This document shows positions 1 through 59,664 of a stretch of 59,664 bases of DNA, one piece after another. The notes beneath the pieces were generated by a model. It saw nothing but the letters and a program-made list of their open reading frames with translations. It was not told the origin of the DNA and did not search any database. How positions within the stretch are numbered: position 1 is the stretch's first letter; each line of letters starts with the position of its first letter. Origin of the DNA: a virus; the IMG/VR virus record IMGVR_UViG_3300010885_014317, positions 1-59,664 of that record; one strand, written 5' to 3'. Position numbers and translations under genes: made by a program.

Positions 1-379
1 AGAAGAATTGGATGCCGCAGCCCCAATCAAACATATAGCGCAGACGAGTCGTGTGGCCCTTGATCCAGACACGCTCAATTTCTTCGCGCCAGCCCGGCTG
101 AAGAACTTCGTCTATGTCCAAGCTGATGCACACATCAACATCACGAGGAATAAGTGCCAAAGCAGCATTTCGAGCCAAGTCAAATCGCCACGGTGTAATG
201 GATATATGGTGAACAACAGCCCCATGCTTAATCGCCTCCTCCGGCAAACCGTCATCAGAACCAGTATCAGCAATGAGTATCAGATCAGCATCTTTGGCTG
301 ACTCACAAAAACGCGGAATGAAATGCGCTTCATTCTTGCTGATCGCGTAAACGCAAATCTTTAGTTTTTGGTCTTCCAT
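1..379 (-). CDS. Glycosyltransferase, N-terminal part (gene split across window ends)
   Basis: The ORF opens with ATG at 379 and runs off the window at base 1, giving 126 residues. The product starts like a family-2 (GT-A) glycosyltransferase: an early strand 'VYAISKNEAHFI', then 'LIADTGSDD', then the metal-binding DxD-type motif in 'CISLDIDEVL'. The missing C-terminal part is at the other end of the window (58987..59664), which begins 'HHPCHEYPIPDGR', the usual continuation in this family. Joining the two ends directly gives a stop within a few codons, so a short segment is absent. The likely role is sugar transfer to phage, host-surface or nucleotide acceptors; the substrate cannot be told. 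Last gene but one before the lysis cassette on a circular map. Confidence 0.85.
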   Translation of the reverse strand, partial: MEDQKLKICVYAISKNEAHFIPRFCESAKDADLILIADTGSDDGLPEEAIKHGAVVHHISITPWRFDLARNAALALIPRDVDVCISLDIDEVLQPGWREEIERVWIKGHTTRLRYMFDWGCGIQFF

Positions 380-402
380 CTCAATGCCCCCTCAGACTGA
401 GA

Positions 403-2808
<2,406 letters not shown>

Positions 2809-2811
2809 GCG

Positions 2812-3087
2812 TTACACCGAAGTAATTGTTTGCCAACCACTACCAGTATACACGCAAAGTTTCTGCAATGTCGTGTCAAACACTAACGCGCCAGTTCCTG
2901 CTGTCAAAGCATTTTTCTGCACGGTCGTGTAATTTGGCGCCGTTGTAATCTGATTTAAGTTGGCAATGGCTTGGGTCGTGGTCCTAGAAGATACGCCAGC
3001 CTGAACAACTTCAACCTGTTCCGTTCCCGATAAGGAAATCGCAACAGGCAAGTTCGGTATCTGAACATTACTGGCGTACCTAGGCAT
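2812..3087 (-). CDS. Small tail-fibre-associated protein, shares N-terminus with the collagen-like fibre
   Basis: A 91-residue protein. Residues 6-40 ('[16 protein letters not shown]', then EQVEVVQAGVSSRTTT) repeat the N-terminal module of the collagen-like fibre gene immediately downstream. The rest ends in a short beta-rich stretch ('GALVFDTTLQKLCVYTGSGW') typical of phage fibre tips. The start overlaps the stop of 3087..3821 by one base, so the genes are translationally coupled. It is probably a short fibre, or a cap that occupies the same attachment site; this is inferred from the shared module only. Confidence 0.75.
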   Translation of the reverse strand: MPRYASNVQIPNLPVAISLSGTEQVEVVQAGVSSRTTTQAIANLNQITTAPNYTTVQKNALTAGTGALVFDTTLQKLCVYTGSGWQTITSV

Positions 3088-3821
3088 CAGAGTGGCCCTG
3101 TCCTTGGAATCTGGTCAAAGCCATACGGCGAGGCTGGCTCGTTGATAACATACCCGCCAGAAGTATAAGAACCCGCAAAACTTGAATTTTGCAGATCAAT
3201 CTGGCTGAAATTGATGACCGTAATATACCAAGTTCCATTGGCATTAGTCACGCCACCAACCTCCTGAACATTCACTTGTTGGCCGGTAATCATGCCATTC
3301 GTGGTGTTAATGGTCAGGCGAATCACTCCAATGCCATTGTTCGTGACAGCGATGACATTTCGGTATGTCACGGCATTTGGGTCAGTTCCGGGTAATTGGT
3401 TGGTTCCACCCGGAGCTTCACCAGTCTGCTGAGTAACACGAGTGTTATTAGTAGCTTGGCTGTCAGCTGTCGTGACACGGGTATCGCCCTGTGGGACCGG
3501 AATACCAGTTGATGGGCTGACAGTATTGTAGCCTGACACCTGACGGCGATCCGTTTCGTCCCAAGCATACGGTTCCACACGCGGGTTAACGATTGGCACA
3601 GGATCAGCTGGCAAAACAATGGCACGAAGCTGGTTTTGCGGCTCGTCGTAGCAAGGGTCGCAAACAAGGATGCGCTTGTTAATGAGCGAAGCGCCAGCCC
3701 AATCATACTGCCACTTTAGCTCAAAGTGATTGTACCAAAGAGCACAGCGATCACAGATGGCAAACGCCCTTGGATCGCGTGCATCAGTTCTCGCCCTACC
3801 AGACCTAGAAGCGTAAGCCAT
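3087..3821 (-). CDS. Virion protein with N-terminal zinc finger and FCCH-like C-terminal domain
   Basis: 244 residues. Near the N-terminus two Cys pairs ('CDRCALWYNH' and 'LVCDPCYDEPQ') form a probable zinc-binding unit. It is followed by 'QLRAIVLPADPVPIVNPR', a stretch I recognise from phage structural proteins lying between head and fibre genes. Residues ~165-225 ('GMITGQQVNVQEVGG' ... 'SYTSGGYVI') resemble the small beta domain called FCCH-like (after ubiquitin-activating enzyme E1), which is common in phage tail proteins. Its position between a gp4-like protein and the fibres fits a tail-base or fibre-connector role. Confidence 0.7.
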   Translation of the reverse strand: MAYASRSGRARTDARDPRAFAICDRCALWYNHFELKWQYDWAGASLINKRILVCDPCYDEPQNQLRAIVLPADPVPIVNPRVEPYAWDETDRRQVSGYNTVSPSTGIPVPQGDTRVTTADSQATNNTRVTQQTGEAPGGTNQLPGTDPNAVTYRNVIAVTNNGIGVIRLTINTTNGMITGQQVNVQEVGGVTNANGTWYITVINFSQIDLQNSSFAGSYTSGGYVINEPASPYGFDQIPRTGPL

Positions 3822-3833
3822 GCCGCCTCCTTG

Positions 3834-4526
3834 TTATCTGAAATAGCCAGAAATCATTGGTGAGATGTACTGCTGCGCCGTTTCCACGTTTTGATCGGCA
3901 GCGATCTGATAGGCTTCGTCAGCAAACGGTTTCATTTGCATGACCATGGCAGGAGACCAAACCTGAGCTAGGCGCAATGCCAAACCATAGGCAAATGCCT
4001 CAAGCCATAGGTATGGTATGTCTACCGTCTGGCCGTTTTGAAGACCAGAATCTTGAATTTGCGTGACACGGTAATACTTCAGCGATTGCGGGCCGTTGTC
4101 AGTATTTGGCACTGGCCAGAGCGTGACAGTGGGTGACAAAAGCCTGTCAAACCAGAAAACAGTCGGGAATCCCTGCTGTTCTTTGTTTGGGTATGACGCA
4201 TATTCCGTGCGGCTAACCGGCAAAATGATTCGGTCAATGTTGGCGCCACTGTCATCATTCTGGACATAAGCATCCAAAATCACAACAGTTTTAGCATCAA
4301 CATTATAAGTAGCCTGACCAGTCACCAATGCTGTTGTAACAAGATCAACCTTCCAGAGATTGACGCCTTGGTTAGCCCAGCGGGCAAGCATCATGTTGGT
4401 CGCCATACGGGCGGCTTCCATATGCTCTTGCAGTACAGCCGTATTCCTGACGCCAATGAGATTGTACGCATAAAGCGTGATCTCACCGAGGCCGGGATTA
4501 AAGTTGTAAGTCCCGCTGGTTGTCAT
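3834..4526 (-). CDS. P22 gp4-like tail accessory / head-completion protein
   Basis: 230 residues with the pattern of the P22 gp4-type adaptor: N-terminal helices ('NTAVLQEHMEAARMATNMMLARWANQG'-type region), a beta domain with 'WPVPNTDNG', and C-terminal helices ('LALRLAQVWSP' onward). Proteins of this kind bind under the portal and extend the neck of short-tailed phages. The call rests on pattern and position only. A second protein of roughly similar architecture is at 56693..57484. Confidence 0.55.
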   Translation of the reverse strand: MTTSGTYNFNPGLGEITLYAYNLIGVRNTAVLQEHMEAARMATNMMLARWANQGVNLWKVDLVTTALVTGQATYNVDAKTVVILDAYVQNDDSGANIDRIILPVSRTEYASYPNKEQQGFPTVFWFDRLLSPTVTLWPVPNTDNGPQSLKYYRVTQIQDSGLQNGQTVDIPYLWLEAFAYGLALRLAQVWSPAMVMQMKPFADEAYQIAADQNVETAQQYISPMISGYFR

Positions 4527-4536
4527 GAGTTAAACC

Positions 4537-4857
4537 TTACGCTGGGCCAGCCTGAACAATATTTGCTGTTATCGTGCTGCCATTTACAGACACATTAAGG
4601 CAAATAGCACGGCAGGGAATTATGATGGCCCCTGCAATATTGGCCGAACCGGACGCAAATCCGGGTGCAACATACCAAGTAGCGGTAGAAGGTGAATAAC
4701 CCGAAGCGTTAGGGTCATCCAAAGAATACTCAACGGTAAATGTTCCCGTAGAGCCAAGAACAACGCCAACACCGACATTAAAGGGCGTTTGAAAATCATC
4801 AACAACACAAATGCCGCTACGGCCCGTGCCTGTTTTGGAAAGAGTTTTGTATTGCAT
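4537..4857 (-). CDS. Putative small virion protein, unknown function
   Basis: 106 residues, beta-rich with few charges: 'SGICVVDDFQTPFNVGVGVV', then 'FTVEYSLDDPNASGY', ending 'ITANIVQAGPA'. No catalytic motif is visible. It resembles small phage proteins with a beta-sandwich that lie among neck and head genes. Tightly packed between DUF5872-like and gp4-like genes, so probably structural. Confidence 0.6.
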   Translation of the reverse strand: MQYKTLSKTGTGRSGICVVDDFQTPFNVGVGVVLGSTGTFTVEYSLDDPNASGYSPSTATWYVAPGFASGSANIAGAIIIPCRAICLNVSVNGSTITANIVQAGPA

Positions 4858-4858
4858 T

Positions 4859-5257
4859 TCAGTCTTCCTTCTTTGCGCCGGACGGAGAAACAGGCCACGA
4901 TTTTCTGGCAGGGCCTGTCTTTTTCCGCGCCATTTCTGTTTTTTGCTCTTTGCTCATAGAAGCAGCGGCAGAAGCAGGACGGCAAGCAGGATATGGACGT
5001 TTACCCTTTTCACCGGGTATCCTACCACATTCTTTGCCGGTTTTCACATCCCGCCAGTCTTCCGCAAACCATTTACCAAGACCACCACCATCAGCCTTGT
5101 TAACGCGGTTATCGTCACCGGACCAGCTACCGCCATGTTGTTTATACCATTTAGAGGCAAATCCATTGGCATAGGCAGATGGGTAAACGTCAAATTTGGC
5201 TCTGGCCGCTGCCTTAGCGCGTCCCCAAAGACCTGCGTTTTGAGGCTTTGCAGCCAT
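4859..5257 (-). CDS. DUF5872-like protein
   Basis: 132 residues with a striking conserved core: 'KFDVYPSAYANGFASKWYK', then 'GGLGKWFAEDWRDV', 'TGKECGR', and 'PYPACRPASAA'. I recognise this as the DUF5872-type domain found in phages and large DNA viruses; its function is unknown. The C-terminus is Lys/Arg-rich. The neighbour 5259..5504 is of a related lysine-rich small type, and the two genes are two bases apart. The family assignment is from memory of the motif. Confidence 0.7.
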   Translation of the reverse strand: MAAKPQNAGLWGRAKAAARAKFDVYPSAYANGFASKWYKQHGGSWSGDDNRVNKADGGGLGKWFAEDWRDVKTGKECGRIPGEKGKRPYPACRPASAAASMSKEQKTEMARKKTGPARKSWPVSPSGAKKED

Positions 5258-5258
5258 G

Positions 5259-5504
5259 TCAGCAATCCCATTTTCTTAAAGACTTGTTGATGCGGCTATC
5301 AGGATCAGCAGCTTTTGCAGAGCCAGTCAGCTTGCGCTTCATCCCGGTCATTCTTGCACAAAAGCTATCCTTACGCGAGCCGCCTTCTGGTTGTGGACGC
5401 TTAATATCATGCCCTGCGGCACGAAGGCTGGCACGGCCCTTTTCATTCAGCCCACCGGACTCCGACTTACCTTCTTTGCGTGTCCAAGCTGGTGATTTAG
5501 CCAT
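5259..5504 (-). CDS. DUF6321-like basic protein
   Basis: 81 residues. It starts 'MAKSPAWTRKEGKSESGGLN', a signature I associate with DUF6321 phage proteins, followed by 'GRASLRAAGHDIKRPQP' and 'RKDSFCARMTGMK'. Highly basic; function unknown. I chose the ATG at 5504 because a GGAGG Shine-Dalgarno sequence lies just upstream on the minus strand. It commonly sits beside the DUF5872-like gene in phage head regions, as here. Confidence 0.7.
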   Translation of the reverse strand: MAKSPAWTRKEGKSESGGLNEKGRASLRAAGHDIKRPQPEGGSRKDSFCARMTGMKRKLTGSAKAADPDSRINKSLRKWDC

Positions 5505-5514
5505 TGCCCCCTCC

Positions 5515-5542
5515 AAAAGGAAAGATGGGGGCCGAAGCCCCC
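5515..5542 (-). terminator. Hairpin terminator with UUCG tetraloop
   Basis: On the minus strand GGGGGC-TTCG-GCCCCC (5542..5527) is a 6-bp GC stem with the extra-stable C(UUCG)G loop, followed by ATCTTTCCTTTT. It lies between genes 5550..5837 and 5259..5504. The T-run is interrupted, so termination may be partial. Confidence 0.55.
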
Positions 5543-5549
5543 ACCAATA

Positions 5550-5837
5550 TTAGTCAAGGCTACCCGAGACATCACGGCCCGGAGCCGGGTTGCCCTTAGC
5601 AGCCGACGACAGCGGGTTCATGTTTGAGCCAGTACGGCCACCGGACTTGCGGGGCATACGACCAGCGTGTGCCTTCGACTTCTTGCCAGCAACCTTACCA
5701 CCATGCTTACGCTCTTCAGCTTCATCGAAGATTTTAGCAGCGTTGTTACGGCGTTCCGGCTTCATGCTTCTATCTTCAGCCATTTCGTTGACACCCTTAG
5801 TGGGGCCACCTGACTTGCGAGCGATACGACCTTTCAT
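5550..5837 (-). CDS. Lysine/arginine-rich virion-cluster protein with GG motifs
   Basis: 95 residues, strongly basic, no predicted fold. It carries three copies of a short basic-Gly-Gly motif (RKSGGPT, KHGGKVAGKK, RKSGGRTGS). The same motif recurs in at least six other virion-region proteins of this phage. Possible roles are DNA binding in the head or a sorting or processing signal; none is established. Confidence 0.65.
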   Translation of the reverse strand: MKGRIARKSGGPTKGVNEMAEDRSMKPERRNNAAKIFDEAEERKHGGKVAGKKSKAHAGRMPRKSGGRTGSNMNPLSSAAKGNPAPGRDVSGSLD

Positions 5838-5858
5838 ATGAGCCTCCTATGACCCGAA

Positions 5859-6320
5859 TTAAGCGTTGATTCCCTGAATGTAGCGAACAACCAAAGTTCC
5901 CGCGCCATTAGTGACATTGTTAGCACCAGACAAAACATAGATTCGATCATCGTTCGAGCCTGTGGTAATCCAGTTGCCAGTTCGTGTCGCATCCGTTCCC
6001 GGTGTCAGCGAAAGTTTGCCAACGGCATTTGCGTTCGTAGCCGCAACAAGTTCAGTTGCAGTTGCTGAATTGCCAACGCTGATGGTGTAAGTTGTTGTCG
6101 CGCTTGACCAAGCAGTCGTAACAAACAGATCAATTGATGTAATTGTGCTGTTTGCCGGAATGACGATGTTAGTCGCCAAAGCCGTTGCAGAACCTGTCTG
6201 CGTGATTGCCTGAGATTGAGCAAGCTCAACATAACCGACGTTTTTAAGCGTACCAACGGTTGTCCCGGTGGTGTTGATAACCGTACCCGCCTTGAGCGGG
6301 CCAGTCCAAGTTGAAGCACC
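5859..6320 (-). CDS. Putative capsid-associated (decoration) protein
   Basis: 153 residues, beta-rich, Thr/Ala/Val-rich, opening 'MGASTWTGPLKAGTVINTTG' and containing 'SITSIDLFVTTAWSSATT'-like strands. Encoded right after the major capsid gene, separated by a terminator hairpin, so a head decoration or stabilising protein is likely. The ATG at 6320 was chosen over the upstream one because AGGAGG lies at the right distance. Recognised as a common phage structural protein of unassigned family. Confidence 0.65.
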   Translation of the reverse strand, partial: GASTWTGPLKAGTVINTTGTTVGTLKNVGYVELAQSQAITQTGSATALATNIVIPANSTITSIDLFVTTAWSSATTTYTISVGNSATATELVAATNANAVGKLSLTPGTDATRTGNWITTGSNDDRIYVLSGANNVTNGAGTLVVRYIQGINA

Positions 6321-6401
6321 CATAAGAGCCTCCTGCACGATAAGATCACGCCGTCTGTGCAGAGTCCGCTAGGCCGGTCTGCGTGATCAAGAAACCTAGA
6401 T

Positions 6402-6428
6402 GAAAAGGCGGGGCTTTTACACCCCGCC
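6402..6428 (-). terminator. Rho-independent terminator after the major capsid gene
   Basis: Minus-strand stem GGCGGGG / CCCCGCC (6428..6422 with 6413..6407), an 8-base loop, then TTTTCATCT. It follows the capsid stop codon at 6440 directly. Partial readthrough here would give a high capsid to downstream protein ratio. Upstream of the next gene (6344..6351 and 6381..6388) there is a further 8-bp inverted repeat GATCACGC / GCGTGATC. Confidence 0.75.
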
Positions 6429-6439
6429 CTCTAAAGCTC

Positions 6440-7345
6440 TTACGATGGGATCGAACCGTAGATCGAACGCCAGTTGTAGTAGCCGAAGCTGTAGCGTTCG
6501 TAACCCTTAACCAGAAGGTTATCGGTCACGAAGTCTACCTGCATGTCTGTTTCGAATGGCATACGAACCATATACGACAGACCGTCGATGTTGGTCAGCA
6601 AGAACCAAGCAGTCGATGATGTCAAGAAGTCGTTGACCATGTACGATTCCGGCAGACCGCCAGAGGTCATCATGATCGCATTGACGTCGTTGTCTGACGT
6701 ACCCGGACGCAATTCAGTCTTTGTAAGACGGATTGCGGTAGGCTCAAGCTGCGGCGGAACAATGAGCTTACGCGCACGCGCAAACACCTTGAGGCCAGCC
6801 TGATCCTTGAAGTTGGTACGAACAGCAATCATCGAGTTCAACAGAGTTGACTCGTTGAGTTCGCTCGTCGCGTAGTTGGAAATCGTGCTGCCATCAATCG
6901 GATGGGAGGTTGACACGAGAGCAACGCCGTCACCGCCAACAGACGCATTATACGTCGTTGAGGTGTTCAGCACGTTCGCGCCGTAGATTTCCTTCGTCTG
7001 CTGGAACGACTCAATAAGGCCGAGGTTCGACGGAGCGAACTGGGTCTTGTAGAGGTTGTCGTCGATAGCCTTACGAGTGATCGCGTAGCCGAGAGCAATT
7101 TCAGTATGCTCTTGGTTGTACACGTAACGCTCACCAGCCGAGTTGTCGAAAGCGGTCTGACCGCCTTCAGTCTTCAACTGAGCAAGACCCAAGAAGCGCA
7201 TTTCCGCAGTACGCTCAAGCGCCATTTTGGAATCGTGCTTCGTGAACATCTTGTCGTACTGAGATGGGATCATCTCGTACTTGCCTTCAACCCCGCGCAG
7301 ACCGGGAAGGAGAAGGTCTTTAATCGCTGAAAGATTAACAGCCAT
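6440..7345 (-). CDS. Major capsid protein (HK97-fold, Mu gpT-like type)
   Basis: 301 residues. N-terminal 'LLLPGLRGVEGKYEMIPSQY' and 'RTAEMRFLGLAQLKTEGG', the central 'ALGYAITRKAIDDNLY', and 'LVSTSHPIDGSTISNYATS' followed by 'ARARKLIVPPQL' are the pattern of Mu gpT-type major head proteins, where 'H..' and '.LIVPP.L' motifs mark the P- and A-domain elements. A strong Shine-Dalgarno (AAGGAGTAAGG) precedes the ATG, and a terminator follows. Scaffold-like and decoration-like genes lie on either side. It forms the icosahedral shell. Confidence 0.85.
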   Translation of the reverse strand: MAVNLSAIKDLLLPGLRGVEGKYEMIPSQYDKMFTKHDSKMALERTAEMRFLGLAQLKTEGGQTAFDNSAGERYVYNQEHTEIALGYAITRKAIDDNLYKTQFAPSNLGLIESFQQTKEIYGANVLNTSTTYNASVGGDGVALVSTSHPIDGSTISNYATSELNESTLLNSMIAVRTNFKDQAGLKVFARARKLIVPPQLEPTAIRLTKTELRPGTSDNDVNAIMMTSGGLPESYMVNDFLTSSTAWFLLTNIDGLSYMVRMPFETDMQVDFVTDNLLVKGYERYSFGYYNWRSIYGSIPS

Positions 7346-7358
7346 GATACCTTACTCC

Positions 7359-7943
7359 TTAGATGCCGGTCAGGTTACGTGTAGTCACGTTGTTAAACGA
7401 GACAATAACCCAGTTGTATGCGCCAGCTTCTGTGCCAGTTGAACCCGGAGGTGACGTGACAAGACCGACGATACGGAATGGAAGGGTAGCAGTGGTAGGA
7501 CCAATGCTGGAGATGTAAGCCGCCGAGATGCCGTTGGCAGTGTTGCCGGAGCCGATGGTATAACCAACGGTGCCGTTAACGTCTGTCTGAGCAACGCCGG
7601 TAGCGTCTGACTGAACCAAGAACTTAGCGTTCGGGTCATTGATGATGTAGCCAGTTACCACGTTGGTCGAAGCAACGTCCGAACCGGGCCAATAGTTGGA
7701 CCAGACGGTACGCTTCTGCGAAACCGAGAGATACTGACAGCCGACGAAGATACCAGCAATGCCAGCAGCCGCAGTCGTGCCATCGCCCTGAGAAACGGTG
7801 CCAGTGGCATCGGGTTCTACGGGGTCGCCAAAGAAGATATTCGTTGCATTGTAAGCAATCTGGACCGCGACCTGCTCATAAGTCGGAGCAGAGCCAGTTC
7901 CTGAATACTGACGGAAACCGAAAGGCGCGTTTGTGTTCGCCAT
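7359..7943 (-). CDS. Putative head decoration protein
   Basis: 194 residues, opening 'MANTNAPFGFRQYSGTGSAP' and rich in Gly/Thr/Ala with 'GDPVEPDATGTVSQGDG' and 'GIAGIFVGCQYLS'. Proteins with this start are widespread in phage head clusters, just before the capsid gene. A beta-barrel decoration or capsid-stabilising role is inferred. The ATG at 7943 has an excellent Shine-Dalgarno (AAGGAGGCACCGATC). It sits between a terminator and the capsid gene, as expected for a separately expressed capsid pair. Confidence 0.7.
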   Translation of the reverse strand: MANTNAPFGFRQYSGTGSAPTYEQVAVQIAYNATNIFFGDPVEPDATGTVSQGDGTTAAAGIAGIFVGCQYLSVSQKRTVWSNYWPGSDVASTNVVTGYIINDPNAKFLVQSDATGVAQTDVNGTVGYTIGSGNTANGISAAYISSIGPTTATLPFRIVGLVTSPPGSTGTEAGAYNWVIVSFNNVTTRNLTGI

Positions 7944-8036
7944 GATCGGTGCCTCCTTTTTACGGGAAGTCCCATCATGCCACACCGGGGGCACTAAGAG
8001 ACCGGGAAGATTAAACCCTCCACGCCGGGGGAGGGA

Positions 8037-8051
8037 GGCACCATTGGTGCC
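8037..8051. promoter_or_regulatory. Palindrome in the leader of the capsid gene pair
   Basis: GGCACCATTGGTGCC is a 15-base inverted repeat in the 185-base gap (7944-8128) between the terminator of the 8129..8761 gene and the decoration/capsid genes. It could be an operator or an mRNA leader hairpin. No convincing -35/-10 pair was found next to it. A second GC-rich hairpin lies at about 8013..8036. Confidence 0.35.
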
Positions 8052-8080
8052 GTGTCGGAAAATTGACATAGCAATTACTA

Positions 8081-8111
8081 AAAGTAAAGGGGCCACCCGT
8101 AGGTAGCCCCC
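8081..8111 (-). terminator. Rho-independent terminator
   Basis: Minus strand GGGGCTACC (8110..8102), loop TACG, GGTGGCCCC (8097..8089), then TTTACTTTT. A 9-bp stem including one G-U pair. It ends the portal-to-8129 transcript and isolates the capsid pair. Confidence 0.75.
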
Positions 8112-8128
8112 AAATTTGTGTCAAAAGG

Positions 8129-8761
8129 TCAGCTGTCGCGAGGAACCTGAATTGGTTCGTACCCTTTATTGATGCGGGGACGAGCCTGTTCATGGTTACG
8201 ATGGCCCAAACCGCCCTCTGGCGTACCAGCAAGCTGCTCTTCTTTGAACTTCACCTGTGCACGAGCCTTACGGTCCTGCATCAAACGAGATTCTTCAACA
8301 ATGACAGTCGGACGCTGCATAAGAATCATGCCCTTACGCTCAATGATGGGATCATTGGTGTTAAACGGCATTTCTTCAGGATGACGATTAGTTGGGACCT
8401 CATCCCAGCCCTGACGCTTCAGTTCTGTCAGATGAGCATGGTTGACCTGACCAAGAACGGCCTTTGTCTTCCACTCATAAGTCCAACCATCAGGCGCTGG
8501 CGGCAGTTTGAACTCGTCAACGCCATCATCGTTCGGGTTCTGGTTCGACCGGATTTCAGCAGCGCGGCGGGCGGCTGCTGCACGGGGGTCTTCTTCACGC
8601 ATAACGGGCCTCATAGCTGGACGTTCAACTGGCGGAGCCACGTCTTTAGCTGCAATAGCATCCAACGTGTCATCACTGGTAAGTGCATTAAGTTCAATCC
8701 CCGCAAGGGCTTGACGAGGAGGACGGCCCTTACGTGCGCGAGTACCTTTAATATTAGTCAT
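8129..8761 (-). CDS. Conserved head-cluster protein, unknown function
   Basis: 210 residues. The N-terminal half is Arg/Ala/Pro-rich and probably disordered. The C-terminal half is conserved-looking: 'PPAPDGWTYEWKTKAVLGQ', 'GWDEVPTNRHPEEMPF', then 'IERKGMILMQRPTVIVEE'. Proteins with this 'DGW.YEWK ... HP..MP ... G.ILM.RP' pattern recur between scaffold and capsid genes in phages of Alphaproteobacteria. They are probably head-assembly or minor head proteins. It ends in a terminator. Confidence 0.65.
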   Translation of the reverse strand: MTNIKGTRARKGRPPRQALAGIELNALTSDDTLDAIAAKDVAPPVERPAMRPVMREEDPRAAAARRAAEIRSNQNPNDDGVDEFKLPPAPDGWTYEWKTKAVLGQVNHAHLTELKRQGWDEVPTNRHPEEMPFNTNDPIIERKGMILMQRPTVIVEESRLMQDRKARAQVKFKEEQLAGTPEGGLGHRNHEQARPRINKGYEPIQVPRDS

Positions 8762-8772
8762 CTGTATGCTCC

Positions 8773-9693
8773 TTAATTACGGTTACGATCTTGCATTTTC
8801 AAACGGTGATACTCCTGTGGGGAGATACCGCTGATCTGTGCTGCCTCAACTTCTTCCCTAGTCAAACGAATGGTTCCCGGACGGGTCGGGGCATCCATTG
8901 GCTGACGGGAGACAGGGGCGGATGGAGGAGATTGACGTGTTTTCACGGCTTTTGCGGCACCTGACATAGCGTCATCTACCTCTTGAGAGCGGTAATCCGT
9001 GTTGGGCTTACCAAAGCCAAGACGGTTTTCAATAAAATTGAAATACGCATCGCTTTCAGGAACAATGCCATAATCAACAGCATCATCATGTGCACGAGCC
9101 ATAATACGAATGGTCCGCGTGTCAGGGATGTTGTCTTTGTTCTTTTTCAGCCATTCGGCAGACCGAGGCGTGACCTGATTGATCAGATCATCCACTGTCA
9201 CGTCACGAGGAGCCGGTGCAGGAGGAGCGGGCGGAGGATTCCGACGCATGTCCTCATAGCCACGCTCCAATTCCATCATTTTGTTCTGGTTTGACAGCAT
9301 AGCCTTCTGAACTTCAGCGGCACGGTCAAAATCGCCAATTTCCATGGATTGTTTGAGGTGTGCTGTCAGGATTTCATCGTCACGCTTCAGCGTTTCGATG
9401 GCACCGCTAACCAGATGGATGCGGCTATCCTGTGCCTCAACAGTTGCCTGATGAGCTTGTTCCATGGCGCTACGGGCGTTGCGTTCGGCTTCTTCACGAG
9501 CTTTACGCTCTATGTCGAGCTTTTTTTGGAGCTTTTTTAGAGCTTTTTCAGGGTCTTCCGCCCTCTCTGCGCCGTCCGCAGCTTTAGTTTCGCTGTTTTT
9601 GTCTACAATTTCTAAATCAGGCTCAGAAACCTCAAATTCGACTTTTGTCGTATCATCGAGGTCAATTTCGATTTGTTCTTCATTACCAGACAT
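8773..9693 (-). CDS. Putative scaffolding protein
   Basis: 306 residues. Acidic N-terminus (residues 1-50), then a long charged coiled coil (about 50-150, 'ALKKLQKKLDIERKAREEAE'-type heptads), a proline-rich hinge 'PPPAPPAPAPRDV', and a basic C-terminal region. An acidic, helical, low-complexity protein just upstream of the capsid genes is the usual profile of a scaffold. The basic C-terminus would contact the capsid protein. Inferred from composition and position. Confidence 0.6.
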   Translation of the reverse strand: MSGNEEQIEIDLDDTTKVEFEVSEPDLEIVDKNSETKAADGAERAEDPEKALKKLQKKLDIERKAREEAERNARSAMEQAHQATVEAQDSRIHLVSGAIETLKRDDEILTAHLKQSMEIGDFDRAAEVQKAMLSNQNKMMELERGYEDMRRNPPPAPPAPAPRDVTVDDLINQVTPRSAEWLKKNKDNIPDTRTIRIMARAHDDAVDYGIVPESDAYFNFIENRLGFGKPNTDYRSQEVDDAMSGAAKAVKTRQSPPSAPVSRQPMDAPTRPGTIRLTREEVEAAQISGISPQEYHRLKMQDRNRN

Positions 9694-9705
9694 ATTGTTC
9701 TCCTA

Positions 9706-10098
9706 TTACCAAACACGATCCGGGTTATCTACCCGTCCTTTGATGTTAGTGTCGTCAATCATGCGGCAAAGCACGTTGTTGACCGTGATGCTCCAGCCAT
9801 CGCTGGGGCGGAACACGATCCAATCACCAACATCAATCTCTACATCCTTGAACCACTGGCCAGTGTTGTCTTCAAAGGCCATAGGACCCTTTTTCAGAAC
9901 TAAGCCAACTTTTGACTGATAACGGTCTTCTTCCGTTGTTTTATCAGTCAAATAGATGCCACTCTTAGTCTTTTGCGGCCTAACATAGACCGCAACGAGC
10001 ATCTGATTGTTGAAAACCTCGACTTTTGAAATGTCACCAATGGCATCCCAAAGGTTTTTAGCCGGGTCTATTTCGTGTTCCATAAGCATTGCTGGCAT
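9706..10098 (-). CDS. GroES-like co-chaperonin
   Basis: 130 residues. Residues ~25-115 follow the GroES beta-barrel pattern: 'VFNNQMLVAVYVRPQKTKSG', a mobile-loop-like region ending in the hydrophobic 'GIYL', then 'GLVLKKGP', the 'VEIDVGDWIVF' strand typical of '.VGD.V.F' in GroES, and a C-terminal 'CRMIDDTNI'. Phage co-chaperonins such as T4 gp31 pair with host GroEL to fold the capsid protein. Placement between scaffold and portal-side genes agrees. The ATG at 10098 has AAGGGGG upstream. Confidence 0.75.
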   Translation of the reverse strand: MPAMLMEHEIDPAKNLWDAIGDISKVEVFNNQMLVAVYVRPQKTKSGIYLTDKTTEEDRYQSKVGLVLKKGPMAFEDNTGQWFKDVEIDVGDWIVFRPSDGWSITVNNVLCRMIDDTNIKGRVDNPDRVW

Positions 10099-10111
10099 GT
10101 GTACCCCCTTA

Positions 10112-10318
10112 TTATGAGCCGTTAACAACGGTCTCCGCATCATCGCAAAGGTATAAAGCTTTGCGAAGTCCTGTGATCTGACCTACATAGTAACGATATT
10201 CACCGATATCAGTGATGATGCCGTTGGTGGCCATGTTATTCTTCAATCTTTCAATCTCTTCTTCGATCAGCTTCTTAATTTCGTACTGATAGTGCGTTTG
10301 ATACGTTTGTGCGGCCAT
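10112..10318 (-). CDS. Small helical protein of the head cluster
   Basis: 68 residues, mostly helical: 'YQYEIKKLIEEEIERLKNNM', then 'EYRYYVGQITGLRKALYLCD'. Small proteins with the 'Y..G...GLR.A......D' ending are frequent next to portal or GroES-like genes in phages. Function unknown. Confidence 0.65.
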   Translation of the reverse strand: MAAQTYQTHYQYEIKKLIEEEIERLKNNMATNGIITDIGEYRYYVGQITGLRKALYLCDDAETVVNGS

Positions 10319-10352
10319 AACCGCCCCCTGCGGTTTCCCCTTTTGATGAAAT

Positions 10353-10387
10353 GGGTGGGAGCCAAAAGGGGGTTAAGGCTCCCACCC
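10353..10387 (-). terminator. Long GC-rich hairpin, possible terminator
   Basis: GGGTGGGAGCC and GGCTCCCACCC form a perfect 11-bp stem with a 13-base loop between genes 10420..12141 and 10112..10318. On the minus strand it is followed only by ATTTCATC, so it may act as an mRNA processing or attenuation hairpin rather than a full terminator. Confidence 0.5.
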
Positions 10388-10419
10388 GGACTTACAGGGC
10401 CAGAAGGCTCCCCTGCAAA

Positions 10420-12141
10420 TCATCCTTTACGTGCTTGAATCTCCGTCTTTTCGAGACGACCAAGGCCAGAAGCCGATCCAGCATCCATGTCTTTATAAGA
10501 GCGGTAAACCTTGCCACCCTTCTTAAATGCAGGAGCATCTTTATGCTTTTTGGCAATATCCGTCTTTTGGAGACGACCTTCTCCGCCAGCAGAGCCAGCT
10601 TCCATGTCCTTATAGGATGAAGCAACCTTAGTGATGCGACCGCCAGCCTTACGAGCCATTGGTGGCTGACCACCACCACCGCCGCCCATAGGCATTGGAA
10701 TGGGATAAGGCATCGGCATAGGAGCCGCAGCCGCAGCTCCGCCACCCGGAGGCATTGCAGGGATTGGAATAGGACGACCGCCCGGACCCTGATCCATTCC
10801 CGGAGGAGGAGTAGGACCAATGTCACCGGGGTTCATCATGCCTTGCTGACCGGCTGGTTTCCCGCCCGCAATGATGATGTTGATGTTGGTTTTGCCTTTG
10901 CCCTTTGTAGCGCCGCCTGTACGACGAGCTGCACGCCCACCGTTGCGGCGCGGCATATCCACTCCCATTCCCTCGCTTGGAGAAGGTCCCGAATAATCTA
11001 TTCCTCCAAACCCAAATTCGGTTCCCGGCCCCATGGACTCAGGTTCCATGTTTCGTGCTGGAGAACGCTGCATGGCGTCAAGATGCATGCGGTCCATAAC
11101 GGCACGACGAGAATTTTCCGCCAAAGAACGCTGCATGGCTTCATCATACATGCGATTCATAAGTTCATGGTCAGAACTGGTCATCTCTGAAGCGCCACGG
11201 GCCTTAGCCATACCCGGAGGAATACCGCCGTGAACAATGGATTGCATCGCCTCATCTGGGCCACGCATTGCATATTCTGCGGCCAAATCATCAGCAGATT
11301 TCACACGGCCACGGGTTGCATGAGCGATACGACCGCCTGTGACACCGGGGATTTTTTCGGGATAGCCGGGGCCTGAGAAAACGCCGCCGCCGGAATAGCG
11401 ACCCTTGCGGGCTTCTGGCTTTACCATCTTCTTGATGAGAGCCATGTCTTGCTTTGCGTCATCGTGTTTGGCAGCGCCGCCCTTTTTAAGGCCCGGAGTT
11501 ACCGGATTACCCTGAAACTCCATAGCCTTGTCTTTGACATCAGCTGGGTTCATTGGGTTCACCATTGGCCCGCCAAGCATTTTCTTGGCACGAACCTTAC
11601 CGCCACGTTTTTCGCTCTGGGTGTTCAGATCATACTTTGACTTGAAGCGTTCTGGCTTACCCAAGTTTTTGGGGCGAGGAACAGGCAATGGCATCTTTTC
11701 CATGCCAGCGGCAGAAGCAGACGGTGAACGCTCAAGGTTATCCCGTTTGATCAAATTAGCAATTTCATCATTGCCACTGACAGCGCCAGCAACCTGTTTT
11801 TTGATGCGGCCACCCTTCTTCATACCACCAATGTGCTTGAGGCCAGCACGGTCCTCATTTGCAGCTTTTACGTCTTTATTGGCAAAATTGTCAGGTGTCA
11901 GCGGCTTGTTGCCCCCACGAGTTGACTTGCCAAGGTTCATCTTGGCCTTCACACCCATGACCTTGCCACCCGACTTAAAGGCTCGGCGGCTAATCGGGCG
12001 TAAACCCGTCTTAACTTCCGTGTTCAAGGGGTCTGGCGGGGTCCAAGTGGACGAATCAACCTTTTGATGTGGGTCGGCGGTCGTCATTTTTGACGCTTTC
12101 GCCTTCATGGCCGCACGGGCCTTTTTTGCCATGTCTGACAT
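10420..12141 (-). CDS. Lysine-rich virion-region protein with repeated GG motifs
   Basis: 573 residues, low complexity and basic. It contains about eight copies of a basic/aromatic-Gly-Gly motif (FKSGGKVMG, MKKGGRIKK, KRGGKVRAKK, RRNGGRAARR, RKAGGRITK, FKKGGKVYRS and others), Met/Pro/Gly-rich tracts near residues 430-500, and two copies of 'YKDM(E/D)AGSA(G/S)G.GRL.KT' at the C-terminus. No enzyme motif. Encoded between the giant amidase protein and the 68-residue protein. It may be an internal or DNA-associated head protein, but this is inference from charge and position. Confidence 0.6.
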   Translation of the reverse strand: MSDMAKKARAAMKAKASKMTTADPHQKVDSSTWTPPDPLNTEVKTGLRPISRRAFKSGGKVMGVKAKMNLGKSTRGGNKPLTPDNFANKDVKAANEDRAGLKHIGGMKKGGRIKKQVAGAVSGNDEIANLIKRDNLERSPSASAAGMEKMPLPVPRPKNLGKPERFKSKYDLNTQSEKRGGKVRAKKMLGGPMVNPMNPADVKDKAMEFQGNPVTPGLKKGGAAKHDDAKQDMALIKKMVKPEARKGRYSGGGVFSGPGYPEKIPGVTGGRIAHATRGRVKSADDLAAEYAMRGPDEAMQSIVHGGIPPGMAKARGASEMTSSDHELMNRMYDEAMQRSLAENSRRAVMDRMHLDAMQRSPARNMEPESMGPGTEFGFGGIDYSGPSPSEGMGVDMPRRNGGRAARRTGGATKGKGKTNINIIIAGGKPAGQQGMMNPGDIGPTPPPGMDQGPGGRPIPIPAMPPGGGAAAAAPMPMPYPIPMPMGGGGGGQPPMARKAGGRITKVASSYKDMEAGSAGGEGRLQKTDIAKKHKDAPAFKKGGKVYRSYKDMDAGSASGLGRLEKTEIQARKG

Positions 12142-12156
12142 GCTTGCTCCTAGGAG

Positions 12157-15100
12157 TTATTTCGGGCGTCCCCGTCGGCTTTTAGCCAGTTTTGACACTA
12201 CCATAAGTGCCTTGTCAGTAATAGTGCCACCAGACTTAAATGACTTCTTATATGTGACACCATAAGTTGGGTACATGATCTCGTTTTTCCCCGGAAACTT
12301 GGGCATGATCGCAACCATTGGGTTCACGCTACCATACGCAGACAGGCGACCCCCGCCAACAGGAACCCCAACACTCCCTGTCAGCGTTCCTTCCATGTTT
12401 GTCTGGCCCGTCGGCTCCGTGCCGGGTCCAACATCGACAAATTGGGGGTTATCCAAGAATTGCCACGGCTTGTTTTCAAAAATGACCGGCTTTTCAGGCG
12501 GTTTTTCTGTTGATTCCGAATCAGGCGTTTTGCCGCCAGAGCTAAATTCCCCAGTTCCGTAAGAACGAAGGGTTCTTTTGGCTAACGGAACCTGCGCCAA
12601 AGCCTGACGAGCTGGGACGAAGTCTCCTTTACGAATAGCAGAAACGATTGTCCGGCCTTCGTCAGCTTGTTTATGAGAACCAATTTCACCATGCCCATAG
12701 ATGGCAAGCTGCGGGTTGCTTTTTTGTAAGTGTCCATAAAGACTTTGGACAGCTTCAATTTGAGATGGAAGAATATCTCTGTCATCATTTGCAATGACTT
12801 CCACTCCGTAAGTTGTGGCATTGTTAATGCCTTGGATGGCAGATGCACCCGTGTGAATACCTGCCACGTTTGATGGAAGAGACGCATAAATCTTCCCATC
12901 GCGGTCAACAATGTAATGAACGCCGTAACCCTGTTGATTTAGCGCATTCATAACGCCTTCAGGGTTTCCACGTCCTGCCGTATGATGCACAACAAGTGCG
13001 GCTGGATTAAGGGCTGGGCGGTTAGCGTTAAAAAGAACGGAACGACGGCTAAGATCGCCAGCAATTGGCCCCTCACCGTCATATGGCAAGATAGGCGAAC
13101 CGCGCATGGACGCGACAGCTGAATTAACAACCTCATTCGACCTTGGCGTAACATACCTTAGCGGGTCATAGTTGGCACGCTCCTCCGCACCCTGCCTGAC
13201 AGGAGCAATCGGGTTTTCGCGACGACCCATAGGATAGCTTTGCTCTTCCTGCGGCGCGGACTGCACATCTTCAGAGAACAAAGGTGTGTAGGCTTTATAT
13301 TCTGGCTCGACGTATGCGGCATTATCCGTGTCACCACCGAGAGAATAGCCAACACGACCGCCATCTTGATACTTTTTAAAGCCCTTCTTTTTAATCTTAT
13401 CAATTGCCTCATCACTAAGGACAACCTGATACATCCCTTCAGGAGATTTAGGATGAGAAATAAGATGTAGGCTTTTATCAAAATGCGGAAAAGCAAAATC
13501 TTTAATTTCAGCTTTTACGCCAAGTTCTTTTTCAAGAGCGTTCTTAAACTCTTTTTTTACCATTTTTTGGTATGCGTATTCCATACCTTCTGCGCGTGGG
13601 AAATGCGTACCGCTTGTCTCGCCTTTTTGAATACGATCCCAAATACGCTCAGAAAGCTTCCACGCTTCACGATTTGTGTATTGCGGATTGTTTCTAAGCT
13701 TTCGGTAAAGGTCTTTTTGGGACTTTACATTAGGGTAATGGCGTGTCATTTCATTTGGGTCTTGACGCCCAAATTTTTCCATATCCGAATGTGCAATAAC
13801 GCGCTTATGCCCCACTACAAATTCATCTGGAAAATTTTTATCCGGCCCCCATACAAACGCATCTGTGCCATACCTTTTAATATGTTCAGATGCTGGCGTA
13901 ACAATAATTCTTTTTTGCCCGTTTTTGGCTGCCTCTAAAAGCAAACGCCGAACAGCCAATGGAAGCCATTGATCAGATTCGCTAAATGGAGCCAGCTTTC
14001 TTTCGCTGGGGGGAACTGCAGATTCTAATGATTTAGTAAGCTCCACGCGCTTGTTATAAGCATTCTCCTCTTCTTGCTCCCTTAAACGATAATAAGATTC
14101 TTTAACTGCTTTTTCAAACGCAGTAAGTTCTTCAGCTGTAATTTCACCATTTCGGTATTTTCTTGTTTCTGCTTTGATCACATTATTTGCATCCGAAACA
14201 ATTTTATCAACAGCCTCTTCCGATGCGCGAGTAACATTATTAAACTCATCTTCAATTTTTTTGTACTCTACGCTAAACTTGTCACCTACATATCCATGCT
14301 TATTGTACCCCTGACCATAGTCAGATTGAAGTTCTTCAGCGTGAAGTGCTGGCTCTTCTGGTCCCTGCCGCGTCTTGATAACACCAAAACGACCATAGCT
14401 GTCTAGAGGCACCGCATCGTAAGCAGCATCCTCAGTTGGGAAAAATTTTGCAATTTTTTCAGTTTCACGATCATAAACAGCGTATCCCTCAGTAGGGATC
14501 ATTCTGTTTACAGTCCGAAGGTGAGCAATACCTCTTCTCTCATCTGGGTGATGAGTTTCATAGGTAGTTTCGCGATCAAGCCTTCTTGCTTTAGATACAT
14601 TGTTCATAGCATTTTTATAGGCAGGGTCTTTATCAAGAAATTCTTGATGATCATAACCCGGATGGTTAATGCTCGGATCATCTTCTAATGCTTTTACCAA
14701 GCTATCGTTTCTTATTTTACCGGCAACCATTTCCCATTCGCCAGCAGTTTTCCCTTCAACCTTTGTGGGGTTGCGAAGAACAATTTCTTTATATCCGGTT
14801 GCACCCGGAATGACATCATTCATCGTATATTTTCCATATTCAGGAATTTTATACTCCGGCAAATTGTCAGCTTGCTTATTAAGAGCCAACATTTCACGCG
14901 TAAACTTTTCCTCGTTTATGATGCCATCTTTTAAGTAATCTCTTAATGCTTTTTTTTGATCAATAATATTCTGCGCTTCTTCTGGGACGCCATAAACCGT
15001 TTCTTCAATGGCTGGTTCATTGCGGCGGAAGAAATCCATAACTTCTTCACGAGTTACGGATGGACGATCAGCAAAATGCTCCGCAAAACCTTCAAGCTCT

Positions 15101-16032
15101 GGTTTTGGAACGCCTTTCATAGTAGCCAAATACTGCGCTGGCGATGCTTTTGGCTGCAAAGTGGACGCAACCTCAAGGCCCTTACTGTAAAAACCAAGAG
15201 GGCTTATCTCACGCACGGGTTCTGGCGCGGGCGGTTTGGGGGCTTTTTGCGGTTTAGGCGTAAATACTGGCGCAGGCTCCGATATGACAGGAGCAGGCTC
15301 TTGTGTCATGACAGGCTCTGGTGCTGTCAAAGCTTTTTGAGGTGCTTCAATCTGCGGAACTTCGTCACTGATAACTCGATATGGCGTGTCACCTTCTATG
15401 ACACGTGGTGCTTCTGGCATCCGTGTCACAGCATTACGCTCGGGCGGCAAGACTTTACCACTGCGAGGAATAGCTGACACGTCACGTGGGGCTTGAGGCT
15501 TGATGGCGTCACCCCGCATCATGCTCCATTCTGTCATTCCAGCAGCTTCACGACCCAGTTGGCGGGACAATTCGGTGTCAGCACCCAGCTGGGATGCTCC
15601 TTCACGGGTAAATTCGCCCGCGCCACCAACCATGCCAGCAAAAGGTGACATCAAAACCCGGCCAACGTGTTGGACTGGTTTGTAATAATCTTCAGTTGCC
15701 TGAGTAAAAGCCGGATAGTCAGCCTTTTCTTTCTCTGTGTAACCCAGAGGACGATCATAGATCGACTTATTCATTGATTCGCCAGCGCCGCGAAGGCCAG
15801 CAATCACCGGACTACCGAGCATTTCACCCGTTTTTGCTATGACATCAGATGTTTTGTCATACCACTCGGGTGATTTGGTGTTGGGTACGGTGCCATAAAC
15901 ACCTCCCATGGGATCAAAATATGGCTGATTCTCAGGATCGTTCGGATCAACATAACCCTCGCCAGCATAGCCCTTGCGGGCCATCTTCTTGGCAATATAG
16001 AGAGCGTTTTTCGTCCTGCGTGAGCCAGCCAT
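12157..16032 (-). CDS. Giant multidomain virion protein with C-terminal N-acetylmuramoyl-L-alanine amidase domain
   Basis: 1291 residues. N-terminal region of ejection-protein type (residues 1-250, Pro-rich linker 'PQKAPKPPAPEPVR' near 270). The middle (~500-900) contains 'ALHAEELQSDYGQGYNKHGY' and 'VRRLLLEAAKNGQKRIIVTP', a region common in large polyvalent phage proteins. Residues ~1005-1140 are an Amidase_2/PGRP fold: 'AALVVHHTAGRGNP', 'GVHYIVDRDGKIY', 'IYGHGEIG', with a conserved Asp ten residues after the second His as in AmpD-type zinc sites. C-terminal 'FKSGGTITDKAL' carries the phage's GG motif. It probably enters with the virion and opens peptidoglycan during DNA delivery. Confidence 0.75.
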   Translation of the reverse strand: MAGSRRTKNALYIAKKMARKGYAGEGYVDPNDPENQPYFDPMGGVYGTVPNTKSPEWYDKTSDVIAKTGEMLGSPVIAGLRGAGESMNKSIYDRPLGYTEKEKADYPAFTQATEDYYKPVQHVGRVLMSPFAGMVGGAGEFTREGASQLGADTELSRQLGREAAGMTEWSMMRGDAIKPQAPRDVSAIPRSGKVLPPERNAVTRMPEAPRVIEGDTPYRVISDEVPQIEAPQKALTAPEPVMTQEPAPVISEPAPVFTPKPQKAPKPPAPEPVREISPLGFYSKGLEVASTLQPKASPAQYLATMKGVPKPELEGFAEHFADRPSVTREEVMDFFRRNEPAIEETVYGVPEEAQNIIDQKKALRDYLKDGIINEEKFTREMLALNKQADNLPEYKIPEYGKYTMNDVIPGATGYKEIVLRNPTKVEGKTAGEWEMVAGKIRNDSLVKALEDDPSINHPGYDHQEFLDKDPAYKNAMNNVSKARRLDRETTYETHHPDERRGIAHLRTVNRMIPTEGYAVYDRETEKIAKFFPTEDAAYDAVPLDSYGRFGVIKTRQGPEEPALHAEELQSDYGQGYNKHGYVGDKFSVEYKKIEDEFNNVTRASEEAVDKIVSDANNVIKAETRKYRNGEITAEELTAFEKAVKESYYRLREQEEENAYNKRVELTKSLESAVPPSERKLAPFSESDQWLPLAVRRLLLEAAKNGQKRIIVTPASEHIKRYGTDAFVWGPDKNFPDEFVVGHKRVIAHSDMEKFGRQDPNEMTRHYPNVKSQKDLYRKLRNNPQYTNREAWKLSERIWDRIQKGETSGTHFPRAEGMEYAYQKMVKKEFKNALEKELGVKAEIKDFAFPHFDKSLHLISHPKSPEGMYQVVLSDEAIDKIKKKGFKKYQDGGRVGYSLGGDTDNAAYVEPEYKAYTPLFSEDVQSAPQEEQSYPMGRRENPIAPVRQGAEERANYDPLRYVTPRSNEVVNSAVASMRGSPILPYDGEGPIAGDLSRRSVLFNANRPALNPAALVVHHTAGRGNPEGVMNALNQQGYGVHYIVDRDGKIYASLPSNVAGIHTGASAIQGINNATTYGVEVIANDDRDILPSQIEAVQSLYGHLQKSNPQLAIYGHGEIGSHKQADEGRTIVSAIRKGDFVPARQALAQVPLAKRTLRSYGTGEFSSGGKTPDSESTEKPPEKPVIFENKPWQFLDNPQFVDVGPGTEPTGQTNMEGTLTGSVGVPVGGGRLSAYGSVNPMVAIMPKFPGKNEIMYPTYGVTYKKSFKSGGTITDKALMVVSKLAKSRRGRPK

Positions 16033-16041
16033 GACGGCCTC

Positions 16042-17112
16042 TTACTTGTGTTGGATCATGTGGTGGATGATTTCCAAAGCCTTATGAAGCATAGCTTCCT
16101 TAGTCGGCTTATGGTCAACCGTACCACCGCTAGCCTTACCTTCCGGCACGCCTTTAGTATTTTGCTGAGAAGCCGCCATACGGTTTACATACTCAATGTC
16201 CGGGCCAGAGCGACCTTCAAAGTCCTGTTTGTCGTTTTGAAGCTTCCGCATAGCCTGTTCGGCACGGAAATAGTTGGCAGCAGAGTCGGGATCGCCCCAG
16301 TTAAGGGTTGTGCGGCCTTCGCCAGAACGCTGAAGCAGCTGGCCACCAGAACCTTGATACTGAGGGCCGCTAAAAAGCCTACTCAACCAATCGCCTTTGG
16401 CAGGTGCAGCAGAAGGAACGCCGGAGCCTGATGGTTCAGCGGAAGGCGTGCGAGAACCAGAAGGTTCACCACCCTGCGTGACACTGGCGGCAAGACGAGG
16501 GATGTTTGTCCCCAGTCGTTCACGCGGAGTATCCTCGCCATAAGCAGAATACGGCACTGTTTCCGTTGCAGGTATTACTTCTTCAGGCATACGTGTCTGG
16601 ACGTAAGGCAAACGCTCACGCGGCGAGTCTTCGCCATAAGCAGAATACGGAGCCTGTGGTTCTTCCGGTCCATCACGGCGTTCACGCAAGCCTTCACCAC
16701 CCTGATTAACAGCATATAGAGCAGCCGGAACACCCGCCGCAGTAAGTGGCACGTTCCAATTGATTGGCGATGAATTGGAGCCGCCAGCGCGAATTGAATG
16801 AGGGCCAATGCGTGGAGAATTTGCAAAAGAGCCGGGGGTATATCCCGGAGGCGGCGGTGTATATCCGGGGGTAGCTGGCTGAAATGCCCCGGTTGGAGCC
16901 GGGGCTGGACGCGGTGCTACCGGCTGTTGAATTGGACGCGGAGAAAACCTGCCGCCGCCACCTACGCCACCACCCCGAGGACCCGGAACAGGCGGAGGTA
17001 ACGCTTGCATGGTATCCCGAGGGAAAGCCCGGATAGTATCCGCAAGAGCAGTCGTCCTATTGCCGGTTTCTTCTAACCGTTTGCGAAAATAAGCGGAGGC
17101 TTCCGGCGTCAT
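16042..17112 (-). CDS. Pro/Ser/Gly-rich protein next to portal, unknown function
   Basis: 356 residues, largely low complexity (Pro/Gly/Ser/Arg): 'PPPVPGPRGGGVGGGG' early, and a repeated 'PYSAYGEDSPRERLPYVQ' / 'PYSAYGEDTPRERLG' unit in the middle. The C-terminal ~90 residues look folded ('NYFRAEQAMRKLQNDKQDFE') and include 'GKASGGTVDHKP'. Overlaps the portal stop by four bases (coupled). Possibly a minor head or internal protein; no family recognised. Confidence 0.6.
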   Translation of the reverse strand: MTPEASAYFRKRLEETGNRTTALADTIRAFPRDTMQALPPPVPGPRGGGVGGGGRFSPRPIQQPVAPRPAPAPTGAFQPATPGYTPPPPGYTPGSFANSPRIGPHSIRAGGSNSSPINWNVPLTAAGVPAALYAVNQGGEGLRERRDGPEEPQAPYSAYGEDSPRERLPYVQTRMPEEVIPATETVPYSAYGEDTPRERLGTNIPRLAASVTQGGEPSGSRTPSAEPSGSGVPSAAPAKGDWLSRLFSGPQYQGSGGQLLQRSGEGRTTLNWGDPDSAANYFRAEQAMRKLQNDKQDFEGRSGPDIEYVNRMAASQQNTKGVPEGKASGGTVDHKPTKEAMLHKALEIIHHMIQHK

Positions 17113-19427
17113 GTGATTTCTCCGGTCTGCTGACCATTCAATGTCGGCTCGTTGGATTTAAGGCGATCAATCATAGACTGATCAAGTACATTGCCCACAA
17201 CACCAGCCCCCTGCGGGTTACGAATCAACTCTTCTGCCAGCTTGACAGCCGAAAGACGCTCACGACTTTCGCGGTCACGCTTGCGGTTAATGGCATCTAA
17301 CAGCGCGTCTTGGGACTTCTGTTGAAGTTCTTGTGAACGCAGCTGCATATCAGCCATCTTCATCGGGTCTTGCTGGTTTTGGTCCATGCCAAGCTTCTGA
17401 CGCTCAAGCTCAATCTTGGCTTGGGCTTCCATAGCGCGTGTCTGGCTGTCCATCATACGGGCATCAGCAACAGTCTTCTCGTTCTGGGCTTCAGCCATAA
17501 GCTTGAGAAGCTCTGGCGGCGGCTTCTGAGCTGCGGCCAACGGCACCATGAACTGCTGCGGGTTAGACCAGCCAAGGGCTTGAAGCGCCGCAGAGTCTAC
17601 AGCAATCGGATCGTACAAGGTCGGGTTCTGGGCAACCAATTGCTTCAAAGCCAACACTTTCATCAGACGCTGGGTCTGAGAAGCCGTGTTGGGGTCCGCT
17701 TGTGGCGTGAAGTAATAGCTGTCGAGAGCCTTCAGGAAGGTTTCTTGATCCCACGGGTACGCACGGCGGCGCTTCTTTTCCCAGAAACTGTCTGGATGCT
17801 CGCGGAAGCACTGCATTAGAAGCTCAAACTCTTCAGATTGAGCAGCATGCAAACGCTTATGAACCGAGTTCAGAACCTTTTGGGCCTGTTCAATCATAGC
17901 GAGTGTGGTGCCAACCGGAGCGTCTGGCTTACCCTCTGTCACCATGACTTCAGACGTGCCACCCACGCGCATACCCGTGTCAGCCATCTGTGACACAAGG
18001 TTCATCAAGGCTCCAGACGGCTCTTTGTATGGCAGTGGCATAATAGCTTGCGTGATTGGCATGCCATTGGTCTTGACCAACGCGCCGCCACCCGGAGGAA
18101 CGCGGAAAATGTTTGTGTTTTGCCTTGCTCCCGTGTCAGCCATAAGGAATCCGGGGAAGTTATTATACATGCCAGCGTCAAGCAGCTCGCGCCACGCAGC
18201 AGTAATGGCATTTGTCGTGTTGCCAAGGATGTGCAGGAGGCCGATGTCATAAAAACCCATGCCCGGCACAAACGTAAACTTGACGAACCGCTTTTTAGAA
18301 GTTGGAAGCTCCTGATCGTCCTCGTCATAGTTCCTGACAATGGAAAGAATCTGTCGCGAGGACTGATCAATCGTTACAATGTAAGGAATCTCAAGGCCGG
18401 AGACCTTCTTTTTGTACTTATGCTCAAAGCCCGGAATATTAAGGTCGCAATAGACTTCATAAACAAGCCTGTCACGGTCTTCCGGGTTAAGACTGGTGTC
18501 GCTGATGCCCTGTTGGCTATCAATCTGGCGCTGATAAGCGTCCTTGTCGATCTGATTGGGTGTTGAAAGGTCAACATCACGGTAAACGCCAAGGATTTGA
18601 AGGCGTTTAACCGTGTTTGGATTCATATATGAGCGATGCGTGATGCGTTTAGCGTTGCTAAGGTCTGTCGCAGCGTTATTGACGATCAAATCGTCTGCAT
18701 CAACCGTTTCTGACACGGGACGATTGCGAAGCGGGCAAAAATAAACTTTTTTGAACGCGGTTCCGCCAAAGCCAAGCATGAACAGCATACGATCCGTGTC
18801 AGGATAATACTCTGTAGCTGTCGATGTCAGGTAATGGTTAAGATCGTTCTCTAAAGAATTGGCCAATTCGTCATTCGGCAACGTAGCATTGTTGTTATCG
18901 TTGCGAACTTTGACTGGACCGTCTGTTGGAAGCAGCTCTGAACGGGCGTTTGCTTGAAAACGCAGTACCGCTTCAAGCAAAAGTGGGTGCCTGACCTTTG
19001 ACATGCCTTCGATAGGTGCACCATCTGACGCGCCTTGCAGTCCGGGTATCTCAATTTTAAGGCCAAGAAGCTTTACTCCTTGTGCACGGTCCTCAATCCA
19101 GTCTTGGCGGCTGCTTAAATCGTCGCGAATGCCACGAAGAAGTTCTTCAGCCATTGTATTGAGGTGCGATTCCGTAACATCCTCAACAAGATTGCGGAAC
19201 CAATTGTCATCGTCCTGTTCTTTAGTGCGTTCTTCAATAGGACGGCCGTCCAAAGAGATAGTTAACGAGCCATCCGAGTGTTGAATCTCCAAGACGTTTC
19301 CAAATTGATCCAATTCAGCGTTATCGCCGTCCTCGACAATCTCCACCATGGTGTCTTCAACACCCTGCGGCTCTTCATCAGGCGCAGCTGCCCGCAAATT
19401 GGGGACCAAACCGGGTGTCATTGGCAT
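17109..19427 (-). CDS. Portal protein (P22-like)
   Basis: 772 residues, the size of P22-type portals. Motifs include 'RSELLPTDGPVKVRN', 'GFGGTAFKKVYFCPLRN', 'ELPTSKKRFVKFTFVPGMGFY' and 'GLLHILGNTTNAITAAWREL', the last being a strong marker of this family. The C-terminal ~180 residues form a long charged helical region ('MDSQTRAMEAQAKIELERQK'), equivalent to the P22 portal barrel and stem helices. The dodecamer forms the DNA gate at one capsid vertex. Located just downstream of the terminase large subunit, as usual. Confidence 0.88.
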   Translation of the reverse strand: MPMTPGLVPNLRAAAPDEEPQGVEDTMVEIVEDGDNAELDQFGNVLEIQHSDGSLTISLDGRPIEERTKEQDDDNWFRNLVEDVTESHLNTMAEELLRGIRDDLSSRQDWIEDRAQGVKLLGLKIEIPGLQGASDGAPIEGMSKVRHPLLLEAVLRFQANARSELLPTDGPVKVRNDNNNATLPNDELANSLENDLNHYLTSTATEYYPDTDRMLFMLGFGGTAFKKVYFCPLRNRPVSETVDADDLIVNNAATDLSNAKRITHRSYMNPNTVKRLQILGVYRDVDLSTPNQIDKDAYQRQIDSQQGISDTSLNPEDRDRLVYEVYCDLNIPGFEHKYKKKVSGLEIPYIVTIDQSSRQILSIVRNYDEDDQELPTSKKRFVKFTFVPGMGFYDIGLLHILGNTTNAITAAWRELLDAGMYNNFPGFLMADTGARQNTNIFRVPPGGGALVKTNGMPITQAIMPLPYKEPSGALMNLVSQMADTGMRVGGTSEVMVTEGKPDAPVGTTLAMIEQAQKVLNSVHKRLHAAQSEEFELLMQCFREHPDSFWEKKRRRAYPWDQETFLKALDSYYFTPQADPNTASQTQRLMKVLALKQLVAQNPTLYDPIAVDSAALQALGWSNPQQFMVPLAAAQKPPPELLKLMAEAQNEKTVADARMMDSQTRAMEAQAKIELERQKLGMDQNQQDPMKMADMQLRSQELQQKSQDALLDAINRKRDRESRERLSAVKLAEELIRNPQGAGVVGNVLDQSMIDRLKSNEPTLNGQQTGEIT

Positions 19428-19432
19428 GGAAA

Positions 19433-19645
19433 CTATTCCTTCGCGATTTCAAGACGCTCCATCTCAGCGACAAAGCGGCGAATACCCTCTTGGGCGGCAA
19501 GCGTATCGTTCTTGGCCATAATTTCATAGACACGAACATAGTCATAGGGTTCTTTACCCCAGACCTCGACCCTAAAGTTGCCGAGAGACTGTGGCGTAGC
19601 AGGTTTAATCGCATCAACAATAGCACTGGCCAGCACTTGGGACAT
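19433..19645 (-). CDS. Small conserved protein between terminase and portal
   Basis: 70 residues, 'MSQVLASAIVDAIKPATPQS' then 'YDYVRVYEIMAKNDTLAAQE', ending in an amphipathic helix 'IRRFVAEMERLEIAKE'. The ATG at 19645 was chosen for the GGGGGGAAAAAG ribosome site; an upstream in-frame ATG would add an unlikely Cys-rich tail. Similar small proteins occupy this slot in many podoviruses. Function unknown. Confidence 0.65.
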   Translation of the reverse strand: MSQVLASAIVDAIKPATPQSLGNFRVEVWGKEPYDYVRVYEIMAKNDTLAAQEGIRRFVAEMERLEIAKE

Positions 19646-19686
19646 CTTTTTCCCCCCAATTAAGCGGCAACCATAACAGAATATAG

Positions 19687-21408
19687 TTAAATTGGGTAGA
19701 GCGGAGGCGCATCCTTGTTGTTTTTCAGGGACAAAGAAGCCTCTGCCTCGGCTCGCCACTCTTCAGGACGCAGGATCAAGCCCGTGTCACGTAGATGCCG
19801 CATGGCCATAGACACCGTATCCACCAAATCGTCATGTTTTCCCTTTGGAAACGTCTCAACTTGGTTGATAACCATGTCTGACCACTGCCTGATAGGGGCA
19901 TAGACCAGCTTTTCAGCAAACAAATGCTGCACAGAGTAGAGACGAGCCAGCTTATCTTGGCTTTTGGGGTCAAACATATGGACCCCAAACTTCTCAAACC
20001 CGTACATGCGGCGGATTTCTTGAGCTACCGAATAGCCAGCGGCCTTGTTTTCAATGAGCAAAGTGTCAACTTGAAGGGTTCGGCAGGTTTCCGCAACCTT
20101 TTGAACCAAATCATGCAGCTCATATCGGCCTTGCCATGCTCCCATAAGCATAACACGGGGTGCTACTTCAGTGTAGGAACGGGAATAAGTAACCAAATCA
20201 CCACCTCTATTGGTGGCTTGCGTTGGTGCCATCACATTGACATCACTAGAGAAAACGCCCCAGACAGTCATAGCTGACGGATCGTTCTCTGTTTTGGTGG
20301 TATAGGCCGTGTCAAGACAGGCAATAATGGTATCCATGTTGGGATAAATCTGGTTTTCCCAAACTTGCCACCACTCGCGCTTGATAATGCCGCCGCCCTT
20401 GGGGCTTGGCCGCTGCTGTAACTGGCCAGCAGAGGCCCATGGCCCAAGTTGCTTTTCAAGAATGGTTACTTCTGTGTCACCAAACCGTTCTGGCCAAAGC
20501 AGTTTGCCTTCCCGGTCGTCCAATTCAACCTGCGCTTCCGGCGAAATAGCTAGGCGGTCCCCATCCTCGTTGATTTCAACAAGAGAATTTCCGTTGTCGT
20601 CGCAACCTCTTGGGTCATTCCACCCGATCTGGGTAAACGAATGGCGGTTCCACTCATAGCGCATGGGCAAGCAAAGGTGCGTCCACTCGCCCTCGTCTTT
20701 GCTCATGATGTGGCCCGTCAGGTCTTCTTCTGACAGCCTCTGTTGAATGACAACGAATGCGCCAGTTTTCGGGTCATTAAGACGGGTGGAGAGAGCCGAG
20801 TCCCACCATTCAATGGTGGCTGCAATGGTGGCTTCCGAGAAGGCTTCCTGTGCAGCGTTCGGGTCGTCAACCACGATAATAGAGCCGCCTTCACCCGTGA
20901 GTGCAGACCCGACAGAGGTGGAAAGTCGGGAACCGTTTTTGTCATTGTCAAACCTCGTCTTGGTGTTCTGGTCGCCTGTCAAACGAAACCTGTCACCCCA
21001 AAGCTTTTGATACCACGGGCTTTCAATCAAACGGCGGCACTTGACGCTGTCACGAAGAGAAAGCTGCTGGGCATATGAAGCATGGAGGAATTGAACGCCC
21101 GGGCCAGAAGTGGCGGTGTTCCACGGTTGGCACCACACCCATGCCGGAAAAGCTACGGAAGTCAGGGTAGATTTTGCGCAACGGGGCGGGATGTTGATGA
21201 TCAATCGCCTGATGTCACCGTCCGCAACTGCTTGAAGATGTTCAGCAACTGCTTCAATTGGCCAACCGTCAGTGAAGGTTGAGGCGTCAATATAACGCCA
21301 AGAATTTTTTAGGAACGTATAGAGGTTATCTTCGCAATCGGCCCGATCCAAATCTTCAAGTTGCTTTTCAACGTCGATTTGTCTGCCGTCTAGTTCCAGC
21401 ATTACCAT
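19687..21408 (-). CDS. terL: Terminase large subunit
   Basis: 573 residues. ATPase domain with Walker A-like 'NIPPRCAKS' (72-80) and Walker B 'IIVVDD' (177-182), 'WWDSALSTRL' coupling region and 'FVVIQQRLSEEDLTG'. RNase-H-like nuclease domain begins with 'IACLDTAYT' (~362) and includes 'TLLIENKAAG' and 'KHDDLVDTVSMAM' (~535), supplying the acidic metal ligands. It packages DNA through the portal and cuts concatemers. An alternative ATG is at 21402, overlapping the stop of the DUF551-like gene. The small subunit candidate is not adjacent but at 26396..27058. Confidence 0.92.
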   Translation of the reverse strand: MVMLELDGRQIDVEKQLEDLDRADCEDNLYTFLKNSWRYIDASTFTDGWPIEAVAEHLQAVADGDIRRLIINIPPRCAKSTLTSVAFPAWVWCQPWNTATSGPGVQFLHASYAQQLSLRDSVKCRRLIESPWYQKLWGDRFRLTGDQNTKTRFDNDKNGSRLSTSVGSALTGEGGSIIVVDDPNAAQEAFSEATIAATIEWWDSALSTRLNDPKTGAFVVIQQRLSEEDLTGHIMSKDEGEWTHLCLPMRYEWNRHSFTQIGWNDPRGCDDNGNSLVEINEDGDRLAISPEAQVELDDREGKLLWPERFGDTEVTILEKQLGPWASAGQLQQRPSPKGGGIIKREWWQVWENQIYPNMDTIIACLDTAYTTKTENDPSAMTVWGVFSSDVNVMAPTQATNRGGDLVTYSRSYTEVAPRVMLMGAWQGRYELHDLVQKVAETCRTLQVDTLLIENKAAGYSVAQEIRRMYGFEKFGVHMFDPKSQDKLARLYSVQHLFAEKLVYAPIRQWSDMVINQVETFPKGKHDDLVDTVSMAMRHLRDTGLILRPEEWRAEAEASLSLKNNKDAPPLYPI

Positions 21409-21611
21409 CTTGGGAACTCCGGTATGTATACAAAATGAGTAGGCTCAATCATATCAAAGTTATCAAACCAACCTTCCCTGCCATCGTAATCCCGTGACAC
21501 CCAACGGGCCACAACGGCAAAGTCTTGGTAGGCTTGGAGATTATGGCTAGGGACAAACACAAGCAAATCCCTACCGTCTCGCGGCGCAAGGTCTATTGGC
21601 ATCCACCCCAT
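21402..21611 (-). CDS. DUF551-like small protein
   Basis: 69 residues, 'MGWMPIDLAPRDGRDLLVFV' ... 'FAVVARWVSRDYDGREGWFD' ... 'IEPTHFVYIPEFP'. This is the DUF551-type pattern (W.PI..AP.DG, central W, terminal TH....PE.P); function unknown. Start chosen at 21611 because AAGGGGG precedes it. First gene of the leftward late block, overlapping terL. A paralogue with the same layout is at 25701..25910. Confidence 0.75.
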   Translation of the reverse strand: MGWMPIDLAPRDGRDLLVFVPSHNLQAYQDFAVVARWVSRDYDGREGWFDNFDMIEPTHFVYIPEFPRW

Positions 21612-21638
21612 TTTTAACCCCCTTAGATAAAAAATATA

Positions 21639-21667
21639 TAAGCCTTCTGTTAATTTTATGCTATAGT
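21639..21667 (+). promoter_or_regulatory. Rightward promoter, extended -10 type
   Basis: TGCTATAGT (21659-21667) is an extended -10 element 33 bases upstream of the ATG at 21700. No good -35 is seen, which an extended -10 can tolerate. On the minus strand the same gap has TTAACA (21654..21649) and AT-rich TATATATTTTTTATC leading into the late block. The 88-base gap is thus a divergent control region. Confidence 0.5.
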
Positions 21668-21699
21668 GAAACATCAACGGGCTTTCGGGGGTTAGCCAA

Positions 21700-21894
21700 A
21701 TGATGATTCAACTCAATCCACCATTACCCTTACAGACCCCTAAAGGTCTGGGGTTGGCGCATTTCCTTATCGACTACGGCGTCGAAGCTGATCTTATTTG
21801 GGTTGTCTTCCAAGATGAAGACAGCCAAATTTGGTGTTGGCGAAATCAAGAAGTTCGAGCAGAGAAAAATATTACTTTTGGACGAAAAAAATGA
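21700..21894 (+). CDS. Small conserved phage protein, unknown function
   Basis: 64 residues, 'QLNPPLPLQTPKGLGLAHFL', 'IDYGVEADLIWVVFQDEDSQ', 'NITFGRKK'. I recognise this as a small conserved protein found in many phages ('NPP.P..TPKG.GLAH..IDYG'); function unknown. First gene of the rightward small-gene operon. Its stop overlaps the next start as ATGA. Confidence 0.75.
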   Translation: MMIQLNPPLPLQTPKGLGLAHFLIDYGVEADLIWVVFQDEDSQIWCWRNQEVRAEKNITFGRKK

Positions 21895-22100
21895 CCGATA
21901 TAAAAGACGAACTAAATTCTATTGGCGTTTTGTTGGCCCTACATAACCAAGAAGCTCAAGCGCAAATTGCGTTTGATAGCATTGCTCATATTGAGAAGCT
22001 TGAAGAATACATTAAGGTATATCAGGACCAAACTAACATTCTCCTGACCCGCGTCGAGCAATTGGAAAAAGGACTACAAAAAATTGCAGGGAAATTATGA
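21891..22100 (+). CDS. Small coiled-coil protein
   Basis: 69 residues from the ATG at 21891, which overlaps the preceding stop (ATGA). Fully helical and charged: 'MTDIKDELNSIGVLLALHNQ', then 'HIEKLEEYIKVYQDQTNILL' and a C-terminal heptad stretch. No family recognised. The translational coupling on both sides supports it as real. Confidence 0.65.
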   Translation: MTDIKDELNSIGVLLALHNQEAQAQIAFDSIAHIEKLEEYIKVYQDQTNILLTRVEQLEKGLQKIAGKL

Positions 22101-22462
22101 TCATGGATAAGTTAGACAAGCCGCTTGAAGAAATGGAATTTAGACAAAGGACAACTAATGCCCTTATCCAAGCTGGATATAAAACCCTGCGCGATGTTGT
22201 GGTTGCCAAGCAGTCCGAAATCAAAAAAATACCCGGTCTTGGTAGCAAGTCGTTTGACGAAATCAGAGAAGTGATAATTTTCTATGGTTATCACTTCGAT
22301 ATGCAAATCTTAAAATCAGCCAACCATTATCAATCTTATGAGAAGGCGCTTCAGGAAATTGAAAGACTGGAAAGGCTTCTGAAACAGCGCGACTCCTTCA
22401 TCATTTACAATAATTTGTGGGAGTCATTTAAATCTTCATTAGAGGAGAAGACAAATGATTAG
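22097..22462 (+). CDS. RNA polymerase alpha-CTD-like protein
   Basis: 121 residues. Residues 13-70 align without gaps to the C-terminal domain of bacterial RpoA (helix-hairpin-helix). 'RQRTTNALIQAGYKTLRDVV' corresponds to the alphaCTD helix with Arg265 (here Arg18) and Asn268 (Asn21). 'PGLGSKSFDEIREVI' corresponds to 'PNLGKKSLTEIK', keeping Gly296, Lys298 and Ser299 (Gly49, Lys51, Ser52). These are the residues that touch UP-element DNA in E. coli. The remaining ~50 residues are a charged helix ('YEKALQEIERLERLLKQRD'). It could bind UP-like DNA, or replace or compete with the host alphaCTD. Start overlaps the previous stop (ATGA). Confidence 0.75.
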   Translation: MIMDKLDKPLEEMEFRQRTTNALIQAGYKTLRDVVVAKQSEIKKIPGLGSKSFDEIREVIIFYGYHFDMQILKSANHYQSYEKALQEIERLERLLKQRDSFIIYNNLWESFKSSLEEKTND

Positions 22463-23012
22463 CAGACGTTTCTTTATCAGCGGCATTGTCACGACAGCCG
22501 CATTGGCATCAGCCAGCCAGTACATATTGGTCATGGCAAGTGAGCCGCAGCTATACGCTACCGTCTACGGCGTGGGCTGGGACTTGGAAGTCATCGAACA
22601 CCACATCTACGAGCCAATGTCTGTGGCTCAGTTTGGCGGAACCCCTGACATCGACAAGTTCCGGGAGGTGACAGCTTTTGTCCATGCCTTCCCTGTCGAA
22701 CCAATGCCCGAGAACTATAATAACTCCGCCTACCTGAAGCGGTATGGCATGACCTTTGGCATCCCGGGTGAGACAATCTCGACCCATGAATATGGCGAAC
22801 ACGCCATAAAAGAACGGACCAAGCAGATAGCTTATTGGCAAAAAGAGACCGTCAAAGATGACGGCTTCACCCGCATCATGGGCTATCAGGAAATGAACGA
22901 TTGGCGCAAAGCACAGCGGCCTGACCTTGAGTTTCGTGGCAAGGAATGGATGGAGATCCAAGTCAAAGCTGAAAAGGAAAACAAGGTCTATTGGGGGGAT
23001 CAGGATGCCTAA
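22455..23012 (+). CDS. Tat-signal-bearing protein of unknown function
   Basis: 185 residues. N-terminus 'MISRRFFISGIVTTAALASA' has twin arginines at 4-5 followed by a moderately hydrophobic stretch and small residues, as in Tat or Sec export signals. The mature part (~155 residues) is soluble, with 'YGVGWDLEVIEHHIYEPMSV', 'TAFVHAFPVEPMP' and 'FTRIMGYQEMNDWRKAQRPD'. No known family recognised. Translationally coupled to both neighbours. An exported early-operon phage protein could act in the periplasm, for instance in superinfection exclusion, but nothing in the sequence proves that. Confidence 0.7.
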   Translation: MISRRFFISGIVTTAALASASQYILVMASEPQLYATVYGVGWDLEVIEHHIYEPMSVAQFGGTPDIDKFREVTAFVHAFPVEPMPENYNNSAYLKRYGMTFGIPGETISTHEYGEHAIKERTKQIAYWQKETVKDDGFTRIMGYQEMNDWRKAQRPDLEFRGKEWMEIQVKAEKENKVYWGDQDA

Positions 23013-23286
23013 TGTTGAAATTTGGGACCCTGAACGGGCCAAGAAAGATGATAAAGCCAATGGCGACAAGCTTCGTTACAAGCGGCGTAATACCCCCGTC
23101 TACGAAGACATAAGCTTCCAGCTTTGGATTGACGAAGTGCACCTGTACGAAAAGAAGTGGGCTGAGAAATACCCGGATCGCGGTATGCCGCCAATCAACA
23201 GCCCAGACTGGAATGATTACGTAAATGGTCGCCCATTGATGGGGTTTGATATTGGGCAAAAGATTGCATTCAAAGCTAAATTCTAG
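23005..23286 (+). CDS. Small conserved protein, unknown function
   Basis: 93 residues from the ATG at 23005, which overlaps the previous stop; a GGGGGGATCAGG ribosome site lies upstream. 'NVEIWDPERAKKDDKANGDK', 'YEDISFQLWIDEVHLYEKKW', 'SPDWNDYVNGRPL'. Charged and aromatic, no motif recognised. Confidence 0.65.
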   Translation: MPNVEIWDPERAKKDDKANGDKLRYKRRNTPVYEDISFQLWIDEVHLYEKKWAEKYPDRGMPPINSPDWNDYVNGRPLMGFDIGQKIAFKAKF

Positions 23287-23317
23287 TTTGGACAAAAATT
23301 CGGTAACAGAGAAAAAA

Positions 23318-23962
23318 GTGAAACCTACAATTGCTATCTTTCGTCACGATCCAGAGTGCAGTCAGGAGTGCATTGACGGGATAGTTGCGGCCTTATCCGG
23401 GGACTTCCAGATACACGTTTTGGATGAGCATCAATACACACTGGATAATCTGCGGGATATAGACATCGTGGCTTTTCCCGGCGGCATAGGGGATGCCAAG
23501 GGTTATTATAATTTCTTTAAGCGCAGAAACAGCAACACCATTGCTGACTTTGTTGCCAATGGTGGCAAGTACCTCGGCATTTGTATGGGGGCCTACTGGG
23601 CTGGCGCAGACTACTTTGACCTACTGGATGGGTTAGAGCCTGTTCAATATATCAAACGGGATGGGGCTGACGTGCGCCGCTCGTATGGAACCATCGCAAA
23701 AGTTGATTGGGGTAACAAGCCTTACAATATGTTCTTTTATGACGGCTGCACTTTCAAGGGTGATGGCCGGTCTCAGATCATTGCCCGGTACGCAAACGGC
23801 GATCCGATGGCAATTATTCAGAAGCGAGTTGGGCTTATGGGCTGTCATCCTGAAAGTTTACAGGGATGGTATGACAAACCGTACTTGAAGAAGCATTACC
23901 ACAACGGGATACATCACGAGCTTCTTCTATCTTTTACCAAAAGGCTTTTGAGGGCGAAGTAG
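23318..23962 (+). CDS. Class I glutamine-amidotransferase-like protein (BPL_N type)
   Basis: 214 residues if the GTG at 23318 is used; an ATG at 23246 would add 24 residues but overlap the previous gene by 41 bases. Flavodoxin-like fold with 'PTIAIFRHDPECS', 'DIDIVAFPGGIGDAKGYYNF' and the nucleophile-elbow sequence 'GGKYLGICMGAYWAG', in which Cys is the candidate catalytic residue, then 'GCHPES' as a possible His/Glu pair. This is the pattern of the biotin-protein-ligase N-terminal/GATase1-like domain. The reaction is unknown; it is unusual in a phage. Confidence 0.7.
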   Translation: MKPTIAIFRHDPECSQECIDGIVAALSGDFQIHVLDEHQYTLDNLRDIDIVAFPGGIGDAKGYYNFFKRRNSNTIADFVANGGKYLGICMGAYWAGADYFDLLDGLEPVQYIKRDGADVRRSYGTIAKVDWGNKPYNMFFYDGCTFKGDGRSQIIARYANGDPMAIIQKRVGLMGCHPESLQGWYDKPYLKKHYHNGIHHELLLSFTKRLLRAK

Positions 23963-23965
23963 AAG

Positions 23966-24049
23966 ATGACAAATGAAATGGCTTGGGTCACTGCTTTAAT
24001 CATTATGGCTATATGGATTGCCATATGGCTTTTGGTTTTTGACCAATGA
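23966..24049 (+). CDS. 27-residue membrane peptide
   Basis: A small ORF: 'MTNEMAWVTALIIMAIWIAI' followed by WLLVFDQ, a single hydrophobic span. It lies four bases after the amidotransferase-like gene and its stop overlaps the next start (ATGA), so coupling supports translation. Function unknown. Confidence 0.5.
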   Translation: MTNEMAWVTALIIMAIWIAIWLLVFDQ

Positions 24050-24192
24050 GTGGCCACCTCATCATCATTACAGGTTTGATTTACGCATATGTTGCGGCAG
24101 AGCAATTCTTTGTTCAACGCAACCCCAGTATGGCAATCGTATATGCCGGATACTCCTTTTCAAACATAGGGTTGTATCTTTTGATTAGATGA
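24046..24192 (+). CDS. Small membrane protein, conserved in phages
   Basis: 48 residues: 'MSGHLIIITGLIYAYVAAEQ', then 'FFVQRNPSMAIVYAGYSFSN', ending IGLYLLIR. Two hydrophobic segments. I recognise this layout ('LTGLIY.YVA.EQ...G....A....GYA.SNIGL') as a small inner-membrane protein in many phage genomes; function unknown. It overlaps the previous ORF by four bases. Confidence 0.65.
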   Translation: MSGHLIIITGLIYAYVAAEQFFVQRNPSMAIVYAGYSFSNIGLYLLIR

Positions 24193-24255
24193 TTGACTTG
24201 GGTTCGTCATAAATTTCGTGTTAAGTTATCCACAGCGGCGGCAGGATATTTAATC

Positions 24256-25254
24256 ATGATTTTAACTCCGGCTGACATACAAGCCCTCATCCTAAAGATG
24301 GGAAGCATATCAAATACCGCATATTATATGGGCCGTAACGAAAGCACTATTCGGTCTGCTTTGCGGAACAATCGGCCACTAAGGGTTTCTCCCCTTGTTG
24401 AGAAAAACCATTCGCTAGAGGAAGAAAACCGAATCCTCAAGCTTTCACTAACAAAAGCTGATGTTCCGTCTAAACCACGAATCATTCCCGGCAAATCCAA
24501 AGCGTTTACAATCCTCGCCATTGGCGACAGCCACGACCAGCCAAATATTGACAAAGAACGGTTCAAGTGGATTGGCAAACACGCTGCCCAAATGAAACCT
24601 GACCGCATTGTCCATATTGGTGACTTTGCTTCATGGGACAGTATGTCAACGCATGAAGAGCGTGGATCGCTTGGACATGCCCAGCGGCCTTCTTTCAAGA
24701 CTGATCTGGATAGTTGTGAAGAGGCTATGTCTGCCTTTTACAAAGAAATCAGTTTTTTGGACATCCCGCAGGACATGGTTGCCGGTAACCATGAAGACCG
24801 AATCAATCGGTTCGAGAATAAAAACCCCGAGACTGTGGGAACTCTTTGGACCCAGTTTGAAGAAACGGCATCCAGATACCGTTGGCGCGTCCATTCTTAC
24901 GGTCAATGGTTAATGATTGATGGGGTCGGGTTTATTCATGTGCCGATGAATATCATGGGGCGGCCCTATGGGGGCCAAAACTCGGAAAACCAGATTGCCA
25001 ACCACGCTACCCACCCAATTGTATTCGGGCATACCCATCGGGCATCCTTCCGCAAAGTCCCCAAGATTGGCATCAACAATTCCATTGAGGTCCTAAATTT
25101 GGGTTCCTCCATGCCCGATGGGTATGTAGCCAAATATGCTGGCACGGCCACAACCGGCTGGTCCTACGGTATTTACGAGCTTCAAATTCAGGGCGGGCAT
25201 ATACTGCAATACCGTCATGTCTCTATGAGACAATTAGAGGAGCAGTACGCGTGA
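24256..25254 (+). CDS. Metallophosphatase-like protein with N-terminal HTH
   Basis: 332 residues from the ATG at 24256 (GGCAGGA upstream). Residues 1-40 look like a DNA-binding helix-turn-helix ('MGRNESTIRSAL'), followed by a coiled stretch. Residues ~85-310 are a calcineurin-like phosphoesterase: 'ILAIGDSHDQPN' (D-x-H), 'RIVHIGDFASWDS' (GD), 'MVAGNHEDRI' (GNH[D/E]) and 'IVFGHTHRASF' (GH-x-H). All five metal-ligand motifs are intact, so it is probably active. Substrate unknown; phage members may act on nucleotides or nucleic acids. Confidence 0.85.
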   Translation: MILTPADIQALILKMGSISNTAYYMGRNESTIRSALRNNRPLRVSPLVEKNHSLEEENRILKLSLTKADVPSKPRIIPGKSKAFTILAIGDSHDQPNIDKERFKWIGKHAAQMKPDRIVHIGDFASWDSMSTHEERGSLGHAQRPSFKTDLDSCEEAMSAFYKEISFLDIPQDMVAGNHEDRINRFENKNPETVGTLWTQFEETASRYRWRVHSYGQWLMIDGVGFIHVPMNIMGRPYGGQNSENQIANHATHPIVFGHTHRASFRKVPKIGINNSIEVLNLGSSMPDGYVAKYAGTATTGWSYGIYELQIQGGHILQYRHVSMRQLEEQYA

Positions 25255-25454
25255 GTGGTTTACACCCCAACGAACCAATCATTGATGAGTTGGTGGCGGT
25301 ATTTCGCACCAAATGGAGCGGTGCATGGTCAGAGTTCCGAATGGCTGAAGAGTTAATCGGTTTAGCCAGAGAATTGGATCGGTTGGAGGCAGAGAACAAA
25401 GTTTTACGCGATGACAGGCATTTTGCTTTTTATCGTCAACAAAGGAGTCCGTGA
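25251..25454 (+). CDS. Small helical protein, unknown function
   Basis: 67 residues with a GTG start overlapping the previous stop (GTGA). 'WSEFRMAEELIGLARELDRL' and a C-terminal heptad-like 'EAENKVLRDDRHFAFYRQQR'. A probable coiled-coil adaptor; no family recognised. Confidence 0.6.
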   Translation: MSGLHPNEPIIDELVAVFRTKWSGAWSEFRMAEELIGLARELDRLEAENKVLRDDRHFAFYRQQRSP

Positions 25455-25708
25455 TGTCAGATGATGAAGATGATGGCGACGATGATGCCGTATGGGACAT
25501 CAACGATCTAGACCCGGCTGCTTTTGAAGATTTTGTAGCCCAACGGGCTATCGCTTTTTGCTATCTGGTCCGTGTGTCAGAATTGGCACGGGATCAAACA
25601 GCCAAGGAATTGACTTTTACCATGATGCGTAAGGTCAATATGTCCATTCGGACACCATCCACCGCTGACCTCAAAGTGGTAGATAACAAAGGGGGTAACA
25701 ATGAATAA
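25454..25708 (+). CDS. Acidic small protein, unknown function
   Basis: 84 residues. Starts with an acidic run 'MSDDEDDGDDDAVWDINDLD', then a helical core 'IAFCYLVRVSELARDQTAKE'. A GTG three bases upstream is an alternative start. Overlaps both neighbours. An acidic DNA-mimic or regulator role is possible but unsupported. Confidence 0.6.
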   Translation: MSDDEDDGDDDAVWDINDLDPAAFEDFVAQRAIAFCYLVRVSELARDQTAKELTFTMMRKVNMSIRTPSTADLKVVDNKGGNNE

Positions 25709-25910
25709 TTGGAACCTAATTCACACAGCGCCTAAAGACGGGTTTGAGATTATTGCGTTTTGGTACGAGTCTCACTGGCCTTGCATGGCTATTGCGCATT
25801 GGGACCCAATTCAGTCTGGCTGGTATGACGGAGAATGGGATATCTACCCAACCCATTGGATGCCGTTACCCGAACCACCACCAGATGTAAAAACAGAATT
25901 GGGCTTATAA
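25701..25910 (+). CDS. DUF551-like small protein (second copy)
   Basis: 69 residues: 'NNWNLIHTAPKDGFEIIAFW', 'MAIAHWDPIQSGWYDGEWDI', 'YPTHWMPLPEPPPD'. Same W..I..AP.DG / central W / TH.MPLPEPP pattern as 21402..21611, so a diverged paralogue. Last gene of the rightward small-gene operon; its 3' end overlaps the promoter of the downstream small RNA. Confidence 0.75.
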   Translation: MNNWNLIHTAPKDGFEIIAFWYESHWPCMAIAHWDPIQSGWYDGEWDIYPTHWMPLPEPPPDVKTELGL

Positions 25911-25926
25911 CGAATCGTGTTATAAT
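25899..25926 (+). promoter_or_regulatory. Promoter of the 25.93 kb small RNA
   Basis: TTGGGC (25899-25904), a 16-base spacer and a consensus TATAAT (25921-25926). It lies over the stop codon of the DUF551-like gene and reads toward the hairpin RNA that follows. Confidence 0.6.
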
Positions 25927-25932
25927 AAAGTT

Positions 25933-26024
25933 CTGAGGGTTGGTGGTTCTCCCCTCAGGGACTATTGGACATGGGAAAACAAACCGTCGGTACTCTCGTA
26001 AGGAGTTCCGGCGGTTTTTTCTTG
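25933..26024 (+). ncRNA. Candidate phage small RNA
   Basis: About 90 bases between a consensus -10 and an intrinsic terminator, with no ORF. It contains a 5' hairpin (CTGAGGG ... CCCTCAG, about 25933-25959) with a G/T-rich loop, a short single-stranded linker, and the terminator hairpin. This is the layout of a trans-acting bacterial small RNA. The 5' end is inferred from the -10 position. Confidence 0.5.
25981..26020 (+). terminator. Strong rho-independent terminator
   Basis: AAACCGTCGGTACTC pairs with GAGTTCCGGCGGTTT (one wobble, one mismatch) across a short loop, followed by TTTTTTC. It ends both the 21.7-25.9 kb operon and the small RNA. Confidence 0.85.
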
Positions 26025-26036
26025 GCTAGTCAAAAG

Positions 26037-26124
26037 GGGACCCATAGGCCGTATCCCTAATATAGGGACCCATATGCCTATAGGGGAGGTACAAGTACCT
26101 AGGGGAGGTAATAGGGGACCCATA
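26037..26124. repeat. Short G-rich direct repeats
   Basis: GGGACCCATA occurs at 26037, 26065 and 26115. TAGGGGAGGTA occurs at 26081 and 26100, again 19 bases apart, with a GTACAAGTAC-type palindrome between. Noncoding and just upstream of parS. The run 26131-26141 is almost pure G. Confidence 0.7.
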
Positions 26125-26141
26125 AAAGGTAGGGGGGGGGG

Positions 26142-26157
26142 TGTTTCACGTGAAACA
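26142..26157. promoter_or_regulatory. parS: parS site (ParB-binding centromere sequence)
   Basis: TGTTTCACGTGAAACA is a perfect 16-bp palindrome identical to the near-universal bacterial chromosomal parS consensus, bound by ParB. It lies in noncoding DNA. By chance this 16-mer would be expected about 1e-5 times in a sequence this long. No ParA or ParB gene is seen in the window, so any ParB would have to come from the host. Confidence 0.85.
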
Positions 26158-26272
26158 TGTACCGATAAGTTGGGAATTTTGGGAAATTTACAGGGAGGGG
26201 CTTGGAACCTTAATCGGGGGGCGGGTCTTTCACACAGCGGGGTGGGGGCCGGTCAGCAAAAGGGACCCCGAA

Positions 26273-26378
26273 CCCAAAGTGGGTTTTGACGCCCAAAATG
26301 GTGTGACACGCCCAGATTGGGCATGAGAACCCATAATGGGTCGTGACACCCAATGTGGTGTGTCACACCCACGCCATG
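26273..26378. repeat. Tandem palindromic repeat array 1, 19-bp period
   Basis: Units of CCCANNNTGGG type start at 26273, 26292, 26311, 26330, 26349 and (degenerate) 26368, exactly 19 bases apart, with TGAC-containing linkers. The cores vary (AAAG, AAAA, GATT, TAAT, ATGT) but the flanks co-vary as inverted repeats. It lies directly downstream of the small terminase stop. The 16-mer TGGGTCGTGACACCCA (26337-26352) also occurs in array 2. Confidence 0.85.
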
Positions 26379-26395
26379 TCAAACGGTTGACACTG

Positions 26396-27058
26396 TCAAA
26401 GCTCTGACGGCTCGCCTCGCGCCTGCAACAGCAATGCTCGAAGGCTGTCACGTTGCTCGGGTGCCAGCTGCCGCGCGTCAACCGTCAGCGCGTTAACCTG
26501 CACGTTAACCTGTGCCGCTGTCAGCTCTGATCGCTCCCCATACACTTTAGGCGATAGCTTGCCTGCCATGCGAAAGCGGGTCTCGACCATCAATCTGGCA
26601 CGTGCCACAGCTGACGGATTGCTTGTCATGACAGTCGAGCCGTCCTTGCCTGTCGTCTCGATCACGTCAGACGCCGCATCGTCAGCGATAGCAAGGCACT
26701 GATCGAAGAGGACGTGACTCATGCTCTCGCGTGCGCGTGCGTAGCGATCACGAAAAGAGGCGTCTTTCTCTAAATATCGGAATACTGCCGCAGGTGACGG
26801 CATATGCGAGTCTCTACAGATTTGCGGGATAGACTCCCCATTGGCGAGCCGCACTAATATCTCGTCACCTGTCTCTTCTGTAAGCTTGCTTGGCCTACCG
26901 CGTTTCCGGCTCTCAACTAGCTTTGCCTTGCTTTCACGTGCCAAGGCTTTCGCAGCGTCTCGCTCCTCCGCTCTCATGTAGGCTCGCGTTGCCTCTCTCT
27001 TTTCACTGCGCGTCATGCCGTCTTGCGGCAATGGCAGTCCTTCAGTCTCTTTTCGCAT
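26396..27058 (-). CDS. terS: Terminase small subunit (Sf6-like)
   Basis: 220 residues. Basic N-terminal helix region (1-55), then an HTH of the Sf6 gp1 type: 'RGRPSKLTEETGDEILVRLA', 'GESIPQICRDSHMPSPAAVF', 'RYLEKDASFRDRYARARE', followed by the 'DQCLAIADDA' helix and 'KLSPKVYGERSE'. The oligomer recognises packaging DNA and hands it to TerL. Start has GGGGGCGAGC upstream. It is unusually far from terL (about 5 kb) and in GC-richer DNA. A related DNA-binding role cannot be excluded. Confidence 0.8.
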   Translation of the reverse strand: MRKETEGLPLPQDGMTRSEKREATRAYMRAEERDAAKALARESKAKLVESRKRGRPSKLTEETGDEILVRLANGESIPQICRDSHMPSPAAVFRYLEKDASFRDRYARARESMSHVLFDQCLAIADDAASDVIETTGKDGSTVMTSNPSAVARARLMVETRFRMAGKLSPKVYGERSELTAAQVNVQVNALTVDARQLAPEQRDSLRALLLQARGEPSEL

Positions 27059-27378
27059 GCTCGCCCCCTATAGGATTACAGTCTCAGCATAGGAACGGAA
27101 CAAAACGTGAAAACGTCACAGACGGCAAACTCTCGACCGTCTGGCATGATGACACTTGACTGACACAATGTCAGTCCTGAGCCTTCCTAGAGGCTTCTAG
27201 AGCCATGTCGGAATTTTGACGCTTTTAGCCTTTTGTTTGTTAAGCTTTCATTAACAATAGATTAGCACAAAACGCCCCGCCCCGTATGTCAGATTGACAT
27301 AAGCTCTCGATATATTTAAACGCACGAGCGGGGGCGATATTCCCCTGATTCTATCCCCTGCCAAAAAGGATTCAGACC
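27059..27378. promoter_or_regulatory. Divergent control region with CTGACA-N3-TGTCAG operator
   Basis: The 320-base gap between terS (leftward) and the AAA+ operon (rightward) holds no gene. GACTGACACAATGTCAGTC (27158-27176) is a 19-base inverted repeat whose core CTGACA-N3-TGTCAG recurs inside the promoter at 30752-30766. A TTGACA at 27294-27299 is followed by AT-rich ATATATTTAAA, a possible rightward promoter with imperfect -10 spacing. Confidence 0.6.
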
Positions 27379-28773
27379 ATGTTCGCAACAGACTTCGCTT
27401 TCACAGGACCGCAACGCATCGCTTTTCGCACCGCAATTACGAATAATCACAAATGGCCCTTATATGCTCGCGAGCACAATCTTTCTTCTGCGACCGCCAA
27501 GGTGGCAGAGCTGGTCGACGCTGCAATCGCATTCGGAATTGATCCCGCCGCATACGGCACGCTACGCACGCCAAAAGAGAAGATTCACGACCCGCTGGTC
27601 CTGCAATTCCTTGGCGACCGCTTTAATCCTGTGAAGGCTTACGCGAGCGAGCGTGACGCTACTTTCTGGGGCGATATCGTCAGGACCGCTGTCACAAAAC
27701 AGGGCGACCGCTTGACCGCCAAGCAATTCGACGTACTGCAAAAGATTGTTGAACGCGCTGAAACGCGCAAGGCAAACGGTGAATTTCCCGCACCGCATGG
27801 CGAGCCGAAACGCGATCCGGCGCCGAAGCTGGACGCTGACGCTGACGAAGATCTCGAGGCGTTGCGCGAGATCCTCGCACGCCGCAAGGGGGGCGTGACC
27901 GAGTCGCAGGTGATCGAGCTGATCAAGACTCACGCGAGCAAGCCTGCGCACGTCACAATTGACCTGAGCACGCCGGAAGGCCCCAAGCTCACCGGCGAGG
28001 CTTTGATGCACTATCGTTTTCCGCTGTTGCTCGCCGCGATTAGCGCCGGAGTCAACGTGATGCTGGTCGGACCAGCTGGCTCCGGCAAAACTGAATCCTG
28101 CCGCCAAGCCGCTCGATTGCTGAAGCGTGATTTTGCATTCACCGGCGCTATCGACTCGCCTTACAAATTGCTGGGATTCCGTGACGCGATGGGAAATATC
28201 GTGCGCACGCCTTTCCGTGACGCTGTCGAGCAAGGCAAGCTATTCCTGCTCGATGAAATGGACGGATCGCTGCCCACAGCCATGACGCCCTTCAACGCTG
28301 TGACAGCGAATCGCGTTGTCGATTTCCCCGATCAAATCGTGACCGCTCACCCTGATTTCATCGCTGTTGCGGCGTGCAACACGTTCGGAAACGGTGCGAG
28401 CCGCGAGTATGTCGGACGCTATCAGCAAGACGCCGCGGTGCTTGACCGCTTCGCCATGCTGGCTTGGCCATATGACGCCGCCCTCGAAGCCGCAATGGTA
28501 GGATCGCCCCGCCCACGGGGTGCACCCTCGCCGATGAGCATTCAACGCCTGACCGATCCCGCTGCAATTCAAATCCATACGGATCGCTGGCTCGAACGCG
28601 TCCAAGCCGTGCGTGCCAAGGTTGAGTCGCTCAAGATTCGCCACGTTGTTTCGCCCCGTGCGACCGTGACGGGTGCCAAGCTGATCGCCGCTGGCTGGCC
28701 CTTGAAAGAAGTCGAGGAGGCTTGCTTGTGGCGGGGCTTGGACGCTGACGCACGCGCCAAGCTTGCAGCTTGA
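27379..28773 (+). CDS. MoxR/CobS-type AAA+ ATPase
   Basis: 464 residues. N-terminal ~190 residues are helical and unassigned, ending in a charged linker ('DADADEDLEALREILARRKG'). The AAA+ domain begins ~215: Walker A 'LVGPAGSGKTESC' (~233), Walker B 'LFLLDEMDG' (~292), sensor-1 Asn in 'VAACNTFGNG' (~340), arginine finger near 'QQDAAVLDRFA'. This is the MoxR/CbbQ/CobS family, whose ATPases usually remodel a partner, often one with a VWA domain. Downstream partner candidates are the DUF7192-like and plasmid-type proteins. Codon usage is GC-rich compared with flanking genes. Confidence 0.85.
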   Translation: MFATDFAFTGPQRIAFRTAITNNHKWPLYAREHNLSSATAKVAELVDAAIAFGIDPAAYGTLRTPKEKIHDPLVLQFLGDRFNPVKAYASERDATFWGDIVRTAVTKQGDRLTAKQFDVLQKIVERAETRKANGEFPAPHGEPKRDPAPKLDADADEDLEALREILARRKGGVTESQVIELIKTHASKPAHVTIDLSTPEGPKLTGEALMHYRFPLLLAAISAGVNVMLVGPAGSGKTESCRQAARLLKRDFAFTGAIDSPYKLLGFRDAMGNIVRTPFRDAVEQGKLFLLDEMDGSLPTAMTPFNAVTANRVVDFPDQIVTAHPDFIAVAACNTFGNGASREYVGRYQQDAAVLDRFAMLAWPYDAALEAAMVGSPRPRGAPSPMSIQRLTDPAAIQIHTDRWLERVQAVRAKVESLKIRHVVSPRATVTGAKLIAAGWPLKEVEEACLWRGLDADARAKLAA

Positions 28774-28786
28774 GGGGGGCGAGATC

Positions 28787-29653
28787 ATGACAAAGAAGCC
28801 CTTGACTAATTTTCGTTTCGAAAGCCTTGGCGCGTTGCTGCAACACGTCAAAACAGCGCCGCAGAATTGGACGGATCGTTCGAGTCAACGCGAGGGCGAC
28901 TCCGGCTGGTCTGGCTCAAAGACGTTCGAAGACGCCCTCGATCTCGCCGCGCACGGCTGGCCTGAAGGACGTGCCAAAATGGGGGCGGCTGTTGCAGCTG
29001 CAAACGCCTCGACCGCTTTCGCATCCTGTCCTGCGCTATCGCTGGATGTTGCAGGAGCCTATCCCTTGCCGCATCTCGCCGCGGCTGGTGACGTCTTCTG
29101 CATGGTAACGCCTGCGCCAATCAGTGAGCGGAGTCGCCCCGTCCTGCGCCTCTGCGTTGCCGGTGCGGTGTCCGCAATGGTTAACGCAACAGATATCGTC
29201 AACTACGGGGCGGCGCTGCTGACGATTGTGGACGCTCTCGAGTCGGCCGATTATCGAGTCGAGCTGACGATTGTGTCAGCAATTCGCAGCATGGGGGGCG
29301 ATCAGGAGGCGAGCTTTACTGTCACAGTTAAGCAAGCTCAGGACGTGCTCGATCTCGATAGGCTCGCCTTTGTGCTCGCCTCTCCTGCTATGTGGCGGCG
29401 TCTAGGATTCGCTGTGATCGAGACAATGCCACAAGCCTTCGAGGCCGGATATGGCGTGCCACGCGATCCCAAGGCGGGGCGTGATTTCGACGCCGACTCG
29501 ATCCTGCTCCCCAGCTGTCAAAGCTTTAAAAAGGCGGGGGGCGTCTTCTCGACTCCCCAACGCGCCTTGGACGCTGTCCTGCCTACGTTGCAGGAATTGC
29601 TACTCGACCGCCACGCCGATTTCCCAAAGTATTTATTCGACCGCGCAGCGTGA
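28787..29653 (+). CDS. DUF7192-like protein
   Basis: 288 residues from the ATG at 28787, which has a strong GGGGGGCGAG site. 'SLGALLQHVKTAPQN', 'SGSKTFEDALDLAAHGWPEG', 'ALSLDVAGAYPLPHLAAAGD', 'AAGDVFCMV', 'NYGAALLTIVDALESADYRV' and 'DLDRLAFVLASPAMWRRLGF' match the DUF7192-type proteins I know from phages and plasmids next to CobS/MoxR-like ATPases. The 'GAA...IVDALE..GYRVEL' segment looks like part of a VWA-related fold. It may be the substrate or adaptor of the ATPase; not demonstrated. Confidence 0.7.
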   Translation: MTKKPLTNFRFESLGALLQHVKTAPQNWTDRSSQREGDSGWSGSKTFEDALDLAAHGWPEGRAKMGAAVAAANASTAFASCPALSLDVAGAYPLPHLAAAGDVFCMVTPAPISERSRPVLRLCVAGAVSAMVNATDIVNYGAALLTIVDALESADYRVELTIVSAIRSMGGDQEASFTVTVKQAQDVLDLDRLAFVLASPAMWRRLGFAVIETMPQAFEAGYGVPRDPKAGRDFDADSILLPSCQSFKKAGGVFSTPQRALDAVLPTLQELLLDRHADFPKYLFDRAA

Positions 29654-29661
29654 CACGTGCA

Positions 29662-29687
29662 GAGGGGGCGGGATTGCTCGCCCCCTC
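29662..29687 (+). promoter_or_regulatory. RNA hairpin between island genes
   Basis: GAGGGGGCG (29662-29670) and CGCCCCCTC (29679-29687) form a perfect 9-bp stem with an 8-base loop. It is followed by CGACAGG rather than a T-run, so it is more likely an mRNA stability or attenuation element than a terminator. Confidence 0.45.
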
Positions 29688-29731
29688 GACAGGCGTCATG
29701 ACCGCCTAACATGAGAAAAGGAATCGATCCT

Positions 29732-30034
29732 ATGGTGACTCAAGCTTTACTCGACCGCCCCGCCCTGTTCGACCTTGGCCTAATCTGCGCCACGCGAGGC
29801 GCAATGGCGGCTCTCGACTCCGATCCTGAACGCGCTGCCGCGTTGCTGGCCCGTCACGTCAGGGGCGAGGGCGGCGACCTATGCGCAGAGGATCGCCTGC
29901 TAAACACGGAAGCGATCAACCTAGGGGGGCGGCGCGTGATGAGCGTCTATAAACAGATCGAGGGCGAGACCGTTTGGATTATCACTGAGGCCGACCGCAG
30001 CGTGACAACGATCCTGACGCCTGAAGAATATTGA
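29732..30034 (+). CDS. Plasmid-type small conserved protein
   Basis: 100 residues from the ATG at 29732 (AAAAGGA upstream). 'ALFDLGLICATRGAMAALDS', 'LLARHVRGEGGDLCAEDRLL', 'SVYKQIEGETVWIITEADRS', then VTTILTPEEY. This 'LG...AT.GA..AL...HV.GD.G.LC.EDR...W.ITEADRS.TTIL.PEEY' protein is very common on proteobacterial plasmids and integrative elements. Its function is unknown. Its presence supports a plasmid-like origin of the island. Confidence 0.85.
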   Translation: MVTQALLDRPALFDLGLICATRGAMAALDSDPERAAALLARHVRGEGGDLCAEDRLLNTEAINLGGRRVMSVYKQIEGETVWIITEADRSVTTILTPEEY

Positions 30035-30057
30035 GGCGGCAGACCCTTGGCAGGGGA

Positions 30058-30087
30058 GCCTCGACTCTTAACGGAGTCGAGGCTTTG
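30058..30087 (+). terminator. Terminator of the AAA+ operon
   Basis: GCCTCGACTC (30058-30067), a 6-base loop and GAGTCGAGGC (30074-30083) form a perfect 10-bp stem followed by TTTG. The short T-run makes it moderately certain. Confidence 0.65.
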
Positions 30088-30249
30088 CCATGCCCCGCCA
30101 AGCCTCTCAGCTGGCGCGTGACACGCCTCGCGTGACATGACCGCTACCCCTGCCGCTGACATGTCAAAAAAGCCTGTCAGTGACCGCCTGAAGCGATCCT
30201 AGGGGCATGACACAAATTAACACCCTGTAACTGCCGGCTGTCAAAATAT

Positions 30250-30306
30250 TGACACCTGTCAAATCCCTGACACCTGTCAAAATCTTGACATGTCAAAAAA
30301 TTGACA
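30250..30306. repeat. TGACA/TGTCA inverted repeat cluster
   Basis: TGACACCTGTCA at 30250 and 30268, TGACATGTCA at 30286, and TGACA at 30302, spaced 18, 18 and 16 bases. They run straight into array 2. The half-site is the same as in the operators at 27160 and 30752. The 30091-30249 stretch upstream holds only scattered copies of the word and no gene. Confidence 0.75.
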
Positions 30307-30308
30307 GA

Positions 30309-30471
30309 CCCATTTTGGGGCGACCGACCCATTTTGGGTTTTCAAACTCATTTTGGGTCGTGACACCCATTTTGAGTTTGACAGCCCATTTTGGGTTTGA
30401 CAGCCCATTTTGGGTCGCGCCGCCCGTTTTGGGCGTGACAGCCCGATCTGGGGTTGACAGCCCGAACTGGG
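30309..30471. repeat. Tandem palindromic repeat array 2, nine units, 19-bp period
   Basis: Nine units start at 30309, 30328, 30347, 30366, 30385, 30404, 30423, 30442 and 30461, exactly 19 bases apart. Consensus unit TGACAGCCCATTTTGGGTT, core CCCATTTTGGG (later cores CCCGTTTTGGG, CCCGATCTGGG, CCCGAACTGGG). It shares linker and core type with array 1 and lies at the other edge of the 26.3-30.5 kb island. Period and layout resemble plasmid iterons; no function is proved. Confidence 0.9.
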
Positions 30472-30481
30472 TTTTACAGTC

Positions 30482-30536
30482 GGTCAAAATGGTCGGTCAG
30501 TTAGGTCGGTCAAATGGTCGGTCAATTAGGTCGGTC
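30482..30536. repeat. GGTCGGTC short tandem repeats
   Basis: GGTCGGTC occurs at 30491, 30504, 30516 and 30529 (periods 13, 12, 13) separated by AAAT/AGTTA/AATTA, plus GGTC at 30482. It follows array 2 immediately and touches the stop of 30535..30696. Confidence 0.8.
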
Positions 30537-30696
30537 AGCGATTGATTCGCTGGTCCACGTCCTGACTCCCGAGTCGGTCAATTGGCGTCTCGCCGTTACG
30601 CTCGCGGTGAGCCACAAACACCGGCACGAATATAGCCAGCAGCGGCATAACAAAAAAGATTATCACCGCTACCATGAAGATAGTTTCCTCAGACAT
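30535..30696 (-). CDS. Small single-span membrane protein
   Basis: 53 residues: 'MSEETIFMVAVIIFFVMPLL', AIFVPVFVAHRERNG, then a charged tail. One long hydrophobic segment (~7-31). Start at 30696 has AAGGGGG upstream. Function unknown; it lies between the island and the next operon, on the opposite strand to both. Confidence 0.6.
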   Translation of the reverse strand: MSEETIFMVAVIIFFVMPLLAIFVPVFVAHRERNGETPIDRLGSQDVDQRINR

Positions 30697-30745
30697 ACTG
30701 GCCCCCTTACTAATAGTTTTTTTTACCATAGCACGAAACAGCCTA

Positions 30746-30774
30746 TTGCATCTGACAAATTGTCAGTATATATT
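30746..30774 (+). promoter_or_regulatory. Repressible promoter with CTGACA-N3-TGTCAG operator
   Basis: TTGCAT (30746-30751), a 17-base spacer, and TATATT (30769-30774). The spacer holds CTGACAAATTGTCAG (30752-30766), a 15-base inverted repeat matching the operator core at 27160-27174. A protein bound there would block RNA polymerase. It drives 30810..31496. Confidence 0.7.
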
Positions 30775-30809
30775 CAGAGCACTCCCAAATACGGAGCAGG
30801 AGAATCATT

Positions 30810-30986
30810 ATGAAACACCTAATTCAAATGACAACAACCTTCAAAATCATGGTCGAAGTAGAAGCTGACTCCAGAGAACAAGCCGATGAAAAGGTTTGGC
30901 AAATGTATAACAATGAGGAAATCGACCCTCTTAACGCTGACGATATTGATACTGAAACAAAGTGGAGAGGATACGCAGATGAGTGA
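30810..30986 (+). CDS. Small protein, unknown function
   Basis: 58 residues, 'MKHLIQMTTTFKIMVEVEAD', then SREQADEKVWQMYNNEEIDP and an acidic tail. AGGAGAA ribosome site and promoter upstream. Its alpha-beta pattern ('FKIMVEVEADSREQADEKV') resembles small phage proteins of the 'W.V.V.A.s.eeA...v' type. It overlaps the next start by eight bases. Confidence 0.6.
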   Translation: MKHLIQMTTTFKIMVEVEADSREQADEKVWQMYNNEEIDPLNADDIDTETKWRGYADE

Positions 30987-31269
30987 CACACTCCCCCGCG
31001 CTATTGCTGACCTATGTGGTGTCCTGATGGGCGACACACGCCGCAGCACGTTCCAGCCAGCCGCAGCGGCTTCAGCTGTGGCCCTTGTCGAAGATGGTGA
31101 AGGTCTATGGACCCTCACCCACAATAACGAAAACGTGGGTTGGATTAACAAGGTCAAGATCACCAACCGCGATGATTATAAATACCGCGCATTGTCCGCA
31201 CACGGCGAAGTCAAGCTGTGTCATTCGTTAAACCATGCCAAAGGATGGCTTTTAGAGGAGTATGCCTGA
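30979..31269 (+). CDS. Small conserved protein, unknown function
   Basis: 96 residues: 'MSDTLPRAIADLCGVLMGDT', 'LVEDGEGLWTLTHNNENVGW', 'AHGEVKLCHSLNHAKGWLLE'. The start overlaps the upstream stop by eight bases and the stop overlaps the next start. No family recognised. Confidence 0.6.
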   Translation: MSDTLPRAIADLCGVLMGDTRRSTFQPAAAASAVALVEDGEGLWTLTHNNENVGWINKVKITNRDDYKYRALSAHGEVKLCHSLNHAKGWLLEEYA

Positions 31270-31496
31270 TGACTGACGTTCTTATTCGTAACCCCAAAGA
31301 ATGGGAAAGCCTTGTCCGCGCCAAGCGAGCTGAGATCGTGTCAGAAAAAGACCAGTTCTTTGTCGAGCACGACATGGTCGAGGAGTTCAGCGTCTATGCC
31401 ATACGTAATTCCAAAATAGAAGGCGCGATCATGGGGATTATTGGCACGCTAGTCTTTGCTGTGATCCTTGCAGCTGTTGTTAGGCTTGCGACTTGA
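31269..31496 (+). CDS. Small membrane-anchored protein
   Basis: 75 residues: soluble N-terminal part ('NPKEWESLVRAKRAEIVSEK', 'FFVEHDMVEEFSVYAIRNSK') and a C-terminal membrane span 'IMGIIGTLVFAVILAAVVRL'. A tail-anchored topology is likely. Last gene of its operon, followed by two terminator hairpins. Function unknown. Confidence 0.6.
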   Translation: MTDVLIRNPKEWESLVRAKRAEIVSEKDQFFVEHDMVEEFSVYAIRNSKIEGAIMGIIGTLVFAVILAAVVRLAT

Positions 31497-31512
31497 TGCT
31501 AATCTTCAAAGG

Positions 31513-31541
31513 TAAACGGAATGATCCGTTTATAGTTTTTT
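31513..31541 (+). terminator. Rho-independent terminator
   Basis: TAAACGGAATGATCCGTTTA is an 8-bp perfect stem with an ATGA loop, followed by TAG and six Ts. It ends the 30810-31496 operon. Confidence 0.85.
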
Positions 31542-31559
31542 GACGAAACTTGAGACTAG

Positions 31560-31587
31560 GCCGGAGGGGCAACCTTCCGGCTCTTTT
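31560..31587 (+). terminator. Second terminator-like hairpin
   Basis: GCCGGAGGG / CCTTCCGGC form a 9-bp stem with one wobble around a GCAA loop, followed by TCTTTT. It lies between the converging operon ends and abuts the primase stop, so it may separate convergent transcripts. Confidence 0.7.
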
Positions 31588-32519
31588 CATTTGACGACCC
31601 GCAGCTGCGTCTTGTGAACCCCGTCCATGACACCCTGATGGTGATCGTTCCAATCGGTGCCAGCCAGCGGCGGGATCTTTACTGTCACGTTGCGCTTGTA
31701 TTGGACTTCAAGCCTGTTGGCTAAATGGTACGCCTTGGCTTGACCCGTATAATTCACATCGTTGTCAGCAAAGATCGTGATCTGTTCGGCATCCTCGGGT
31801 GGAACCCATTTTGACAGGAGCGTTCCGTTGACACAGGCCCACACCGGCATGTCAAACATGATGGCAGCAGATATGGCAGTCTCAATTCCTTCTGCCACTC
31901 CCATGACAGGAGAAGCTGGTGCCAGTCGGATTGCGCAGCCGTCCGGCAACTTACCTGCCATGACACGCTTCGCAGGTGTGACATCTGCCTTTTTCCCAGC
32001 CCACGTCAAAGCGGTCAAATGCAGATTAACAGGTCGGTCATCATGGCCCATGATCTTGGCAACCATGAACAACCTGCCCTTATTGGAAACAAGTTCGCGG
32101 ATGGCAGGGGATCGCCAAAAACATCCCACTCGCCTATGAGAATAAATACAAACGGGACCAGATTCTTGAGGCTCAAACGAGTTCTGCCATACGCGGGTCA
32201 TGGCATCACGTTGCCGCTTCTCCTCTGGGTTGTGCTGCTTTTGGTATTCGTTGGGTTTGCCGAGAATGGACGATATATCGTCGGCAATCTGCCTGAAGCT
32301 TTTTCCCGTGACACGACTGACCAAATCGAACCCGTCACCGGCCCCACACTGGTTACAGATAAACCCACCACCACTGTCTTTGTCATCCCATCTGAACCTG
32401 TCACAGCCCCCACACATTGGGCAAGGACCGTGCTTGTTGACAAGGAACTTGCTGTCAACTCCCAGAGCTGGAAGCAGGGAACGCCAATGACCACGTGCTA
32501 CTGTTCCGATGTGTGTCAT
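31587..32519 (-). CDS. DNA primase (zinc-binding plus Toprim)
   Basis: 310 residues from the ATG at 32519 (AGGGGAGAG upstream). N-terminal zinc ribbon 'GPCPMCGGCDRFRW' ... 'FICNQCGAGDGFDLV' (~25-70) of the phage/P4 primase type. The Toprim domain follows with 'PVMGVAEGIETAISAA' (~205, catalytic Glu) and 'ITIFADNDV' (~250, DxD-type). It synthesises RNA primers for replication. Start overlaps the stop of the helicase by four bases, so the two are co-translated as a replication pair. Confidence 0.88.
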   Translation of the reverse strand: MTHIGTVARGHWRSLLPALGVDSKFLVNKHGPCPMCGGCDRFRWDDKDSGGGFICNQCGAGDGFDLVSRVTGKSFRQIADDISSILGKPNEYQKQHNPEEKRQRDAMTRVWQNSFEPQESGPVCIYSHRRVGCFWRSPAIRELVSNKGRLFMVAKIMGHDDRPVNLHLTALTWAGKKADVTPAKRVMAGKLPDGCAIRLAPASPVMGVAEGIETAISAAIMFDMPVWACVNGTLLSKWVPPEDAEQITIFADNDVNYTGQAKAYHLANRLEVQYKRNVTVKIPPLAGTDWNDHHQGVMDGVHKTQLRVVK

Positions 32520-33988
32520 GCAACTCTCCCCTTTGATTTTGCGTTGCGGATATTCCGTGACTTGATCCACGACGCTATGTCAGGACTGATCATTGAGGAG
32601 GGTGTTGCTGACAGCCACGAAGGCGGAAGCATCTTGAACTTGTCACGGAAGGCATGAAATGCCCAACCGCGTTTGTATCCACGTAGGTCAGCGTATCTGA
32701 CAAGGTCACTGAACCAACGCTGCATGTCAGCCGGTGAAGCTTTGCCAGCAACTAGTCCCTTGCCACGGGTGATTTCGTAAAGCTCGCCCGCCTCGCATTC
32801 CAACTTTCCCTTTGCCACGCCTTTGAACCCACACGCGGGACATTCTTTGACAAGCGGAGGTTTGACAAAGCTGCACTGGGGGCATTCTTTTGGCAGCAGA
32901 ACTCGGGGCTTGGACTCCTTCTTCTTTGGCTTGCCGTCGTCAAGTTGGTCAGAGTGAATATCGGTCACAAAGCCAAGCCTGATCGTTGTGTCAGAATGGT
33001 CCAAGATCAAACAATGATCCTTGCCATCAGCTGTACGCAAACCCCGCCCGATCATCTGCACGTAGAGGATTTCGGATTTGGTCGGTCGAGCCAGAATGAT
33101 GCACCTGACATCAGCATCGAAGCCGGTCGTCAGAACACCTACGTTGCAGATGATCTTCACTTCACCTTTTTGGAATCGGTCAATGATCTCGGCTCGGTCT
33201 TGAAGGTTGGTAAAGGCATCCATGTACTCTGCCTTGATACCGGCTTCGATGAACCCTTTCTGAATTGTCTTTGCGTGAAGTCGGTCAACAGCGAAACAAA
33301 TGGTTGACCTATCCTGCCCCCGCTCAACCCACGTCGTGATGATATCCGCAACCAGCTTGCCCTTGTTCATGGCAGCGGCCAAGCTTTTAAGCTCGTAGTC
33401 TCCTAGCTGCATTTTGACGCCAGACAGATCAGGATGGGCTGGGGCATAGACCTTGAAGTCTGACAGGTGCTTTTTATCAATCAGCTCCTTGGTGGTCGTC
33501 CCGATGACAAGCTTGTCCCATCGGCCATTAGCGGCCATTCCTTTGGCCCAAGGGGTTGCTGTCAAACCCACAAATCTGACATTCTGCCAGTCAGGATGGT
33601 TCATCCATCGGTCGTAGAGCTTAAACATCACGTGGCACTCATCCACGATGACCAAATCGGCTTGAGGTATATTTCGACGGGCCAAGGTCTGGATGGAGCA
33701 GACTTGGACGGGCTGACTTGTGTCTGTCAGCTCATGTTGGGCCTGTATGACCCCTACGTCCCAAATCCCGTTCTGCCGGAACCGTTCCACAGTCTGGTCG
33801 ATCAAAGAGATTGACGGGACGCAGAACAGAACTTTCTTGCCCTTGTCACGGGCCATATTGACGATGGCGGCAGCGATGACCGTCTTGCCAGCGCCAGTCG
33901 GTGCTTGGATGACCGGCCTCATGCTTCCGGTAACTAGAGCCTCTCTTAGGTTCTCTATAACAGCAGTCTGATAATCTCTAAGTATCAT
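32516..33988 (-). CDS. Superfamily 2 helicase with C-terminal zinc ribbon
   Basis: 490 residues. Motif I 'VIQAPTGAGKT' (~27-37), motif II 'VDECHVM', motif III 'LTATPWAKG', motif VI 'QMIGRGLRTA' (~315). After ~350 comes a Cys4 zinc unit 'CPQCSFVKPPLVKECPACG'. This layout is the phage DEAD/DEAH-box, RecQ/UvsW-like ATP-dependent DNA or RNA helicase. Role in replication fork or recombination remodelling is inferred. First gene of the helicase-primase unit. Confidence 0.9.
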   Translation of the reverse strand: MILRDYQTAVIENLREALVTGSMRPVIQAPTGAGKTVIAAAIVNMARDKGKKVLFCVPSISLIDQTVERFRQNGIWDVGVIQAQHELTDTSQPVQVCSIQTLARRNIPQADLVIVDECHVMFKLYDRWMNHPDWQNVRFVGLTATPWAKGMAANGRWDKLVIGTTTKELIDKKHLSDFKVYAPAHPDLSGVKMQLGDYELKSLAAAMNKGKLVADIITTWVERGQDRSTICFAVDRLHAKTIQKGFIEAGIKAEYMDAFTNLQDRAEIIDRFQKGEVKIICNVGVLTTGFDADVRCIILARPTKSEILYVQMIGRGLRTADGKDHCLILDHSDTTIRLGFVTDIHSDQLDDGKPKKKESKPRVLLPKECPQCSFVKPPLVKECPACGFKGVAKGKLECEAGELYEITRGKGLVAGKASPADMQRWFSDLVRYADLRGYKRGWAFHAFRDKFKMLPPSWLSATPSSMISPDIASWIKSRNIRNAKSKGRVA

Positions 33989-34036
33989 TAGTTACTTCCT
34001 TGGTAGGTACTACTAGAAGATATCTGATAGGATTGG

Positions 34037-34078
34037 GGTCCAAATTGAACCCCCTAGAGGTCCAAATTGGACCCCCTA
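34037..34078. repeat. Pair of 22-bp spaced palindromic repeats
   Basis: GGTCCAAATTG starts at 34037 and 34059, each followed by (A/G)ACCCCCTAG. Each copy is itself an inverted repeat (GGGGTCCAAATTGAACCCC; GGTCCAAATTGGACC). They sit between the initiator-like HTH gene and the helicase gene, a plausible place for an operator or replication origin element. Confidence 0.6.
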
Positions 34079-34357
34079 GGAAAAGCCGCCCTTGAGTGTG
34101 TAAAGATTGGACGTTTGCAGGTAGCCCTTGACGCGCTTCTGCCGCCGGATGAACCCAGTGTCTTCCAGCTTCTTCATGGTCCGTTTGACCGATGTACGGG
34201 ACATGCCTGTGTCACGGGCCAGCGTCTCGACAGACGGCCAAGCACGGCCCTGCTCGTCGGCGTAATTGGCAATGACAAGGAGAAGAAGCTTTTCTGCCGT
34301 TTTGACGGGCTGCTTCAAAGCCCAAGACATAGCTTGGAATGACAATGTGACCACCAT
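34076..34357 (-). CDS. HTH protein, phage replication-initiator-like
   Basis: 93 residues. 'MSWALKQPVKTAEKLLLLVI' and 'ANYADEQGRAWPSVETLARD', then 'TGMSRTSVKRTMKKLEDTGF' form the winged HTH seen in lambda O-like/HTH_36 proteins ('A...D..G..aWPS..TLA...G.S..TV.R....L...G.I'). It is short, essentially only the DNA-binding domain. It precedes helicase and primase and the 22-bp repeats, so origin binding or transcription control are both possible. Alternative start at the internal Met of 'MSWAL'. Confidence 0.75.
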   Translation of the reverse strand: MVVTLSFQAMSWALKQPVKTAEKLLLLVIANYADEQGRAWPSVETLARDTGMSRTSVKRTMKKLEDTGFIRRQKRVKGYLQTSNLYTLKGGFS

Positions 34358-34446
34358 ATGTAGGGGCCACTTGCAAAATCAGACAAAAACGGATAATTAT
34401 CACGTTAAGTCCAACTCGCGATGTGACCCGCGATGTTGATTAGAAG

Positions 34447-34475
34447 CCCCAGAGGTGTCGTTCCCTCTGGGGTTT
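34447..34475 (-). terminator. Hairpin between HTH genes, possible terminator
   Basis: CCCCAGAGG (34447-34455) and CCTCTGGGG (34464-34472) form a perfect 9-bp stem with an 8-base loop. Flanking genes are all minus-strand. T-runs are weak on both sides. The rest of the 34358-34489 gap has a repeated CGCGATGT and no gene. Confidence 0.5.
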
Positions 34476-34489
34476 CGCGTTTATAGATA

Positions 34490-34693
34490 TTACTCTATTT
34501 CTTCTGCTTCTTCAAACTGATCAAACACAGCCAAGGCAATAAACACCATTCGTGGGAAGGTGCTATCGCCGCTGATCCAACGATACAGAGTTCGCTCGCT
34601 AATCCCTAAATAATCAGCAATATCAGCACGTTGCAAACCTAAACTATTTACAGCCTCTAAAAGTTTATTTGCCATGATCTGATCGTTGTTCAT
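34490..34693 (-). CDS. Cro/CI-type HTH protein
   Basis: 67 residues: 'NKLLEAVNSLGLQRADIADY', 'LGISERTLYRWISGDSTFPR', then MVFIALAVFDQFEEAEEIE. A classic helix-turn-helix ('RADIADYLGISERTLYRWISG'). Probably a transcription regulator. It overlaps the next gene by four bases. Target unknown. Confidence 0.75.
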   Translation of the reverse strand: MNNDQIMANKLLEAVNSLGLQRADIADYLGISERTLYRWISGDSTFPRMVFIALAVFDQFEEAEEIE

Positions 34694-34929
34694 AATTTAT
34701 TTCCTGTCATCTTGGCAGTAATTACTGCGTCGCGATTTTCTTGTAACCATTTCAGCGTTGACAAAATGGCCTTTACGTAGGGCAATCGCCTTTCTACGTC
34801 TTCCATAACTTCAACGGGTCGCTGGTTCTCCTCCACCATTCGGCGGCAAACCCTTAAATAGCTTTCATGGTTCTTGACGAGATATTCCATCTCTTCCACT
34901 TGCTTGTCGATGCTCACTTTTGTCATCAT
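34690..34929 (-). CDS. Small helical protein, unknown function
   Basis: 79 residues, charged and helical ('VEEMEYLVKNHESYLRVCRR', 'VMEDVERRLPYVKAILSTLK'). Overlaps the methyltransferase stop and the HTH start. A second ATG follows three bases later. No family recognised. Confidence 0.6.
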   Translation of the reverse strand: MMTKVSIDKQVEEMEYLVKNHESYLRVCRRMVEENQRPVEVMEDVERRLPYVKAILSTLKWLQENRDAVITAKMTGNKL

Positions 34930-35453
34930 CGTCCCACAAAACGTGTCTGGGTTGGCTTCGAACGGCTGTCAAACAAATACCAACAGCAGTTATCCATCCC
35001 GGTACTGCTTGAACCCTCCATCCACTTCACCCGGCCAACTGACACAATGACATGACATATACCGAGGTACGCGGTGGCTTGCTTGGTGTGCATCCAATCA
35101 GCATCGAACAGCAACCATGTCGGCCTAATCATGGAGCAGCGTTCAATGATCTGGTGTAAAGGCACCCTATCCCACGGCGGGTTAGTGATGATGGCTTCTG
35201 CACCGTTGACATGACTTTCTAGTAGGAAGGACGCATCATGACGGATGATCCAATCCTGTCTTGGCTCGACATCGTAAGCAGCAACGCAAGACAGTCTGGC
35301 CTCACGCAAATGGCTAATCAAGGCACCATCGCCAGCACACGGCTCGCAGAATGTAAGCCCCCTACTGACATGAGGAAGTAATGGCAGGATGGCTTCCGCT
35401 GGGGTTGGATAAAAGTCGAGCTTCTTCCGTTCAAAGTCAGATCGTTTACCCAT
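34926..35453 (-). CDS. DNA N6-adenine methyltransferase-like protein
   Basis: 175 residues. 'LDFYPTPAEAILPLLPHV', SAM-binding motif I 'FCEPCAGDGALISHL', 'AAYDVEPRQDWIIRHD' and catalytic motif IV 'AIITNPPWDRVPLHQII'. NPPW is the N6-adenine/N4-cytosine signature. Target sequence cannot be told. A phage methyltransferase can protect DNA from restriction or alter methylation-dependent promoters, which matters here because a GcrA-like regulator is also encoded. Confidence 0.8.
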   Translation of the reverse strand: MGKRSDFERKKLDFYPTPAEAILPLLPHVSRGLTFCEPCAGDGALISHLREARLSCVAAYDVEPRQDWIIRHDASFLLESHVNGAEAIITNPPWDRVPLHQIIERCSMIRPTWLLFDADWMHTKQATAYLGICHVIVSVGRVKWMEGSSSTGMDNCCWYLFDSRSKPTQTRFVGR

Positions 35454-36175
35454 CAGGCTGTCACCCGATAGTTCTTCTGTTTAGCAATCCATCCTTCGTC
35501 AGCATTTACAAAGACTGGCTGAATGAAAATCTTTTTGGTCTCTTCATTGTTCTTGCCATAGTGCTGCATTCGGATATGGCCACGTCGCATATGTGGACGT
35601 ATTGTGCCACCGCCACTACCGTTTGATTTATAGTTCTCTGTAATCTGCCCAATCTTGATTGTGGTTGTTTCGCAATAATATTTGGCATCTTTACGGACAC
35701 GGTTTTTTGCTGATGAAAGTGTATTTTTAACCGTTTGCTTGTCAGTGTTTTTTATAGCAAGCATGACAAATAAAAAGTTTCGTAAAAGCTGGCCAATACT
35801 AAAAAAACACTCTTTGGTTTTCTTGTTGATGCGGTCATTTGAGATACTCGACATGACAATTTTACCGCGGACCGTATCCATGATTATATCTAAAGAGGTT
35901 TCGTCATCTTCCACTTTATATTGGAAAAGCATTGTAGTGCTGCCAGCTGTGTTTTTTTCGTCAAGTGTCATAATGTCGTCTGTTTTAATCATTTCGCAGA
36001 CAAACCTGTCTACAAAAGCAAGCGAGCATTCAATGACATAATAATCAAATGGGTCCCTCAAAAGGTCCATGTCTTTCATGCTCTGCCAAGTTGATTTCCA
36101 ATCTTCTGGATCAACAGCATCAAGGATTTTTAGGTCAAGCCGGAAAAGATGTGGCCGTTTGTCAGCGTAAACCAT
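35453..36175 (-). CDS. Conserved protein of unknown function
   Basis: 240 residues. N-terminal 'DKRPHLFRLDLKILDAVDPE'; middle hydrophobic helix 'QLLRNFLFVMLAIKNT'. C-terminal signature 'HMRRGHIRMQHYGKNNEETK' and KIFIQPVFVNADE, a pattern ('RPH.RRGH.R....G...I...PVFVN') I have seen at the end of phage and plasmid proteins of unknown role. Start overlaps the stop of the upstream gene as TAATG. Confidence 0.65.
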   Translation of the reverse strand: MVYADKRPHLFRLDLKILDAVDPEDWKSTWQSMKDMDLLRDPFDYYVIECSLAFVDRFVCEMIKTDDIMTLDEKNTAGSTTMLFQYKVEDDETSLDIIMDTVRGKIVMSSISNDRINKKTKECFFSIGQLLRNFLFVMLAIKNTDKQTVKNTLSSAKNRVRKDAKYYCETTTIKIGQITENYKSNGSGGGTIRPHMRRGHIRMQHYGKNNEETKKIFIQPVFVNADEGWIAKQKNYRVTA

Positions 36176-36345
36176 TAGATGCCCGCCTCCTTCAACGCAC
36201 TATCAATCATCATAGACATATACATTTCTTCATTTGGCTCTGGCTGACCATCGTCGCCGTCCACTACGTCTGAACTCTCATCGAAGTATTCTTGGCATTC
36301 CTGTAGAGCTGCCAGTAAAATCTTAATCTGTTCGTCCTTCGTCAT
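36175..36345 (-). CDS. Small acidic protein
   Basis: 56 residues: 'MTKDEQIKILLAALQECQEY', FDESSDVVDGDDGQPEPNEE, MYMSMMIDSALKEAGI. It overlaps RusA upstream (22 bases) and the next gene as TAATG, so it is embedded in the operon. Function unknown. Confidence 0.6.
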   Translation of the reverse strand: MTKDEQIKILLAALQECQEYFDESSDVVDGDDGQPEPNEEMYMSMMIDSALKEAGI

Positions 36346-36694
36346 CGGTATATTCCCTTACGATAATTTCACATTGTGGGCCTGTTGGAACCCATTTCAG
36401 GTGTATCTCCTGACACAGATAATCATTTTCAATGACACCGCATTTTTCCAAAATGTCACTGATAGCTTTTTCTAAGTTACCCAGATCACGCCGCCGCTTA
36501 TCAGGCTTCACAGCATTGATCTCCAACGTATACTTCCCCTTGATACTCTTTCCGTTGAGTTGCCCTGCCAAAACCCACCCTGTGTGCATCGCCCAGTCTT
36601 TGTATTCCTTAGAACTGTAAACGCCACCGCTTTTGGTGGTTCGCCAAAGACGGTTAACACTGGGGGGAAAGGGGAGAACAATCCGTATCATCAC
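36323..36694 (-). CDS. RusA-like Holliday junction resolvase
   Basis: 123 residues (or 122 from the second Met). 'RIVLPFPPSVNRLWR', 'YSSKEYKDWAMHTGW', 'KPDKRRRDLGNLEKAISDIL' and 'CGVIENDYLCQEIHLKW' are the RusA hallmarks; the Asp residues in 'DKRRRDLGN' and the later 'ND' carry the metal site. It cuts four-way junctions formed in replication and recombination, removing branches before packaging. Confidence 0.9.
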   Translation of the reverse strand: MMIRIVLPFPPSVNRLWRTTKSGGVYSSKEYKDWAMHTGWVLAGQLNGKSIKGKYTLEINAVKPDKRRRDLGNLEKAISDILEKCGVIENDYLCQEIHLKWVPTGPQCEIIVREYTDDEGRTD

Positions 36695-37010
36695 TCTTCG
36701 ACCTTTTTTGCTCCAACATACGCACCAGAAGCTTGTAAACTTCCGATTCTGACAAACGCATCAAAAATGCGATCTCATTCGTATTTTTGCCAAGAGACCA
36801 ATATGTTTCAACGTAGTAGTCAGGACGTATGTCATGGGCATCTATGCCGGTTTTAGCAGATATGGCACGGATATATTGAACCGGAATCTTTTTCCAGCCA
36901 GAAATGGTCTGCGGCGATAGCTCCAAGAAGCTGGCCAGCTCTGATGCTGAACCGAACTCTTTAAGAACCGCCATAAGCATCTTATCTCTATCGTGTCTCA
37001 TGCCCGACAT
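36654..37010 (-). CDS. Cro/YdaS-like repressor
   Basis: 118 residues. 'FGSASELASFLELSPQTISG' and 'WKKIPVQYIRAISAKTGIDA' then HDIRPDYYV form a YdaS/Cro-type HTH. A second HTH-like stretch follows ('NTNEIAFLMRLSESEVYKLL'). An internal start at 36998 (MRHDR) is possible. It faces the rightward operon across a promoter containing a 12-bp palindrome, so it is the likely regulator of both divergent operons. Overlaps RusA by 41 bases. Confidence 0.75.
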   Translation of the reverse strand: MSGMRHDRDKMLMAVLKEFGSASELASFLELSPQTISGWKKIPVQYIRAISAKTGIDAHDIRPDYYVETYWSLGKNTNEIAFLMRLSESEVYKLLVRMLEQKRSKSDDTDCSPLSPQC

Positions 37011-37030
37011 ATTGCCATACGAAAAGAAAA

Positions 37031-37072
37031 AGTCAAGAGGGGCTTGATTTATCTGCCCGGGCAGGATATGTA
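37031..37072. promoter_or_regulatory. Divergent early promoter region with palindromic operator
   Basis: Rightward: TTGATT (37044-37049), a 17-base spacer and TATGTA (37067-37072). The spacer contains the perfect palindrome CTGCCCGGGCAG (37053-37064). Leftward: TTGACT (minus strand, 37036..37031) points at the repressor gene. This is the layout of an autoregulated Cro/CI-like switch. Confidence 0.6.
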
Positions 37073-37101
37073 TTGCCTACCCTGATACGGGAGTAAGACA
37101 A

Positions 37102-37398
37102 ATGAACCCCAATGACCCTGATTTCAAAGAGCCTAAACTCGACCCGATTACCTACGCGCTTGAGGAGTATGATCCTGCGGGCATGAAAGGTATTATGATC
37201 GTTGAATGCGTACTCGACATTGATATCGTGAGGAACGAGCCGGTGATCTCCGGTATTGCATTCCCTGCCAATGGCAAGTCAAACTGCATGATCCCAGCTT
37301 TGTTTGAGATCGCGCTGATTAAGATAATCGAAGCAGATAAGTGGATTATGAACGATATTACGCGATGCTGCGTCGAAGAATATGAAAACAACCATTAA
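37102..37398 (+). CDS. Conserved early protein, unknown function
   Basis: 98 residues: 'DFKEPKLDPITYALEEYDPA', 'KGIMIVECVLDIDIVRNEPV', 'ALFEIALIKIIEADKWIMND'. No motif recognised. First gene after the rightward early promoter, GGGAGTAAG upstream, so probably an early function. Confidence 0.65.
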   Translation: MNPNDPDFKEPKLDPITYALEEYDPAGMKGIMIVECVLDIDIVRNEPVISGIAFPANGKSNCMIPALFEIALIKIIEADKWIMNDITRCCVEEYENNH

Positions 37399-37409
37399 GG
37401 AACACTACG

Positions 37410-38006
37410 ATGAAAATGACCGAAAGCATTACACATCTTGCAACAGCTATCTGCCAAGCACAGTCTGAGATTGAGGATGCCACCAAGACGGGCCTCAATC
37501 CCGCTTTCAAAAGCAAATACGCTGACCTAGCTGCGGTTCGCGCTGTCATTCGTGACCCACTAACCAGAGCCGGTTTGGCTGTCGTGCAGGGGCCACGCCG
37601 TGCTGACGGTGGCATTGAGGTTGAAACGATGATCGTTCACAAATCCGGTGAGTGGATCAGCGAGAATGTATTTATCCCCGTGACAAAATGGGACGCCCAC
37701 GGTGTCGGTAGTGCGATCTCCTATGGCCGTCGGTATGGGCTTATGGCCCTTTTGTGTATCGCAACAGAAGATGATGACGGCAATTCTGCCGTCGAGAAGG
37801 GTGGACCAGCACCGCCAAAGCGTAAGGTTGACATTGATATTGATAGCTTGATGGATGCCGGTCTTAGTGCAAGCCAAGACGGCATGAGGTCTTTGAGCGA
37901 ATGGTATCAGAAGCTCACTGAAGATCAGCGCAATGCTCTCCCAACCGAACTCAAAGCTGCCTTAAAGACCAAGGCGACTGCTGCTGACAAGGTAGAAAAG
38001 AAATGA
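37410..38006 (+). CDS. ERF-family single-strand annealing protein
   Basis: 198 residues. 'HLATAICQAQSEIEDATKTG', 'NPAFKSKYADLAAVRAVIRD', 'LTRAGLAVVQGP', 'HKSGEWISENVFIPV' and 'GSAISYGRRYGLMALLCIAT' are the Essential Recombination Function signature. Such proteins coat and anneal complementary single strands. Paired with the YqaJ exonuclease downstream for recombination. C-terminal ~55 residues are a charged linker-like tail. Confidence 0.9.
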   Translation: MKMTESITHLATAICQAQSEIEDATKTGLNPAFKSKYADLAAVRAVIRDPLTRAGLAVVQGPRRADGGIEVETMIVHKSGEWISENVFIPVTKWDAHGVGSAISYGRRYGLMALLCIATEDDDGNSAVEKGGPAPPKRKVDIDIDSLMDAGLSASQDGMRSLSEWYQKLTEDQRNALPTELKAALKTKATAADKVEKK

Positions 38007-38296
38007 GCAAGATGTCAGAGCTTTTCGCTGCCATGCAGCAAGCACAAATACTCATGGGCGGCGACGAACCGCCTGTGAAAAAGATTTGCATTGATTGCGT
38101 ACATTGCGAAATGATCGTGGAGCATACGTCTTTAAGCATGACGCATCGCAAATACCTCTGCAACAATCCAAAGCTTGTCTTTATCGACCCCGTTGATGGC
38201 TCTTCATACAAAGAGTTTTGCCGCGTTCATCGTGATGAAGATGGAAGATGCAAACCAGAAGCACTTTATTGGGAGACAAAATATGGAACAGCGTAG
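38003..38296 (+). CDS. Small cysteine-rich (zinc-binding?) protein
   Basis: 97 residues. 'KKICIDCVHCEMIVEHTSLS', 'HRKYLCNNP' and 'YKEFCRVHRDEDGRCKP' give at least six Cys/His residues in pairs, suggesting one zinc site. Located between ERF and exonuclease, overlapping both. Function unknown; may support the recombination module. Confidence 0.65.
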   Translation: MSKMSELFAAMQQAQILMGGDEPPVKKICIDCVHCEMIVEHTSLSMTHRKYLCNNPKLVFIDPVDGSSYKEFCRVHRDEDGRCKPEALYWETKYGTA

Positions 38297-38906
38297 CCCA
38301 GAATGGTACGCCATACGCCTTGGTAAGGTTACGGCGTCACGTGTCTCTGACGTAACATCAAAGACCAAAACAGGTTATAGCACTTCGCGGCAAAACTACG
38401 CCGCAGAACTGATCGTAGAGCGTCTGACAGGAAGACAAGGGGACTTCTTCCAGACAGCTGCGATGGCGTGGGGGACGAATACTGAACCGATGGCTAGGTC
38501 TGCATACGAAGCTCGTATGGGGGTTCTTGTCGAAGAGGTCGGGTTCGTCCCTCATCCCAACATTGAAATGGCAGGAGCAAGCCCTGATGGCCTGATTGGT
38601 GAAGAGGGGCTTGTTGAGATCAAATGCCCAAACACGTCAACTCATATTGAGATACTTCTGTCAAAGACCGTGCCACTGAAATACCTTTACCAAATGCAAT
38701 GGCAGATGGCCTGTACGGGTGCTTTGTGGTGCGATTTTGTTAGTTATGATCCACGTATGCCAGAAGGCATGCAGCTCTTCATTGAACGGTGGGAGCGGTC
38801 TGATGATACAATCATGGACCTTGAACGTGAAGTAGAAAAGTTTTTGTCAGAGATTGACGAGAAAATATCTAAATTAACCTGCGTTTACCAAAAGGAGAAC
38901 GAGTAA
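38283..38906 (+). CDS. YqaJ-like viral exonuclease
   Basis: 207 residues from the ATG at 38283. 'RSPEWYAIRLGKVTASRVSD' start, 'AMAWGTNTEPMARSAYEARM', 'GASPDGLIGEEGLVEIKCPN' (Asp, Glu-x-Lys catalytic triad of the PD-(D/E)xK fold) and 'YLYQMQWQMACTGALWCDFV' are diagnostic of lambda-exonuclease/YqaJ proteins. It makes single strands for the ERF protein. Overlaps the upstream gene by 14 bases. Confidence 0.92.
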   Translation: MEQRSPEWYAIRLGKVTASRVSDVTSKTKTGYSTSRQNYAAELIVERLTGRQGDFFQTAAMAWGTNTEPMARSAYEARMGVLVEEVGFVPHPNIEMAGASPDGLIGEEGLVEIKCPNTSTHIEILLSKTVPLKYLYQMQWQMACTGALWCDFVSYDPRMPEGMQLFIERWERSDDTIMDLEREVEKFLSEIDEKISKLTCVYQKENE

Positions 38907-39151
38907 TGGCATACGAACATCGTGAAGGTTGGGGTTCTTTCCGAAAGAATCGTTTTAAGGAAGATGGTGACAAGAAGCCGGACCTAACAGGTGATGGCAT
39001 GTACAATGGCGAGATCGTTCGCATCGCCATTTGGCGTAAGGTGCGTGACGATGGCAGTATTACATTCAGCTTTAATATCCAGCCAAAGGAGCAGAAACCT
39101 TTGGAGGATAAGCCTACCCGCACGTTGAGTGACGACGATATTCCTTTTTGA
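38906..39151 (+). CDS. Small protein with SSB-like C-terminal tail
   Basis: 81 residues. 'YEHREGWGSFRKNRFKEDGD', 'MYNGEIVRIAIWRKVRDDGS', ending in the acidic tail SDDDIPF. A C-terminal DDDIPF is the docking peptide that SSB proteins use to recruit repair and replication enzymes. The protein is too short for a normal OB-fold SSB (~110 residues), so it may be a minimal ssDNA-binding or recruitment factor. Start overlaps the exonuclease stop (TAATG). Confidence 0.6.
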   Translation: MAYEHREGWGSFRKNRFKEDGDKKPDLTGDGMYNGEIVRIAIWRKVRDDGSITFSFNIQPKEQKPLEDKPTRTLSDDDIPF

Positions 39152-39161
39152 GGTGTAAGCC

Positions 39162-39479
39162 ATGACAGACGATGCTCCGCTTTCGGAACAATACCGTGTA
39201 ATAGCAAAATCATGGGTCGATGCTGACGCAGCTGCCTCTTTGCTGGAGGAAACAAAGTCGGCTGTTTTGGCTCGCCTCATGTTGTCACAGGGTGACATGC
39301 CGGTCAGTCGCGCTGAAATGAATGTCAAAGCGTCTAATGAATGGCGTGAGTTCCTTACAAAAATGGTAGAGGCGCGGGAAAAAGCTGCGCTTCTCAAAGT
39401 GAAGCTAGAATATATCAGAATGAAATTTCACGAATGGCAGTCAATGGAAGCAACTAAGAGAGCGGAGATGAGATTATGA
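39162..39479 (+). CDS. Small helical protein, unknown function
   Basis: 105 residues, mostly helical: 'YRVIAKSWVDADAAASLLEE', 'NEWREFLTKMVEAREKAALL', 'KLEYIRMKFHEWQSMEATKR'. Similar coiled-coil proteins follow recombination genes in many phages. Function unknown. Confidence 0.65.
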   Translation: MTDDAPLSEQYRVIAKSWVDADAAASLLEETKSAVLARLMLSQGDMPVSRAEMNVKASNEWREFLTKMVEAREKAALLKVKLEYIRMKFHEWQSMEATKRAEMRL

Positions 39480-39748
39480 AGGAAACCTACCCCACAATGA
39501 CAGATTATGAAATTCTTAAACTTGCACAAGAAAAATTCATGACTGTTAAAGATGAAAAGTTAGACGAAATACTTGGGTGCGTGGATGGCATGGAAACATT
39601 CGAAGGCGCAGCAGTGCTTGCGGTTGCTTTTCTTTCTATCATGGCAACGTCGGCCCCCAACCCAAAAGATGCCGCAATAGGTGTTTCGGCTTTTACTTCC
39701 GTTATGATTGGTTTCTTAATGAACCAAGACAATAAAGAGCTACAATAA
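39476..39748 (+). CDS. Small protein with hydrophobic segments
   Basis: 90 residues: helical 'YEILKLAQEKFMTVKDEKLD', then hydrophobic stretches 'GAAVLAVAFLSIMATS' and 'AIGVSAFTSVMIGFLM', suggesting one or two membrane helices. Overlaps both neighbours. Function unknown. Confidence 0.6.
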   Translation: MKETYPTMTDYEILKLAQEKFMTVKDEKLDEILGCVDGMETFEGAAVLAVAFLSIMATSAPNPKDAAIGVSAFTSVMIGFLMNQDNKELQ

Positions 39749-40239
39749 TGAAACAGGTAACATTGACGAATGGTGAAATGATGACATGCCGCCTCATTGG
39801 AAATATGAGAACCATGTCAAATCGTAACTTCAAGGTCAATGACATGCAGATGGGTAAGCAAGATCCGTGGGATACCGACGAATGGGGAGTTGTCGGAGAA
39901 TATGCTTTTTGCAAAATGCACAACATATTCTTTGACTTCAGCATATCCCCAAGAAGCGGTTCCTTTGATTGCACGTACAAGGGCGTAAGGATTGACATAA
40001 AAACAACCATACTTCCTCGCGGCCAGTTGGTTGCACGGGCAAAGAAAAACCCTGATGTAGATGTGTTTGCTCTAGCCATTCTAACTGGAAACGTGGTAAG
40101 TTTTCCGGGCTTTTGTAAAGCATCAGATTTATACGACGAAGCAAATCTAACTGATCTTAAAAATGGCAAAGAGCCAGCCTACGTAGTTCCGCAAGAGCGG
40201 TTACGCGTATGGGCAGATACGGAGACGGACAATGGGTAA
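39748..40239 (+). CDS. Putative PD-(D/E)xK-fold nuclease
   Basis: 163 residues. 'WGVVGEYAFCKMHNIFFDFS', 'RSGSFDCTYKGVRIDIKTTI' and 'VDVFALAILTGNVVSFPGFC' follow the helix-E ... D ... (D/E)xK pattern of restriction-like nucleases (Glu of 'GEYAF', Asp of 'FDC', 'DIK'). Could be a resolvase, a repair nuclease or a nicking enzyme. Family not identified. Confidence 0.55.
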   Translation: MKQVTLTNGEMMTCRLIGNMRTMSNRNFKVNDMQMGKQDPWDTDEWGVVGEYAFCKMHNIFFDFSISPRSGSFDCTYKGVRIDIKTTILPRGQLVARAKKNPDVDVFALAILTGNVVSFPGFCKASDLYDEANLTDLKNGKEPAYVVPQERLRVWADTETDNG

Positions 40240-40510
40240 TGAAGATTTCGAAGAAAGCCTTAAACGTGCAAACAATTTAGAAAAAATTTCCTCCGCTATT
40301 CAAGAAACTATTAGCGGTTTGGAATATAATGAAAAACTAGCCATTCTTCAAACAGTCATGACGCGTGAAATTTCTGACTGTCACGAATATCAAGTAGAAG
40401 TCATTTCTGAAATGACACGGATATTTATCAGTATGGTTATGTCATACTCCCTTGTAAATAACATGGTTGATGACGAAGATGAAGACGAAGAGGATGAATC
40501 TCTTCAATGA
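40232..40510 (+). CDS. Small acidic-tailed protein, unknown function
   Basis: 92 residues: helical body ('SSAIQETISGLEYNEKLAIL') and a C-terminal run 'DDEDEDEEDESLQ'. Overlaps both neighbours. An acidic tail like this can mimic DNA, but nothing else supports a function. Confidence 0.6.
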   Translation: MGNEDFEESLKRANNLEKISSAIQETISGLEYNEKLAILQTVMTREISDCHEYQVEVISEMTRIFISMVMSYSLVNNMVDDEDEDEEDESLQ

Positions 40511-40857
40511 AACGAGTTAGAATTACAGCAAAAATGAGGGCTGACATTTTCATGAGGCACGGTGGCGTATGTCACATGTGCAAAATGAAAGTTATCCCGG
40601 GACAAGATTGGGATGTATCGCATGAAATACCACTTGAAACCGGAGGCGTTGACGATGCCACTAATTGGCTTGTCGCTCATCGCACTTGTCATCGTAAACA
40701 CACTGCTACAATAGACATGCCACTGATAGCTAAAGTGAAAAGAATCCACCAGCGTCATATCGGTGCTGAACTGAAGTCCAAAAGTCCGTTACCGGGAGGG
40801 AAGCATTCCAAATGGAAAAGGAAGATGGACGGAACCGTGGTCAGGAGAGAGCCTTGA
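40507..40857 (+). CDS. HNH endonuclease
   Basis: 116 residues. 'IFMRHGGVCHMCKMKV' (first Cys pair), 'DWDVSHEIPLETGGVDDATN' (HNH core with catalytic His) and 'LVAHRTCHRKHTATID' (second zinc pair) form an intact HNH domain. Basic C-terminus 'GKHSKWKRKMDGTVVRR' probably contacts DNA. It could be free-standing homing-type or act in packaging or host DNA cleavage. Confidence 0.85.
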   Translation: MKRVRITAKMRADIFMRHGGVCHMCKMKVIPGQDWDVSHEIPLETGGVDDATNWLVAHRTCHRKHTATIDMPLIAKVKRIHQRHIGAELKSKSPLPGGKHSKWKRKMDGTVVRREP

Positions 40858-41186
40858 GATTTCTGATCACCCTTAACATGCCAAGCTTCGAAGGAAGACT
40901 TGTGCATCAAGTAACCCTTGGGGTCCAAGGAGTCGAAAGCGTTTTAGATTTTTGGAAAATGCTAAACGATTACGAGTTCATTTTGGGAACCCAATGGTAT
41001 CGTCGCAAAGACCCTTATACTGGTTCTGGTATATGGGAAGACCGCGGCGAAATTATCTTAAATACGTCACATGTAGGCAAAGTTGCCGAATTTATAGAAC
41101 TAGAGGAAGAGAACGATGAATCACAAAGAAGTTTTGAGTTCCGCGGTAGGAATACTCAAGGACCGCGCCGCCCAATACGGCCCTGA
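40854..41186 (+). CDS. Small protein with TTG start, unknown function
   Basis: 110 residues if it starts at the TTG at 40854, which has a strong AGGAGAG site and overlaps the HNH stop; an ATG at 40812 lies inside the HNH gene. 'RFLITLNMPSFEGRLVHQVT', 'VLDFWKMLNDYEFILGTQWY', 'GEIILNTSHVGKVAEFIE'. The C-terminal 24 codons overlap the next gene by 71 bases. No family recognised. Confidence 0.6.
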   Translation: MRFLITLNMPSFEGRLVHQVTLGVQGVESVLDFWKMLNDYEFILGTQWYRRKDPYTGSGIWEDRGEIILNTSHVGKVAEFIELEEENDESQRSFEFRGRNTQGPRRPIRP

Positions 41187-41526
41187 AGAAGATTGCTTTG
41201 GTCGCATTAGTCAGCTGTCAAGCATCATTCTTAACAAGACAATCTCACCATATGATGTGGCAATGATCCTTCATTGTACAAAGCTTGGTAGGTTGCAGGA
41301 AAACCGTACCAACGCTGACCACTACGTTGACGGCATTAACTATCTTGCCTTCAGCGGTCAATTTGCCGGTTTACGGGCTTCCGTAGAGGCAGCGGTCGAA
41401 GATGACATTGCTGCTTTGGCTCGCAAGTTTGCGCCTGTCAAAAAGGACGAATACCCAAAGGTCGGACAACAGGTAGAATTTACGGCTCCAATACCAACTG
41501 AGCTAAAAACAAATAGTGCTGAGTAA
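41116..41526 (+). CDS. DUF6378-like protein
   Basis: 136 residues. 'RAAQYGPEEDCFGRISQLSS', 'ISPYDVAMILHCTKLGRLQE' and 'NRTNADHYVDGINYLAFSGQ' are the DUF6378 signature, a helical phage protein family of unknown role (pattern RA..YG, DVA..L...KL.R, DHYVD..NYLA). Residues 95-136 are a charged tail. Confidence 0.75.
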   Translation: MNHKEVLSSAVGILKDRAAQYGPEEDCFGRISQLSSIILNKTISPYDVAMILHCTKLGRLQENRTNADHYVDGINYLAFSGQFAGLRASVEAAVEDDIAALARKFAPVKKDEYPKVGQQVEFTAPIPTELKTNSAE

Positions 41527-41540
41527 GCGTGAATGAGTAG

Positions 41541-41570
41541 GGTGGCGGCTGTCGGTACGGTCGCCATCCA
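41541..41570 (+). promoter_or_regulatory. Hairpin in the leader of the GcrA-like gene
   Basis: GGTGGCG ... CGCCATC stem around about 13 bases, in the 62-base gap before the GcrA-like gene. No T-run follows. Possibly a leader or processing hairpin. Confidence 0.3.
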
Positions 41571-41588
41571 AAATTCATGGAGATCATT

Positions 41589-42098
41589 ATGCTCACAGTA
41601 AATCAAAGAATATTACAGCTTTGGAAGCAAGGATGGACAAGCGGTGACATAGCTAAACAACTTAGCTTGACACGAAACGCTGTCATGGGAAAACTATATA
41701 GGTTTCGCCAAGCAGGTGTAATTGACTACAAAACAAAAAAGTCCCGTGACACAGCGTTGATTGTCATGGCTAAAACAAAAACCCGAAACCAGCAGATTGC
41801 TAAAGGTGCAGAACTTGATACTTTAGAGCCAGAGATGCCTCTTTTGTATTTCATGGAATCTACGTGTGAGCTTAAATCACCAGAAGAAAGAAAGTCTGTC
41901 GGAATTTTTGGTCTTAACTTTGACTCATGTCGCTATTCGATTTCTGGTGGCAGCTCAAAGGATTACTTATTTTGCAATCAACCTCAAAGAAGAGGTAGTT
42001 CATACTGCGAAAGCCATCATAAGATTTGCTATACAAAATACGCAGATAGAGAAAAAAATAAGGAACATAATTATGCTCAACCAAGATATGTACGTTAA
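41589..42098 (+). CDS. GcrA-family cell cycle regulator homologue
   Basis: 169 residues from the ATG at 41589 (GGAGAT just upstream; another ATG at 41577 overlaps this site). N-terminal HTH 'ILQLWKQGWTSGDIAKQLSL', TRNAVMGKLYRFRQAG is the GcrA signature (W..G.S...IA..L...TRNAV.GK..R). C-terminal sigma-factor-contacting-like part 'DSCRYSISGG', 'YLFCNQPQRRGSSYCESHHK', ICY matches 'C.....G......FC......G..YC..H'. GcrA activates sigma70 promoters near methylated GANTC sites in Alphaproteobacteria. It could redirect host cell-cycle transcription. Confidence 0.85.
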   Translation: MLTVNQRILQLWKQGWTSGDIAKQLSLTRNAVMGKLYRFRQAGVIDYKTKKSRDTALIVMAKTKTRNQQIAKGAELDTLEPEMPLLYFMESTCELKSPEERKSVGIFGLNFDSCRYSISGGSSKDYLFCNQPQRRGSSYCESHHKICYTKYADREKNKEHNYAQPRYVR

Positions 42099-42348
42099 AT
42101 CAGGCTGGCACTGGTCTTTCGGTTGGATGCGCCGAAAAGAAATGGATAGTGAGTGCGGATATTGTTACGAGGATGGTGAAGGCGATCTTATCTTTACAGC
42201 TCGTCCAGACCATCATTTAGCATGCTACCTTGATGTCTATGAGGATGCTAAAACTGGCGAAAAGTATCTGACATTAAACCCAGACCCCATCGCCGCATCT
42301 GTAGCCCGTGAAAAGATAAAAAGGGCTATGCGTCATGATAGTCCCTAA
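42073..42348 (+). CDS. Small protein, unknown function
   Basis: 91 residues from the ATG at 42073. 'WHWSFGWMRRKEMDSECGYC', 'LIFTARPDHHLACYLDVYED', 'LTLNPDPIAASVAREKIKRA'. The start lies inside the end of the GcrA-like gene and the stop overlaps the glycosyltransferase start. No family recognised. Confidence 0.6.
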   Translation: MLNQDMYVKSGWHWSFGWMRRKEMDSECGYCYEDGEGDLIFTARPDHHLACYLDVYEDAKTGEKYLTLNPDPIAASVAREKIKRAMRHDSP

Positions 42349-43090
42349 TATTATCCACTTTATATGGCTCACGGGACCAAAATCCCGTGAGTTTTCATAT
42401 ATTAACTACCTAACAGTGCTGTCAGCTTCTAAGCACCAGAAGCCAGACAAGATCATCATGTGGACCGATGAGCCGCCACAAGGTAACCGCTGGTGGGACA
42501 AGGCGTCTTTTTACTTTGAAGTTCGTTCTGTAAATGCACCCGACTTCATTAACGGAACGCCGATAAACTACGTTCAATACCAGTCTGATGTCCTACGTAT
42601 GGAAATCCTGATCGCGCACGGGGGCATCTTTTTAGATACCGACCTCATACTACTAAGGTCTATTGACCCATTGTTGAATGAGCCGCTGACCCTCTTTGAG
42701 GAGTCGCCAAGCTCCATAGCCAACGGGATTATCTTCACAGCCCCAGATTCACCTTTTTTACAGCATTGGCACAATGCCCTGCCAGTAGCCATGAAATCGC
42801 CTATATGGGCCTACCATGCAGTTGTGTTGCCGGTAGAGCTATCCAAGAAATACCCTGATCTGGTCCGCGTGATGGATCAAACGCACTTCTTCCCGCTAGA
42901 CCTCAAGCGCAATTACTTTCTGGAGGAAGAACCCAGCCAGATTGAAGAAAGCCTACAGCGCATCGGCAATGCCTATGGCGTCCATATCTATGAGACGTAT
43001 TGGAAGGGGCATTTGGACGGCGTGGATGAGGACTTCCTGCTTGGCAGGGATACGCTCTTGTCACGGTTGTTTAAGGGCTTAGTGGATTAA
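42335..43090 (+). CDS. GT32-like glycosyltransferase
   Basis: 251 residues. 'IVPNIIHFIWLTGP' start, 'QSDVLRMEILIAHGGIFLDT', DLILLRSID with the DxD metal site, and 'WAYHAVVLPVELSKKYPDLV' are the pattern of Gly_transf_sug (GT32) sugar transferases. It could modify the phage adsorption apparatus, DNA or host surface. Ends tail-to-tail with the fibre operon (stops overlap by four bases). Confidence 0.85.
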   Translation: MIVPNIIHFIWLTGPKSREFSYINYLTVLSASKHQKPDKIIMWTDEPPQGNRWWDKASFYFEVRSVNAPDFINGTPINYVQYQSDVLRMEILIAHGGIFLDTDLILLRSIDPLLNEPLTLFEESPSSIANGIIFTAPDSPFLQHWHNALPVAMKSPIWAYHAVVLPVELSKKYPDLVRVMDQTHFFPLDLKRNYFLEEEPSQIEESLQRIGNAYGVHIYETYWKGHLDGVDEDFLLGRDTLLSRLFKGLVD

Positions 43091-43776
43091 GCCCACGTTC
43101 CCACGTTGACGTTAGCGCCAGCGGCACTGATCGGGTAAATACGAAAATTGGTGCCGATCTGGCCCGTATAAATTGGACCCAAAGCAGAAATTGTTACTTG
43201 AGGGATAAATGTCCCACCGGCATTGACAGAAACATATCCGTTAAAATACCAAAACTGATAGTTGGTAGCGGATGTAGACGCTGTTCCTGTTGTAGTGTTG
43301 GCAGCAGTATTGATCCAAGCATTTCGGGTTGTTTGATTTGCTGTCGCAAAACCGGCTGTGTCAAAATAAATTGATTGATAATATCCGATGTTATTTAGCG
43401 TTGCTGTTCCACCAAAACTACTGCCAATTGTGTGAGAAGCAGATGTCGTAGTTTTGATAACCGGCCACATACCTTCAAAAGCGTACACGGTATTAGCACT
43501 GAGAGTGCAGCCAACGCCCAGCCAAGCCTGTGCTGAAGTGCTAGATGACAGCGCCAACGTAGAGTTCAGTTCATAGAACTGCATACCCGGCATCACACCG
43601 CGCTGCGTACCCTGTGGAGTGAAATACGGAACCTTGCCGTCATACTCCATTGAACCAGCAGCGGCTGATGTCAGGTTCGTGCCAGACGTAAATGTCATCG
43701 GCGCAAGAGTGGTCGTCCCCGCAGGAGGTGTGATATTTCCTGTTACGCCGGTAGCGCCGTTGAGGATGATTGCCAT
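43087..43776 (-). CDS. Tail fibre-region protein
   Basis: 229 residues, beta-rich, low charge: 'IILNGATGVTGNITPPAGTT', 'GSMEYDGKVPYFTPQGTQRG', 'TNYQFWYFNGYVSVNAGG'. 'GSMEYDG...Y.TP.GTQRG' is a stretch I know from phage fibre proteins. Last gene of the minus-strand fibre cluster on the circular map. Probably a receptor-binding or fibre tip component. Confidence 0.7.
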   Translation of the reverse strand: MAIILNGATGVTGNITPPAGTTTLAPMTFTSGTNLTSAAAGSMEYDGKVPYFTPQGTQRGVMPGMQFYELNSTLALSSSTSAQAWLGVGCTLSANTVYAFEGMWPVIKTTTSASHTIGSSFGGTATLNNIGYYQSIYFDTAGFATANQTTRNAWINTAANTTTGTASTSATNYQFWYFNGYVSVNAGGTFIPQVTISALGPIYTGQIGTNFRIYPISAAGANVNVGTWA

Positions 43777-43784
43777 GTTTTACC

Positions 43785-44195
43785 TTACGCGGCCTGTACA
43801 ATGATCCAGTTAGTACCGTCACTGACAAGGGTTGCCCATTTGCCAGCCGTTGCTGCCAAAATAGCAGTGCCAGCGGAACCACCAACTAACGGGACAACAT
43901 TTGAAGATGCGGAAACAACTGTTTGAGCCGCGATTGTTTTAATAAAAACTTCACGTCCCGTAAATGATGCCGCTGATGGAAATGTCACAGTAATAGAGCC
44001 GGATCCGTTGCAGATGAGCCAGTTTTCTGTAACTGCAAGCGTAAAACTAACTGTCTTTGTAATCGGCGCACCACGAACAAGATAATTTGTTACAGTAGCC
44101 GCAGCTCCAACCGTAATATTCCCGCTGGCATCATTCACGATGTTATTCGTGGAGCCTGATGGGTGGATGATGTTAATGGTTTTTAATGTTGACAT
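43785..44195 (-). CDS. Tail fibre-region protein
   Basis: 136 residues, beta-rich: 'NNIVNDASGNITVGAAATVT', 'TENWLICNGSGSITVTFPSA', 'GKWATLVSDGTNWIIVQAA'. The 'LI.CNGSGSITVTLP.A' segment and the closing 'W.T..SDGTNW' are typical of phage fibre distal domains. Small modular fibre protein. Confidence 0.7.
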   Translation of the reverse strand: MSTLKTINIIHPSGSTNNIVNDASGNITVGAAATVTNYLVRGAPITKTVSFTLAVTENWLICNGSGSITVTFPSAASFTGREVFIKTIAAQTVVSASSNVVPLVGGSAGTAILAATAGKWATLVSDGTNWIIVQAA

Positions 44196-44196
44196 C

Positions 44197-44625
44197 TTAG
44201 TTCACCAATTCAGCTTGAGTGGCGACAACATTGACTGTGGCTGTCATTGAGGTCGTGCCAGCCAATCCAGTAGCTGTCACAGTCACGCTGAACTTGCCGA
44301 TCTTGTCAGGTGTAAAATCTTGCGATCCATTGAGGGCAGCAACCGCACCTGCAACCGTCACGCTTATCGCGTTCTCAGTTGTCCAAGTCAGCGCTGTTGT
44401 CTGGCTCAAGAAGATCGGGCTTGGGCTGAATGATGCCATCACTATGGGAGGCGCGGTCCAAGTCTGTGTGAACTGATCGTAATAATAGCCAATGCCAACA
44501 TCCTGACCATCAATGTTAACCGTGTAATGGTCTGCGGGGGGCGTCCATGAACCCTGCGTGTCATCCCAGAGGATTACGTTATCGCAGATGTTATTGGAGT
44601 TTTGAACAACAGCGTATGTTGACAT
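44197..44625 (-). CDS. Tail fibre protein with Ig-like C-terminus
   Basis: 142 residues. N-terminal 'YAVVQNSNNICDNVILWDDT', GSWTPP is a phage-fibre signature ('NVILWDG...W.PP'). The second half ('SFSPSPIFLSQTTALTWTTE' onward to 'KIGKFSVTVTATG') looks like one Ig-like beta sandwich. Probably contacts carbohydrates on the host surface. Confidence 0.7.
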   Translation of the reverse strand: MSTYAVVQNSNNICDNVILWDDTQGSWTPPADHYTVNIDGQDVGIGYYYDQFTQTWTAPPIVMASFSPSPIFLSQTTALTWTTENAISVTVAGAVAALNGSQDFTPDKIGKFSVTVTATGLAGTTSMTATVNVVATQAELVN

Positions 44626-44637
44626 TCTTTTATCTCC

Positions 44638-45693
44638 TTACGCCGGGAAGACTGTTATGTAAACTTGACCATCGCCGCCAGCACCTGATGTTGTGCCACT
44701 GTTGGTTCCACCACCACCGCCAGCGGGTGCTGTGCCAGCCGTGCCGCTACTAGCACTGCTGCCCGCGCCGCCAGACCCTGCATATTGAGAAGTGCCAGCA
44801 GTTGTATTTAACGTATAAGCGCCGCCACCGCCGCCGCCCCAAACAGATTTTCCTGCCGCTGTTGTAGCCAGATTACCACTGCCGCCACCACCACCATGAT
44901 ATAAAGCATCAACAAAGCCCGCAGCGGGTGCAAGAGGCGCTGTACCTCCTTGATAGTAACAGAAAAAATTAGTGCTATCCACGTAGACCATAACGTAAGG
45001 CTTACCGGGAAGCGTTCCAGAGTTGTCACCTGCGGCGGTTCCAACAGCCCCCGCACTAAGTTGACCGCCGCCACCGCCGCCTTGTGTGACGGAACTGTTT
45101 GTACCATTTCCACCGCCCCCGCCATAAGCAGAAACTAATGAGCCAACAGTTGTTGTCCCACCTGTATTTCCGTTACCACCGGCTGTTTTGCCAGCACCAC
45201 CAGCACCGACCGTAATTGTTTCGGTTGCGCCAAGTTGAGATAAGGTAAGCCAACGGTAATTATAGCCGCCGCCACCGCCGCCCATGCCGCCCGATTTACC
45301 ACCAGAACCACCAGCCCCCCATGCCTCAATCAGCACACGGCTTGATGCGCTATATCCAGAAGGCTTGGTCCAAGTGCCGGACGATGTAAAAGTTTGAAAG
45401 TTAATGACACTTGTCGCCGCCGCCGTGCTTGACCAAGTCGTGCCATTGCTGGTCAGGACGTTGCCGGTCGTGCCGGGAGCTACAAACTGAGGCGTTCCCG
45501 TGCCATTGCCCAGAAGGACGTTGTTGGCAGTCAGTGTGGCAAGGCCCGTGCCGCCCTGTGCTACCGTGACAGCCGCAGCGTCCGTCAATGCCGTGCCAGT
45601 AGATGCTGGCAGGGTCAACGTAAAGGTAGATGCCGTTGAAGGCACCGTGACCGTGACGGAGCCGCCACCAGAAGATTTAAGTGCAATAGGCAT
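44638..45693 (-). CDS. Glycine-rich tail fibre / adhesin
   Basis: 351 residues. Residues ~45-105 ('VAQGGTGLATLTANNVLLGN', 'APGTTGNVLTSNGTTWSST') are a common fibre-shaft module. From ~120 the protein is dominated by glycine tracts ('GGSGGKSGGMGGGGGGYNY', 'AYGGGGGNGTNSS', 'YHGGGGGSG', 'VWGGGGGGAY') spaced by short variable loops, then 'AGGDGQVYITVFPA'. Polyglycine-rich layers with variable loops are known in phage adhesins such as gp38 of T2/S16. A host-range determinant is likely. Confidence 0.75.
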   Translation of the reverse strand: MPIALKSSGGGSVTVTVPSTASTFTLTLPASTGTALTDAAAVTVAQGGTGLATLTANNVLLGNGTGTPQFVAPGTTGNVLTSNGTTWSSTAAATSVINFQTFTSSGTWTKPSGYSASSRVLIEAWGAGGSGGKSGGMGGGGGGYNYRWLTLSQLGATETITVGAGGAGKTAGGNGNTGGTTTVGSLVSAYGGGGGNGTNSSVTQGGGGGGQLSAGAVGTAAGDNSGTLPGKPYVMVYVDSTNFFCYYQGGTAPLAPAAGFVDALYHGGGGGSGNLATTAAGKSVWGGGGGGAYTLNTTAGTSQYAGSGGAGSSASSGTAGTAPAGGGGGTNSGTTSGAGGDGQVYITVFPA

Positions 45694-46265
45694 CAGACAA
45701 TGCTCCAGTAGCTGCCAGCCGATACAGTAACCGTGACACCCGCGTTAATTGTGACAGGGCCAGCGGTCATCGCATTTGATCCAACCGGGACAGTATAACT
45801 GTCCGTGATCGTGATGTCATTCAAGTAAAATGCTTTGTTGGTGCCACCGCCTGTGGGAACATTGGCAGAGGACGAAACTACCCAACAATTTGTGCCGTCA
45901 CAACCCACCAAAATGTAAGCGTTCCGCTGACAGGTAGCTACCGTTCCAGCCCCACCAGAGGCAATCTTCACAACGGCTGTGACAGAAGTTGTCGTCGTGT
46001 CGTAAACCAGCCACTGCCCACCCACGCCAATCGGGATCGTGTACGTCACATCGGCTGAGATGGCCCCACTGATCTGGAGAATCAGGGACCGATACTGGCT
46101 GACTGACAGGGTGGCTGAACCGCCCGTAGCGTTCAGGCTGGTTGTGCCGCCAAAAGCTTGGTCAATAATGTTCATATCGCCGTTGACAGGGATATTCCAT
46201 GTATCAACGTAATCGCCGTTGGCTGGCTTCTCTAGGGTCTTGTTTGTCGTATATGACGATGCCAT
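45693..46265 (-). CDS. Tail fibre protein sharing the C-terminal tip with the collagen-like fibre
   Basis: 190 residues. N-terminal 'TTNKTLEKPANGDYVDTWN', PVNGDMNIIDQAFGG is the usual virion-proximal fibre segment. The C-terminal ~55 residues ('PTGGGTNKAFYLNDITITDS' ... 'VTVSAGSYWSIV') align with the C-terminus of the 801-residue collagen-like fibre, suggesting a shared trimerisation or receptor-binding tip. Confidence 0.75.
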   Translation of the reverse strand: MASSYTTNKTLEKPANGDYVDTWNIPVNGDMNIIDQAFGGTTSLNATGGSATLSVSQYRSLILQISGAISADVTYTIPIGVGGQWLVYDTTTTSVTAVVKIASGGAGTVATCQRNAYILVGCDGTNCWVVSSSANVPTGGGTNKAFYLNDITITDSYTVPVGSNAMTAGPVTINAGVTVTVSAGSYWSIV

Positions 46266-46267
46266 TG

Positions 46268-48796
46268 TCAGCCCTCAGAGTTTTGGTTGGCGATCTCAAG
46301 AGCCTTGGCCACATGGCTGTCATCGGCTTTCAGGAGAACCTTTGTGCTATTATTAACCTGCTTTTTGGCGCGTTCAATATCCGCCATCAAGCTGTCAGAA
46401 ATCCTGCCACCAGAAGCACGGCCAACACGATTGCCGGGTCCCGGAATGGTCAACGGGGGCAACTTTGTAGGTGGTCCATAACCTGTCTCTTCTTCACGGG
46501 AAATGTTCCGTGGCATGAAAGGGAGATTCGATGGCTGTGCGAAGCCAGCCTCAACCGGATTGGCGGATGGGCGAATTGAGCGGCCCTTAATCCATTGAGA
46601 TTCCGGCTTGTATTTGGGTGCACCAGCAGACTCAATAGCCTTCTTCTGGAATCCAAGAAGTCCACGGCCAGCAGCTCGTGTGGCTTCAGAGCCTTCGTAA
46701 GCCAGAAATCCAGCAATAGGACCCTTGGCTTGTGCAGCAAGCAAACCCATCATCATTGAGCTGATATTGGAAGCTGCCTTGATGGCTAGACTTTCTTTTT
46801 GCTCGTTTCCGACCTTGTAGCCATTGATGATCTTCAACGACGAAGAAAGTTTTTTTAACTCGGTAATGGAAGGCTGGCTATTTTGGCCTGTAAAAACCTT
46901 CTGCGCCAAGTCAGGATGATCTCTAAGGAAATCATCAATCTTCTTAGGTAGACCTTGAAGGTTTGGCTTACCATCAATCCGTGTACCAGCATTTAAGGCG
47001 ATGGCACGCACTTGGTCACGCACCATCTGCATGGCTTCGCTATTCTTGCCCAAGGCACGCTCTAACCTGTCATAGAAGGCCGAGCCAGACTGACGGTTGA
47101 TCAAACCAGCGTTGATAGCAGCTTGTGCCGTGTCATAAGCGCCTTGCTGCAAATTCTCAGATAGGCGTCCCGTTGATTGATCAACAAGTGCAGCCATTGT
47201 TTTATTGAAGTCACTTTTTGCAGCACCATAAGGGCTATAGAAGGTATCTTTCATATCCTTCCACATCTTGCGGGCTTTTTCGACTTCTTTGATCGCCTTT
47301 GCGCCATCACCTGTAAAAAGCGCAGGGTCAATTAGCGCCTCTTTGATAGCTTTTTCATACCCATCTGTAATAGCTGACACGGCACGCTGATCCTTGGCAG
47401 AACCACGCGCAGCAAACCAAAACTCATTGAGGTCCTGATGGATAGCCTCAACATTCTTCATGTTCAGCTTGCCGCCATACGGATAGTTACCCGCAAGTAG
47501 ATTGTTTTCGAGGTATTTGAGAGCTTTACCAGCTTGCGGGTAAGCCTCTGTTGCCTCAAATGTAGTTGGAACCCCTTTTTGCTGAAGAGTTTCCTGAATG
47601 CGCTGCATGACAATAGGAGGCTGAATTTCCGGTATTTTACCGGGGCCACCCTCACCAACTTTAGCCATACGAAAGTCTTCCGAGACATCACCCGGAATAC
47701 GTTTGGATTTCTCAAACTGACGACTAGCTCTTTCCGTGTCCGAAATACCCTTTTCCGACAAAGCTTCAGCAATAGCTGTCCTTTCGGGCGGCTTACCAAC
47801 CAGCTGCTCTGCTTTCTGTGACAGAACATCTTCAGCCTTTGCCATGCCAGTTTCAGCCACTTCAGCGGCAGCTGGCAACGGCTTTTCGCCGGTTGTCATG
47901 CTACGGGTTGGGGCTTCAATTCCCTGTTCTTTTAACAGTGCCTCGCGAGCGGACTCAACAGACGCACCCTTTTGCTTGGCCACAGACTCAAGATGAGGCT
48001 TCAGGGAAGCAATTTCTTCCGCAGTAAAAGTTTTGCCAAACGCGCCTTCGAGGTATTGGCTACCCTTTTCAGTTAGGTTTCCAGACTTGTCAAAGAACAT
48101 ATCTTTGCGCTGAAACATATTAGCCAGTTTTGGCAGTGCATATTGCGCGGCAGAACCCATACCAAGACCAATGAGAGCAGCCTCCAAAGTATCTTTGGAC
48201 ATTGGGTCCAAAGTCTCAATGGCACGCGAGCCAGCAGAGACAACTGCGCCGGTTCCACCCGCAGCGGCAATTTCAGCGGCCCGACCAGCACTAACCCCAT
48301 AGCGAGCAGCAGTTGCCGCCCTAGCCGCCATGGCAGGAGCAGCCAAAGCAGCCCCGCCCGGGACTACAAGGCCAGCGCCAAGGCCAGTAAGTGTTCCAGC
48401 TAATTCGGCTTCAGGATTAAGACGCTGAAGAGAGTGCTCGTATTCTTTTTGCTTGTCGTAAACTTCTTTGTAGGGCTTGTCCGAACCGAGAGACTCAGCA
48501 AACGCTATGGCATGGGATGGAATATTGAACCCGAGCGTATTTGCAAAACCATAACCAAATGCCTTAGCAGGATCGGTATACTTGCCAACCTCCGGGCTGA
48601 CACTGCGCTGGGCAGCAACCCTTTCAACGTCCTCTTGGCGCTGTACCTGACCGGGCGTAATCGCAGCTTCCTTAGCCGGAGTTATCCCAATCTTTGACGC
48701 GATTTCGTTGACAGTTTGTTGCTGTTCTTCAGTTTTTAATTGAAGAAATTCGTCACCAACCTGAACACGTTGCCCACCAATTTCAAGAATAGGCAT
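46268..48796 (-). CDS. Large ejection-type virion protein
   Basis: 842 residues. N-terminal 'MPILEIGGQRVQVGDEFLQL', Ala/Gly-rich amphipathic region ~140-205 ('PGGAALAAPAMAARAATAAR') like membrane-interacting segments of ejection proteins. Long helical body (~230-690) and a C-terminal tail with 'GRASGGRISDSLMADIERAK'. No enzyme motif seen. It is next to the 1454-residue transglycosylase protein, so the two probably form an internal core delivered with the DNA. Confidence 0.65.
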   Translation of the reverse strand: MPILEIGGQRVQVGDEFLQLKTEEQQQTVNEIASKIGITPAKEAAITPGQVQRQEDVERVAAQRSVSPEVGKYTDPAKAFGYGFANTLGFNIPSHAIAFAESLGSDKPYKEVYDKQKEYEHSLQRLNPEAELAGTLTGLGAGLVVPGGAALAAPAMAARAATAARYGVSAGRAAEIAAAGGTGAVVSAGSRAIETLDPMSKDTLEAALIGLGMGSAAQYALPKLANMFQRKDMFFDKSGNLTEKGSQYLEGAFGKTFTAEEIASLKPHLESVAKQKGASVESAREALLKEQGIEAPTRSMTTGEKPLPAAAEVAETGMAKAEDVLSQKAEQLVGKPPERTAIAEALSEKGISDTERASRQFEKSKRIPGDVSEDFRMAKVGEGGPGKIPEIQPPIVMQRIQETLQQKGVPTTFEATEAYPQAGKALKYLENNLLAGNYPYGGKLNMKNVEAIHQDLNEFWFAARGSAKDQRAVSAITDGYEKAIKEALIDPALFTGDGAKAIKEVEKARKMWKDMKDTFYSPYGAAKSDFNKTMAALVDQSTGRLSENLQQGAYDTAQAAINAGLINRQSGSAFYDRLERALGKNSEAMQMVRDQVRAIALNAGTRIDGKPNLQGLPKKIDDFLRDHPDLAQKVFTGQNSQPSITELKKLSSSLKIINGYKVGNEQKESLAIKAASNISSMMMGLLAAQAKGPIAGFLAYEGSEATRAAGRGLLGFQKKAIESAGAPKYKPESQWIKGRSIRPSANPVEAGFAQPSNLPFMPRNISREEETGYGPPTKLPPLTIPGPGNRVGRASGGRISDSLMADIERAKKQVNNSTKVLLKADDSHVAKALEIANQNSEG

Positions 48797-51700
48797 TATT
48801 GCACCACCTTAAATGGGACATCCGTACTGAACGGAACGCCAGTTGATGTTTGACCAGAGACTGGAGCGGCAGATTGGCCAGCGCGGCTTTGGACAGCAAC
48901 GGTTGGATCATAACCATACTGGCCCCACGTCGTATACCAGTTCTTCTTGTCCTCTGGCGTGACGCCCTTTGGATCGGGAAGCTCTGTCAAATACTTGGCG
49001 ATCTTGGTATCCAACTTTTTCTGCTGGTCTGACTGGTTATTATAGCGTTCCTCAAAGCGACGAGGATTGGTGCCATAATAAGGCTTGCCTGTCACAGGGT
49101 CTTTCCCGCTGGCATACGCTTGATCACGTTCGCGAGAGATTTCCATTTCTGCCAGAATACGTGCCACGAGCGGTTTGGTTGCACCCGGAACAGCAGCCAC
49201 ATTTGGCTGTGTTTTGGACAGGCCAGTCGCCACGGAGGCTGGTGCACGAATAAGGTTTTGCGCTGTCATGGTCGCGTAGATGCGGTCGTTGACCAGTTTA
49301 GTAATCTGATCAAGGCCAGCATTTTCAGCGTCTTTAATTGCGTCAGTAGGAACACCAGCTTCTTTCAGCCATTGGCTCAAAAGCCCCATAAACTGCTTGG
49401 GGTTGCCTGTTGCGGTTTGCGACAAGATAGATGACAACTGAATCATACGAGACCGTTCGCTATCAAACGTATTGCTACGTTCAGCGCGTTTTGAGTCAAA
49501 ATCGTCCAGCGACTTCATCGTGTCTTTTGCGTATTGCTCAGACTTGCTAGTCAAAATGTTTGTGGCACGCTCAATGGTTTGATCTCTTTTTTGCTTCAAA
49601 ATCTCATAGCGTTTTACCGCAGCGTCTTGAGCAGCAGAGTCGCCTGAATCGCCATAGACCTTAATAGCCCTTTGAAGCTTCTGCATCTGCCCATCCATAG
49701 CAACAATGTCGTCGCTATCCTTTAACCCATATTGCTTTCTAAGCTCTGGGTTAGAGGTGATGGTTTTGATCTGCTCAAGCTTGCTCATATTGAGCAATTC
49801 TTCTTCAGTAGGAACTGGGGCAACGGTAGGCTGTTCTTTAACAACACCCTCTTGTGGTTGCGTTGTTGTTTTTGCAGCTGGCGCATTGATTGTCTTCGCC
49901 AGATCGGTAGCCACTTTTGTTGAAGCATCTGCGGTCTTTGCAGTGCCAGACATAAGGGACTTGGCTTTAGCAACTGCTTCAGCCGGGATGCCATAGGTGC
50001 GTGGGTCAAGACCTTGGCCCAAGATTAGGCGAGCGACGCCAACCTGTGCATCAGAAGGTGAAACCTTTGCACCGAAACGGTCGGTAAACTCGAACTCTCC
50101 CGTGTCTTCATTGTAGCTCCGCTTATACTGCTTATCTACAATGCTCATAATGTTCTTGATGTCTTCCTGCTGCTGCTGCCGCAGACCGGAATATCCTTGA
50201 ACACCGGAAACAAGACCAGAGCCGACAGCCCCAAGTAGCTTGGGAGATGGCGATGCCAGCATGCCGCCAAGGAATGACAGAGTTGGAACCCAGAAGTTCT
50301 CAGAAGTTGGCACAGACTCTGGCAAGACAGAACGTGCCACATCACCGAGTGAAGCAAACTGCGGCGAAGACCCGCTGTAATCTGTCTGTTTCACGCCGGG
50401 ACGACGAGAGCCTTCTGGTGGAGCCTTGCCATTGATTTTGGCATCAGCCCAATCAGCAGCATCTTTGCCGGTCCAGTCAGCAATGCCGGGGATATTGTTT
50501 GCAGCAGCAACCTTTTCCCAACCCGGATGAGTTTCAGCCAATGGCCTGTCAGGATTATCCAAGGCCCATTTGGCACCACGGTGTCCGAGGAAGTGAGCAA
50601 GGTAAGTATTGCCCTCAGTTGGCTCATGGCCATATTTCTGCAACTGCTCGCGGTTCCACTTGGTAAGTTTAGCGCCAGCACGAGCATTATTGACAGGGTC
50701 GGTTGCGTCACCTTCACCACCAGCCCAAGAATACGTGTCAGGCTTAATCTGGAGCAGACCAGTTGCCTTCGTATTTGGATTGACAGCCCGTGGGTTAAAC
50801 GAACTTTCAGCGCCAGCGGCTTTTGTCAGATAGTCAGTTAGTTCAGGTGCACCTTCTGCCTCTGCCCCTTGACGAATTGAATCTATGATAGCTGCGCGAT
50901 CTGGATCGACAACATTGCCATCATTGCCAGCGTGGTGCTCACGAACAAGGCCACCCTCTCTGAACATGCTACCCGCAAGGCCACCTGCCATGCTGCCAAG
51001 CATGGTGCCAGCACCGGGCATGAACATGGTGCCAATACCTGCGCCAATCAAACTCCCAATAGAAGAGCCGGTATTGTCTTTGCTCTCTTTAGGTGCCTGA
51101 TGCTCCAAGCTTTTTTGTTCAGCTTTAAGCGAGGCTGTATCCTGTTGGCCGTTTTCAACAGTCGTATCCATGATGTCATTAGGATTGACTTCAGGATCAT
51201 ACCCCGGAGTGACAAACCCCTTACCAGCATAATGGCCACGAGGTACAACGCCGCCGCGCTTTGCAGCAAACGTACCAAAGTCGCCGCCAAAACCACCGCC
51301 GCCGCCACCATCTCCAAAAAATTCGCCACCGCCGCCGCCACCAAAATCTGAACCTGTGTCAAATGAGGCGTTAAGCATAGCCAGCTGACCAAGCGGCTGA
51401 TCCATACCATCAGTCAGGTTCTTGGCTGCATCGCCAAGACTTTGGTCCTCGGGGCCACCCGCAACCCTAGTAAATGCTTGATCGTTCTGACGGATCGCAT
51501 TAAGCGGCGGCTGTGGAGCTTCCGGCTGTGGCTGTTGCTGCGCTTGCGCTTGCGCTTGCGCTTGCTCACGATTTTGAATGCGTTCACGAAGTATAGCTTG
51601 AGCTGCTGCCACATCTGGTGGGACGTTATCACCCGAACCTTTGAAGGCAACGGGGGTTGCCCTTTCAGATGGAATATCAGCACGTTGTTGTGTCTTCACA

Positions 51701-53160
51701 CCCACGTTTGGATTGTTAGTAGGTGCGACCCTTGTGGCAGTAGAAGTGCCGTTGGCAGGATTATTGGTGACTTGAGTGCTCGCCGTTTTGTCACCAAAAC
51801 CAAGTGCTTCTTTGGCATCTTTCCAAGGAGAAAATTTAGGGTCCTTGTAAAGCTCATAGCCTTTAAGTGCACCAGATACCGCCTTTTCAGCGTTAATTGT
51901 AGGCTCGCGCTTAGGTGGGGGCGTATGAGGCGAAATAGTTTTACCGCCGCCAATTTTTTCTGACGGAATGGCAAGACCAATCGGCTTTTGGCCTTTTTGG
52001 CCCATCCCCGGCAAAAATCCCTGCTGGGCAGCGAGGATGGAACCAAAATCAATAGGCTCATATACGGAGCTACCGCCAGCATACCCGCCACGAGCGAAAT
52101 CGCCCGCCCGCAAAACTGCGCCGCCCAAGCTGTTATCATTCTGTGGTGTCACAATTTTATGGTCGTTGACATCCATGACGAGGCCGGGGGCATTCTTTTC
52201 AATGTCCTGCGCCATTGGACCGACACGTTTCGGACCCATTGGCTCGCCATTTTTCTTGGCCCGTTTGACATCGTCTTTATAGTCATAAGCATAAAGACCA
52301 TCACCAAGGCTCTTGATGTTGGTTTTTTCACGCTCGTCAGAGAAGAATGCCGATGGTTGACCTGTTTGAGTGGTCGAACCTGACAAGGCACCCGTGCCAG
52401 TAGCGATGTTGGCAAGGAACTGCGAAACTTGGAATGGATAACCACGTTCTTGCAGAAACTGCTGATAGTTTGCCGTAAGATCGGCCTGTTGTGTCTGCTG
52501 TGGCAACGTGCCAGCCGCCATCTGGGCCTGTGCCGACTGAAGAGCAGATTGCTGTGCACTGGTGCCAAGAGCACCAATCTGTGCGCCAGCCTGAAGCTGA
52601 CGATTTAAGTCCTGCCCAATGATACCCTGTTGGCCTTGGGCTGTCTGAACCGCAGTGTTATAGCCCTGCTGGTAGATTGGAGCCAATGCTTGAGCCGTAC
52701 CAAGGGTTTGCTGACGGGACAGGTTTGCTCGCTCAAGGCCAGCACGGTCGCCGCCAAAAGCCCCTGACATGATCTGCTTACCGGCCAAAGCCGAGCGTTC
52801 TTGACCCTGTTGCTGTTGAAGAGCCTGAAAGGTTGGTGCTGCAACGGCCTGTGTAAATGGGTTTTGATAATACCCAATTTGGTTCTGTGACAGAGGACCA
52901 ACGGGTTGAGCTGCACCAAGTGTCATACCAGCAGACGCACCATAGAATGGGTCTGTCATGCCCTGCGTATTCATGACATTTTGGATGCCGGTATTTTGTT
53001 CTGGTGTCAGACCAGCAACAAATTGACCGCCATACCTTTGAAATGGCGTGGCTGCGACATCCTCGGCACGAGCGTTGACCGCATTATACCGAGCAAGTAC
53101 CTCGGGCGGGATTGTAGTTTGTTGGACAGTTGTCCCGCCTTTGCCGCCACCGCCACCCAT
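48796..53160 (-). CDS. Giant virion protein with S74-like and lytic transglycosylase domains
   Basis: 1454 residues from the ATG at 53160 (CGGAGTGA upstream). Residues 1-270 are Gln/Ala-rich. Residues ~277-340 ('SDEREKTNIKSLGDGLYAYD' ... 'GPMAQDIEKNAPGLV') resemble an S74 intramolecular chaperone segment, which normally sits at the C-terminus of fibres. Glycine-rich hydrophobic stretch ~690-725 ('GSLIGAGIGTMFMPGAGTML'). Residues ~777-920 are a soluble-transglycosylase domain: 'AAGAESSFNPRAVNP' with catalytic Glu, 'ATGLLQIKPDTYSWAG', 'NTYLAHFLGHRGAKWAL'. The long helical C-terminal part is uncharacterised. It probably opens peptidoglycan during entry. Confidence 0.8.
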   Translation of the reverse strand: MGGGGGKGGTTVQQTTIPPEVLARYNAVNARAEDVAATPFQRYGGQFVAGLTPEQNTGIQNVMNTQGMTDPFYGASAGMTLGAAQPVGPLSQNQIGYYQNPFTQAVAAPTFQALQQQQGQERSALAGKQIMSGAFGGDRAGLERANLSRQQTLGTAQALAPIYQQGYNTAVQTAQGQQGIIGQDLNRQLQAGAQIGALGTSAQQSALQSAQAQMAAGTLPQQTQQADLTANYQQFLQERGYPFQVSQFLANIATGTGALSGSTTQTGQPSAFFSDEREKTNIKSLGDGLYAYDYKDDVKRAKKNGEPMGPKRVGPMAQDIEKNAPGLVMDVNDHKIVTPQNDNSLGGAVLRAGDFARGGYAGGSSVYEPIDFGSILAAQQGFLPGMGQKGQKPIGLAIPSEKIGGGKTISPHTPPPKREPTINAEKAVSGALKGYELYKDPKFSPWKDAKEALGFGDKTASTQVTNNPANGTSTATRVAPTNNPNVGVKTQQRADIPSERATPVAFKGSGDNVPPDVAAAQAILRERIQNREQAQAQAQAQQQPQPEAPQPPLNAIRQNDQAFTRVAGGPEDQSLGDAAKNLTDGMDQPLGQLAMLNASFDTGSDFGGGGGGEFFGDGGGGGGFGGDFGTFAAKRGGVVPRGHYAGKGFVTPGYDPEVNPNDIMDTTVENGQQDTASLKAEQKSLEHQAPKESKDNTGSSIGSLIGAGIGTMFMPGAGTMLGSMAGGLAGSMFREGGLVREHHAGNDGNVVDPDRAAIIDSIRQGAEAEGAPELTDYLTKAAGAESSFNPRAVNPNTKATGLLQIKPDTYSWAGGEGDATDPVNNARAGAKLTKWNREQLQKYGHEPTEGNTYLAHFLGHRGAKWALDNPDRPLAETHPGWEKVAAANNIPGIADWTGKDAADWADAKINGKAPPEGSRRPGVKQTDYSGSSPQFASLGDVARSVLPESVPTSENFWVPTLSFLGGMLASPSPKLLGAVGSGLVSGVQGYSGLRQQQQEDIKNIMSIVDKQYKRSYNEDTGEFEFTDRFGAKVSPSDAQVGVARLILGQGLDPRTYGIPAEAVAKAKSLMSGTAKTADASTKVATDLAKTINAPAAKTTTQPQEGVVKEQPTVAPVPTEEELLNMSKLEQIKTITSNPELRKQYGLKDSDDIVAMDGQMQKLQRAIKVYGDSGDSAAQDAAVKRYEILKQKRDQTIERATNILTSKSEQYAKDTMKSLDDFDSKRAERSNTFDSERSRMIQLSSILSQTATGNPKQFMGLLSQWLKEAGVPTDAIKDAENAGLDQITKLVNDRIYATMTAQNLIRAPASVATGLSKTQPNVAAVPGATKPLVARILAEMEISRERDQAYASGKDPVTGKPYYGTNPRRFEERYNNQSDQQKKLDTKIAKYLTELPDPKGVTPEDKKNWYTTWGQYGYDPTVAVQSRAGQSAAPVSGQTSTGVPFSTDVPFKVVQ

Positions 53161-53164
53161 GCTG

Positions 53165-53656
53165 TCACTCCGCTGCCGTTCGCACGGAACCTGTGCGACC
53201 ATTATAGAGGAAGAACGCCCCTGTTTGATCCCCAAACTGGCGTTCGTATAATCGGACCTTAGCCCGCGTCCTGTCGTTGGAAAGAACCCCGATTAAGAGC
53301 GGAACTTCCAACATTACTGACGCACGCTTGGCAAACTCACATAGCCGCCTAGCCCTGCCCCCCTTGGCGCTGCGGTAGTCAGGATGGATGAAAATTGCCT
53401 TTTCCTCCAGAAGCCTGTCATCAGAATACCATACATCTGCAACTCTGAGTAGGATGCCGCCTTCAAGTTTTCCCGGCTCCCCAATTATTCCCATAATGCC
53501 ATTATCCAAGTTTAGGGCAGACCAAATTTGCCCTAAAAGCTTTACCGGATTTGGGTTAGCAAACCCGTTTTCTGAGCAAGCGGCCAAAGCTAAATCCATA
53601 ATCTCATGAACTTCTTCCGGTTGCCCAATTCTAACACCAAGATCATCAAATTGCAT
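53165..53656 (-). CDS. GNAT acetyltransferase-like protein
   Basis: 163 residues. 'IMDLALAACSENGFANPNPV', 'GILLRVADVWYSDDRLLEEK', then the acetyl-CoA-binding stretch 'AIFIHPDYRSAKGGRARRLC' (V.P..R..G.G..L pattern, here RSAKGGRAR) and 'PLLIGVLSNDRTRAKVRLYE'. Substrate unknown. GNAT genes often sit next to the giant ejection protein in phages of this type. Confidence 0.8.
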   Translation of the reverse strand: MQFDDLGVRIGQPEEVHEIMDLALAACSENGFANPNPVKLLGQIWSALNLDNGIMGIIGEPGKLEGGILLRVADVWYSDDRLLEEKAIFIHPDYRSAKGGRARRLCEFAKRASVMLEVPLLIGVLSNDRTRAKVRLYERQFGDQTGAFFLYNGRTGSVRTAAE

Positions 53657-53666
53657 GGACTACCCC

Positions 53667-54239
53667 CTAGTCCTTTTTAGGACCCGGCAACTTTTGCAAG
53701 GTCTTAATCAGCTGTTTACGCATTTTCTTGACGAAATCATCAAGCTCGGCATGACCAACCTCAATATCGCCTTTTCCGATGGCTGTGACAACTTCTGGTG
53801 GAATGACATATTCTCCACCCGCTGCCACGATTGGCACCTTTGGACCTGAACTCCCACCACCTCTAGCATAAGCCTGTGGGGCATTTCCATATTTCTCAAG
53901 GCCAGCATCAAGGATTCGGAATCCAGCTTCCGTATTTCCTTCGCCCATAGATGACACAATGTCAGCCGGTATGACATACGCACCAGAAGGAACGTGCATC
54001 GGCAGGTGGTCAGTCCTGCCAGAAACAGGGCTTCTGATAGCGCCAATATGGGACTGCGGGCTTTGTCCACGCATCATAAAAGCAGGTGCTTCACCGCCAA
54101 AAGCCCGTTTGGCACGGGCAGCGTCACGAACAGTTTTCAAAGCAATAGCAATGGCTTGCTTCTGAGGACGACCAGAATGAACCAGCTCGCTGATATTGGA
54201 ACTAATAGTCTTTTGGGAAGAACCTTTTTTCAGTGGCAT
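53667..54239 (-). CDS. Virion-region protein with KQAIAIAL segment and GG motif
   Basis: 190 residues. N-terminal 'SGRPQKQAIAIALKTVRDAA' is a common start in small phage basic proteins. It has two repeats of a 'PMHVPSGAYVIPADIVSSMG' / 'PIVAAGGEYVIPPEVVTAIG' unit, each followed by 'GNTEAG' or 'GDIEVG', so an internal duplication. 'YARGGGSSGP' carries the GG motif. Function unknown. Confidence 0.65.
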   Translation of the reverse strand: MPLKKGSSQKTISSNISELVHSGRPQKQAIAIALKTVRDAARAKRAFGGEAPAFMMRGQSPQSHIGAIRSPVSGRTDHLPMHVPSGAYVIPADIVSSMGEGNTEAGFRILDAGLEKYGNAPQAYARGGGSSGPKVPIVAAGGEYVIPPEVVTAIGKGDIEVGHAELDDFVKKMRKQLIKTLQKLPGPKKD

Positions 54240-54242
54240 GAT

Positions 54243-54599
54243 TTACCCCGGAGTGTAGGTGACGTTAACGGACTGTCCAGTCCCCGGAACGATTGTCAGG
54301 CCGTTCGTAAATACCATTCCCACAGGATAAATACCGACAGTGTTGGGTGTCGCACAGAGAGCATTTGTTGCCGCTGGGGCAACTGTGGCAGAGGCGTTAT
54401 TGATCAACCCCGAGGTAGAACCCGCTACAACAACCGTATATCTGACCAAATAGCCCGAGCCACTAAAGACGATGGTACTGCCCGTAACAGTAGCAGACGT
54501 TACCGTACCCTGACCCCGCAAATTAGATTGCGATAGGCCGTTGATAGCCACAACGCCGTTCTTTTGGGTAGTGAGGATGTCACTAAGAGACGCTGTCAT
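54243..54599 (-). CDS. Small virion protein
   Basis: 118 residues, 'MTASLSDILTTQKNGVVAIN', 'SGYLVRYTVVVAGSTSGLIN', 'LCATPNTVGIYPVGMVFTNG', beta-rich, ending 'VNVTYTPG'. 'TTQKNGVVAING....' is a recurrent start in phage tail-base proteins. Overlaps the gp10-like gene by one base. Function unknown. Confidence 0.65.
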   Translation of the reverse strand: MTASLSDILTTQKNGVVAINGLSQSNLRGQGTVTSATVTGSTIVFSGSGYLVRYTVVVAGSTSGLINNASATVAPAATNALCATPNTVGIYPVGMVFTNGLTIVPGTGQSVNVTYTPG

Positions 54600-56689
54600 C
54601 AGAATTTCCCGTCCTGCTGAACTCTGTAGCGCGTATTACCCAGACGCCAGAATGAGCCGATGTCTTGGCTTTCCATCTTGATAGATACCAACCGGCCTCT
54701 AAAACGCGGCGTAATGTAAGTCGTGTTTTGGGTCATGGTATATGGCCCATAAGTAACGGGCGTTTGACCAGCAAAATCGGTAGTATAGAAAGTTAATTTG
54801 ACGTTTGCGTTCTGCGTCCCGCCATAATAACCCCACTTCATATCCGGCCAAACTTGATCAACAAACATCTTGTTTTCGGCTTCTGTGATTGCAAAATAAC
54901 CCGTTTGGAAAGACGAATACATTGGCGTTCCATCGGCGTCCGTAGATGTCTCATGCTGATATAGATATGTGTTTGTACCAGCACCAATTGGCGGTCCAAG
55001 AACCGATTCATTGATCCAAGCGGTGCGGGCTACATATGGGTTCTCGGTGGTATTCTCACCAAAATCCCATTGATCTAAACCTATATTATATTTCACATAG
55101 GCATTAATTTCACCGCCATTACCTTTGGTCGGGTAATACCAAGAAACTTCATTAAATCGGCTGTTAGCAGCAAACCTGATTTTATCAAGGTTTGTTGTGT
55201 CTAAATCTTGGAAAATTACGTCCCAAACGGAACAACGGAATGGTTCAACGCCATTGCCGGAAAGGCGGTAAAATTGGCTTTGACCCATCCAATAGACAAC
55301 CCCGCCCATAGAGCCAGCCGCCTTGCGTCCAATCAAACCACAGCCCGTGCCAAGTTCGTTGAACTGATAGACATATGGAGGACCAGCATATTGCATGGCC
55401 CAACAACCAAGATCGGTCCAAATTAGAGCTTGCTGACCAGCTTGGATGCCTTGAACAATACGTGACCCTTTGGGGATACGATAACTGCCAGCTTGATTGG
55501 TAAGGGATGCAATCCATTGGTTGTAGTCATTGACATCGCACCAACGAATTAACAAAGGATCAACAATACCATTTGTGGTTGACCCAAAAGCAATAATCTG
55601 CCGCTGCGGCATAGCTAGAAACATACCTTCATTTACAGAAGGTGCTTCTGAAATAGGAACGGCAATAGGGTTTCCGTTAGTTGGAGACCATTGGAAAATA
55701 GGCCCATTGAGAGGACATGAAAGAAAGATTTCGCCCCAATTATCTAATGTCCAATCAACAGCATTAATTGGTGTTCCAGATGAAGCTGTTGTGCTAATGC
55801 CAGTACCATATCCACCAGCGCCATATGGGCCACCGCCGTAACCCTTAGCTGGGGGTGTTGGTCCAATACCACGATAATAAACGTAGTGTGCGCTACCAGA
55901 GTTTTGGGAACCAGTTGTGCTTGATGTTGCGCTGTTGCCAGCAGAAATAATAAACACATTAGCAGACGTAACGCTGGCAACAATATAATTGCCATAGATA
56001 GTTACGCCGCCAACTATGGTGGCAACTAATGCTGGATAAGTATCACCAGCAACATAGCCATGATTATTAAGTGTGACAGAAACCAGACCACTAAGATTAG
56101 TTGTTGCATAGCTGGCAACCGCTCCTCCGGTAGTTACCGTTGACGTTGCTAGTGCGGGATTGCCAAGCACATCCTTTGCATAAATATAATAAGTATTGGC
56201 CGCAGGAACCGCATAGCACTGGTACTGTCCAAACAGCACAAGGCCACCAACGCTGATCTGCGTTTGAATATCAACCACATCATAATTGTTAATTGTACGG
56301 CCTGTATCGGTAACGGTAATCTTATCACTACCAGAAACGGTACTTACGCTAACCGCAACATTCACGGTTGTTTTCTGAGGCGTAATATCGCTAAGGCCCC
56401 CCGAAACAATTACAGCCAAAGCGTTGCCGCCACCCGCAGCTACGCCTTCGGCACCAACACCAAGATAAGAGTTGCCGTTAGTGTCTTCCCATGCCCAAAG
56501 GCAACGGACAATTGAGCCAATTGTGCTGCCAAAATACTTTGTCCAGCCGCCTAACTTTTGAACAAGGCCACCAAGTGTTCGATCAGGGATAAACCTGATC
56601 AATTGGCTATAGGAAATAGCCGCCTCATTAAGAGCCGGTGTCCTATTTTGGTCTACACCGGGAATAAGTTTAAATGCCGCATGAGGCAT
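54599..56689 (-). CDS. Tail-base stabilisation protein (P22 gp10-like)
   Basis: 696 residues. 'LIPGVDQNRTPALNEAAIS', 'SQLIRFIPDRTLGGLVQKLG', GWTKYFGS is the characteristic start of large phage tail-base/stabilisation proteins; the middle is beta-rich repeats of FCCH-like type (about residues 90-260, 'LNNHGYVAGDTYPALVATIV'). 'AMQYAGPPYVYQFNELGTGC' and 'VYWMGQSQFYRLSGNGVEPF' follow near 410-470 as a beta-propeller-like part. It resembles P22 gp10, which closes the tail needle channel. Pattern-based. Confidence 0.65.
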   Translation of the reverse strand: MPHAAFKLIPGVDQNRTPALNEAAISYSQLIRFIPDRTLGGLVQKLGGWTKYFGSTIGSIVRCLWAWEDTNGNSYLGVGAEGVAAGGGNALAVIVSGGLSDITPQKTTVNVAVSVSTVSGSDKITVTDTGRTINNYDVVDIQTQISVGGLVLFGQYQCYAVPAANTYYIYAKDVLGNPALATSTVTTGGAVASYATTNLSGLVSVTLNNHGYVAGDTYPALVATIVGGVTIYGNYIVASVTSANVFIISAGNSATSSTTGSQNSGSAHYVYYRGIGPTPPAKGYGGGPYGAGGYGTGISTTASSGTPINAVDWTLDNWGEIFLSCPLNGPIFQWSPTNGNPIAVPISEAPSVNEGMFLAMPQRQIIAFGSTTNGIVDPLLIRWCDVNDYNQWIASLTNQAGSYRIPKGSRIVQGIQAGQQALIWTDLGCWAMQYAGPPYVYQFNELGTGCGLIGRKAAGSMGGVVYWMGQSQFYRLSGNGVEPFRCSVWDVIFQDLDTTNLDKIRFAANSRFNEVSWYYPTKGNGGEINAYVKYNIGLDQWDFGENTTENPYVARTAWINESVLGPPIGAGTNTYLYQHETSTDADGTPMYSSFQTGYFAITEAENKMFVDQVWPDMKWGYYGGTQNANVKLTFYTTDFAGQTPVTYGPYTMTQNTTYITPRFRGRLVSIKMESQDIGSFWRLGNTRYRVQQDGKF

Positions 56690-56692
56690 GGA

Positions 56693-57484
56693 TTACCTCG
56701 TTGGTGTGGCAACAGTGGCGGGGGACTGCGATGACCAACCCGAAGCATCAAACTTCTTGCGGGCCTCTTCAACAACAGCACTCTTTAACAGAGCTTGATA
56801 CTGGCTCTCATAACTTTGCGCCATTTGCGGGTCATCACTTTGGCGTCCAAAGTTACGCTGGTAGGCACTGATATAAATCATGGAGGCCATGATAAATATA
56901 TCCGGCAAGTAAAGGCTGATAAATGTCGTTGTATTAGATACGGACAAGCTATTTGGCCGATAAGTGCCTACAACCTCAACGGGATAGGCTTGATCTGGTA
57001 CAGGGCCGACAAAAAACAAAGTCTCGTTAAATGGAACAAAATATTCCGGTTTCCCCCTATTGGCGGTAAGGGAAGACCCATAAACAGCATCTAAGAACTC
57101 TTTTGTTGTAGGCAGAAGCGGAGTTCTGACACAAGCATCTGGGTTTGTGGTAGTTGCGGCATTGCCACTGGCGTCAGTCAAAAGGTTAATTTGCTCACTG
57201 ACAACAAAAGTGCCTTCCGATGCAGCGTTATTAGACGAAAGGTTAATGTTAAACGACAAATTCCTGTTTCCCGGCGTTAAGACAAAGCTGGTGCCGTGCA
57301 GGGACGTTGAGGTAAACATGAAGTCAATGTCACGATACATGCGGTTTTCCGCGTAAGTGATCATCTGAGGCAAAATAATTAGAAAATCAGGGTTAGTTGT
57401 TTCCACAACCGCCATTGTCGCGATTTGTTGAATGTAACTGGTCGTACCAGATACTGTGCCATTGTAACTGAGGCCGGTGGTCAT
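56693..57484 (-). CDS. Neck/tail accessory protein
   Basis: 263 residues. 'SYIQQIATMAVVETTNPDFL', 'ILPQMITYAENRMYRDIDFM', 'FVLTPGNRNLSFN', 'LYLPDIFIMASMIYISAYQR', 'MAQSYESQYQALLKSAVVEE'. Helical ends and a central beta domain, the general plan of head-tail connector proteins. A distant gp4-like/gp26-like relationship is possible. Encoded just after the endolysin on the minus strand. Confidence 0.6.
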   Translation of the reverse strand: MTTGLSYNGTVSGTTSYIQQIATMAVVETTNPDFLIILPQMITYAENRMYRDIDFMFTSTSLHGTSFVLTPGNRNLSFNINLSSNNAASEGTFVVSEQINLLTDASGNAATTTNPDACVRTPLLPTTKEFLDAVYGSSLTANRGKPEYFVPFNETLFFVGPVPDQAYPVEVVGTYRPNSLSVSNTTTFISLYLPDIFIMASMIYISAYQRNFGRQSDDPQMAQSYESQYQALLKSAVVEEARKKFDASGWSSQSPATVATPTR

Positions 57485-57518
57485 GTCAGAAGCTCCACTA
57501 TCCCCTCTTATACCACGA

Positions 57519-58037
57519 TTAGGCCACCTTAGTCATCTCTAAGGCTTTGGCTTTTACTTCCTCTACACGGCGACCCCAGCCTTTGCCAAAAGTATCCCAA
57601 GTCGGGAGCTTTTTGAGGAACTCAAGCCGCATGTCACAGATGGCATCAACCGTTTGTTCTGGGTCACAGGACTGGATTGCATCCATTGATTTGGGGCCGA
57701 TGACACCGTCATCAGGTACACCAGCGATTCGCTGTAAATACTTAGCGGCCCTGCCGGTGCCGGAATTGACGGCCAAATCGTAAGCGGCGTAGTCAACACC
57801 AATCGGAAGCTGATCGCCCTTGATTTTGTCCCAATAGTTCTTTTTATACAATGGCTTAACAAGTTCTGGGGTTAACGCCCGCATCGCTGCTTCGTCAACT
57901 TCATGACCGACAAACTCTTCCCAAACCTTCTTGGTCACGCCAAGATTTGTCATGCCGCCCGGGTCTTTAGGGTTATTGACATAGCCGCCCTCGTGCTTGA
58001 GGACCATTTGAAATGACTGTTCCCAGTTCTCGTTCAT
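57519..58037 (-). CDS. Endolysin, GH108-type muramidase
   Basis: 172 residues. 'MVLKHEGGYVNNPKDPGG', MTNLGVTKKVWEEF is the GH108 catalytic core with the catalytic Glu at 16 in HEGGY. The C-terminal 'QRIAGVPDDGVIGPKSMDAI' and 'MRLEFLKKLPTWDTFGKGWG' is the PG_binding_3-type half. It hydrolyses peptidoglycan for lysis. Its start overlaps the holin stop by four bases. No signal peptide, so it needs the holin for export. Confidence 0.92.
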   Translation of the reverse strand: MNENWEQSFQMVLKHEGGYVNNPKDPGGMTNLGVTKKVWEEFVGHEVDEAAMRALTPELVKPLYKKNYWDKIKGDQLPIGVDYAAYDLAVNSGTGRAAKYLQRIAGVPDDGVIGPKSMDAIQSCDPEQTVDAICDMRLEFLKKLPTWDTFGKGWGRRVEEVKAKALEMTKVA

Positions 58038-58555
58038 TTGCTACCCTTGCTAATCAGTTCGTCCTTAGCCTTAGAGCTGGACGAAGACCCAAAATAATAG
58101 GCAATTACGCCCGTAAACGCCGTCTGCAAAGCGCCAAGCATCAAAAGAAGGGCTTCGTTGCCGTTTTTTGGAACGCCGTAAACAAACATCCAGAACAGGC
58201 AACCGAAGAAACCAAGCGTAATACCAGCCGCCAAAATCTTGGGCGTGTGATCCTTAACTGTCATTTCCCGTTTTCTGGCACTGTCACGGTCCCCAGAGGA
58301 AATGCGTTCAAGGTCAATCTCTAGTTCCTTCATACGGACCTTAAAGTCAGCGTCGATCTGTTTGACGTTGGCAAGTTGTTCCGGTGTGGCGCTACCGAGA
58401 GCCTTTACCAAGTCTTCTTCCGTACCTTCTTCGTTGCCCAGCAGGACATTTGACAGGGTTTTTACGGCAAGACCTGCCATGGGACCACCCAAAGCAGTTG
58501 CCAATGTTGGTGCAAGTTGACCCAAAAGAGGGCCAAAACTCTTCAGCAAATCCAT
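58034..58555 (-). CDS. Holin (3TM/GTA-type)
   Basis: 173 residues. N-terminal hydrophobic/amphipathic 'GPMAGLAVKTLSNVLLG', charged middle helix 'RMKELEIDLERISSGDRDSA', then two clear membrane spans 'ILAAGITLGFFGCLFWMFVY' and 'ALLLMLGALQTAFTGVIAYY', followed by FGSSSSSKAKDELI. The 'YFGSS.SS..K' ending after the last helix is characteristic of the holin family linked to gene-transfer-agent release. Coupled to the endolysin. Confidence 0.88.
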   Translation of the reverse strand: MDLLKSFGPLLGQLAPTLATALGGPMAGLAVKTLSNVLLGNEEGTEEDLVKALGSATPEQLANVKQIDADFKVRMKELEIDLERISSGDRDSARKREMTVKDHTPKILAAGITLGFFGCLFWMFVYGVPKNGNEALLLMLGALQTAFTGVIAYYFGSSSSSKAKDELISKGSK

Positions 58556-58556
58556 T

Positions 58557-58766
58557 TTAGCCTCCTACGTTAGCCGGGATACAAATTCCTCGAATGGCGA
58601 GATTGTACGAATAGCCCCGCCTATGCGTTTCTTTAAGATCAACCAAAGCCTTCTGACACGTCGTTTCATCTTGCATCACCATGATTGGCATAAAATACAT
58701 AACGCTGGCCGTTTGGACATCCAACATCCATGCAATCAAAACCACCTTTAAGGTGATTGGGTCCAT
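58557..58766 (-). CDS. Small protein of the lysis cassette
   Basis: 69 residues with an N-terminal hydrophobic segment ('ITLKVVLIAWMLDVQTASVM', YFMPIMVM) that could be a signal or membrane helix, then a short hydrophilic part with two Cys ('TTCQKAL', 'IRGICIPANVGG'). Located between holin and a small TM protein. A spanin-like or regulatory role is possible, but no lipobox is seen. Confidence 0.55.
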   Translation of the reverse strand: MDPITLKVVLIAWMLDVQTASVMYFMPIMVMQDETTCQKALVDLKETHRRGYSYNLAIRGICIPANVGG

Positions 58767-58987
58767 TATTTGTCAGCCTTTGCGTCCAACTTGTCGAATA
58801 TTTGCTTCAAAATAGCTTTGATCTCACCAATATCAGCCCGATAATCATCTTTTGCGACATATTCTTTAGGGAACTCAGCAATAGCGTCCTCTAACTTTTG
58901 AATTTTGCGGGTAGTGGAATTAAATACAAACATAGCCAAAAATGCTGCGACAGACATGACCGCGTTAAAAAGTTGTTGGGTATCCAT
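58766..58987 (-). CDS. Small membrane protein with coiled coil (lysis cassette)
   Basis: 73 residues from the ATG at 58987 (overlaps the glycosyltransferase stop as ATGA). N-terminal span 'QLFNAVMSVAAFLAMFVFNS', then charged coiled coil 'TTRKIQKLEDAIAEFPKEYV', 'DIGEIKAILKQIFDKLDAKA'. This layout suits a holin-modulator or an inner-membrane spanin subunit. Not assigned to a family. Confidence 0.6.
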   Translation of the reverse strand: MDTQQLFNAVMSVAAFLAMFVFNSTTRKIQKLEDAIAEFPKEYVAKDDYRADIGEIKAILKQIFDKLDAKADK

Positions 58988-59664
58988 CACGCGGCTTCCT
59001 CTAAAGACATCTCGCCAGAGATCCACTTTACATTACTTTCAAGCCGAATGTCAGTAGGTTCAAGCGCCAAAGCTATCTTGGCTTGCTCCAAAGCCTTGTC
59101 TTTGAGACCTAAATGCCACGCTCCAAGCGCCGCCAGATCATGTGGTTGTGCACCCCAGACTGCCGGATCGCAAGTGTAAACCATAGCCCTGTCAGTGATC
59201 CGAAGTGCCCGCATGGCATAAGCAAAGCACTCTTCCCAACGATGTTGCCGATACATCAGCATAGATAGCTCGCACCACGGCTCGCGGGTGTTCGGGGCCT
59301 CTGAAGCCGCCATCTGAAAAGCCTTTTCGGCCTCCTCGACATTGCCAATCTCTGAATAAGAGCGGCCCATGACACGATAGGCATAGCAACGCTCGTTCAT
59401 CCATGTGGCGCGTGGGAGGTTGAGGTAGCTTTTGCAAGCCTGAATGCTTTCAAGCCAGCGGCGATGAAATGACAATTCGCGGGCGTAATAGAAGGCATTG
59501 CGGGGACAGTCTGGGTCTTCCTGCACCGAAAGCTCAAGGAGGTCCATATACTGGCCCCTGCTTTTGGTCGGGTCCGGCATATGTACAGCCAGAAGCATGT
59601 CTGTTGATGCCCAAACTTCCGCGATACGGCCATCCGGGATCGGATACTCATGGCACGGGTGGTG
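58987..59664 (-). CDS. Glycosyltransferase, C-terminal part with TPR-like repeats (split gene)
   Basis: 225 residues, open at the window end. It begins 'HHPCHEYPIPDGRIAEVWAS', the conserved block that follows the GT-A core, then 'DPTKSRGQYMDLLELSVQED' and 'YYARELSFHRRWLESIQACK'. TPR-like helix pairs ('AYRVMGRSYSEIGNVEEAEK', 'KAFQMAASEAPNTREPW', 'YRQHRWEECFAYAMRALRI') continue to the end. The N-terminal part is at 1..379. An internal ATG at 59598 is only a shadow start. Confidence 0.85.
   Translation of the reverse strand, partial: HHPCHEYPIPDGRIAEVWASTDMLLAVHMPDPTKSRGQYMDLLELSVQEDPDCPRNAFYYARELSFHRRWLESIQACKSYLNLPRATWMNERCYAYRVMGRSYSEIGNVEEAEKAFQMAASEAPNTREPWCELSMLMYRQHRWEECFAYAMRALRITDRAMVYTCDPAVWGAQPHDLAALGAWHLGLKDKALEQAKIALALEPTDIRLESNVKWISGEMSLEEAA

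Follow-up and report, generated by a model that had tools for sequence, protein, structure and literature searches.

The parS Site and Its Genomic Surroundings

The DNA analysed here, hereafter the window, is an entire IMG/VR virus record of 59,664 bp that has no end repeats and whose gene set includes terminase, portal, major head, tail fibre, primase, helicase, Erf and RecE-like genes; a megablast of its positions 15000-39000 revealed no DNA similarity to known phage. At 26142-26157 lies the sequence TGTTTCACGTGAAACA, to which no strand is assigned and which matches chromosomal-type parS at 16 of 16 positions, being the sole match in the window at up to three mismatches. The site is located 238 bp downstream of the terS stop codon, in a noncoding stretch of 485 bp (25911-26395, no strand assigned) that runs from a small gene on the plus strand (25701-25910) to that stop codon. 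The initial annotation had described an exact consensus 16-mer in noncoding DNA, which holds, since the site is intergenic between this small gene and terS on the minus strand; its estimate of about 1e-5 for a chance occurrence is also close to the 1.2e-5 to 2.8e-5 exact matches that Markov models predict for the window. A chance value for a single window means little post hoc, and the test was therefore moved to relatives and sequence collections.

The interval containing parS is bounded by two landmarks, both on the minus strand: terS, the Sf6-type small terminase subunit (26396-27058; PF20901, 1e-33; phrog_1482), and terL, the large terminase subunit (19687-21408; phrog_38, 1.8e-85). Between terL and parS is a block of accessory genes on the plus strand (22097-25910), transcribed oppositely to the terminase genes and including a metallophosphoesterase (24193-25254). 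Another protein of this block (22455-23012) is conserved and has a twin-arginine-like N-terminus (SRRFFLSG); it has homologues in the relatives L190, L170, L176, L189 and L193, and in several relatives its gene starts just 3' of parS. A run of ten G residues abuts the site (26132-26141, plus strand), and poly-C likewise adjoins the terS-proximal parS in the relatives L170, L190, L191 and L192; direct repeats around GGGACCCATA / GGGGAGGTA lie beside it (26031-26124, plus strand). The surroundings of the window parS offered no convincing promoter. On the other side of terS, positions 27379-29653 encode a CobS-like AAA ATPase and, after it, a DUF7192 protein; CobS homologues are present in some relatives only (L170, L194). 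The window further encodes several HTH regulators, a DNA methyltransferase-like gene (34926-35453, minus strand; phrog_799, 2.7e-36) and a Cro/YdaS-like regulator (36654-37010, minus strand), which adjoins the Erf/RecE recombination genes and is the only sign of a lysogeny-like switch.

Conservation of parS in Related Viruses

Relatives were gathered from IMG/VR with TerL as bait, a CobS bait giving none and a TerS bait mostly distant ones. A TerL identity of 79% or higher combined with over 400 bp of sequence upstream is found in 31 contigs, all of which hold one to five exact parS copies upstream of terL; every contig at this identity that lacks parS has less than 400 bp upstream. The initial annotation had made its idea depend on the retention of the site in close relatives, and in each of the 31 testable contigs it is present and exact. 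The window has a single copy, the positional counterpart of the terS-proximal site of the relatives, which usually carry a cluster. On about a dozen relatives terS could be located, and there the copies sit between terS and terL, with the first 12-471 bp beyond terS; the exception is one copy in L181 (position 1771), found inside terS. The interval is open at its upper end in contigs that stop short of terS.

In 24 non-redundant intervals (46.2 kb), picked from site-bearing contigs so that "24 of 24" is a product of selection and 31 of 31 is the unbiased figure, 73 exact copies were counted together with one copy carrying a single mismatch and none carrying two, and no copy occurs in 165 kb downstream of the terL start. 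A de novo word count returned the parS 16-mer and its one-base shifts as the top recurring words, and the motif ranked first at word lengths of 16, 12, 10 and 8. The flanks of the copies are unrelated among relatives except that position -1 is a purine and positions +1,+2 are Y,T, which indicates that the copies are kept as a unit of 16-18 bp; unrelated flanks and varied positions rule out the simple descent of one block, though the copies are not all independent events. TerS identity to the window protein drops to 28-60% in the relatives and parS remains exact, so that the binder is expected to be a conserved, slowly evolving protein outside the phage.

In more distant clades, variant forms were found upstream of terL: TGTTCCACGTGGAACA (TerL 64%), which deviates at a position that is variable in chromosomal parS too, TGTTTCATGTGAAACA (72-74%), which differs in the parS core and is present in the same form in bin G047, and GGTTTCACGTGAAACA (69%, a MAG contig). 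No parS within two mismatches was detected in a relative with TerL at 76% identity (L194, 10 kb upstream searched) or in the nearest GenBank phages, MW202675 and CRP-901.

The terS-terL interval of the relatives has other compositional peculiarities. C-runs occur at 1.36 per kb against 0.01 downstream, and GGGTCCC, read on the terL strand, is found 55 times in the 46-kb interval against 4 times in 165 kb, with a strand bias such that the opposite orientation is absent from the interval; the C-runs are strand-biased as well. Among these GGGTCCC elements and C-runs, some represent the Shine-Dalgarno sequence and start of small genes oriented leftward (GGGGGACCCAATG). A further palindrome, resembling a second operator, lies a few bases from parS in L170 (9071), L173 (1161) and L176 (2629), mostly as TGAACTGTTCA, and in L197 (2126) as TGAACTATTCA.

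Partition, Integration and Replication Genes

The ParB_N model (PF02195) had no match in the window (six frames), in 20 virus relatives or in ten parS-bearing GenBank phages, and matched in 11 of 14 control genomes. The ParA-type ATPase model AAA_31 (PF13614) found nothing in the window (six frames) or in 13 virus relatives, in a search that covered this one family of partition ATPases. The tyrosine integrase model (PF00589) was likewise without a match in the window and in 13 virus relatives, many of them partial, in a search that covered the tyrosine family of integrases; both models also matched in control genomes. The initial annotation had seen no visible ParA or ParB and had proposed a check with HMMs, and its view is upheld at the sensitivity of the PF02195 and PF13614 models. 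Among 29 other parS-bearing IMG/VR records, a few of which are relatives of the window, five gave some ParB_N match and three of these exceeded the cut-off; thus, proteins with a ParB fold of their own occur in some parS-bearing records.

In the subset of window proteins that was scanned, the only matches to replication initiators were weak ones to RepL/RP-C, in a winged-helix protein (34076-34357). The absence of a tyrosine integrase fits an episomal state; the scan yielded no plasmid replication gene, however, and the signs of a lysogeny module are weak.

Occurrence of parS in Other Phages

The exact 16-mer is present in 286 of 50,697 GenBank phage records (2.3 Gb), where the simple expectation for a 16-bp palindrome is 0.54, and its 824 strand-counted places correspond to about 412 sites. 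The groups carrying it include Listeria, Microbacterium, Arthrobacter, Gordonia, Lactobacillus, Bacillus, Roseobacter and Vibrio phages as well as microviruses and inoviruses. Cultured carriers of the exact site include Roseobacter phage DSS3P8, which grows on Ruegeria pomeroyi, Arthrobacter phage Joann and Gordonia phage Woes. Of two control palindromes, one was found in four records, which represent two Rhizobium phages with two entries each, and the other in none, so that by record parS is about 70-fold commoner than the more frequent control; many records are close relatives of one another (87 are from Listeria phages), which inflates the fold and leaves the number of unrelated groups unaffected. 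In IMG/VR the 16-mer was found in at least 120 stretches against 20 and 4 for the controls, some of these contigs being possibly bacterial. Of the first 120 IMG/VR matches 45% were intergenic, compared with 30% of 20 control matches, in a crude classification too noisy to carry weight, the short contigs in this set being possibly bacterial. A search of a plasmid collection of 7.3 Gb with the padded 16-mer gave no match, an outcome that carries no information, since a match of 16 bases would probably fall short of E = 10 at that size. Among phages for which the neighbourhood of the site was inspected, parS is mostly intergenic, and it lies inside an annotated gene in Listeria and many Microbacterium phages.

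Individual genomes present diverse arrangements. The 5.9-kb inovirus bajarodino virus 6 (PQ006149.1) has six exact parS copies (635, 662, 1414, 2857, 4096 and 5628), mostly intergenic, and lacks a ParB_N match; five copies are present in bajarodino virus 69 (10 places over both strands). A 116-kb IMG/VR record (L087 / G020) contains 24 parS-type sites at 91700-112396, namely 23 of the form TGTTTCACGTGGAACA and one exact, with no ParB_N match. The left terminal repeat of Vibrio phage phi 3 contains an exact parS (2934-2949), placed shortly before the T5-like A1 gene, and further parS-like sites are present in this genome. The 23-kb record IMGVR_UViG_3300037423_000235 carries eight copies of TGTTACACGTGTAACA, at least three of them directly before a Shine-Dalgarno sequence and ATG, and this palindrome resembles an operator or the site of a ParB variant.

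No survey of host-type parS in phages was found in a search of open-access papers. It can tentatively be proposed, with rather less than even confidence, that host-type parS is a widespread, selected element by which many unrelated ParB-less phages (tailed, filamentous and micro-) use host ParB as a general factor for docking, positioning and dosage sensing; as part of this same tentative reading, the phage group described here, with its conserved cluster of one to five sites between terS and terL, would be a clear case of such use.

The Putative Host

The window encodes a GcrA-type cell-cycle regulator (41577-42098, plus strand; PF07750, 5.4e-19), also found in the relatives G031, G037 and G043, which hints at a possible alphaproteobacterial host. 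The GcrA model also matched in Sulfolobus, and for this reason the assignment is a hint only. The phage phiCbK likewise encodes GcrA (PMC9437464); a tblastn search with GcrA against phages gave no match. An assignment through MAG contigs was set aside, as betaproteobacterial, Paceibacterota, Planctomycetes and Rhizobiales bins are mutually inconsistent.

Proposed Role of parS and Alternative Explanations

The parS of Hyphomonas is TGTTTCACGTGAAACA and that of Caulobacter is t/cGTTt/cCACGTGAAAca (PMC7022226), and the same 16-bp consensus is taken as parS elsewhere (PMC10197239). Chromosomal ParB is established to be a CTP clamp that slides on DNA once it has been loaded at parS (PMC12704722). 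Judging from the sequence evidence, host ParB very likely binds the phage parS. Since a perfect parS is present in all checkable close relatives and no phage ParA or ParB is detectable, the phage probably borrows the segregation machinery of its host. In the absence of an integrase and of partition genes of its own, the simplest benefit would be the positioning and inheritance of an unintegrated genome.

According to the proposed mechanism, at infection the chromosomal ParB of the host, as a CTP-dependent clamp, would load on the parS located between terS and terL and would slide onto the adjacent phage DNA, which would then be treated as the host treats the origin region of its chromosome: host ParA would capture it, and SMC might be recruited. 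Anchored, positioned and shared out in this way, the unintegrated genome could persist in dividing cells in a carrier or deferred-lysis state, and its replication and packaging would take place at a defined location. If ParB does bind, it is about as likely as not that the benefit consists of partition or positioning and not of silencing or titration, and the full chain, from a functional parS through host ParB loading to an unintegrated genome positioned and segregated by host ParABS, is plausible at a level just under even. The interpretation in the initial annotation stands in part: the borrowing of host ParB through a genuine, selected parS is strongly supported by conservation, exactness, position, the missing phage ParA/ParB and the clade variants, most of which fall where chromosomal sites vary too, and the specific payoffs it named, a low-copy episome or ParB titration, are candidate benefits.

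Partition alone does not explain the sites that are close to start codons. In the relatives, 20 of 70 parS sites precede, by 11-17 nt, the start codon of an accessory gene that points leftward and has a Shine-Dalgarno sequence, compared with 6.5% at random positions (p = 1e-8, for a random-position null that ignores the bias towards noncoding DNA), and many sites are at gene boundaries. This suggests that ParB may also silence accessory genes until the phage copy number dilutes it. As a complete explanation, a copy-number-sensing silencer, in which ParB spreading from parS would repress the terS-terL accessory genes early and dilution by phage copies would switch them on, could also account for the second palindrome, mostly TGAACTGTTCA, that adjoins parS in nine loci (several near-identical), and for an unrelated contig in which a different palindrome, TGTTACACGTGTAACA, is directly 5' of Shine-Dalgarno sequences. 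It is nevertheless unlikely, as 50 of the 70 sites are not beside such a start codon and a convincing promoter was not found near the window site; the only site of the window belongs to these 50, which makes silencing improbable as the sole role. The near-uniformity of the phage copies (73 exact against one near-miss, compared with one exact and four imperfect sites in chromosome G051) is expected if the sites must outcompete the chromosome, that is, if many phage copies with perfect sites act as a decoy that strips ParB from the host chromosome and disturbs segregation or division to the gain of the phage; parS mimics on SGI1 destabilise its helper plasmid (PMC10954446). A decoy should however profit from more sites, whereas the window retains only one, and sites that titrate ParB could lie anywhere, whereas these keep to a single interval, so that this explanation is improbable.

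A packaging aid, in which ParB or ParB-loaded SMC marks and disentangles concatemers near the packaging start, would agree with the conserved location shortly after terS, with the adjacent C-runs and GGGTCCC repeats restricted to that interval, and with the parS inside the terminal repeat of Vibrio phage phi 3; we know of no link between host ParB and packaging, however, and this explanation is given the same low probability as the decoy. Decoy and packaging roles may nonetheless be played by the sites. The vicinity of terS is also a common location of pac sites, and several HTH regulators are encoded, so that the 16-mer could be the target of a phage protein, TerS or a repressor, coincidentally equal to parS. 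This is still less probable, because TerS diverges to 28-60% identity with parS staying exact, an arbitrary 8-base half-site would equal the parS half-site by chance about once in 65,000, and the same 16-mer occurs in unrelated phages. Finally, the palindrome can form a 7-bp RNA hairpin and the terS-terL cassettes vary among relatives, as could be expected of a neutral repeat such as a hairpin or a recombination boundary. The predicted fold is no better than that of shuffled sequences (z = -0.27), and the primary sequence is fixed with no compensatory changes; chance is ruled out by the 31 of 31 contigs, the 73 exact copies in 24 intervals and the control palindromes, leaving chance or a neutral repeat exceedingly improbable. 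Use of host ParB for partition or positioning is the preferred reading.

Comparison with Known Systems

To our knowledge, the use of a host centromere system by a phage has been described essentially once, for phi29 in spores. Here, an uncultured phage group keeps a perfect chromosomal parS at a fixed genome position; if host ParB binds it, phages have repeatedly tapped the bacterial segregation machinery, and carrier states would then be attainable with neither integration nor a partition system of their own.

The borrowing of host ParB has precedents in phi29/Spo0J and SGI1/IncC. Spo0J is involved in the entrapment of the phi29 genome in the spore, as summarised in a later paper (Meijer et al. 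2005, cited in PMC9437464). The Bacillus phage is similar to the group described here in lacking partition genes and using a host segregation protein, a use deduced in the present case from sequence, and the phi29-like phage B103 carries the exact 16-mer. Whereas phi29 is a small podovirus of a sporulating Firmicute, the gene set of the present phage is that of a 60-kb tailed phage, its host is probably an alphaproteobacterium, and the cluster of sites is fixed between terS and terL. SGI1 is likewise a mobile element with parS mimics and is partitioned through the ParB of the IncC plasmid, harming that plasmid (PMC10954446); it is, however, an integrative element exploiting a plasmid ParABS, whereas the phage would use the chromosomal system. 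In P1, N15, the cluster A actinophages and the cyanophage Mic1, an extrachromosomal phage genome is partitioned via ParB-parS, as is proposed here, but these phages possess their own ParA/ParB and dedicated sites (PMC11652158, PMC7156551), whereas in the window neither gene was found and the site is of the chromosomal type. The closest likeness in sequence is to bacterial chromosomal parS, with which the phage sites share an identical 16-bp consensus (PMC7022226) and the grouping of several sites within 1-2 kb, differing from it in being carried by a phage and in their greater uniformity, with 73 exact copies to one near-miss.
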